Assembly: GCA_944322825.1 (NCBI GenBank) | Contig: CALUQD010000012.1 | Span: forward strand, 1-32,469 | Direction: 5' to 3' | Length of the DNA stretch: 32,469 nt | From: Candidatus Avelusimicrobium pullicaecorum | GTDB taxonomy: Bacteria > Elusimicrobiota > Elusimicrobia > Elusimicrobiales > Elusimicrobiaceae | In this document: piece after piece, positions 1-32,469 of the stretch | Position numbering within the stretch: position 1 is the stretch's first letter | How the letters are laid out: each line of letters begins with the position of its first letter | Translations under genes and position numbers: made by a program | Notes under the pieces: generated by a model | What the model was told of the DNA's origin: nothing | Seen by the model: only the letters and a program-made list of their open reading frames with translations | Databases searched by the model: none

Positions 1-110
1 TTGGCGCGGCCTCTTTATCTTTTTGTCCTTTTCCCTAGATTGCCGTATAAGGTGCCCCGCTTGGGGGAGGCAGAGCCTCGCGTCCTGGAAGGCCCTGCCC
101 CCGGCAAGGG

Positions 111-402
111 GGTACTTTTTCCGGCGGGAAAAAGTACCAAAAAGCGCCCGCCCTAGGGAGCCACAAAAATCACTATTCATATAGCCCTTTTTCTGGCGCC
201 AGAAAAAGGGCGAAAAAGAGCGCCGCCCCAGGGAGCCACAAAAATCACTTGTTTTTGTATGTACTTTTTTGGGCGCAAAAAAGTACCAAAGAAGGGGGCG
301 CAAGAGCGCGGCAGTGCGCAAACAGTGTGGCTTAAACTAATCGTGTTGACGGGCAAAGAAAGGGGGGCACCGGCTCGGTGCCAGGGAGCCACAAAAATCA
401 CT
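111..402. repeat. Hairpin plus 20-bp repeat modules, three hairpins and three repeat copies
   Basis: A 20-bp unit beginning agggagccac and ending aaaatcact occurs exactly at 155-174, 230-249 and 383-402. Upstream of the first two lie perfect hairpins at 111-138 (12-bp arms, loop ggcg) and 184-211 (a 28-bp perfect palindrome). A third hairpin at 261-286 (11-bp arms) has the same loop and nearly the same arms as the first. Between hairpin and 20-bp unit is a GC-rich linker. This looks like a dispersed extragenic repeat family, not coding sequence; reading frames across it simply translate the repeats. No function can be assigned. Confidence 0.8.
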
Positions 403-718
403 TTCAAACGGGAAATTTTATAACTCGCGCGAGGTTCCCCGCGCTCAAACAATAAAATTTCTTCTCCGTTTGAAAGGTTTTTTGTAGACGGCTCTAAAGG
501 GGCGGTTAAACGGCAACCACCACGGCAACGGCAACCACATAAGAGGAAACAACTTTTTTTGAATAGTGCGACAGTGCGAAAATAGTGTGGCTCCACTAAT
601 CGTGTTAGCGGGTATAGAGAGGGGAGGCCAGGCTCGGTGTTGTTTCGGTAGGGCGCGACATCGCGGAAACAGTGTGGCTCCAAGAGTCGTGTTAGCGGGT
701 ATAGAAAGGGGAGGCCAG
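308..718. repeat. Three copies of a ~62-64-bp dispersed repeat
   Basis: Copies lie at about 308-369, 568-631 and 655-718. The last two are almost identical over 47 bp (585-631 and 672-718); the first is a diverged copy. Each starts with a gcg...gcg segment, then gtgtggct, then tcgtgtt and a purine-rich tail ending in or near gaggccag. The 403-567 stretch between copies holds no gene I can support. Together with the hairpin modules this fills the 757-bp gap before the first pilin gene. Confidence 0.75.
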
Positions 719-743
719 CCCCTGGCCCCTTGATTTGTTTTTT

Positions 744-785
744 TTTTTTGATAAATTTTGGCTATGAGCAAAATTTATCAAAAAA
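744..785 (+). promoter_or_regulatory. 17-bp perfect inverted repeat with the pilin start codon in its loop
   Basis: The arms 744-760 and 769-785 are exactly complementary over 17 bp, and the 8-nt loop gctatgag contains the ATG (764-766) of the pilin-like gene. The left arm begins inside a run of 12 T (738-749). No Shine-Dalgarno sequence is seen before the ATG. In mRNA this would fold the initiation region into an AT-rich hairpin, so control of translation is possible (inference). It is not followed by a T-run, so it does not look like a terminator. Confidence 0.7.
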
Positions 786-1291
786 CCCTCCCGGCGGGGA
801 AAAACGCCGGATTCACGCTAATAGAGTTATTAGTAGTCGTTTTAATTATCGGCATTTTGGCGGCGGTGGCACTGCCCAAGTATCAGTTGGCGGTAGCCAA
901 AAGCCGGGCAGCAGCCTTTATGCCGCTTATTCGGGCCGTGGCGGATGCCAATACCCGCTATTATCTGGCCAATGGGGAATATACCACCGATTTTACACAG
1001 TTGGATATAGATTTGCCTCCCGGCGGTACTTTATCGTCCAATCAGGCTATAATGACTTACAAGAATCGCAGGATATTTCTTTGCGGCGAAGGCTGTTCGT
1101 ATTCGGTGCAGGGTACGCCGGATTTAAATATCCCCTTCTATATTGAGTATTATGCCGGTGGGTCGATTCAGTGCTGGGCCAAAAATTCGTCGGACCAGGC
1201 CAACCAAATTTGTCGTTCCTTATCGGGCGCAGAGTCGACTGCAACGAGTACCCTGGGATATAATAGCTATAATATGGGCCGCTATCAATAG
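764..1291 (+). CDS. Type IV pilin-like protein (class III signal peptide)
   Basis: Predicted prepilin of 175 aa. The ATG at 764 gives a 16-residue positively charged leader ending in Gly, then FTLIELL with Glu at position +5, the classic prepilin peptidase site, followed by a hydrophobic helix to about residue 38 that forms the pilin core. The rest is a globular domain with four Cys residues that may form disulfides. A TTG at 758 could add two residues but ATG is preferred. After cleavage and N-methylation such proteins assemble into pili or pseudopili in the inner membrane. No pilus assembly genes are nearby. The gene stands alone, between a repeat field and a terminator at 1321-1371. The start codon lies in the loop of an inverted repeat. 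It could be a minor pilin or pseudopilin; the exact role is unknown. Confidence 0.85.
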   Translation: MSKIYQKTLPAGKNAGFTLIELLVVVLIIGILAAVALPKYQLAVAKSRAAAFMPLIRAVADANTRYYLANGEYTTDFTQLDIDLPPGGTLSSNQAIMTYKNRRIFLCGEGCSYSVQGTPDLNIPFYIEYYAGGSIQCWAKNSSDQANQICRSLSGAESTATSTLGYNSYNMGRYQ

Positions 1292-1320
1292 CGCATTCGT
1301 TTCCTTTTTTGCTTGACGCG

Positions 1321-1371
1321 GCGAACCGGACTGGGGCGAACCCTTATGGCAACAGTCCGGTTCGCATTTTT
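1321..1371 (+). terminator. Rho-independent terminator after the pilin-like gene
   Basis: Perfect 12-bp stem (gcgaaccggact at 1321-1332 with its complement at 1354-1365), a 21-nt loop, then attttt. It ends the single-gene pilin transcript before the dnaB promoter. Confidence 0.8.
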
Positions 1372-1382
1372 ATCCGCTAAAT

Positions 1383-1422
1383 TGCTACAATGAACATATA
1401 CGTTTCCGCGCTGGCGGAAACG
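1383..1422 (+). promoter_or_regulatory. Putative dnaB operon promoter and leader hairpin
   Basis: TACAAT at 1386-1391 preceded directly by TGC gives an extended -10 box. No convincing -35 box is seen. Just after the expected start site lies a 9-bp perfect hairpin, arms 1401-1409 and 1414-1422, within the 5' leader of dnaB. The role of the hairpin is unknown; it lacks a T-run. Confidence 0.5.
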
Positions 1423-1457
1423 CGGTATTTTGCCGATTTCTATTTTTAAGAGGTTTT

Positions 1458-2876
1458 ATGGCGAGTAATTTGTTGGAAGAACGCATCCCCCCGCAAGCGA
1501 TTGACGCGGAAATGGCCGTATTAGGGTCTATGCTTTTGGAGGCGGACGCCGTCACGGAAGCGTTGGAAATTTTAAAGCCGGAGCACTTTTACAAAGAGTC
1601 GCACCAGAAAATTTTTGCCGCGATGAAGGCCCTGGCCGACCGCAACCAAGCCGTAGATATCATCACGCTGACGGAAGAACTAAAGAAAAACCAGTTGCTC
1701 ACGCAGCTGGGCGGAGAGCTGTATTTGACGCAGCTGGTGGACAAAGTTTCCACGGCGGCGCACGTAAAGCACTATGCGGAAATCGTATACAAAAAATTCG
1801 TCGTGCGCGATTTAATCCGCACCGCTACCGGCCTGGTGCAGCGCTGCTATAAAGAGGAAGACGACGACCCCCAAATTTTAATCGACGAGGCCGCCGACCA
1901 GATTTATAAACTCAGCCAAAAGCAAAAACTTTCGGGCTTTATATCGTCCAAAGACTTGGCGCCGGAAGTAATTGAAATTTTGGAAAAAGCCGTGCGTAAC
2001 AAAAGCGCCATCCAGGGCGTGCCGACCGGGCTGGACGAATTTGACCGCAAAACCGGCGGGCTGCGCAAGTCCGACCTCATCATTTTGGGCGCGCGCCCCA
2101 GCCAGGGCAAAACCGCGCTGGCGCTTAACATCGCCCACCACGCGTGCGTGGAGTGCAAAATCCCGGTGGCGTTTTTCTCGCTGGAAATGGGGCGGCACAT
2201 TATTTTTGAACGTATGCTCGGCGCGGCCGCGATGGTGGAAATTTATAAACTGCGCACCGGGTATTACGAGCAGAGCAAATGGTCCGATTTAACGCGCGAA
2301 CTGGGCCGCCTGGCCGCCGCGCCGATGTATATCGACGATACGTCCGGCATTTCCATTACGGAACTGCGTATGCGTTCACGGCGGTTGGCGTCGGAACTGA
2401 AAAAGCAGGGCAAGGATTTGGGGCTCATCGTCATCGACTACTTGCAGCTCATCCGCGGCGGCGAACGCCGTACGGAAAGCCGCCAGCAGGAAGTGGCCGA
2501 AATTTCCCGTATGCTTAAAGACTTGGCCCGCACGCTCAACGTGCCGGTGCTGGCGCTTTCGCAGTTAAGCCGCAAAAACGAAGATAAATCCCGCACCGAC
2601 AACAAGCCCCAGCTTTCCGACTTGCGCGAATCCGGCTCTATCGAACAGGACGCCGACGTGGTGGCCTTAATCCACCGCGAAGCTTATTACAAGCGCGACG
2701 ATGAATCCCTTAAAAACAAAGCCACGCTGATTATCGCCAAACAGCGCAATGGCCCGGTGGGGGACATTGATTTGGCTTTCTTCGGCGAATATGCGCTGTT
2801 TACCAACCCGGCGCCGGAGCATATGGAAGCGGCCCAAACCGCTGGCGGAAACACGATGCTCAATTTACCGGAGTAA
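1458..2876 (+). CDS. dnaB: Replicative DNA helicase DnaB
   Basis: Hexameric helicase that unwinds DNA at the replication fork. At 472 aa the length is normal for the family. The N-terminal domain (about 1-150, IPPQAIDAEMAVLGSML) contacts primase. The RecA-like domain carries Walker A GARPSQGKT (K218), Walker B LIVIDYLQL (D327), and the loop ending SGSIEQDADV typical of DnaB. No intein is present. The start is chosen at the ATG after aagagg at 1449-1454. It is the first gene of a long operon-like run; alr begins 3 nt after its stop, with the ggag ribosome site lying in the last dnaB codons. Very sure of identity. Confidence 0.97.
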   Translation: MASNLLEERIPPQAIDAEMAVLGSMLLEADAVTEALEILKPEHFYKESHQKIFAAMKALADRNQAVDIITLTEELKKNQLLTQLGGELYLTQLVDKVSTAAHVKHYAEIVYKKFVVRDLIRTATGLVQRCYKEEDDDPQILIDEAADQIYKLSQKQKLSGFISSKDLAPEVIEILEKAVRNKSAIQGVPTGLDEFDRKTGGLRKSDLIILGARPSQGKTALALNIAHHACVECKIPVAFFSLEMGRHIIFERMLGAAAMVEIYKLRTGYYEQSKWSDLTRELGRLAAAPMYIDDTSGISITELRMRSRRLASELKKQGKDLGLIVIDYLQLIRGGERRTESRQQEVAEISRMLKDLARTLNVPVLALSQLSRKNEDKSRTDNKPQLSDLRESGSIEQDADVVALIHREAYYKRDDESLKNKATLIIAKQRNGPVGDIDLAFFGEYALFTNPAPEHMEAAQTAGGNTMLNLPE

Positions 2877-2879
2877 TGT

Positions 2880-3986
2880 ATGCAAATGCCCATTTTACGT
2901 CCTACCGTTGCCGAAGTGGATTTGAAAAAACTGGCCCGCAATATGCGCAAAGTGCACGAACAAGCGGGCGCGGGCGTGAAAGTGCTGACCGTTCTGAAGG
3001 CCAATGCGTACGGCCACGGCGCGGAAAAATTAGGGCAGTTTTTGCAACAGCACCAGCTAAGCGATTTTTTCGGCACGGCCTCGGTGGAAGAAGGCCTTGC
3101 CTTGCGCCAAGCAGGCGTTACGCTGCCTATTTTGGTGCTGGGCAGTATTTACCCGTTTGAAGCGTTTGAATACGCCATCAACAACCAATTGGCCATTACG
3201 ATTGCCAGCTTGGACGCGGCCAAAGCCGTCAGCGAAATTGCCGCCAAACTGGGCAAAAAAGCGCTCTGCCACGTCAAGCAGGATACGGGAATGGGCCGCA
3301 TCGGCACCCGCCGCGGCGGTGTATTTAATGTAATCGAATTTTTAGCCCATAATCCAAATGTTATTTTGGACGGGCTGTATACCCATTTGTCCAGCGTGGA
3401 AACGGACCCTGCTTATACCGAGGAACAAATCGGCTACTACCGCGATACGCTGACCAACGTAAAACTGCACGACATCCACATCAATCATTGCCACGTGGCG
3501 GCCTCGTCGGCCATTGCAGCCCGGCCGGACGCCCATTACGATATGGTTCGCACGGGTCACAGCGCCTTCGGGCTGGAGAAAGGCTTTGAACCGATTTTAT
3601 CGTTAAAAACGCGGGTTGTATATGTGAAGGATGTTCCCGCCGGCAGCAGTATCAGCTATAACCGCAGTTTTATTGCGCCCTGCGCAATGAAAGTGGCCAC
3701 CCTGCCCGTGGGCTATGGGGACGGATACCTGCGCGCCTTGTCCAATAAGGCCGATATTTTAATCCGCGGCAAACGCTGCCGCGTGTTGGGCAACGTAACA
3801 ATGGATATGCTGATGGTGGACATCACCCAAGCCGGCCCGGTGGCAGTAGGCGACGAAGCCGTGGCGGTCGGCCGCCAAGGGGACGAAGAAATCACCCTGG
3901 CCGAACTGGCCCAAAAAGCCGGTACGATTGATTACGAACTGTGCACGCTGTTAATGCCGCGCGTGCCGAGGATATACAAAGAATAA
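2880..3986 (+). CDS. alr: Alanine racemase
   Basis: PLP enzyme that interconverts L- and D-alanine for peptidoglycan synthesis in the cytoplasm. At 368 aa it is typical. The PLP-binding Lys is K40 in VLKANAYGHG; the second catalytic base is Tyr260 in SISYNRSF. GYGDGYLR and GNVTMDMLMVD motifs of the C-terminal beta domain are present. A TIM barrel spans about residues 10-240. Start at 2880 has ggag six bases upstream. An ATG at 2876 overlapping the dnaB stop is in another frame and is not used. Its stop overlaps the mlaE start as TAATG, implying translational coupling. Confidence 0.97.
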   Translation: MQMPILRPTVAEVDLKKLARNMRKVHEQAGAGVKVLTVLKANAYGHGAEKLGQFLQQHQLSDFFGTASVEEGLALRQAGVTLPILVLGSIYPFEAFEYAINNQLAITIASLDAAKAVSEIAAKLGKKALCHVKQDTGMGRIGTRRGGVFNVIEFLAHNPNVILDGLYTHLSSVETDPAYTEEQIGYYRDTLTNVKLHDIHINHCHVAASSAIAARPDAHYDMVRTGHSAFGLEKGFEPILSLKTRVVYVKDVPAGSSISYNRSFIAPCAMKVATLPVGYGDGYLRALSNKADILIRGKRCRVLGNVTMDMLMVDITQAGPVAVGDEAVAVGRQGDEEITLAELAQKAGTIDYELCTLLMPRVPRIYKE

Positions 3987-4762
3987 TGTTTACCGCTATC
4001 GGGCGCTATATGACGCATATGTTCAGCCAAGTGGGCGGAGCCACGGAGATGGTGCGCTCCTGTTTGTTTTGGCTGACGCATTCGCGTTTTGAGTTCCGGC
4101 AAGCGGTGGAACAGAGCGTAACGATTGGCGTGGAATCTTTTGGCGTAACGGCGCTGACCAGTTTGTTTACCGGTATGGTGCTGGCCTTGCAGGCGGGCAA
4201 TACCATCGGCAACATCTTTGGCGACCCGATTTTTGTAGGTACGATTGTCACGTTTTCGCTCATCCGCGAATTGGGCCCGGTGCTGACGAGTGTAGTGGTA
4301 TCCGGGCGGGCGGGCGCAGCGGTGACGGCGCAAATCGGTACGATGGCCGTCACCGAACAGATTGACGCTTTGTACACATTGGGCACGAACCCCATTCGTT
4401 ATTTAGTCATTCCGCGGATGTTCGGCTTCGTGCTGACGATGCCCATTTTGACGCTTTTTTCCAATTTGTTCGGCGTATTGGGCGGCTACTTGGTGGCCGT
4501 TTACGCGCTGGGCGTGCCCGGGGAAGTGTATATCACGGATATCACTTCGTTTATGGGCGTGCGCGATTTTATGCACGGGTTTATCAAATCGTTCGTGTTT
4601 GCCTTTATGGTGGGCACCGTGTGCTGTTATAAAGGCATCAGCACCCGCGGCGGGGCCGAAGGGGTGGGTAAATCCACCACCGGCGCCGTGGTGACGACGA
4701 TTGTGTTAATCCTGGTGTTGGATTATTTCTTAACCGCCATTTTGACGGCGTTTGGAATTTAA
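3986..4762 (+). CDS. mlaE: MlaE-family ABC transporter permease
   Basis: Inner-membrane permease of the Mla-type phospholipid transporter, 258 aa. It has a short N-terminal amphipathic region (SRFEFRQAVEQSV), then about five hydrophobic segments, and the conserved RELGPVLTSVVVSGRAGAAVTAQIGTM-type central region of the family (split here in description; seen around residues 92-120). The reading frame extends upstream to 3941, but the ATG at 3986 overlapping the alr stop matches family N-termini. mlaF starts 1 nt after the stop. With MlaF and MlaD it should form a complex that moves phospholipids across the envelope. Direction of transport cannot be read from sequence. Confidence 0.93.
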   Translation: MFTAIGRYMTHMFSQVGGATEMVRSCLFWLTHSRFEFRQAVEQSVTIGVESFGVTALTSLFTGMVLALQAGNTIGNIFGDPIFVGTIVTFSLIRELGPVLTSVVVSGRAGAAVTAQIGTMAVTEQIDALYTLGTNPIRYLVIPRMFGFVLTMPILTLFSNLFGVLGGYLVAVYALGVPGEVYITDITSFMGVRDFMHGFIKSFVFAFMVGTVCCYKGISTRGGAEGVGKSTTGAVVTTIVLILVLDYFLTAILTAFGI

Positions 4763-4763
4763 T

Positions 4764-5528
4764 ATGATAGAAATCATCGGCTTAAAAAAGAGCTTTGGAA
4801 CCAAAGAAGTGCTCAAAGGGGTGGATTTAAAAATAGAAGAAGGCAAAACCACCTGCATTTTGGGCGGTTCCGGCTCGGGCAAAAGCACGCTGATTAAATG
4901 CTTAATCGGGCTGGAAGCGGCCACGGGCGGAAAAATTATGGTGGGGGGAAAAGACATCACCCAAATCCATAGCGAAATCAAACTGGCCGCACTGCGCCGC
5001 CGGTTCGGGTATTTGTTCCAGGAAGGGGCACTGTTCGACTCGATGAGCGTGGGGGAAAACGTAACTTTCGGCTTAAAATACTTGACCGATACGCCTGAAA
5101 AAGATTATCCCGCCGTCATTAAGGAAAAGCTGGCGCTGGTCGGCTTGCAGGAAGACGTAGCCAAGCTCAATCCCAGCGAACTTTCCGGCGGTATGAAAAA
5201 GCGCGTGGCGCTGGCGCGCGTGCTGGCGGTGGGCCCGCAGGTAATTTTGTACGACGAACCCACCACCGGGCTGGACCCGATTATGTCCGACATTATCAGC
5301 GACCTAATTATAGACTTAAAAGCCAAACTGGGGGTTACATCTGTGGTCATCACGCACGATATGCGTTCGGCTTTTAAAATTGCGGACTATATTGCATTTT
5401 TGTATGAAGGACATATTTTAATGTATGGCACGCCGGAGGAATTCCGCCGGACGGATAACCCATACGTAAAGCAATTTGTGCAAGGCAGCAGTCACGGGCC
5501 GATACAAATGAAACTGATGAAGGACTGA
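4764..5528 (+). CDS. mlaF: Mla-type ABC transporter ATP-binding protein
   Basis: Cytoplasmic ATPase partner of MlaE, 254 aa. Walker A GGSGSGKST spans 34-42 (K40), the Q-loop is in FGYLFQEGALFDSMSV, the signature LSGGM is at 140-144, and Walker B LYDEPTTGLDP has D164/E165. The switch His is in VVITHDM. The LFDSMSV stretch after the Q-loop is typical of MlaF. A TTG four codons upstream (4752) is in frame but would overlap mlaE; ATG 4764 is preferred. No MlaB STAS-domain gene follows, unlike in E. coli. Confidence 0.95.
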   Translation: MIEIIGLKKSFGTKEVLKGVDLKIEEGKTTCILGGSGSGKSTLIKCLIGLEAATGGKIMVGGKDITQIHSEIKLAALRRRFGYLFQEGALFDSMSVGENVTFGLKYLTDTPEKDYPAVIKEKLALVGLQEDVAKLNPSELSGGMKKRVALARVLAVGPQVILYDEPTTGLDPIMSDIISDLIIDLKAKLGVTSVVITHDMRSAFKIADYIAFLYEGHILMYGTPEEFRRTDNPYVKQFVQGSSHGPIQMKLMKD

Positions 5529-5581
5529 CGTCCGGGCCCAAGCGGCCGCGCACGTAAATTTATGGGATGCAAAGGAAAAAT

Positions 5582-6853
5582 ATGAAACCAGAAACCAAAT
5601 TGGGCATTTTTACCGTATTGGGGATTATCGTTTTCGGATTTTCGCTCTATTTTTTAGGGGGGCTTTCCGTCACGCGTTCGTATGACGTGAATGTTACTTT
5701 TTCGGACGTTTCCGGGCTGCCGGTTAAAGCGCCGGTGAAGCTGTCGGGCGTAGAAGTGGGGCGCGTCAAACAGATTAAAATAGAAAAAGGCCAAGTGGTC
5801 GTAGTGGCGGAAATTAACGAGGATATCGAGATTTACCGCAACGCGCGCTTCAGCGTGGTGATGACGGGTATCATCGGTTCCAAATACTTGAAAGTGGAAC
5901 AGGGTACGCCGTCGGCGGGCGTACTGAAAGCGGGCGACTATATCCAAGGCGCCGACGAAGTGCCGATGGACGCGATGATTGCCCAAACGATGAGCAGTAT
6001 TAAAGAATTTGTGGAAAGCGTCAACGCGCAGGGCCAATTCGGCGAGCAGCTGAACCGAACGATGGACGAAGTGCACCAGCTGTCGGCCAATTTAAACCAG
6101 CTGGTGGCGCAAATGCGGCCGTATTTGTCCCGCTCCGCCCAGAACCTGGACGAAGTGCTGGCCAAGGCGGATGCCTTGATGGACAGCTTGGAACAGAGCG
6201 AAGGCTTGATTGGCAGTTTAATCAACGATCCGCAAATGAAAGAGGACGTGCAGTCCAGTATGAAAGATTTGAAAGAAACGATGGGCGAAGTGAAAACCTT
6301 TGTGGGCAAGATGAGCCGCTTCCGCGTGTATTGGGATTACGATTTTTATTATCTGCCTGAACCGGCCTTAGCCACGAGCGACCTGGCGCTTGAAATCTAT
6401 CCCGCCAGCGGATACACCTTCTACCGCGCCGGGATTGCCAACATCGGAAACGAGGACGACGCCCTGGACTCCAAAGATTACCTGGAAAAGAACCAGTTTG
6501 ACGTCCGCTTCGGCCTTTACAACAAGTGGGCTACCGTATCGGCGGGGTTAATCCGCGGCGCGGGCGGCGTGGCGCTGGAGCTGAAACCGTTCTACGATAC
6601 GGAATTTTTGGAACGCTTTACTTTTACGGGTGAATTTTCCGACTGGGGGCGCGACCGCGTGATTAACGGGCGGCTGTTTAATAAGCCGAATTTGACCTAC
6701 GGGGTGGACTTCCGCTTCAACCGCTATTTCTCCGTGGGCGCCTGGGTGCGCGACGCGCTGGAAACCAACGATTTTGCCGTCAAAGCCAATGTGTCGTTTA
6801 ACGATGAAGACATCTCCTCGTTCTTCGGCTTGGCCGCTATGGCGGGTTCTTAA
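5582..6853 (+). CDS. mlaD: MlaD-like MCE-domain protein with extra C-terminal domain
   Basis: Periplasmic, membrane-anchored lipid-binding subunit of the Mla system, 423 aa. A TM anchor lies at 8-27 and a single MCE domain at about 33-125 (LPVKAPVKLSGVEVGRV motif). A long helical, coiled-coil-prone segment follows at about 128-245, then a C-terminal domain from about 247 to the end. That domain alternates aromatic and polar residues (YWDYDFYYLPEP, YTFYRAGIANIG, YFSVGAWVRDAL) and looks all-beta, possibly a barrel. E. coli MlaD is under half this length, so the tail may replace MlaC by bridging towards the outer membrane (inference). The ATG at 5582 follows aaagga; an in-frame ATG at 5567 has no such site. 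A 53-nt gap separates it from mlaF. Confidence 0.88.
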   Translation: MKPETKLGIFTVLGIIVFGFSLYFLGGLSVTRSYDVNVTFSDVSGLPVKAPVKLSGVEVGRVKQIKIEKGQVVVVAEINEDIEIYRNARFSVVMTGIIGSKYLKVEQGTPSAGVLKAGDYIQGADEVPMDAMIAQTMSSIKEFVESVNAQGQFGEQLNRTMDEVHQLSANLNQLVAQMRPYLSRSAQNLDEVLAKADALMDSLEQSEGLIGSLINDPQMKEDVQSSMKDLKETMGEVKTFVGKMSRFRVYWDYDFYYLPEPALATSDLALEIYPASGYTFYRAGIANIGNEDDALDSKDYLEKNQFDVRFGLYNKWATVSAGLIRGAGGVALELKPFYDTEFLERFTFTGEFSDWGRDRVINGRLFNKPNLTYGVDFRFNRYFSVGAWVRDALETNDFAVKANVSFNDEDISSFFGLAAMAGS

Positions 6854-6861
6854 GGAAAAGT

Positions 6862-8229
6862 ATGAAGTTTAAAACGGTTTTCGTCTGCCAGAAATGCGGA
6901 TACGAATCCCCCAAGTGGTCGGGCAAATGCCCGGACTGCGGGGAATGGAATTCGCTGGTGGAAGAAGTAAAGCAGCAGGAGAGCAAAAAAGCCCCCGCGC
7001 GTACGCGCAGCTTTACGGATTTTTCTTCCGAGATTGTAAAACTTTCCGACAGCAAAGCCGTGCAGGAACCGCGCATTCAAACCCATATCAGCGAGTTTGA
7101 CCGCTTGCTCGGCGGCGGGCTGGTGAAAGGCCAGCTGACGCTTTTGGCCGGCGCGCCGGGCATTGGCAAATCTACCCTTATGCTGCAGGTGGCGGCGGAA
7201 CTTTCCAAAACGCTCAAAGTGCTCTATATTTCGGGCGAGGAAAGCATCGGCCAGATTTCCGGCCGCGCCCAGCGGCTGAACGTAAAAGGCGATAATATCT
7301 TTTTACATTGCGAAACGGACATCCAAAAAATCGTGGAATCCGTCCAACAAGTAAACCCCGATGTGCTGATTTTGGACTCTATTCAAACCGTCTACCACCC
7401 GGAATTTACGTCTTCGGCCGGTACGGTGGCCCAGGTGCGCGAATGCACCAGCGAACTGGTGCGGCTGTGCAAGCCCAAAGGAATTATTACCTTTGTGCTG
7501 GGGCACGTGACCAAAGACGGCGAACTGGCCGGCCCTAAAATTTTGGAGCATATGGTGGATTGCGTGCTCTATTTCGATACGGAAAAAGACAATGTGCTCC
7601 GCCTGCTGCGCCCGCACAAAAACCGCTTTGGCTCCACGGGCGAAATCGGCCTTTTTAAAATGACGGGCCACGGGCTGGAATCGGTGGACAACGCCAGCGA
7701 ATACTTTGCCCAAACCTCGCGCGAACGGGCCCTCAAAGGGCGCGCTTACTCCCTGGCGGCGGAAGGCTCGCGCCCGCTGTTAACCGAGGTACAGGCCTTG
7801 GTGTCCCCCACGCGTTATCCGTTCCCGCGCCGCGTGGCGACGGGGGTGGATTTAAACCGGTGCCTGATGTTGTTTGCCGCGCTGGAAAAACACATTGGGC
7901 TGTCGTTGGATAACAAAGATATATTCGTCAGCTTAACGGGCGGCGTTAAACTCAAGGACCCGGCGCTTGATTTGGCCATTTGTGCGGCGGTTATCAGCTC
8001 CTGCAAGGATATTCCGCTCGCGCCCGATTGGGTATTTATGGCCGAAGTCGGCATTTTGGGGCAAGTTTCCAAAGTGCCGCTGATTGACCGCCGCTTGGAA
8101 GAAGCCCAGCGCCTGGGTTTTAAAAAAGCATTTTCCGCCGCGGTTACCAAAAACGAAAAGCAAAAACTGAAAGAACTTTCCCTCTGTGAATTGGCCGATT
8201 TGAACGCCTTGGCGTTAAAATTGCGCTGA
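6862..8229 (+). CDS. radA: DNA repair protein RadA
   Basis: RecA-related, branch-migrating ATPase that processes recombination intermediates; 455 aa, usual length. An N-terminal zinc finger has C9, C12, C23 and C26. Walker A GAPGIGKST has K103. The RadA-specific KNRFG motif (HKNRFGSTGEIG) is present, and the C-terminal Lon-like domain runs from about residue 290 (LVSPTRYPFPRR, VSLTGGVKLKDPALDLAI). The ATG follows taagga. It starts 8 nt after mlaD. Downstream genes match the order found around radA in Firmicutes, except that disA is missing. Confidence 0.97.
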   Translation: MKFKTVFVCQKCGYESPKWSGKCPDCGEWNSLVEEVKQQESKKAPARTRSFTDFSSEIVKLSDSKAVQEPRIQTHISEFDRLLGGGLVKGQLTLLAGAPGIGKSTLMLQVAAELSKTLKVLYISGEESIGQISGRAQRLNVKGDNIFLHCETDIQKIVESVQQVNPDVLILDSIQTVYHPEFTSSAGTVAQVRECTSELVRLCKPKGIITFVLGHVTKDGELAGPKILEHMVDCVLYFDTEKDNVLRLLRPHKNRFGSTGEIGLFKMTGHGLESVDNASEYFAQTSRERALKGRAYSLAAEGSRPLLTEVQALVSPTRYPFPRRVATGVDLNRCLMLFAALEKHIGLSLDNKDIFVSLTGGVKLKDPALDLAICAAVISSCKDIPLAPDWVFMAEVGILGQVSKVPLIDRRLEEAQRLGFKKAFSAAVTKNEKQKLKELSLCELADLNALALKLR

Positions 8230-8289
8230 CGGAGCGGCTTGCCCGTCGGGGCATCCGCCCAAGAAATCCTGCAAAACACGCCTGCAAAG

Positions 8290-8298
8290 TGCTAAAAT
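8290..8298 (+). promoter_or_regulatory. Extended -10 box before the PIN/TRAM gene
   Basis: TGC followed by TAAAAT (8293-8298) in the 114-bp gap after radA. A weak -35-like ctgcaa lies at 8269-8274. It gives a leader of about 40 nt with a ggagg ribosome site at 8335-8339, so the second half of the block may be transcribed separately as well as by read-through. Confidence 0.5.
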
Positions 8299-8343
8299 AT
8301 AGCTAGTATTATTTGGGGAGTTTCCCTATATTTTGGAGGGCAT

Positions 8344-9291
8344 ATGCCTATTTGGATTTTTCGTATTTCTACGTTGGTGGCGTTTCCTTTCCTTACCTAC
8401 AATTTCATCGACAAAGAATGGAGCAGTTTGCTGGCGGGCCTGTTGTGCGGCGCGCTGGTTGTAGGCGGGGAAGTGCTGTTCAAACGCCTCCGGCTGATTA
8501 AAATTATGATTGGCTGCTCCGGCTTTTTGCTGGGGTATATGCTGTATGTGTTTTTCGACTATGGAATGATGAATTTCGCCACGGCCGATGTAATGAACTT
8601 TTGGAACGCGTACGGTTTTAAAATCGAAGTCGGCCTGATTGTGTTTGGCGTGCTGGCGTGCTTGATTAAATCGCGCGATTTGGAAGGGCTTTCCTACAAA
8701 GGGCACCACTTAAAAGTGGCCGATGTGACGGCCTTGATGGACGGGCGCATTGTGGATTTGTGCGAAATCAATTTCCTTTCCGGCATTATCGTGCTGCCGG
8801 TGTTTGTGCTGGACGAACTGAATAAAATGGCTTCCTCCAAGGACCCGCTGGAACGCGCCAAAGGCCGCCGCGGGCTGGATGTGGCTTCCCGCTTGCAGGA
8901 ACTGAGCGAAATCGCTGTGCGCGTAACTTCCAAAACGCCGAAAGCGGAAACGATGGAAGAACGCGTGGTGAAATTGGCCGAAAGTTTGGACGCCGAAGTC
9001 GTCACGTTGGATTTTAATATCAACAAAATTGCGGCGCTGCATAATGTAATTGCTCTCAACATCGCCGACTTGGCCACCGCTTTAAAACCGGTGGTGCTGC
9101 CGGGGGAAAGTATGTCCTTGTTTATTATGAAAGACGGCAAAGAAAAAGAACAAGGCATTGGCTACTTGGACGACGGCACGATGGTGGTGGTGGAAGAAGG
9201 CCGCAAGTATATTGGCAAACGGACGGAAGTGTCGGTCTATTCTATTTTGCAGACGTCGTCCGGCAGAATGATTTTTGCGAAAGTTAAATAA
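8344..9291 (+). CDS. Membrane-anchored PIN and TRAM domain protein (YacL-like)
   Basis: 315 aa. Four predicted TM segments fill residues 1-115. A PIN domain follows (VTALMDGRIVDL, with acidic residues in VFVLDELNKM, DPLERAKGRRGLD and VVTLDFNIN), then a C-terminal TRAM-like beta domain (PVVLPGESMSLFIMKDGKE, GYLDDGTMVVVEEGR). This is the architecture of B. subtilis YacL, also found next to radA and ispD. PIN domains are usually metal-dependent RNases; the substrate of this family is not known to me. The start follows ggagg at 8335. ispDF begins 4 nt after the stop, so they are co-transcribed. Confidence 0.9.
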   Translation: MPIWIFRISTLVAFPFLTYNFIDKEWSSLLAGLLCGALVVGGEVLFKRLRLIKIMIGCSGFLLGYMLYVFFDYGMMNFATADVMNFWNAYGFKIEVGLIVFGVLACLIKSRDLEGLSYKGHHLKVADVTALMDGRIVDLCEINFLSGIIVLPVFVLDELNKMASSKDPLERAKGRRGLDVASRLQELSEIAVRVTSKTPKAETMEERVVKLAESLDAEVVTLDFNINKIAALHNVIALNIADLATALKPVVLPGESMSLFIMKDGKEKEQGIGYLDDGTMVVVEEGRKYIGKRTEVSVYSILQTSSGRMIFAKVK

Positions 9292-9295
9292 GCGT

Positions 9296-10450
9296 ATGGC
9301 AAACAAGACGGGTTTTTCGTCAGTGGTGATTGTAGCGGGAGGAAGCGGCAAACGAATGGGCCGCCCCAAACAGATGTTGCCGCTGGGCGGGAAACCCGTC
9401 TTGGCGCATACGGTGCAGGCTTTTAAAAATACGGCCGGCGTGCAGGAAATTGTGGTGGTTACACCGCCCGAAAACCGCCCGGCGCTCGACCACTATTTCC
9501 AAGGGTTGATTTATGCCGACCCTGGAAGTACGCGGTTGGAATCGGTAAAAAACGGATTTTCAAAAGTATCGCCGCAGGCCCAAACCGTGGCCGTGCACGA
9601 CGGCGCCCGCCCGTTGGTGAATCCCGCCGCCATAGCGGTTTGCCTGCAGACGGCCGCCCAAGAAGGGGCCGCCGTGCTGGCGGTGCCCGTGAAAGATACG
9701 GTGAAAGTCTGCCAAAACGGTGTGGTGCAAAAAACGCTGGACCGTTCCGCTTTGTGGGCGGCGCAGACGCCGCAGTGCTACCAGCGGGAAATTTTGGCGG
9801 AAGCATTGGAAAAATTCGGTACGGAAAAAGACGCCACGGACGAATCCCAATTGGTGGAAAAATTGGGCGTTAAGGTGCGGGTGGTTCCGTCCGATTACAA
9901 AAATAACAAAATCACCACCCCGGAAGATTTGGTGTTTGCGGAGGCTCTCTTGGACGAAAAAGTAATTTACCGTACCGGTTTCGGGTTCGATTTGCACCGC
10001 TTGGAAGCGGGACGCAAGTTGTTTATTGGCGGGGCGGAAATTCCGCATACGAAAGGATTTTTGGGCCATAGCGACGGGGACCTCGTCCTCCACGCGCTGT
10101 GCGATGCTGTGTTGGGCGCTTTGTGTGCGGGCGAAATTGGCGTTTTGTTCCCACCGACGGATGAATCCATTAAGGGTATTTCCAGCGTGACGATTGCCAA
10201 AAAAGTGTTGGAAATCGTCCGTTCCCACCACGCGGAAATTGAACATATGGACGCCACCATCATCACCGAAGAACCCAAAATGAAACCGCATTACGAAACC
10301 GTTCGCAAGTCGCTTTCGGCGGTGTTTGAAATCCCGTTGGAGCGCATCAGTTTTAAATCAAAAAGTCACGAGCACGTAGGCGAAATCGGCCGCGGGGAAG
10401 CGGCTATGTGCCAGGCAGTGGCTACATTAAAAATAAGGAGCAGTCTATGA
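9296..10450 (+). CDS. ispDF: Bifunctional IspD/IspF isoprenoid enzyme
   Basis: Fusion of 2-C-methyl-D-erythritol 4-phosphate cytidylyltransferase (about 1-225) and 2-C-methyl-D-erythritol 2,4-cyclodiphosphate synthase (about 228-384), steps three and five of the MEP pathway. IspD shows the nucleotide-binding VAGGSGKRMGRPKQ motif and VHDGARPLV. IspF shows D232-x-H234 in GFGFDLHRL and H266 as metal ligands, plus H258 in GHSDGD. An upstream in-frame TTG at 9275 would overlap the preceding gene, so ATG 9296 is used. The stop overlaps the next gene as ATGA. Fused IspDF occurs in several phyla and can support IspD-IspE-IspF assembly. Confidence 0.96.
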   Translation: MANKTGFSSVVIVAGGSGKRMGRPKQMLPLGGKPVLAHTVQAFKNTAGVQEIVVVTPPENRPALDHYFQGLIYADPGSTRLESVKNGFSKVSPQAQTVAVHDGARPLVNPAAIAVCLQTAAQEGAAVLAVPVKDTVKVCQNGVVQKTLDRSALWAAQTPQCYQREILAEALEKFGTEKDATDESQLVEKLGVKVRVVPSDYKNNKITTPEDLVFAEALLDEKVIYRTGFGFDLHRLEAGRKLFIGGAEIPHTKGFLGHSDGDLVLHALCDAVLGALCAGEIGVLFPPTDESIKGISSVTIAKKVLEIVRSHHAEIEHMDATIITEEPKMKPHYETVRKSLSAVFEIPLERISFKSKSHEHVGEIGRGEAAMCQAVATLKIRSSL

Positions 10451-11007
10451 AGATTCGTGTAATGACCATTTTATTATTGGCGGGCTTAGTGTGTGCGTGC
10501 AGCAGTACGGATTACCGCTCGCGCAAAAAAGTAACCCAGGGCATTGATTATTCCCGCTACCCCGGCAACGAAATTTATTACGAATTTACGTCTGATATTC
10601 CGACGGAACCTTCTGTCTTGGGGGAAGCCTACCCGGCCGAAGAACCCTTGAGCGAAGATGAAGATTTTACTTCCGAAAACATCGCCAGCACGTATGGCAA
10701 CTACGGCGATGTGGTGGTGAATGTGGCCGCGCATAAATTTAAATTGGGTTCGGCCGCCACGCGCCGGGAAATGACGGTTTTCCAAAAATCGTTGGATAAA
10801 GCCTACGCCGTAGCGCTGCGCAAATATCAGCCGGTGGGGTTTACCTATGCGATGAGCAGCGTCGGCGCGGTGAATCCGCTTTCGGATATCGAAGTGCGCT
10901 GTATGCTCAGCGAACAATCCGCCAACAATGTAGGCCAATCCACCTGCAAATTATTTTTTGATACTATTTCTTCCTCCTATGTGGAACTGATGCAAGGGGC
11001 CAACTGA
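10447..11007 (+). CDS. Small predicted lipoprotein in the ispDF-cysS operon
   Basis: 186 aa, family not recognised. The N-terminus is a lipoprotein signal peptide: charged MKIR, a hydrophobic stretch, and a lipobox VCAC giving lipidated Cys18 followed by Ser-Ser, which does not suggest inner-membrane retention. The mature part has an acidic stretch (EEPLSEDEDF) and a C-terminal half with two Cys residues that could pair (RCMLSEQ and STCKLFF). Start chosen at ATG 10447 after aaggag; the frame extends upstream inside ispDF. It overlaps ispDF by 4 nt and cysS by 1 nt, so it is firmly within the operon although no link to isoprenoids or tRNA charging is evident. Confidence 0.8.
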   Translation: MKIRVMTILLLAGLVCACSSTDYRSRKKVTQGIDYSRYPGNEIYYEFTSDIPTEPSVLGEAYPAEEPLSEDEDFTSENIASTYGNYGDVVVNVAAHKFKLGSAATRREMTVFQKSLDKAYAVALRKYQPVGFTYAMSSVGAVNPLSDIEVRCMLSEQSANNVGQSTCKLFFDTISSSYVELMQGAN

Positions 11008-12407
11008 TGATGTACTTGTATAATACCGCTACCCGCCGCAAAGACGAGTTTAAACCGTTGAATGAACAGCAAGTTACGATGTATTGCTGCGGGCCGACCG
11101 TGTATAATTTTGCGCATATCGGCAATTTACGGACGTATATTTTTGAGGATTTGCTCTCCCGCACCATCCGCCTGCATTATCCGCTCAAACACGTAATGAA
11201 CGTGACGGATGTGGGGCACTTGGTTTCCGACGCGGACGACGGCGAGGACAAAATGGAAGTAGCCACCGCGCGCGAAGGCAAAAGCGCGTGGGACATCGCC
11301 AAATTTTACGAAGCCAAATTCTGGCAGGATTACGACGCTTTGCACTGCACCCGCCCGACGGTCATCAGCCGCGCGACGGAGCATATCAAAGAGATGATTG
11401 CGCTCGTTAAAACGCTGGAAGAAAAAGGCTACACCTACCGCACGTCTGACGGTATTTATTACGATACGTCCAAGTTCGGCCGTTACGACGCCCTCGTCGG
11501 CCACGCGCGCATCAGCGGTTTGCAGGGCGGCGCGCGGGTGGAAATGAGCGACGAAAAACGCAACCCGACCGATTTTGCCCTGTGGAAATTTTCCCCCAAA
11601 GACAAAAAACGCCAAATGGAGTGGGACAGCCCCTGGGGCGTTGGGTTCCCGGGCTGGCACATCGAATGTTCCGCGATGGCGATGAAGTACTTGGGCCACA
11701 CGCTGGACATCCACTGCGGCGGCATTGACCACGTAACCATCCACCACACCAACGAAATCGCCCAGAGCGAAGCCGCCACCGGCGAGAAATACGTAAATTA
11801 TTGGGTGCACGGCGAATTTCTGATTTTGCGCTCGGGCAAAATGTCCAAATCCGGCGGCACGTTCGTAACGCTGGACGTGCTGAAAGAAAAAGGATACGAG
11901 CCGCTGGCGTACCGCTACCTCTGCCTGGGGGCGCATTACCGCACTCAGTTGGAATTTTCCTACGAAAGTATGGACAGCGCCGCCAAGAGCTTAAAGAATC
12001 TCCGCTCCCTTTGCGTGCAGGCTAAGACGGCCGCCCAAGGCAACGCGCAGGAAACGGAAAATTCCCGCGCGTGGAAACAAAAATTCACCGCCGCGATGGA
12101 GGACGATTTAAACGCTCCCAAAGCGCTGGCCCTTACGTGGGAAGCCGTACGCAGTGCGGAGCTTACGCCGGCGGAAAAGTTGGATTTTCTGCAATTTGCC
12201 GATACGATTTTGTCGCTTGATTTGTTTGCACAACCCGCGGCCGCGTCCGAACAGCTGCCCGCCGAAGTGACGGCCTTGCTCGAAGAACGCGCCCGCGCCC
12301 GCGCCGCCAAGGATTGGAAAAAATCCGACGAATTGCGCGACGCCATCGCCCAAGCGGGGTATATTGTAAAGGATACGCCGAAAGGGCAGCAAACGGAGAA
12401 AAAATAA
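11007..12407 (+). CDS. cysS: Cysteinyl-tRNA synthetase
   Basis: Class I synthetase that charges tRNA-Cys, 466 aa, normal length. The zinc-site region starts at CGPTVYN (C28). HIGN at 37-40 is the HIGH motif, GWHIECSAMA carries further zinc ligands, and KMSKS is at 278-282. The DALR-type and C-terminal regions are complete. Two ATGs in tandem (11007 and 11010) are possible starts. The first overlaps the lipoprotein stop by one base; aagggg lies about 8 nt upstream. The adenosine deaminase gene starts 1 nt after its stop. No T-box leader is seen. Confidence 0.97.
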   Translation: MMYLYNTATRRKDEFKPLNEQQVTMYCCGPTVYNFAHIGNLRTYIFEDLLSRTIRLHYPLKHVMNVTDVGHLVSDADDGEDKMEVATAREGKSAWDIAKFYEAKFWQDYDALHCTRPTVISRATEHIKEMIALVKTLEEKGYTYRTSDGIYYDTSKFGRYDALVGHARISGLQGGARVEMSDEKRNPTDFALWKFSPKDKKRQMEWDSPWGVGFPGWHIECSAMAMKYLGHTLDIHCGGIDHVTIHHTNEIAQSEAATGEKYVNYWVHGEFLILRSGKMSKSGGTFVTLDVLKEKGYEPLAYRYLCLGAHYRTQLEFSYESMDSAAKSLKNLRSLCVQAKTAAQGNAQETENSRAWKQKFTAAMEDDLNAPKALALTWEAVRSAELTPAEKLDFLQFADTILSLDLFAQPAAASEQLPAEVTALLEERARARAAKDWKKSDELRDAIAQAGYIVKDTPKGQQTEKK

Positions 12408-12408
12408 A

Positions 12409-13632
12409 ATGAAACGAGTGCCTGCCGAATTTTTAAAACGCATTCCCAAAGCGGATTTGCACGTTCATTTGGACGGCTCTTTGCGCTTGTCTACCTTGAT
12501 TGAGCTGGCCAAAAAAGAGGGCGTAGAATTGCCCGATTATACCGAAAAAGGCCTGCGTCAAAAAGTGTTTAAGGACAAATACGCCTCGTTAGTGGAATAC
12601 TTAAAAGGGTTTTCCTACACGGGGGCTGTAATGCAAAACGCCGAAAACATTGAACGGATTGCGTATGAATTGGGGCAGGACGCTATCGCCGAAGGCGTGC
12701 GCTATTTGGAAGTACGCTTTGCGCCGCAGCTGCACGCAAACGATAAACTTACCGCGCAAGAGGCCGTGCGCGCCGTGGTGCGCGGGTTGCAGCGCGCTCA
12801 GAAAGAACATCATTCTTCAGCGGCTGTTAAAAAAGGCGATGAATTGGAGTTTTATTTTGGCGTGATTGCGTGTGCGATGCGCAATTTCAACCAATTTATG
12901 TCGCCGTATTATGCGGGGCTGATGAAGGCGTTGTCGCAGTCGAGCAAGAGCGAAATTTTTGGGATTGCTTCCTTGGAATTGGCCAAAATGGTGGTGAAGC
13001 TGGCTAAAGAAGAAAAACTGCCGGTGGTGGGTTTTGACCTGGCCGGCGAAGAAGCCGGATACCCGGCCGCCGACCATTTGGACGCTTACCGCTATGTGCA
13101 TAAACATTTCATCCGCAAGACCGTTCACTCCGGCGAAGCGTATGGGCCGGAATCTATTTTCCAAGCCATTACCGATTGTTACGCCAACCGCCTGGGCCAC
13201 GGCACGCATTTGTTTGCCGCGGATATGATTAAGGACAAAAAAGTAAAAAATAAAGAAGAATACGTCAATTCCTTGGCGGATTATATTGCCAGCGAACGCA
13301 TTGGCATTGAAGTTTGCTTAACGAGCAATTTGCAAACGCTGCCGCAGATTAAATCCGTTAAAGACCACCCGATTAAAGAAATGATTAAACGCGGCCTGCC
13401 CGTCAGCATTAACACGGATAACCGCTTGGTTTCCAACACGACCGTTACCAAAGAAATGGAACTGCTGGTGCGCAATGTACCCTTGGCGCCGAAAGAATTA
13501 AAAAACATTGTAATTGCCGGCTTTAAGAGCGGGTTCTTCCCGGGCAGTTATGTGGAAAAGCGCCGCTTTGTGCGTAAAGTAATAGACCGCTACAATGCAC
13601 TGGCCAAGGAATACGGCGTGCCGTTGTATTAA
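12409..13632 (+). CDS. add: Adenosine deaminase family protein
   Basis: Zinc-dependent purine deaminase of the metal-dependent hydrolase superfamily, 407 aa. Metal and catalytic residues are visible: H18 and H20 in DLHVHLDGS, H240 and E243 in HSGEAYG, H264 in LGHGTH, and D337 in SINTDN. The residue after D337 is Asn (N338) where mammalian ADA has a second Asp. I recall the same TDN form in other bacterial members, so it need not be inactive. It could act on adenosine (purine salvage) or on aminodeoxyfutalosine; sequence alone does not decide. The start has ggag about 10 nt upstream. It is the last gene of the block, ended by the terminator at 13655-13684. Confidence 0.88.
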   Translation: MKRVPAEFLKRIPKADLHVHLDGSLRLSTLIELAKKEGVELPDYTEKGLRQKVFKDKYASLVEYLKGFSYTGAVMQNAENIERIAYELGQDAIAEGVRYLEVRFAPQLHANDKLTAQEAVRAVVRGLQRAQKEHHSSAAVKKGDELEFYFGVIACAMRNFNQFMSPYYAGLMKALSQSSKSEIFGIASLELAKMVVKLAKEEKLPVVGFDLAGEEAGYPAADHLDAYRYVHKHFIRKTVHSGEAYGPESIFQAITDCYANRLGHGTHLFAADMIKDKKVKNKEEYVNSLADYIASERIGIEVCLTSNLQTLPQIKSVKDHPIKEMIKRGLPVSINTDNRLVSNTTVTKEMELLVRNVPLAPKELKNIVIAGFKSGFFPGSYVEKRRFVRKVIDRYNALAKEYGVPLY

Positions 13633-13654
13633 CGGATAAATCTTTTAACAACGC

Positions 13655-13684
13655 AAAGCCCCGGTTTTTGCCGGGGCTTTTTTA
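13655..13684 (+). terminator. Terminator of the dnaB-add block
   Basis: Stem aaagccccgg/ccggggcttt with a short tttttg loop, followed by seven or more T counting the end of the arm. It lies between convergent add and the ClC gene. In the minus direction the T-run is short, so it works mainly for the plus strand. Confidence 0.9.
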
Positions 13685-13698
13685 ATTGAATGAGGTGT

Positions 13699-15072
13699 TT
13701 ATTTATCTTCTTCAAATCCTTTGGGGTTGGGAATTAAGTGCTTGGTCATTTTTTTGAAGGCTTGTTTGAACATCGTTTTCCGATAGGGGATTTTGGTTGG
13801 GCGGAGGGGTAAGTCTGACGCTGTCGGAGCGGAAGGGGCTGTTTCGCCGGCTTTGCCGCCTTCAAGCGAAATGCGCTGGCTGGGGTAGATGCTTTGTTGC
13901 CCCGTCACCAAAAAGCTAATGACGCACGCCACGGCCGCATAAGGGGCGATTTCCGGCCCGAATAATTCGATGGCCATAATGCTGGCGGCCAGGGGCGTGT
14001 TGGCGGTGCCGGCCAGGACGGCTACTAATCCCAGGGCGGCCAAAGTGGCGCTGTCCACCCGCAAAAAATCGGCCAGCATTGCGCCCGCCTGCGCGCCGAC
14101 AAAGAAAATCGGCGTAACAATGCCGCCAATGCCGCCGGCCGCAAACGTGACGGAAGTTGTAATCATCTTATACAGAAAACCAAACGGGGAATCCGGCGGG
14201 TTGCCGCTGAGTACGTTTTCGATGCCCGGCATCCCCAGCCCTAAATACAGCGGCGAAATAAAGTATCCCACCGCCACCAAAAACAGCCCGCCGATAACGC
14301 ACGCCCAAAACGGGCGCGTTTTAAGCGCCAGGTAGCGAAAGAGGACGCGGATAAATTTGCTGATTTCAATAAACAGCACCGATACCAACCCAAAGAACAT
14401 CCCGGCGACAATCATTTTTAAGAAGAACTGTTCCGAAAATACCGGCACAAAATGGAGCGGATGATAAATATAATCTACGCCTAAGAAAGAAGTTACCTGG
14501 AAAGCGGTTATTCCAGCCACTAAAGCGGGGAACATTACTTCATAAAAGATATGCCCGGCCCACAGCACTTCCAGCCCGAATAATGCCCCCGATATCGGCA
14601 CGCCAAATACGCCGGCAAAACCGGCGCTTACGCCGCAAATCATCATTTTGCGCTGGTCTTGCGGGTTCATCCGCATCAGGCGCGCCAGGATGGAGGATAT
14701 CCCGGCCCCAACGTCGGCACAGGGGGCTTCTTTTCCGGCGGAACCACCGGTTGCCATGGTGACAATAGATAAGACAAAACCTTTAAAAATTGAGATAAAC
14801 GAAATCGGCCGATAGGAATTAATTTTGTTGATGACAGCATCGGTGGAGTAATCGATATCGCGTTTGGCCACTTTGCGCCCCAGCACGGCTACGCCGTAAA
14901 GCACAAACGGCAGGCCAATATAAAAAAGCGGTATATCCTGGCGGAAGGTAATGGCTGCATCCAGCGCTTTTAAAAAGAGCGCATCCAATACCCCCACAAC
15001 CAAGCCAATAACAGTGGCCCAAAAAAACCATTTGATAATGCTGATTACGCTGTTTTTATGTTCATCAAACAT
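13699..15072 (-). CDS. ClC-family chloride channel or transporter
   Basis: Inner-membrane anion channel or Cl-/H+ exchanger, 457 aa, with roughly ten hydrophobic helices. The gating-glutamate motif is GGSAGKEAP, and the anion-site GxFxP-like motif appears as GGIVTPIFFVGAQAG. The region where E. coli ClC has GSGIPE reads YSTDAV, so it belongs to a divergent ClC subgroup. A cytosolic tail of about 60 residues, rich in Pro, Ala and basic residues, replaces CBS domains. The ATG at 15072 has no Shine-Dalgarno sequence but has TAGTAT 9 nt upstream. Monocistronic; whether it is a channel or an exchanger is unknown. Confidence 0.9.
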   Translation of the reverse strand: MFDEHKNSVISIIKWFFWATVIGLVVGVLDALFLKALDAAITFRQDIPLFYIGLPFVLYGVAVLGRKVAKRDIDYSTDAVINKINSYRPISFISIFKGFVLSIVTMATGGSAGKEAPCADVGAGISSILARLMRMNPQDQRKMMICGVSAGFAGVFGVPISGALFGLEVLWAGHIFYEVMFPALVAGITAFQVTSFLGVDYIYHPLHFVPVFSEQFFLKMIVAGMFFGLVSVLFIEISKFIRVLFRYLALKTRPFWACVIGGLFLVAVGYFISPLYLGLGMPGIENVLSGNPPDSPFGFLYKMITTSVTFAAGGIGGIVTPIFFVGAQAGAMLADFLRVDSATLAALGLVAVLAGTANTPLAASIMAIELFGPEIAPYAAVACVISFLVTGQQSIYPSQRISLEGGKAGETAPSAPTASDLPLRPTKIPYRKTMFKQAFKKMTKHLIPNPKGFEEDK

Positions 15073-15081
15073 AGTAATATC

Positions 15082-15087
15082 ATACTA
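15082..15087 (-). promoter_or_regulatory. -10 box of the ClC gene, close to the ATG
   Basis: TAGTAT on the minus strand ends 9 nt before the ATG at 15072. No ribosome site fits in between. This implies a leaderless or nearly leaderless mRNA. The -35 region is weak. Confidence 0.4.
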
Positions 15088-15142
15088 AATTGCCTGTTGG
15101 GGTACAAAAATATCTGCGGGCAAAAACGCGAAGTGGTAATTT

Positions 15143-15151
15143 TGCTATACT
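15143..15151 (+). promoter_or_regulatory. Extended -10 box of the marC-like gene
   Basis: TGC directly before TATACT (15146-15151), no clear -35. The leader of about 65 nt carries two gccggc segments (15165-15170 and 15182-15187) that can pair, then AAGGAG at 15211-15216. Confidence 0.5.
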
Positions 15152-15224
15152 ATATAGGAAAGGAGCCGGCTTTTTGACTGCGCCGGCCGGAAAAATTTAA
15201 GGTTGTTAAGAAGGAGCTGTAAGT

Positions 15225-15812
15225 ATGGATTCGTTTATTTCGTCTGTCATCACGCTGGCGTTGGTGATGGACGGCTTTGGAAATATCCCGCTGTTTATTA
15301 CTGCCCTTAAAAAGGTGGCCCCGGAGCGGCGTAAAATTGTATTGCTGCGCGAACTGGGGATTGCCCTTTTGATTATGGTCGCCTTTTTGTTTTTGGGCAA
15401 ATGGTTTCTGCGTGCATTCGGCATTCACGAGTATTCACTGAGTATTGCGGGCGGTATTATTTTGTTTATCATATCGGTTAAATTGGTTTTTGGCGGAGAA
15501 GAAGACCCCAAGAGCGACCCGAAGGAAGATGAACCTTTTGTGGTGCCGTTGGCCATTCCGCTGGTGGCGGGGCCGGCTGCTCTTTCGATGGTAATGATTA
15601 CCGCCGCCCAACAATCCAATAAATTGATGACGCTGGGTGCCGTGGTGGTGGCCTCTTTGATTAACTCGGTGATTTTGATGTCCTCCTTCCCGCTTAGCAA
15701 TTTGCTGGGGAAACGGGGGTTAATCGCCATTGAACGCTTGACCGGTATGATTTTGATTTTGATGTCCGTAGATATGGTGATGGGCGGTATATCTACGTTT
15801 ATGAGTTTATAA
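15225..15812 (+). CDS. MarC-family integral membrane protein
   Basis: 195 aa with about six TM helices and little else. The N-terminus (ITLALVMDGFGNIPLF) and the repeat-like second half (VPLAIPLVAGPAALSMVM) match the MarC/UPF0056 family, where NP-type and GP-type motifs sit in helices 1 and 4. Despite the name the family has no proven role in multiple antibiotic resistance. A charged cytoplasmic loop (GGEEDPKSDPKEDEP) splits the two halves. AAGGAG lies 8 nt before the ATG. The following pilin gene starts 38 nt later, so co-transcription is possible. Confidence 0.9.
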   Translation: MDSFISSVITLALVMDGFGNIPLFITALKKVAPERRKIVLLRELGIALLIMVAFLFLGKWFLRAFGIHEYSLSIAGGIILFIISVKLVFGGEEDPKSDPKEDEPFVVPLAIPLVAGPAALSMVMITAAQQSNKLMTLGAVVVASLINSVILMSSFPLSNLLGKRGLIAIERLTGMILILMSVDMVMGGISTFMSL

Positions 15813-15850
15813 CCAATGTATTTGTTTATAAAACAGGACAGGGAGAGCTT

Positions 15851-16411
15851 ATGAACCAAAAAGGTTTTACGTTGATAGAACTGGTGATAGTGATTATCAT
15901 TGTGGCTATTTTGGCCGGTTTTGCGGTGATGTACTACGGGCGTTTTATTGAACGAATGCGTATTGCCGAGGTGGATACCTTGGTGGGAACGTGTCTGTCC
16001 GCCCAGGAAAGAACCTTTTTGAAATTCCAACACTATACGCCGTATTGGCACCAGCTGGATGCCGCCCCCCTGCCAGTGCGTACCCCCAAAGACGGTAACG
16101 ATTATGCCAACGGCAAAGATAATACAGTGTTCTATACGCGCGGCGGCGTGTTGACGGGTATTCCTAATCCTGGCTTTGCGGTTTCATTTGAACAAGACGG
16201 AACCGATCGTTGGTTTATGGTGGCGCGCCGCGTGGGCAAAGGCGGATATTCCTATCAGCTGGTGCGTCCGTTTGATTCCACACAGACCGTCTGTGTGCCT
16301 ACCTGGTCCAACGAAAAAGATTTGGCTATTTGTATGGAGTATATGGGAGTGACGGAAACCTCGGAACTGAAGGGAAACCCGATGATTCCAAAACTTCCCG
16401 TCACATTATGA
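15851..16411 (+). CDS. Type IV pilin-like protein, coupled to an LtaS-like gene
   Basis: 186-aa prepilin. The short leader MNQKG is followed by FTLIELVIVIIIVAIL with Glu at +5, then a globular domain. Segments FYTRGG, GFAVSF, ARRVGKGGYSYQL and Cys residues near the end parallel FYTKGS, GFAVTM, ATRMG and YKYTLSRYY in the pilin at 18506, so the two are paralogues. A gggag site precedes the ATG. The stop overlaps the ATG of the LtaS-like gene (ATGA), so the two proteins are translationally coupled. Probably a minor or specialised pilin; an export pseudopilin is the alternative. Confidence 0.87.
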   Translation: MNQKGFTLIELVIVIIIVAILAGFAVMYYGRFIERMRIAEVDTLVGTCLSAQERTFLKFQHYTPYWHQLDAAPLPVRTPKDGNDYANGKDNTVFYTRGGVLTGIPNPGFAVSFEQDGTDRWFMVARRVGKGGYSYQLVRPFDSTQTVCVPTWSNEKDLAICMEYMGVTETSELKGNPMIPKLPVTL

Positions 16412-18405
16412 TGTATCAAATAGGTTTGTGGCTGGGTTTTGCCGTTTTGGCTTTGTATGTGGCAATCCGCCGGAAAGACACGGTACGTTTGTATAACAGT
16501 GCGTGGCTGGCCGGCGGTTTTTTATTGCTGTGCTTGCTGGGACGGGGGGTGCTTTTGTTTGCTTACCCGGGCACGTTTTCTTCGCTTTCGGCGGGGCAGA
16601 TTCTGTTGTGCTTGTGGCGGGGCTTGTTGCCGGATGTATTGGCGTGCCTGTGGTGGTGCGGGCCCGTGTTGCTGGCGTTAAACTTACCCGTTAAATCCGT
16701 TAAATGGCAAAAATTTTGGCTTTCGTTCGGGTTTGTGTGGCTGGGCGTGTTTGCATTGGCGTTGGCGGGGGATTTGATTTATTTTGGTTTTGTGCACCGC
16801 CACGCGGGGAGCGATGTGTTAAATTTGTTCAGTTTGCCGTCGTTTTTGTGGCAAATGGCTTGGCTGGATTATCGCGGGGTGTTGGCGGGAGGAATCGTCT
16901 GTATCGGTCTTGTGGGCTGGTTGGGGGCTTATATTGCTGGCAAAAACGGACATCCTGCAAAAGGGTCATTCTTGTGGGAAGGCGCATTTTGGTGTATGTT
17001 GGGTTGGGTATGCTGCCAGCCCTTTTTGGCTCGTCCGTATGCGTGGATCCCGTATGGCTATCAACACGGGGTGGCGCAGGGGCATTTAATTCAAAACGGT
17101 GTGTTTACTATGTGGAACCATTGGATATTCAAACAGCAAGGATATACGTTTCAAAAATATCATTTGCCGCCTGCACAAGCAGCCATGGATCCACAAAAGG
17201 CGCTGGAAACAGCCAAGTATTTTTTTATGTCTTCTCCGCAGGAGCAACCTGCGGATTTGCATTATCCGCTGCTGCGTAAGCGCGTTCAATTTAATGCCGA
17301 CGCCCGTGGCCGTAATGTCGTAATTCTGGTCTTGGAAAGTTTGCAATGGAAGTCCATAGATGCACTGGCCGGCACTGCCACCGGGGCCACCCCTTATTTA
17401 GATAGCTTGATTGCGCAAGGGCAGGTATTTAAGCAGTTTTATTCTTCCAGTCCGGACGTCAGCCTGTTTGGGATAGGCACTATTTTATCGGGCGTGTGCC
17501 GGATAACCGGTTTTCCGTATTACGGCCGCGGGTTGGAAACAGTGTCTGTCAGTGCGCTGGGCCGTTTATTTGCCAAAGAGGGCTATCAAACTTATTTCGT
17601 GCAGGCGTCTTCCTATAAATGGATGTATATTGGTCCGTTGGCCCGGCAAATGGGTTTTACTGTTTATTCCGGGGAGGACTTAACGCCGCTGTTGCCATAT
17701 CGTACGAAAGAAACAGTGTCGGATTACGAGGCGCTGATGCGCTTGGCGGATAGTGTGCAAAATGCATCGCAACCTTTTTTGGGCGTTTTCTTTTCACTGT
17801 CCACGCACGAACCGTTTGACGCTTTTTATCCGCTGGCGTTTGGTGACGGTAAGGAAAAAACATTTGCACAACAATTTGCGTCTGATAAATACGTCCGCAA
17901 TTTGGCGTATACGGATTGGGCCATTGGGCAGTTCATTAACCGATTAAAACAAGCCGGTTTGTACGATAATACTGTATTTGTTGTGGTGGGGGATCACCCC
18001 CGCCGTGGCTTCTCCGGCAGTGAACCGAAAGAAATGTTCCGTATTCCGTTTGTCCTGGCGGCTCCCAGTGTTTTACCGCCTGGAGTAAACAATCGTATCA
18101 GCTCCCAGGCCGACCTCTTGCCGACGCTGGTGGATTTGTTCCATATTTCCCAGCCGTATGCAGCAATGGGGAACAGTGTGCTAGATAAAAACACGCCGGG
18201 AGTTGCATTTATTACTAATCTGGTGGGGGAACGTGTGGGCCTGATTTCTGAAGATGGCGTGGCGATAGAGCCGCTTGCCGGCCAGATGCCCAAGTCAGAC
18301 GGTCTTTCCCGTCAGCGCCGGCAAGCGGCGGAACTTAACCGGGCTATGTACGACCTGTTGCGCCAAGGACGCTGGGTGCCGGCGGAAACCGCTGGTAGAA
18401 AATAA
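16408..18405 (+). CDS. LtaS-like sulfatase-superfamily transferase
   Basis: 665 aa. Five hydrophobic segments in residues 1-200 are followed by a large extracytoplasmic alkaline phosphatase/sulfatase domain, the layout of lipoteichoic acid synthase and phosphoglycerol transferases. Active-site candidates: E310 in LVLESLQ, S352 in SSPDVSLFG at the nucleophile position (Thr in LtaS), STHEPF, and D529-H530 in VVGDHP. Spacings of 42 and 177 residues are close to those I recall for S. aureus LtaS. Start at the ATG overlapping the pilin stop, although a longer frame exists. A Gram-negative envelope lacks lipoteichoic acid, so the acceptor may be a glycan, a lipid or the neighbouring pilin. The donor is unknown. 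A weak stem and T-run follow at 18401-18437. Confidence 0.85.
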   Translation: MMYQIGLWLGFAVLALYVAIRRKDTVRLYNSAWLAGGFLLLCLLGRGVLLFAYPGTFSSLSAGQILLCLWRGLLPDVLACLWWCGPVLLALNLPVKSVKWQKFWLSFGFVWLGVFALALAGDLIYFGFVHRHAGSDVLNLFSLPSFLWQMAWLDYRGVLAGGIVCIGLVGWLGAYIAGKNGHPAKGSFLWEGAFWCMLGWVCCQPFLARPYAWIPYGYQHGVAQGHLIQNGVFTMWNHWIFKQQGYTFQKYHLPPAQAAMDPQKALETAKYFFMSSPQEQPADLHYPLLRKRVQFNADARGRNVVILVLESLQWKSIDALAGTATGATPYLDSLIAQGQVFKQFYSSSPDVSLFGIGTILSGVCRITGFPYYGRGLETVSVSALGRLFAKEGYQTYFVQASSYKWMYIGPLARQMGFTVYSGEDLTPLLPYRTKETVSDYEALMRLADSVQNASQPFLGVFFSLSTHEPFDAFYPLAFGDGKEKTFAQQFASDKYVRNLAYTDWAIGQFINRLKQAGLYDNTVFVVVGDHPRRGFSGSEPKEMFRIPFVLAAPSVLPPGVNNRISSQADLLPTLVDLFHISQPYAAMGNSVLDKNTPGVAFITNLVGERVGLISEDGVAIEPLAGQMPKSDGLSRQRRQAAELNRAMYDLLRQGRWVPAETAGRK

Positions 18406-18418
18406 GACCCTTTGGGGC

Positions 18419-18447
18419 TTGATTTTTTATTTTTTTACTGCTACACT
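18419..18447 (+). promoter_or_regulatory. Strong promoter of the major pilin-like gene
   Basis: TTGATT (18419-18424), a 17-nt spacer, and TACACT (18442-18447) preceded by TGC. The expected leader is about 53 nt with a small hairpin (ggtg...cacc, 18455-18468) and an ideal AGGAGG at 18492-18497, 8 nt before the ATG. A second -10-like TACAAT lies at 18472-18477. Confidence 0.65.
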
Positions 18448-18505
18448 GAAAGAGTGGTGTAAATTCACCCATACAATATAAATAAAACTGTAGGAGGTTT
18501 TATAT

Positions 18506-19033
18506 ATGAATAAGAAGGGTTTCACCCTGATCGAATTGCTGGTGGTTGTGTTGATCATCGGTATTTTGGCCGCTATGGCTATGCCGCAGTATTTTAAAGC
18601 GGTGGAACGCTCCCGCATGACGGAAGCTGACCAGCTCTTGAGCTCTATCGCCCAAGCTCAGCAGCGCAAATACTTGCAAATCAACAAGTATACCCAGGAT
18701 TATGGTACCTTGGACGTTGCTCCGAAAGGTGCGTCTGGTGCTACTTTCTACACCAAAGGCAGCACCGGCAACGGCTTTGCTGTGACCATGTCCGGTACGA
18801 CTTATAACGCTGGTAAAGCCACCGCTACCCGTATGGGCCCCGGCAACTTGCAGTACAAATACACCTTGTCCCGCTACTATGCGAGCGATAAGACCACCTG
18901 CGACGGCACCGGCGATGCGAACGGTTCTTCCTTGTGCGCCGACTTCTGCGGTATTGACACGGCTTCTGCCAGCGTAAAATGCTGCAACGACGGTTCCACT
19001 TCTGAATGCGCCGCTCCTTCGGCTACGATGTAA
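18506..19033 (+). CDS. Type IV pilin-like protein, likely highly expressed
   Basis: 175-aa prepilin with leader MNKKG, then FTLIELLVVVLIIGIL with Glu at +5 and a long N-terminal helix (to about residue 55). The C-terminal domain has six Cys residues in the last 55 positions (TTCDG, SLCADFCG, KCCNDG, SECAAP), probably disulfide-bonded. It has the best promoter, best ribosome site and a double terminator of the window, and its codon use (many GCT, ACC, TTG) differs from neighbouring genes, all of which suggest an abundant product. I infer a major pilin, or main substrate of the adjacent transferase. Assembly genes are not in the window. Confidence 0.9.
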   Translation: MNKKGFTLIELLVVVLIIGILAAMAMPQYFKAVERSRMTEADQLLSSIAQAQQRKYLQINKYTQDYGTLDVAPKGASGATFYTKGSTGNGFAVTMSGTTYNAGKATATRMGPGNLQYKYTLSRYYASDKTTCDGTGDANGSSLCADFCGIDTASASVKCCNDGSTSECAAPSATM

Positions 19034-19053
19034 TTATTGCTGTTTTAGCTTTA

Positions 19054-19114
19054 AGCTCCCGCCCAAAGGGCGGGAGTTTTTTATGCCTAAAAGCTCCGCC
19101 CAAGCGGGAGTTTT
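19054..19114 (+). terminator. Tandem terminators after the pilin-like gene
   Basis: First: ctcccgccc/gggcgggag (19056-19064 and 19068-19076), loop aaa, then six T. Second: a shorter stem between 19093 and 19110 with nearly the same arms, then tttt. The second looks like a partial duplicate of the first. Confidence 0.88.
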
Positions 19115-19116
19115 AT

Positions 19117-19143
19117 TTGAATGTCTTTTTCCAATGCTATAAT
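19117..19143 (+). promoter_or_regulatory. Promoter of the flavin reductase gene
   Basis: TTGAAT (19117-19122), a 15-nt spacer, then TATAAT (19138-19143) preceded by TGC. The spacing is short but the extended -10 is perfect. AGGAGG at 19150-19155 lies five bases before the ATG. Confidence 0.6.
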
Positions 19144-19160
19144 AAAACCAGGAGGCGCCT

Positions 19161-19712
19161 ATGCATAAACTTAAAAAAGTAAAGCTGGAAAAAGCCCTCA
19201 CCTTTTTGGAGCCGGGCCCGCTGTTGCTGGTTACTACTTTCGACGGCCAAAAGAACAACGTGATGACGATTTCCTGGTCTATGCCGCTGGATTTTGCCGG
19301 GCGGTTTGCGCTGTGCACGGGACCGTGGAATTATTCGTTTGGCGCGCTTCGCAAAACGAAGGAATGCGTGCTGTGCGTGCCGGGGCCGGAACTGCTTAAA
19401 ACGGCGGTACAGATTGGGATGGTGAGCGGGGAAGATACGGACAAATTTAAAAAATTTCATTTAACCGCACGGCCTGCTTCCTGCGTGCGCGCGCCATTGC
19501 TGGAAGATTGCGTGGCGTGTGTGGAGTGCACGGTGGAGAAATTTTTACCGTCGTATGGCATTTTTGTATTGCAGGCAGTGGAAGTGTGGCAAAATTCTTC
19601 TTGCGCGGACCCGCGGTTGGTGCACGCAGTGGGAGACGGAACCTTTTGTGCAGACGGTGAAAAATTTAATTTCCGCCGGTTGATGAAAGAGAAACTTCCG
19701 CCGGGGTTGTAG
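19161..19712 (+). CDS. Flavin reductase-like FMN-binding protein
   Basis: 183 aa, a split-barrel FMN-binding domain of the flavin reductase/flavoredoxin family. Typical features are PGPLLLVTTFDGQKNNVMTISW at the N-terminus (longer motif, residues about 17-38), a GPWNYS segment, and the C-terminal HAVGDGTFC. It probably reduces flavin or carries electrons in the cytoplasm; partner and donor cannot be inferred. It stands alone with its own promoter, convergent with the Slp-like gene 27 bp away, with no clear terminator between them. Confidence 0.85.
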   Translation: MHKLKKVKLEKALTFLEPGPLLLVTTFDGQKNNVMTISWSMPLDFAGRFALCTGPWNYSFGALRKTKECVLCVPGPELLKTAVQIGMVSGEDTDKFKKFHLTARPASCVRAPLLEDCVACVECTVEKFLPSYGIFVLQAVEVWQNSSCADPRLVHAVGDGTFCADGEKFNFRRLMKEKLPPGL

Positions 19713-19739
19713 TTTATCCATTCCCCGGGCAGAGGCGCA

Positions 19740-20957
19740 TTACAACGCCAGTGTGTTTGATTTTGGTTGGGATGTTTCGGCCTTGGGTGCGGCGGCCGGT
19801 GTTTCGTGCACAACGGAAGCGGACGGTTCCGCGGCGAAGTCCGCCGGTTGAACGGCGGATGCGGGAGTGTGTGAAGGCGCGGCGGCCGCGGGCGATGTAT
19901 GTTGAGGGGAAGAAATTTCTTCTTGCGCGGACTGTTGCGAAGGGGCGGCCTCGTTGGCATCGGGCGGTTGGGCCGTTTCGTCGGCGGGAGAGGAAGACAA
20001 TTCTTTGCCGTCCGATGCGGCGGATAAATTGTTGTCGGCGGTCGGGGCGTTTTCGGCCGTTGGTATGGCGGAGAGGCTTTCCGACGGCGTGGTGGCGCCG
20101 GCCGTGTTTGCTGGGGCCGCTGGGATGTCGTCGGTGCCGTCCGGTGCTGCGGATACAGGGGCATTTGCGTCAGCCGGTTGGGTTTCCGGTTGGGCGGCGG
20201 AAATCGTTTCGGGGCGGGGCTGCGCTTGCGGTTCGGCCGATGGCGCCGGCTCGTTTTCCGGGCAGACGGTCGGTTGTGGGTCCGGCGGCAGAATGAAGGC
20301 GGGTTCTTCTTCGTCAAACACGATGCCTTTTTCCGGTCCGGCGGGGGCCGGCGGTTCGGCCGGAGCAGGCGGCAAGGGGCGGCGGAATCTTTCCGGCAGC
20401 TGGGGCGCTTTTTCTTTTGGGCATCGGTTGATGACGTCTTGCGCGGATTCTTCAAAAAAGAGTTTTCCTTCTTTCCACGATTCATACAGCTGGCGGTCCG
20501 GCGTTTCGGGCCGGAAAAAATCCCGTCGGGCGGTGTGGTCCGATAAAGCAAATGCAATTAAATGCAGCACGGCGATATCATTGCCGGTAAAGTTTTTGCG
20601 CGTTTCATAACTGCTTACGCGTGCCAGCACCTTAATGGTATGGCCTTTTTTAATGCCGGTCATTTGCGGCATTCCGCGTTTATTAAAGGATACCAGCAGC
20701 ATTTCGTAGGAGAGAGCATTCCCTTTGCCGGTGGCGTAATAGTACAGCGGGGCGTCTATTTTCATCACCAGCCGCAGGCGCAGGGCGTCTTCGGTAATGC
20801 CGGCTACTTCCCCGCCAAAAGAAACCACCTGCCCGCGGTAGGCGGTGGGGTCCTTTTCAATTCCTTGCAGGTAATCTAAGTTTTGGTCCTTGTACGGTAT
20901 CATCGAACTGCACGCGGCAGTTAGGAAACACATGAATAAAAGTAAAAATTTTTTCAT
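19740..20957 (-). CDS. Slp-like outer membrane lipoprotein with long low-complexity tail
   Basis: 405 aa. A lipoprotein signal peptide ends in lipobox TAAC (Cys16). Residues about 25-140 resemble the Slp family: YRGQVVSFGGEVAGI, then RLRLVMKIDAP and a later GHTIKVLARVSSYE strand. From about residue 190 to the end the protein is rich in Ala, Pro, Ser and Glu with no clear fold; this tail may span the periplasm or be surface-exposed. The ATG is preceded by TATAAT 12 nt upstream and no Shine-Dalgarno sequence. The gene is monocistronic and divergent from the msrAB promoter. Slp proteins are outer-membrane lipoproteins of poorly known function. Confidence 0.75.
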   Translation of the reverse strand: MKKFLLLFMCFLTAACSSMIPYKDQNLDYLQGIEKDPTAYRGQVVSFGGEVAGITEDALRLRLVMKIDAPLYYYATGKGNALSYEMLLVSFNKRGMPQMTGIKKGHTIKVLARVSSYETRKNFTGNDIAVLHLIAFALSDHTARRDFFRPETPDRQLYESWKEGKLFFEESAQDVINRCPKEKAPQLPERFRRPLPPAPAEPPAPAGPEKGIVFDEEEPAFILPPDPQPTVCPENEPAPSAEPQAQPRPETISAAQPETQPADANAPVSAAPDGTDDIPAAPANTAGATTPSESLSAIPTAENAPTADNNLSAASDGKELSSSPADETAQPPDANEAAPSQQSAQEEISSPQHTSPAAAAPSHTPASAVQPADFAAEPSASVVHETPAAAPKAETSQPKSNTLAL

Positions 20958-20969
20958 AAATCTGCTTAT

Positions 20970-20975
20970 ATTATA
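20970..20975 (-). promoter_or_regulatory. -10 box of the Slp-like lipoprotein gene
   Basis: A perfect TATAAT on the minus strand, 12 nt before the ATG at 20957. No -35 box and no ribosome site are visible; the leader would be about five nt. Confidence 0.5.
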
Positions 20976-21004
20976 ACTTTTCTGTATGTCCCGCGGGGAA
21001 CGGC

Positions 21005-21033
21005 TTGACGGGCTTTTCCGAAACGGCTACCAT
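21005..21033 (+). promoter_or_regulatory. Promoter of msrAB
   Basis: TTGACG (21005-21010), 17-nt spacer, TACCAT (21028-21033). The expected start lies about 10 nt before the ATG at 21050, leaving room for agggg as ribosome site. The same TACCAT box is used by ridA. Confidence 0.75.
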
Positions 21034-21049
21034 AAACCAGGGGGATTTG

Positions 21050-21904
21050 ATGAAGCCGCTTAACGAAGAAGAAAAAAAAGTCATTTTAAATAAAAGTACC
21101 GAAGCGCCTTTCAGCGGCAAATATAACCGCCACCAAATGCCGGGGCGTTACTTGTGCCGCCAATGCGGCGCGCCGCTCTATGAAAGCGCCGCTAAGTTCG
21201 ATGCCGGCTGCGGCTGGCCCAGCTTTGAGGCCGAAATCCCCGGGGCCGTCCGCCGCGTGCCCGACCCGGACGGCGTACGGACGGAAATCGTCTGCGCCCG
21301 CTGCGGCGGCCACTTGGGCCATGTGTTTGAAGGGGAACATTTTACGCCGGCCAATACGCGCCATTGCGTCAATTCCGTTTCCCTAGTGTTTCAGCCCGCA
21401 CTGGAAAGTCCCGCCCCGCGAGGAGAAACAGCCATCTTTGCCGGCGGCTGTTTTTGGGGCGTGGAGCATTTGATGAAGGATTTTGCTGGTATTTTGAAAA
21501 TTGAACCCGGTTATATTGGCGGGCACGTGGCAAATCCCACTTACGAGCAAGTTTGCACGCACACCACCGGCCACGCCGAAGCGGTGTGCATCGTGTTTGA
21601 TCCGGCCCAAGTATCTTACGAAACCTTGCTTAAAGGATTTATGGAAATCCACGACCCGACCCAAACGGACGGCCAAGGGCCGGATATGGGGCCGCAGTAC
21701 CGTTCGGAAATTTTTTATACCACGCCCGAACAGCACCAAATGGCTTTGCGTGTGATTGGCCTTTTAAAAAGCAAGGGCTTCCCCGTAGTAACGCGGGTGA
21801 CGCCGGCCGGCGTATTTTGGCCGGCGGAAGATTATCATCACCGCTATTACGAGCGGGCGGGTACTCAGCCGTATTGTCACCGCCGCGTAAAACGGTTTGA
21901 TTGA
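21050..21904 (+). CDS. msrAB: Fused methionine sulfoxide reductase MsrB-MsrA
   Basis: 284 aa, repairs both R- and S-methionine sulfoxide. The MsrB domain comes first (about 1-115) with zinc Cys C36, C39, C82 and C85 and catalytic C106 in RHCVNS. MsrA follows (about 127-284) with catalytic C134 in GGCFWG and the GYIGGHVANPTYEQVC-type region. No signal peptide, so cytoplasmic. The frame runs upstream to a TTG at 21005, inside the promoter; ATG 21050 is the start. Domain order B-A is the reverse of the C-terminal part of Neisseria PilB (A-B). The gene is single, with a good promoter. Confidence 0.96.
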   Translation: MKPLNEEEKKVILNKSTEAPFSGKYNRHQMPGRYLCRQCGAPLYESAAKFDAGCGWPSFEAEIPGAVRRVPDPDGVRTEIVCARCGGHLGHVFEGEHFTPANTRHCVNSVSLVFQPALESPAPRGETAIFAGGCFWGVEHLMKDFAGILKIEPGYIGGHVANPTYEQVCTHTTGHAEAVCIVFDPAQVSYETLLKGFMEIHDPTQTDGQGPDMGPQYRSEIFYTTPEQHQMALRVIGLLKSKGFPVVTRVTPAGVFWPAEDYHHRYYERAGTQPYCHRRVKRFD

Positions 21905-21916
21905 GGGCCGGCTCAG

Positions 21917-22789
21917 TTAATTGCGGGTGCGTTCGGTAACGGCCAGATAGGTGCCCGCCAGCATAATGGCCAATGCCGCGCAAAAAGAAACGCCCAGCGG
22001 CTGCCCGACCAGCATAAAGGACAACGCTACGCCGATAAAAGGCGCAAAGGCGTAATAAATCCCGGTGCGCGCCGCGCCCAACTGCCGCTGCGCCCGGATG
22101 TAGCAGTACACGCTGGCCCCATAAGCAAACGCTCCCAGCGTCAGCGCGCCGGCTATGTGCCCTATCGGAAAAGTCACTTCCCTCAGGGAGACCGCCAACA
22201 GCAGGGCGCCCAGCCCTGAGCCGAATCCTTTTACCATTACTGTTTGGAGCGGGTTTTTGCCCGATAAAACACGGGTGGTATTATTTTCAAATCCCCAGCA
22301 AATGCTGGCCAACAGTGCCAACACTGCCCCGCGGGAAAAAGCAAGCGAGGAAAAATCTTCCACCGTCAGCAGAATGCACGCCGCCGTGATGAGCCCAATG
22401 GCCGCCCACAGCCGCCGACCTACTTTTTCTTTAAACCATACGCCGGCAATCAGCGCGGTGGCGGCAATTTCAAAATTATTCAGCAGCGATACTGTGGCCG
22501 GCGTGGCCGTTTGGAGTCCAAACAGCAACAGCACCGGCGCGGCGATATCCAGCAGGACCATTGCGCTTAGCCAAGGGATATCCGCCCGTGCGAGCGGTTT
22601 TTCCGCGGGGGAGTTGGCCGGGCGGCAGCAGGACAGAACCGCCATCCCCAGTCCGGCGCCTAAATATAAGAGCGCGGCCAAAAAAGTGGGGCTTAAGCGG
22701 TTTAAAAGCAGTTTGGAAAACGGCGCGCTCATACCATAAAACAGAGCGGCGGCCAATGCGTAGCCGATGGCGAGGAAACGGGGATTCAT
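21917..22789 (-). CDS. EamA/DMT-family transporter
   Basis: 290 aa with ten hydrophobic helices in two EamA repeats (about 8-140 and 150-285). The motif around WGFENNTTRVLSGKNPLQTV starts the second repeat. Members export or import small metabolites such as amino acids; the substrate is not predictable. The ATG at 22789 is only 7 nt after a TGC-TACAAT box, so the transcript should begin at or next to the start codon. The tRNA operon terminator is immediately upstream on the same strand. Convergent with msrAB, 12 bp between stops. Confidence 0.9.
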   Translation of the reverse strand: MNPRFLAIGYALAAALFYGMSAPFSKLLLNRLSPTFLAALLYLGAGLGMAVLSCCRPANSPAEKPLARADIPWLSAMVLLDIAAPVLLLFGLQTATPATVSLLNNFEIAATALIAGVWFKEKVGRRLWAAIGLITAACILLTVEDFSSLAFSRGAVLALLASICWGFENNTTRVLSGKNPLQTVMVKGFGSGLGALLLAVSLREVTFPIGHIAGALTLGAFAYGASVYCYIRAQRQLGAARTGIYYAFAPFIGVALSFMLVGQPLGVSFCAALAIMLAGTYLAVTERTRN

Positions 22790-22796
22790 AGTAAGG

Positions 22797-22805
22797 ATTG
22801 TAGCA
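22797..22805 (-). promoter_or_regulatory. Extended -10 box of the EamA gene
   Basis: Minus-strand TGC directly before TACAAT (22802 down to 22797). Seven nt then separate it from the ATG, the spacing expected if transcription starts at the A of the ATG. Confidence 0.55.
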
Positions 22806-22815
22806 AAGTATAAAA

Positions 22816-22847
22816 CAAAAAAGGAAGAGGGATCTCGGCCTCTTCCT
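22816..22847 (-). terminator. Terminator of the tRNA operon
   Basis: On the minus strand a perfect 9-bp stem (aggaagagg/cctcttcct, arms 22839-22847 and 22822-22830) is followed by six T. It lies about 35 nt past tRNA-Glu and just upstream of the EamA promoter. Confidence 0.85.
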
Positions 22848-22881
22848 GGTAAAACGCCTAACGGCTAAATACAAAAAAATA

Positions 22882-22953
22882 CGCCCTCTAGGAGAATCGA
22901 ACTCCTCTTTTCGGATTGAAAATCCGACGTCCTAACCGATAGACGAAGAGGGC
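22882..22953 (-). tRNA. tRNA-Glu (anticodon TTC)
   Basis: 72-nt cloverleaf. The acceptor arms gccctct/agagggc pair perfectly; D-arm with ggttagga; anticodon stem tcgga/tccga with loop ttttcaa (anticodon TTC); T-arm ggagttcgattctcc. Discriminator base G. The 3' CCA is not encoded and must be added by enzyme. Eight nt downstream of tRNA-Lys in the same transcript. Confidence 0.96.
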
Positions 22954-22961
22954 ATTAAATG

Positions 22962-23033
22962 TGCGCCCGGTGAGACTTGAACTCACGGCCCCCCGCTTAA
23001 AAGGCGGATGCTCTACCACTGAGCTACGAGCGC
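22962..23033 (-). tRNA. tRNA-Lys (anticodon TTT)
   Basis: 72-nt cloverleaf. Acceptor arms gcgctcg/cgggcgc; D-arm agctcagtggtagagc; anticodon loop cttttaa (anticodon TTT) on stem tccgc/gcggg; T-arm gtgagttcaagtctcac. Discriminator A, CCA not encoded. First tRNA of the operon. Confidence 0.96.
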
Positions 23034-23058
23034 AAAAAAGCAGTCAAAAGAACTATCC

Positions 23059-23124
23059 GGGTTTAATCTGTATCGGGTTAAACCCAACATATATATTATA
23101 CTACAAATTTGAGCACACGCACAA
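23059..23124 (-). promoter_or_regulatory. Promoter and leader inverted repeat of the tRNA operon
   Basis: Minus strand: TTGTGC (23119-23124), 18-nt spacer, TATAAT (23095-23100). In the leader an 8-bp inverted repeat, gggtttaa and ttaaaccc (23059-23066, 23078-23085), can form a hairpin about 26 nt before tRNA-Lys; it might guide 5' processing. The 95 bp from 23125 to 23220 are T-rich and hold nothing I can name. Confidence 0.6.
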
Positions 23125-23220
23125 GAAATTTATTTTTATTTTTGCGGCGGCTTTTTTCCGATGATTTATTATAACACTTTTTTGGTTTTTGCGTCAAACG
23201 CCTTTTTCCCGCCCATTTGT

Positions 23221-23249
23221 TTGACAACCTCCCCCGTGCTTGGTACCAT
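23221..23249 (+). promoter_or_regulatory. Promoter of the ridA-malQ operon
   Basis: Consensus TTGACA (23221-23226), 17-nt spacer, TACCAT (23244-23249). The leader is about 40 nt and carries gaggg at 23288-23292 just before the ATG. Confidence 0.8.
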
Positions 23250-23296
23250 ATACAAAAGGGGTTTTTAAGTGCCCGATTTTATTTTGCGAGGGTTTT

Positions 23297-23674
23297 ATGA
23301 AAAAAGTTATCAATTCCAATAATGCTCCCAAGGCCATTGGCCCGTATTCCCAAGCCATCGAAGACGGCGGTTTTGTGTTTACTTCCGGCGTATTGCCGAT
23401 TGACCCCGTCACCGGCGAAATTTTCAGCGGCGATGTGCAAGTGCAGACGGAGCTGATTTTAAATAACCTGGAAAACATTTTAAAAGAAGCCGGCTGCAAT
23501 TTAAAACACGTAGTCAAAACCACCGTGTTTATGACGGATTTAACCAAATTTGCCGAAATGAATGCCGTCTATGCGTCGTTCTTTAAAGAAAATCCGCCGG
23601 CCCGCAGCACCATCCAAGTGGTGGCCTTGCCCAAAGGAAGCGTGGTGGAAATTGAAGCCATCGCCAAAAAATAA
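23297..23674 (+). CDS. ridA: RidA family enamine/imine deaminase
   Basis: 125 aa, the usual size. RidA hydrolyses reactive 2-aminoacrylate-type enamines from PLP enzymes to keto acids and ammonia. Signature segments: NAPKAIGPYSQAIE near the N-terminus, FTSGVLPIDP, and PPARSTIQVVALPKG with the substrate-carboxylate Arg. The frame extends upstream to 23240, but that would place the start inside the promoter; ATG 23297 with gaggg is chosen. malQ follows 6 nt after the stop. Confidence 0.95.
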   Translation: MKKVINSNNAPKAIGPYSQAIEDGGFVFTSGVLPIDPVTGEIFSGDVQVQTELILNNLENILKEAGCNLKHVVKTTVFMTDLTKFAEMNAVYASFFKENPPARSTIQVVALPKGSVVEIEAIAKK

Positions 23675-23680
23675 CGCCTT

Positions 23681-25252
23681 ATGACTATCCAAGACCAAGT
23701 GCTTTCCAGCCGCTTAAACGGCATTTTGCTTCCGCTCGCCGCAATGAAAACGGAAACGGACTGGGGCGTGGGGGATTTTTCTTCCCTGCGGGAATGGACG
23801 GCGTTTTTGGCCTCGCAGGGGGCTAAAATTATCCAAATTTTGCCTCTGCAGGAAACGGCCCCCGGCGTGACGTGCCCCTATTCCGCCTTAAGCGCGTTTG
23901 CAACGGACCCCGTCTACACCGATATTTCCGACGTGCCCGATATCGCCGCCAGCCCGCGCGCGCAGGAATTTGTCGCCTCGCTGGTGCCCCAAATCCACGA
24001 GTGGCACAACGCCCCCAAAGCGCCTTTCTTTGCCGTCAAACAAGCCAAATTAAAAGCGCTCTGGTTTGGCTACCAGCACTTTTTGCAGACGGAAGCCGCC
24101 GCCAATACGCCCCGCTTTCAAGCCTTCGAAGCGTATACCGCCGCCCAGTCCGGCTGGCTGCGCGGGTATGCCGTATTCCGCGCGATTAAGGAATTTTACA
24201 AATGGCAAACCTGGACCCAGTGGCCCGAAGGACTGCGCAATTTTGATAAAACCGCAGTCCGCACCTTCGAAAACCAATACCGCGAATACGTCAATTATTT
24301 TGCGTATATGCAATGGATTTTGGACCAGCAGCTCCGCCGCGCCAAAGTGTTTGCACAGGAAAAGGGCGTCCTCATTTTTGGGGATATCCCCTTCGGCACC
24401 AACTTGGACAGCGCCGAAGTTTGGTCCGAGCGGGCCAATTACCGCCTGGGGTGGGAAATCGGCGCGCCGGCGGACCAATTTTCCAAAGGCGGCCAGCGCT
24501 GGGGGTTGCCCGCGTACGATTGGGTATACCAACATACCCACAACTTGGAACTGTGGCGGCGCAAAATCCGCCGCGTGACGGAATTGTATGATATTTTCCG
24601 CCTGGACCATTTGGTGGGGTTCTTCCGTACCTATGTGTTTGCGCCGGGCGATGAGGTTGGTTCGTTTGATGTACAGGGCGAACAAAACCAGATTGACCGC
24701 GGGTACAACTTTTTGCGTATGGTGTTAGACGAAGCCAAAGGCAAATTGCCCGTGGGTGAAGATTTGGGCGTCATTCCCAACTATGTGCGCCGGATGTTGG
24801 TGGATTTGCGCATCCCCGGCTACAAAGTGATCCGCTGGGAACGCGAGGACAACGGCTACTACCGTGAACCGCGCAACTATCCGCAAGTTTCGTTGGCCAC
24901 TACTTCCACGCACGATACCGAAACCGTGCGCGGCTGGTGGGAAACGATGGACCCGCACGAACGCGCCAACATCTGGGAAATGATTTCCGCCCAAAAAACG
25001 GACGGAAATGTGCCGTTTAACTTGGACACTCAACGCGCTATTTTGCGCCGTGTGCTCGGTTCCAATTCCGCCATTACGCTTTTCTCCTGGCAAGACATCA
25101 TCGGCACGCTGGATCGGGTGAATACCCCCGGCACCGTAGGCGAAGAAAATTGGACGTACCGCAGCCCATATACGCCCAGCCAGGCGGCCGAAGTCTACGC
25201 CTCCCAGCTGGCGATGTACCGCGAATTGCTCAAGGAGGAGGGCCGCTTGTAA
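23681..25252 (+). CDS. malQ: 4-alpha-glucanotransferase
   Basis: GH77 amylomaltase, 523 aa. It transfers alpha-1,4-glucan segments between maltodextrins, in maltose or glycogen metabolism. Catalytic residues: nucleophile D309 in FRLDHLVGFF, acid/base E360 in VGEDLGVIP, and D412 in STHDTET. The LLPLAAMKTETDWGVGD start resembles the family LPxxSLxxxxGIGD entry. No strong ribosome site; it probably depends on coupling to ridA 6 nt upstream. The nucleotidyltransferase gene follows 9 nt after the stop. Confidence 0.96.
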   Translation: MTIQDQVLSSRLNGILLPLAAMKTETDWGVGDFSSLREWTAFLASQGAKIIQILPLQETAPGVTCPYSALSAFATDPVYTDISDVPDIAASPRAQEFVASLVPQIHEWHNAPKAPFFAVKQAKLKALWFGYQHFLQTEAAANTPRFQAFEAYTAAQSGWLRGYAVFRAIKEFYKWQTWTQWPEGLRNFDKTAVRTFENQYREYVNYFAYMQWILDQQLRRAKVFAQEKGVLIFGDIPFGTNLDSAEVWSERANYRLGWEIGAPADQFSKGGQRWGLPAYDWVYQHTHNLELWRRKIRRVTELYDIFRLDHLVGFFRTYVFAPGDEVGSFDVQGEQNQIDRGYNFLRMVLDEAKGKLPVGEDLGVIPNYVRRMLVDLRIPGYKVIRWEREDNGYYREPRNYPQVSLATTSTHDTETVRGWWETMDPHERANIWEMISAQKTDGNVPFNLDTQRAILRRVLGSNSAITLFSWQDIIGTLDRVNTPGTVGEENWTYRSPYTPSQAAEVYASQLAMYRELLKEEGRL

Positions 25253-25261
25253 GGCCCCGCT

Positions 25262-26194
25262 ATGGAACCGTTTACGGCTATTATCCCTGCCGCGGGTAAA
25301 GGCGTGCGCCTATTGCCCTATACCGCCAATATGCCCAAGACGATGATTTCCGTCGCCGGCAAACCTATTTTGGGCCATATTTTGGACCAGGTGGAAAGTG
25401 TAGGAATCAAAAAAGTTGTGTTTATTGTGGGATATAAAAAAGAAGCGATACTGGAGTTTGTCCAATCGCAATACCCGCATTTGGATGTGACGTTTGTGCA
25501 GCAGCCGGAACCCAAAGGCTTAGGCCACGCTATTTATCTGGCCAAGCCGTATGTGTCCGGGCCGTGTTTTATTTTGTTGGGCGACACGATTGTAGACGGA
25601 AATTTAAAACCGCTGGTAGATGGCGGAAAAAACGCTATCGGCATTCGGGCGGTGCAGGATCCGTCCCGTTTTGGCATTGTGGAAATGAAGGGCGGGAAAA
25701 TCGTTTCGTTTGAAGAAAAACCCGAAAAACCCAAATCCAATCTGGCCATTATCGGCGCGTATTCCTTTTTGGACGCGGCACAGTTGTTTGACGCGTTGGA
25801 AGAAGTCATCCGCTCCGGCAAAACGGTTAAAAATGAAATCCAACTGACAGACGCCTTGTCGGTCTTGCTTGGCCGCGGGGTGGAAATTGTGCCCGTGGAA
25901 ATGGACGACTGGTTTGATTGCGGCACGGTGGAAGTGTTGCTGCAAACAAACCGCCTGTTGCTGGACCGCCATCACCGGGTGCCTGCGGGGTTGGAAAAAG
26001 AAAACAAAATCATACCGCCCTGTTGGATTGCCGACGGCGTGAAAGCCAAAAACTGCGTGCTGGGGCCGTATGCGTCGGTCGCATACGAAGCGGAACTGAC
26101 GGATTGCGCGTTGCAGGATTGCATTGTCGGGCCGCAAACGAAACTAACAAAAAAAACCGCGTCGCACGCGGTATTTGATAAGCACAATCAATAA
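25262..26194 (+). CDS. Sugar-phosphate nucleotidyltransferase
   Basis: 310 aa. The N-terminal Rossmann-like domain has the nucleotide-binding motif PAAGKGVRLLPYT and LLGDTIVDGNL with the metal-binding Asp. From about residue 245 a short set of hexapeptide-like repeats (IADGVKAKNCVLGPYASV) forms a partial left-handed helix, as in GlmU/GlgC relatives. It makes an NDP-sugar from a sugar 1-phosphate; both glucose and other sugars are possible, and the nucleotide is not fixed by sequence alone. In the malQ operon a glucose-1-phosphate substrate is a reasonable guess. The end of the gene encodes, on the other strand, the terminator of the convergent gene. Confidence 0.85.
   Translation: MEPFTAIIPAAGKGVRLLPYTANMPKTMISVAGKPILGHILDQVESVGIKKVVFIVGYKKEAILEFVQSQYPHLDVTFVQQPEPKGLGHAIYLAKPYVSGPCFILLGDTIVDGNLKPLVDGGKNAIGIRAVQDPSRFGIVEMKGGKIVSFEEKPEKPKSNLAIIGAYSFLDAAQLFDALEEVIRSGKTVKNEIQLTDALSVLLGRGVEIVPVEMDDWFDCGTVEVLLQTNRLLLDRHHRVPAGLEKENKIIPPCWIADGVKAKNCVLGPYASVAYEAELTDCALQDCIVGPQTKLTKKTASHAVFDKHNQ
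26149..26172 (-). terminator. Terminator of the 218-aa minus-strand gene, inside the opposing CDS
   Basis: Read on the minus strand: stem accgcg/cgcggt (arms 26167-26172 and 26156-26161, loop tgcga) followed by eight T down to 26149. It lies wholly within the last codons of the plus-strand nucleotidyltransferase gene. Confidence 0.75.
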
Positions 26195-26197
26195 AAA

Positions 26198-26854
26198 TTA
26201 TTTTTTGGCGTCCGCCTCTGCCGTTTTTTCGGCAGGGGCTTTTTGTTGGCTGGAAGCGGTTTTTGCAGGCGTTTTGGCTGGTGCCGCAGCGGCTTCTTTT
26301 GGGGTGGATTGGCTGGCGGCCGACGGAGCAGCTGTGCCAGAGGAAGCCGTTTTGGAAACGGCTGTTTCCGCGGAACCTTCCGCCGGCTGAGCGGCCGCTT
26401 CGGCTGTGGGTTCAACCGTGGGGGCAGGCAAGGGGAATAATTCGTTGGCTAATTGTTCGGCGTTTGTCCGCGCTTCGTTGTAGGCCGATACCGCTTGCAC
26501 AAATTGCGAAGTCGGGCGGTTCGTATCCGTGTTTTTGGCGATTTCCAACTCCAATTGCGCTTTTTTAATTTCAAAATCTTCCAAGGCTAATAACACTCTA
26601 ATTTGATTAACTAGGCGGTCTTTTTCTTCATTCACTACAACGGGGCAAGACTGCAGGGCTTCATTTAAAATGTTTAAATTGCGCTGTGCCGTTTGTGCCG
26701 TGGTGTTTTGCAAAATGGGGTTTTCCTGCGAAAGCGGCGGGACCGATACGGAGGCCGCCAAGGTGGCAGCACGCGGCGGCAGGTAGATGTTTCCCACCAT
26801 CATTCCGCCCACAAACAAAAGCGCCATCGTAAATAAATAGAGAATATACCGCAT
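26198..26854 (-). CDS. Membrane-anchored coiled-coil protein with Ala/Pro/Lys-rich tail
   Basis: 218 aa, not recognised. A hydrophobic segment at about 4-22 (signal anchor), then a helical, probably coiled-coil region at about 50-140 (LNILNEALQSC, DRLVNQIRVLLALEDFEIKKAQLELEIAKN), then about 75 residues of low complexity rich in Ala, Pro, Ser and Lys. It probably protrudes into the periplasm. An aaagga site lies 6-7 nt before the ATG, so unlike several other single genes it has a normal leader. Its two-part layout (folded part plus disordered tail) recalls the Slp-like lipoprotein, but the sequences are unrelated. Confidence 0.7.
   Translation of the reverse strand: MRYILYLFTMALLFVGGMMVGNIYLPPRAATLAASVSVPPLSQENPILQNTTAQTAQRNLNILNEALQSCPVVVNEEKDRLVNQIRVLLALEDFEIKKAQLELEIAKNTDTNRPTSQFVQAVSAYNEARTNAEQLANELFPLPAPTVEPTAEAAAQPAEGSAETAVSKTASSGTAAPSAASQSTPKEAAAAPAKTPAKTASSQQKAPAEKTAEADAKK
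26214..26244 (+). terminator. Terminator of the ridA-malQ operon, inside the opposing CDS
   Basis: Stem gcctctgccg/cggcaggggc (26214-26223, 26230-26239; one G-T pair), loop of six T, then five T. It lies inside the C-terminal coding region of the minus-strand gene. Confidence 0.8.
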
Positions 26855-26897
26855 AAAAATCCTTTTCTATATTCTATCAAAATGCACTGAAAATAAA

Positions 26898-26903
26898 TAT
26901 AAT
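26898..26903 (+). promoter_or_regulatory. -10 box of the DUF2207 gene
   Basis: TATAAT ending 9 nt before the ATG at 26913, with no ribosome site between. No clear -35. It supports either a leaderless start at 26913 or a start further in, at TTG 27012. Confidence 0.4.
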
Positions 26904-26912
26904 AAAACTAAT

Positions 26913-28811
26913 ATGAACAGCTCCCTCGTAATAAGAACACGTTTTTGGTCTGCTTTTGGGCACCTTTTAGGTGCCTGGTTACGCTTTTTTCAAGCTCATG
27001 GAACAAGCGTTTTGAGAAAATCCTTCCTGGGGTTGGCGGGTTTGTGTTTGCTGGGCGCACCTTGTGCCTGGGCGGCGCCTCAAAGCGAATATATAGACCG
27101 ATTTGACGCTTTTATTACGGTGAATAAAGACGCCTCCGTAAATGTGACGGAGCGCTTGGTTGTGCAGGCGGCGGGAGACCGTATTCAGCGCGGTATTTTT
27201 CGCGTGCTTCCGTATCGGGGCGTGGGCGGATACGAGATTCTTTCTGTCCGGCGAGACGGCCGCCCCGAACCCTACACTTTGCAGGAAAGCTCTTCGGCCA
27301 AGAAGCTCTACATCGGCCAAAAAGGCGTTACTATTCCCCAAGGCAAACATGTGTATGAACTGACGTATAGGGCCAAAACGACGGTGCGGTTTCAAAAAGA
27401 TTTTGACGAACTGTACTGGAACGTGACGGGTAACGATTGGCCGTTTCTAATTAAGGCGGCTTCTGCACGTGTTACCTTGCCCGAAGGGGCGGAAGTGCTG
27501 CCGGACGGAGTGTCTCTCTACACGGGGATTATGGGCGCGCGGGAGGCGAATGCACGGGCGTCGGGCCATTCGTTTTTCTACACCACCCGCCCGCTGCTAG
27601 CCGGGGAAGGATTTACCATTTCGATGGCGTGGAATAAAGGCGTCATACAAGAACCTGGCTGGCAAGAAAAATACTTCCGCGGGTGGAATAATTTGTCGGC
27701 CCAAGCGGGGCCTTTGTTTGCTTGGTGGGGGCTATTGTTGGGGTACTATGCAGTGATGTGGTTTTGGCTTGGGCGGGACCCCAAAGCACGCGTACTGCGT
27801 CGTTTTGAACCGCCGGCGAATCTTTCTCCGGCGCAGACACGATATGTTTGGAATATGAAATATGACCAAGATGTGCTGGCGGTAGTGGTGATGTCTTTGG
27901 TGGAGAAAAAGTGCTTGCAGGTGGAAGAGGAAAAAGGGGACTTTACCCTCCGCCATACAGACGCTACCGCCCCGATGTTCCTGCCGCCGGAAGAATTGCG
28001 TTTTATCAGCGAGTTATTTAGAGACAGCAAAACTTTGTCTGTGTCCCAAAGTAATTACAAAAAATTTGCCGCGGCCGGAAAAGCCGTCAAAGACGCCCTG
28101 GCCAAATGGGAAAAAGGCCGCTATTTTTCTCGTCACTTATGGGCCAATATCCCCACGCTTGTTTTTATGGGTTGGCTGCTGGCCCTGTTGATGAAAGCGG
28201 TGGACGGATTGTTTGTGCCGTCCTCCATGCTGCAAGCCGTGCTTTTCTTTAGTGCGTGGATTTACCTAACGGCACAGTCTTTTTTGCGGTACCGGTTCCC
28301 GCAGTTTTTTGGCACGCGGTGGTTTTGGTATGTGTGGGCCGCGGCGGGGCTGGTGATGTGGCTGGGGCCGGGGATTGGACTTTTGGTGGCGGCCCTGTTG
28401 GTGCCGGGCGTGGTGTTTTTTTATGTGATACGCAGCTATACGGTGCAGGGGCGTTTGCTTATGAATGAAATAGAAGGATTTTTGGAGTATCTGCAAGTGG
28501 CGGAAAAGTACCGCGTTTTTGCTTCGGACCCGACGGACGCTTCCCGCATTTTCTGCAAGTATTTGCCGTATGCGGCGGCGTTGAACGTGCAGAATAACTG
28601 GATAGAAGCCTTGCAAAAAGAACTGGGCGAAGCCGCCGCGGAGGAAGCCCAAAACACCAATGGATTTGCGTTTTACCAAAACCGCCGTTTATTCTACAGC
28701 AGTTTTTATGGCGCCATGACGGCCCCTTCTTCGGGCGGAAGTTCTTCCGGCTTTGGCGGGAGAGGTTCTTCCGGCGGCGGAAGCGGCGGCGGGGGCGGCG
28801 GCGGTTGGTAA
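26913..28811 (+). CDS. DUF2207 domain-containing membrane protein
   Basis: 632 aa. A signal sequence ends near CAWA (about residue 55). The extracytoplasmic domain (about 58-255) matches DUF2207 (FDAFITVNKDASVNVTERLVV; GIFRVLPYRG). A TM helix follows (LFAWWGLLLGYYAVMWFWLGRDP), then a cytoplasmic domain (about 290-400), three or four TM segments (about 410-505), and a C-terminal Gly/Ser-rich tail ending in a run of Gly, as is usual for the family. Function is unknown. The first ATG gives an unusually long N-region; TTG at 27012 (residue 34, MRKSFLGLAG) would give an ordinary signal peptide. A 7-bp hairpin (26959-26975) lies in this extra part. Confidence 0.85.
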   Translation: MNSSLVIRTRFWSAFGHLLGAWLRFFQAHGTSVLRKSFLGLAGLCLLGAPCAWAAPQSEYIDRFDAFITVNKDASVNVTERLVVQAAGDRIQRGIFRVLPYRGVGGYEILSVRRDGRPEPYTLQESSSAKKLYIGQKGVTIPQGKHVYELTYRAKTTVRFQKDFDELYWNVTGNDWPFLIKAASARVTLPEGAEVLPDGVSLYTGIMGAREANARASGHSFFYTTRPLLAGEGFTISMAWNKGVIQEPGWQEKYFRGWNNLSAQAGPLFAWWGLLLGYYAVMWFWLGRDPKARVLRRFEPPANLSPAQTRYVWNMKYDQDVLAVVVMSLVEKKCLQVEEEKGDFTLRHTDATAPMFLPPEELRFISELFRDSKTLSVSQSNYKKFAAAGKAVKDALAKWEKGRYFSRHLWANIPTLVFMGWLLALLMKAVDGLFVPSSMLQAVLFFSAWIYLTAQSFLRYRFPQFFGTRWFWYVWAAAGLVMWLGPGIGLLVAALLVPGVVFFYVIRSYTVQGRLLMNEIEGFLEYLQVAEKYRVFASDPTDASRIFCKYLPYAAALNVQNNWIEALQKELGEAAAEEAQNTNGFAFYQNRRLFYSSFYGAMTAPSSGGSSSGFGGRGSSGGGSGGGGGGGW

Positions 28812-28855
28812 ACTGTGGGAAAAATTTTGAATTTACATCATAAAAAGGAGCGTTT

Positions 28856-29383
28856 ATGGCAAAAATCAAGTTCGGCAAAAAAGGACATTTGGAACTGGAA
28901 ATTACACCGCTGACCATTTGGTCCAATCCAGGCAGTGAGGGGGAATTTATGGAGTATCAGCTGGGGCTGTATTGCGAGGGGAAAAGTGTTTTTAACCCGG
29001 CATTGGCGGAAAAACTGGTGGCGGTAAAAGACGAAGAAAGCATTTATCTTTCGGACTTTATCGCCGAAACGCTGGCCGAACGGAAGGAAAACAACTGGAA
29101 TATGCTGGAACCGAAAGTATCCCTGTATATGCGTCCGGTTCCGCCGCCTGCGGCGTGCTGTTCCACCTATAACTTGCCGGATAATTTTTTGCTGCAAATC
29201 ACGCTGGAGCAAAACATCTTTGCCGGGGAAGACAAAGTGTTCGGCCCGTATTCCAACACAGGGCTGAACATCAATTTTGAAGCGCCCGCCAAAGACTGGG
29301 CCGAATTCGCCAAGGCCATCCGCGCCGAAGAAGAAGATTTCGACGAGGAAGAAGAACCGGCGGATGACCCGTACCGCAGTTGA
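28856..29383 (+). CDS. Unknown protein with acidic C-terminus
   Basis: 175 aa, family not recognised. It has no signal peptide or TM segment. The first 150 residues look like a compact beta-rich domain (HLELEITPLTIW, EYQLGLYCEGK, KVSLYMRPVPP, NFLLQITLEQNIF). The last 22 residues are very acidic (AEEEDFDEEEEPADDP). A strong AAGGAG lies 5 nt before the ATG. It follows the DUF2207 gene by 44 nt and shares its terminator, so the two are probably co-expressed. An immunity- or chaperone-like role is possible but not supported by any motif. Confidence 0.8.
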   Translation: MAKIKFGKKGHLELEITPLTIWSNPGSEGEFMEYQLGLYCEGKSVFNPALAEKLVAVKDEESIYLSDFIAETLAERKENNWNMLEPKVSLYMRPVPPPAACCSTYNLPDNFLLQITLEQNIFAGEDKVFGPYSNTGLNINFEAPAKDWAEFAKAIRAEEEDFDEEEEPADDPYRS

Positions 29384-29405
29384 TTTATTAAAACAGCTCT
29401 ATGCC

Positions 29406-29436
29406 AAAACCCCGCTTTAGAAAGCGGGGTTTTTTG
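29406..29436. terminator. Bidirectional terminator
   Basis: Stem accccgcttt/aaagcggggt around a short loop, with six T on the plus side and four on the minus side, between convergent genes. Confidence 0.9.
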
Positions 29437-29450
29437 ATAGGGGCTGTCTT

Positions 29451-30260
29451 TCAGCGGGTTAAGGCAATTGTTTCCAAATCGTCCGGCACATATACCGGGC
29501 CACTAAATTCCAGTTTGGCTTCGGCCGTATACAGGCGTTTGCGCGCGGAAAGATTGTTGTCTTGGGTGTGATAAAGCACCAGTTTTTTAGCGTCTAATTC
29601 ACGTGCGGTGCGGGCGGCGTCCCGGGCGGTGCTGTGGTGTTTTTCGTAGGGGTTAAATTGTTCTCGTTCCGCATACAGGCAGAACGCTTCCGACAGCAGC
29701 CAGTCTGCCCCGTGCGCATAGCCGCGGCAGGCGGGGTTGTACGGTTCGTCCCCCAGGCACACCAGCGTTTGCCCGTCCGGCAGGACGGCGCGGTAGCCGA
29801 ATTGTTTGGTTTTGGTGGAATGGATGTCAAAAGCGGTGCAGGAGAAACCGGCCGCAGTGAAAGTATCTCCGTCCTGCAGGCGGACGAATTTTATGCCGCG
29901 GTCCAATACGGCCTGCAACTTGGCGGTGAGCGTCATCCGGCAGAAGGTGCGCAGTTTTTCTTCGCACTCGTCGTGGCAGTAGATCGTCAAACCGGGGTGC
30001 TGGCCGCGCGTAAAAAGCGAGGCCGCCAAACGAATAACCCAGATGACCCCTAATATATGGTCCGTGTGCCCGTGCGTGACAAACATCACAGGGATATCGG
30101 CCAGCGAAATGGACGCTTTTTCCAGCTGAGCTAAAATGCCGTTGCCGCCGCCCGCATCGGTTAAGAAATACTGTTTGCCGTTTTGCAGGGTAAAACAAGT
30201 GTTATAACATTTGGTTACCAATGCATTTCCGGTACCCAATAAAGTAAGTCGGGTGTTCAT
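29451..30260 (-). CDS. Metallo-beta-lactamase-fold hydrolase (RNase Z-like)
   Basis: 269 aa. Metal motif H63-x-H65-x-D67-H68 in THGHTDHILGV, later GD in CLGDEPYNP, and C-terminal His in LVLYHTQDN. The N-terminus MNTRLTLLGTGN is typical of the RNase Z/arylsulfatase-like branch. No signal peptide, so cytoplasmic. Possible activities are tRNA 3' processing or hydrolysis of a small ester; it lacks the long exosite arm of true RNase Z as far as I can see, so a small-molecule hydrolase is equally likely. It starts 4 nt after the exported protein gene stop, in the same transcript. Confidence 0.85.
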   Translation of the reverse strand: MNTRLTLLGTGNALVTKCYNTCFTLQNGKQYFLTDAGGGNGILAQLEKASISLADIPVMFVTHGHTDHILGVIWVIRLAASLFTRGQHPGLTIYCHDECEEKLRTFCRMTLTAKLQAVLDRGIKFVRLQDGDTFTAAGFSCTAFDIHSTKTKQFGYRAVLPDGQTLVCLGDEPYNPACRGYAHGADWLLSEAFCLYAEREQFNPYEKHHSTARDAARTARELDAKKLVLYHTQDNNLSARKRLYTAEAKLEFSGPVYVPDDLETIALTR

Positions 30261-30264
30261 AAAA

Positions 30265-31131
30265 TTATTCTATCTTTTTTGTGCGGCGGACGGGAAAATG
30301 AAACGCTTTTAGCTTTTTTTGAACAAGACTCCGTTGGTGCAGCCGGCGGATGGCAGAAGCGTAGGGGAGGGGCATATATTTTTGGGGAACCGTTAAGCGC
30401 GCCGGATGGGAAGAGGTCTTTTCAAATAGGGCGCGGGGGAGCAGATTGGAAATCCCTGGCATTACACGTTGGGCGTATAAATCGGGTATGCGTTTGGCGC
30501 CCGCATAGCGCACCAGCGAATGGGCAAATGCGTTACAGTTCACGGCTTTATCCGGTTTACCTGTGCTGAACCGTTCCACGATGGAGTAGAAGGTTCCGTA
30601 GGATAAAGGATGCCGGCGTGTATAGCGCATATAATATCGGGCGCGCTGCAATAGGCGCAGGGCAAAATCTTCATCGGAATAAGGGGAGAAAACTTCGCCG
30701 AAGGCAAAATTCCATTTGTCGTTGCCGCGCTGGGCGAAGAAGTCTCGCACGGATTCCATTTCCCGCGGGGCGTTGAGGTGTGCGACCAAATAGCCGTCTG
30801 CGTGCCCTATCAGGGGCGTGCCTCCTTCCGCATAGGCCGCAATGATAAAACCTTTGTAACCGCGGCCAAAATCTGTTTCCAATTCTTTAAAATAAGCCTG
30901 GGGATTTTTGGGATTATACTTACGGGCGAAGGCTGGGGGATTTTGCGGAATGACAACCAGCAGCGAATGCCCGTACGAACGGACCATACGCCAATCCTGC
31001 TTGGTGTGAATACCAAATTGCAGGGCCATATCGATATTGCGGCCCAGCCAATATACTTTCGCTTGCGTGGGGGTAAGACCCAGCAACAGGAGGGCACCGC
31101 TAAAATAAAGAGATAGAAAAATCTTTTTCAT
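30265..31131 (-). CDS. Exported protein with possible permuted Cys-His active site
   Basis: 288 aa, family not recognised with certainty. A signal peptide is cut near PTQA (residue 24). H55 in SYGHSLLVVIP sits at the start of a strand, and C199 in VNCNAFAHSLVRYAG starts a helix. This His-first, Cys-later order is that of circularly permuted NlpC/P60 or LRAT-like papain folds, so a periplasmic peptidase, amidase or acyltransferase is possible (inference). The C-terminal third is basic (PVRRTKKIE end). TACTAT lies 8 nt before the ATG with no ribosome site. The downstream hydrolase gene is 4 nt away. Confidence 0.7.
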   Translation of the reverse strand: MKKIFLSLYFSGALLLLGLTPTQAKVYWLGRNIDMALQFGIHTKQDWRMVRSYGHSLLVVIPQNPPAFARKYNPKNPQAYFKELETDFGRGYKGFIIAAYAEGGTPLIGHADGYLVAHLNAPREMESVRDFFAQRGNDKWNFAFGEVFSPYSDEDFALRLLQRARYYMRYTRRHPLSYGTFYSIVERFSTGKPDKAVNCNAFAHSLVRYAGAKRIPDLYAQRVMPGISNLLPRALFEKTSSHPARLTVPQKYMPLPYASAIRRLHQRSLVQKKLKAFHFPVRRTKKIE

Positions 31132-31139
31132 CTAAATAT

Positions 31140-31145
31140 ATAGTA
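31140..31145 (-). promoter_or_regulatory. -10 box of the exported Cys-His protein gene
   Basis: Minus-strand TACTAT, 8 nt before the ATG at 31131, no Shine-Dalgarno sequence between; a leaderless transcript is implied. Confidence 0.4.
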
Positions 31146-31238
31146 TCGTTTTGGTAAACATTCCGAAAGGATCAAAAGACCTGTTTGTTTTATAGGACTT
31201 TTTTGTAAAGCAGGTTATGCCGCGCCATCCGCGCATAT

Positions 31239-31277
31239 AAAAACCCCGCATAAGCGGGGTTTTAAATTCACGCGGAG
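31239..31277. repeat. 39-bp direct repeat, copy 1 (bidirectional terminator plus flank)
   Basis: Contains hairpin ccccgc/gcgggg (loop ataa) with A/T runs on both sides, then ttttaaattcacgcggag. The second copy at 31708-31746 differs at one base. Read on the minus strand, the flank beyond this copy (31270-31290) resembles the last 20 nt of a tRNA-Ser gene followed by its terminator, but the rest of a tRNA is absent. Confidence 0.85.
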
Positions 31278-31387
31278 AGGGAGGGATTCGCCTTCCGATA
31301 AAATCCCTGACGGAAATTTCCTGCAGGCCGGGCTCGCGGTTTTGGCCTTGTCCCCTTCGGGCGCAAACCAAAACATCGCTGCGCCTA

Positions 31388-31656
31388 GGGTGGGCTAGAT
31401 GTTGCCTTGCTCTATTGCGTTTGAGCCGTTTTTGGCAAGAGATGCGCGGCAAAAAACAGGCTACAATGCGGTTGCATTGTAGCCTGTTTTTTAACAAAGT
31501 AGAATGCCAAAAACGGCCAAACCCGAAGGGCCGGCTGATTTTTTGCTTATCGCTCCTTTTTTTATTGCAGATAGTTTGCTATCTGCTGCTAAAAAATGAC
31601 GCGCTAATCTAAAAAATCAGCTCGGCGCAAAGGCAAAAGCAACGTCTAGCCCACCC
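31388..31656. repeat. Nested, branched inverted-repeat element
   Basis: Outer arms 31388-31405 and 31639-31656 match at 17 of 18 positions. Inside are two arms of a branch. Arm A: 31425-31437 with 31505-31517 (13 bp, perfect), enclosing 31451-31469 with 31474-31492 (19 bp, perfect, loop ggtt). Arm B: 31534-31544 with 31611-31621 (11 bp, perfect, extending further with one bulge), enclosing 31567-31574 with 31579-31586 (8 bp, perfect, loop tttg). No credible gene lies within. It could be a structured RNA, a folded single-strand DNA substrate, or a degenerate miniature mobile element. Confidence 0.8.
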
Positions 31657-31666
31657 CAATCCCAAC

Positions 31667-31690
31667 GCAGGGCAAAGCAGTTTGCCCTGC
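31667..31690. repeat. 10-bp perfect hairpin
   Basis: Arms gcagggcaaa and tttgccctgc with loop gcag, between the branched element and repeat copy 2. Not followed by a T-run. Confidence 0.85.
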
Positions 31691-31707
31691 TCCACTCTCC
31701 GCCAACA

Positions 31708-31746
31708 AAAAACCCCGCATAAGCGGGGTTTTAAATCCACGCGGAG
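31708..31746. repeat. 39-bp direct repeat, copy 2
   Basis: Same terminator hairpin and flank as copy 1, 469 bp away, one base different. Here a further stem, cactctccgc (31693-31702) with gcggagtgtg (31741-31750), encloses the hairpin with 9 of 10 pairs. Confidence 0.85.
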
Positions 31747-32125
31747 TGTGTAGTTTGCTCAGCAATATGCTGTTAGTTTTTTGTGCCAAATTCCCTGATA
31801 TGCAGGGAAAATACAGGGAAAATGTTAATTTTTAGGGTTTTTTGAGCCATTTTTTGCCCTGTTTCCCCTATACAACTTGTATAAATTCCCTAAAAACAAA
31901 ACAGGGAATTAATAGAAAATTTAACCAAAAATTCTTAATTCCAACTCTGTTTTCAGGGATTTATAATTGTTGTAATTTAAATGCCTTGAATAAGAGGTAA
32001 AATCTTTCAATTTTGCTTTGGAAGAATTAAAGCCAATGTGGACTAGAAAAATGCCAAGACTCCTTGTGAGGTTTGCTAGTACATTCGCTTGCTGTAGGCA
32101 ATAGTAAAAGGGATTAGATTAATTT
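31747..32125. other. AT-rich gene-free stretch with six CAGGG motifs
   Basis: CAGGG occurs on the plus strand at 31803, 31814, 31902 and 31954, and on the minus strand at 31793-31797 and 31857-31861. The first two plus copies are in cagggaaaat units 11 bp apart, one helical turn. A small palindrome tataca/tgtata lies at about 31869-31883. The 31990-32125 part holds nothing I recognise. Such clusters are seen as iterons or as integrase or repressor sites, but no partner gene is visible. Confidence 0.5.
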
Positions 32126-32269
32126 CTAGCCCCTATTTATATAGGCATCTAGTGCTTCCAGTAATCCACATGTGCTACAGATTTCCGTCTTGTTATCCTT
32201 CCGGCTTATAGCAGGGTAACCTACCATGTATCGGCCACAGTTTGGGCATTTTCGGCGTGTCTTGGGCAT
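32126..32269 (-). CDS. Small zinc-ribbon protein, prophage-type
   Basis: 47 aa from the ATG at 32269, which has gagg 7 nt upstream; the frame extends to 32338 but that start has no ribosome site and overlaps the upstream gene. Two CxxC knuckles (CPNCG and CSTCG) flank YPAISRKDNKTEI. I recognise this as a short conserved family often found in prophages and other accessory regions, of unknown function (established from general knowledge, not searched). It starts 2 nt after the stop of the truncated upstream gene. Confidence 0.75.
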   Translation of the reverse strand: MPKTRRKCPNCGRYMVGYPAISRKDNKTEICSTCGLLEALDAYINRG

Positions 32270-32271
32270 AT

Positions 32272-32469
32272 TTAACCTCGATTGGTATGTAGATAGGTCA
32301 TTACCGCGTAAACATTTTTTATGCGCTCTGCGGTGCAATCCAACCCATACAAGCTACCCATTATCAGGTTTTGGTCCGATGTGGCAATACCGTCCTTGGC
32401 GTCCTTTACTCTTTCCGTAAGGTCTTTCACGAGACTCTGCAATACTTCATAGGAATGTTTAATTACTTC
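32272..32469 (-). CDS. Partial gene at the right edge (C-terminal 65 aa)
   Basis: The minus strand reads without a stop from the window edge to TAA at 32272-32274, giving 65 residues starting EVIKHSYEVLQ and ending TYLHTNRG. It is helix-prone and charged, with no motif I know. The tight 2-nt spacing to the zinc-ribbon gene, whose ribosome site overlaps its last codons, supports a real coding sequence. The start lies outside the window. Confidence 0.6.
   Translation of the reverse strand, partial: EVIKHSYEVLQSLVKDLTERVKDAKDGIATSDQNLIMGSLYGLDCTAERIKNVYAVMTYLHTNRG

Follow-up and report, generated by a model that had tools for sequence, protein, structure and literature searches.

A probable mobile palindrome of Elusimicrobiota, nested in a tRNA-anchored repeat

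What is the branched palindrome at positions 31388-31656 of this window (the whole 32,469-nt stretch analysed here): a structured RNA, a folding DNA element, or part of something larger? The window is contig 12 in a genome of 80 contigs whose named relatives are rumen and gut Elusimicrobiaceae MAGs, and the only RNA genes found in it were those for tRNA-Glu and tRNA-Lys, near 22.9 kb. It also carries three separate prepilin-like genes with FTLIEL-type N-termini (758-1291, 15851-16411 and 18506-19033). Our preferred reading, to which we assign a probability of about 0.62, is that 31388-31656 is a non-autonomous, non-coding mobile palindrome of about 267 bp that would move as folded DNA through an enzyme acting in trans, and that here lies nested in a tRNA-anchored repeat.

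The palindrome and its relatives

A first-pass annotation had described five stems of 17/18, 13, 19, 11 and 8 bp in a closed, nested layout around a gene-free interior, and this description held: every arm lies within 31388-31656 where it had been placed, the stem sizes are as given (P1 has a single mismatch in its 18-nt arms), and the layout matches the minimum-energy DNA fold. No convincing gene lies inside the element, and one 121-aa mechanical ORF overlaps one of its ends. Folded as single-stranded DNA, the palindrome reaches -92.2 kcal/mol versus a mean of -42.2 (sd 3.6) for 200 dinucleotide shuffles (z -14.0), none of which attained its energy. Its parts are as follows.

31388..31656, + strand: palindromic element, outer helix P1 with two long arms inside; full match to covariance model R1
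31388..31405: P1 outer arm, 5' side; 17 of 18 nt pair with 31639-31656, with covariation
31639..31656: P1 outer arm, 3' side
31425..31517: left arm; 13-bp stem (31425-31437/31505-31517) around a perfect 19-bp hairpin (31451-31469/31474-31492)
31534..31621: right arm; 11-bp stem (31534-31544/31611-31621) around an 8-bp hairpin (31567-31574/31579-31586)

Contig 24 of the same genome has a second copy (96% identity), and five further genomes of the genus have copies of about 70% identity, from one or two per genome (G019, G049, G026, G004) up to six (G011). The covariance model R1, built from 12 copies, matched along its full 267 positions in two further genera of the same family, g12 and g15, and in family f21, with scores outside the genus mostly of 80-222 bits. 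Five candidates were scored per genome in this phylum search, so its copy counts are minimum values; on closer search, genome G294 had 13 copies, whereas its sister G295 had none. Under R1, the reverse strand of a true copy reaches about 60-86 bits through palindromy alone, and some matches below about 75 bits in families further away (G224, G142, G102, G165) may likewise reflect palindromy only. Four loci of genus g74 (L089, L093, L094, L095) hold shorter long-stem palindromes of about 160 bp with a conserved CTAAAAACCCTAAT near their ends, perhaps a separate family drawn in by R1 through palindromy. In an alignment of 17 sequences, the hub CCC-NNN-GGGC is shared, and the right-arm motif AGCGGCGCA recurs with small changes in all but the most distant rows.

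The covariance search and copy-number check proposed by the first-pass annotation thus returned full-length relatives in several families and a dispersed, multi-copy family that reaches 13 copies in one genome; second copies exist, and so do compensatory changes. The recent origin suggested in that annotation is incorrect for the family, which is phylum-wide and old in Elusimicrobiota, although some of its copies are recent.

Insertion, pairing and movement

The flanks of three G294 copies, when joined, align contiguously through the junction with element-free orthologous sites in G295, G296, G297 and G298, and relative to these empty sites the copies are, by alignment, insertions. Five contigs of G296 terminate inside near-identical palindrome copies, as is usual where an element has multiplied recently. 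Stand-alone copies are preceded by T in 27/30 cases and followed by A in 26/30 (site T^A), and their ends read A-GRG...CYC-T, or in the fuller form A-GRGYG..CRCYC-T. No target-site duplication of constant length was found: copies at L097, L103, L104, L105 and L121 have unequal flanks without duplication, on which ground TA was rejected as a target-site duplication. Internal-deletion forms of about 54, 90 and 180-190 bp occur, along with P1-only and P4-only remnants, and some of the P1-only palindromes are perfect. Dispersed copies, orthologous empty sites and deletion derivatives together support the proposal that this is the core of a miniature element. The genomes analysed are MAG assemblies, which palindromes break; a large autonomous version in G296, hinted at by unpaired end motifs, was rejected, as the contigs concerned break inside near-identical palindromes. 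In genus g76, the matches to the end pattern that were followed proved to be palindromes, remnants and contig-end copies.

Across the aligned copies, 97% of pair cells are paired, and double changes affect 17 pairs and 40 cells (7.8 and 10.6 in shuffles), placing pair covariation far above shuffled and slid controls; the outer arms vary between copies yet remain complementary. A conserved fold with compensatory changes would also suit a structured non-coding RNA, or a REP/ERIC-like stabiliser of mRNA 3' ends, selected at the RNA level and spread by duplication. Conservation of the hub and of the right-arm motif across families adds to this reading, as does gene context, since many copies start at or near a gene 3' end and keep a fixed orientation within each clade, which could reflect an RNA role. 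Yet the orientations are opposite between clades: by ORF-based calls, the upstream gene is co-oriented with the model strand in 19/22 copies of family f21 and opposed to it in 8/8 copies of genus g12. Moreover, both orientations occur inside the tRNA unit, and an Rfam search, the check that the first-pass annotation had named for a known RNA, gave no match at the gathering threshold and nothing credible at relaxed thresholds.

Mismatches within the stems bear on the same question, on the premise that an RNA under selection would accept G.U pairs, though no A.C, on one strand. Among 50 copies, the ratio of G.T to A.C mismatches was 43:34 in the P1 outer helix and 30:30 in the P4 right arm, while the P2 left arm leaned to G.T (29:13), a point against our preferred reading; the copies share ancestry, so neither these nor the covariation counts are independent. 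Acceptor stems of tRNAs, used as a control, had too few mismatches to inform. The similar numbers of G.T and A.C in P1 and P4 favour pairing at the DNA level, and we favour, from these counts, arms that would pair as a DNA hairpin. The earlier suggestion of a DNA-level function accordingly gains from arms that change together with no clear G.T excess in the outer pair, whereas its structured-RNA option is not favoured, with strong compensatory changes but mismatches near 1:1 in P1 and P4 and 29:13 in P2. We regard the RNA reading as unlikely.

A classical MITE, that is, an internally deleted insertion sequence whose transposase recognises terminal inverted repeats, would account for the inverted repeats, the T^A flanks, the multiple copies and the empty sites. 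Such an element seems improbable here: the terminal repeats differ in sequence between copies and genera while each copy remains self-complementary, target-site duplication is inconsistent, and the long conserved interior is unlike a deleted transposase gene. Furthermore, no IS630-type DDE_3 transposase was present in nine carrier genomes checked, and the IS630/Tc1-type mobiliser that the T^A flanks had suggested was rejected on this basis. A Y1/RAYT mobiliser was rejected as well, because these genes are not associated with carriers (12/30 palindrome carriers versus 176/341 genomes overall) and no palindrome stood beside a Y1 gene in the Y1 loci examined. Searches with the palindrome motif in viral contigs and with the palindrome in plasmids and phages gave no match.

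A palindrome with no gene of its own must be served by an enzyme acting in trans. In the mobile-palindrome reading, the element would move as a folded single DNA strand or a cruciform, and the enzyme would recognise its junction and arms; our best guess for this candidate enzyme is a recombinase that acts on the folded single strand and inserts at T^A without duplication. Either selection for the fold or template-switch correction of one arm from the other may maintain pairing at the DNA level. Copies decay by internal deletion to remnants of 54-190 bp.

The tRNA-anchored unit around the palindrome

The 39-bp direct repeats said to border the palindrome are real (31239-31277 and 31708-31746, 97%), but the structure that they border is a larger unit. 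Each comprises the 3' end of a tRNA-Ser-like gene with its terminator; belonging to this tRNA-anchored unit, the repeats were rejected as a target duplication of the palindrome. Read on the minus strand, a tRNA end and terminator (31746-31708) are followed by guide 1, hairpin 1, guide 2 and the palindrome, and then by two conserved hairpins (31379-31290) and a second tRNA 3' end with terminator (31289-31239). The body of the tRNA is missing at this locus, and intact tRNAs precede equivalent units elsewhere.

31708..31746, - strand: upstream 39-bp repeat copy; last 6 nt of the tRNA-Ser-like acceptor and tRNA terminator
31695..31702, - strand: guide 1, GCGGAGAG; antisense to the 3' strand of the tRNA acceptor (copy at 31272-31279)
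31667..31690, - strand: hairpin 1, which splits the antisense; perfect 10-bp stem with a conserved AACTGCTT apex
31658..31663, - strand: guide 2, GGGATT; antisense to the T-arm 3' strand AATCCC
31333..31379, - strand: module B, first hairpin (GCGATG..GTTTG..AAGGC..CCGCGAG)
31290..31332, - strand: module B, second hairpin (CCCGG..GTCA loop..TCGGAAGGC)
31272..31289, - strand: copy of the tRNA-Ser-like 3' end, T-loop to acceptor
31239..31277, - strand: downstream 39-bp repeat copy (acceptor end and terminator)
31208..31234, - strand: one more unit, cut short to its left end (guide and hairpin-1-like); arrays elsewhere show the same distally

To the right of the unit, at 31789-31910, lie AGGGAA/TTCCCT inverted repeats; a similar sequence, CCTGTTT/AGGGAATT, flanks an unrelated copy in G294 (L117).

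Units of this kind were found with a second model, R2, in 125/341 genomes of the phylum, often in tandem, with about eight candidates scored per genome. An alignment of 14 units with the palindrome cut out has 37 pairs, 27 of them with double changes, and contains 92 double-change cells versus only 4 one-sided changes. Among the 30 best unit loci, 29 contain a tRNA within the locus, and about ten kinds of tRNA are represented. The two pieces of the split antisense match the 3' end of the local tRNA with mean best runs of 6.3 and 8.3 nt, versus 3.9 and 5.1 nt for tRNAs of other amino acids; 0/2000 permutations reached the observed mean match, though many loci are orthologous and hence not fully independent. 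In the tRNA-Tyr case, the two pieces add up to 19 nt of uninterrupted antisense, and the fold of the unit is closed and multi-branched (z -6.4). About half of 30 species of the genus have units at the orthologous tRNA-Tyr genes, and several sites scored as lacking one retain a truncated left end. Neither Rfam nor the literature searched yielded a match or a described counterpart for the unit, and searches with module B in viral contigs and with the unit in phages and plasmids gave no match.

Tandem units stand at window 31208-31747 and at L053, L054 and L162-L191. Directly behind a tRNA-Gln gene at L053:4232-4615 (G000 contig 16) are two consecutive 192-bp units, 99% identical and lacking the palindrome, while on the minus strand of L110:5800-6700 and L111:5700-6520, behind tRNA-Val and tRNA-Ser, mixed tandem arrays combine units with and without the palindrome and have differing terminators. 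A palindrome-bearing composite lies beside the gyrA 3' end at L042:3972-4500 (G011 contig 15), with a repeat of about 19 bp (ACTTAMCAAGGCCGTTATT) on both sides, and a second composite with similar flanks lies at L047:3957-4164; both are near prepilin-like genes.

In the window, the palindrome may have come to be nested in the tRNA-anchored repeat by insertion, or it may mark a subtype of the unit. Taken further, the latter idea would make the palindrome an integral domain of a full-length unit rather than an independent insertion, as might be suggested by genera g1 and g15, where it mostly occupies one site, with guide 2 on one side and module B on the other. We find this very doubtful, since most tRNA-anchored units lack the palindrome and those that hold it have it in either orientation; it is weakened further by copies that stand alone in f21, g12 and g15 and by those in other contexts in G011 and G026. 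The unit may be the more novel discovery of the two. Whether it amounts to a categorically new element, namely a tandem, structured, non-coding repeat of about 190 bp that split antisense re-addresses to different tRNA genes, with the palindrome as passenger or partner, is a tentative idea that we hold to be possible rather than probable.

Relation to known elements

These observations add a phylum-wide family of mobile palindromes for which no mobilising enzyme was found among those tested (IS630-type and Y1/RAYT), and an unusually clear case of two hairpin arms evolving in step, apparently at the DNA level. They also bring to light a second family of repeats, located behind tRNA genes and carrying within them an antisense that fits the tRNA of the same locus, and raise the question of how a non-coding element reads and copies the identity of the tRNA that it lands behind. 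The first-pass annotation knew of no named family with this layout, and Rfam 15 and the literature searched do not contradict this; no report on Elusimicrobia repeats or comparable elements was found.

Folded single-strand DNA is the recombination substrate in integron attC sites and at IS200/IS605 ends, and IS200/IS605 elements make no target-site duplication. The palindrome merely resembles these; no Y1 gene in the loci examined is flanked by it. The palindromic, MITE-like bacterial repeats listed as ERIC, YPAL, NEMIS/Correia, RUP and Nezha are, like the palindrome, short, non-coding, strongly palindromic, dispersed, placed beside genes and foldable when single-stranded (PMC3733652). Unlike the ERIC-type repeats, the palindrome is about 267 bp long, has a conserved multi-branch interior and arms that co-change copy by copy, shows no consistent duplication and no IS partner that we could find, and was seen here only in Elusimicrobiota. 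REP and REPIN sequences similarly comprise hairpin DNA at gene 3' ends and are non-autonomous, with size variants (PMC3733652), but REPs are 20-40 bp long and have a GTAG tag and a RAYT (PMC3733652), whereas the palindrome lacks that tag, ends in its own A-GRGYG..CRCYC-T pattern and shows no association with Y1/RAYT genes. With no IS partner, constant duplication or GTAG/RAYT features found, it could be placed in no named family, and it works like the palindromic MITE-type or REP-type elements.
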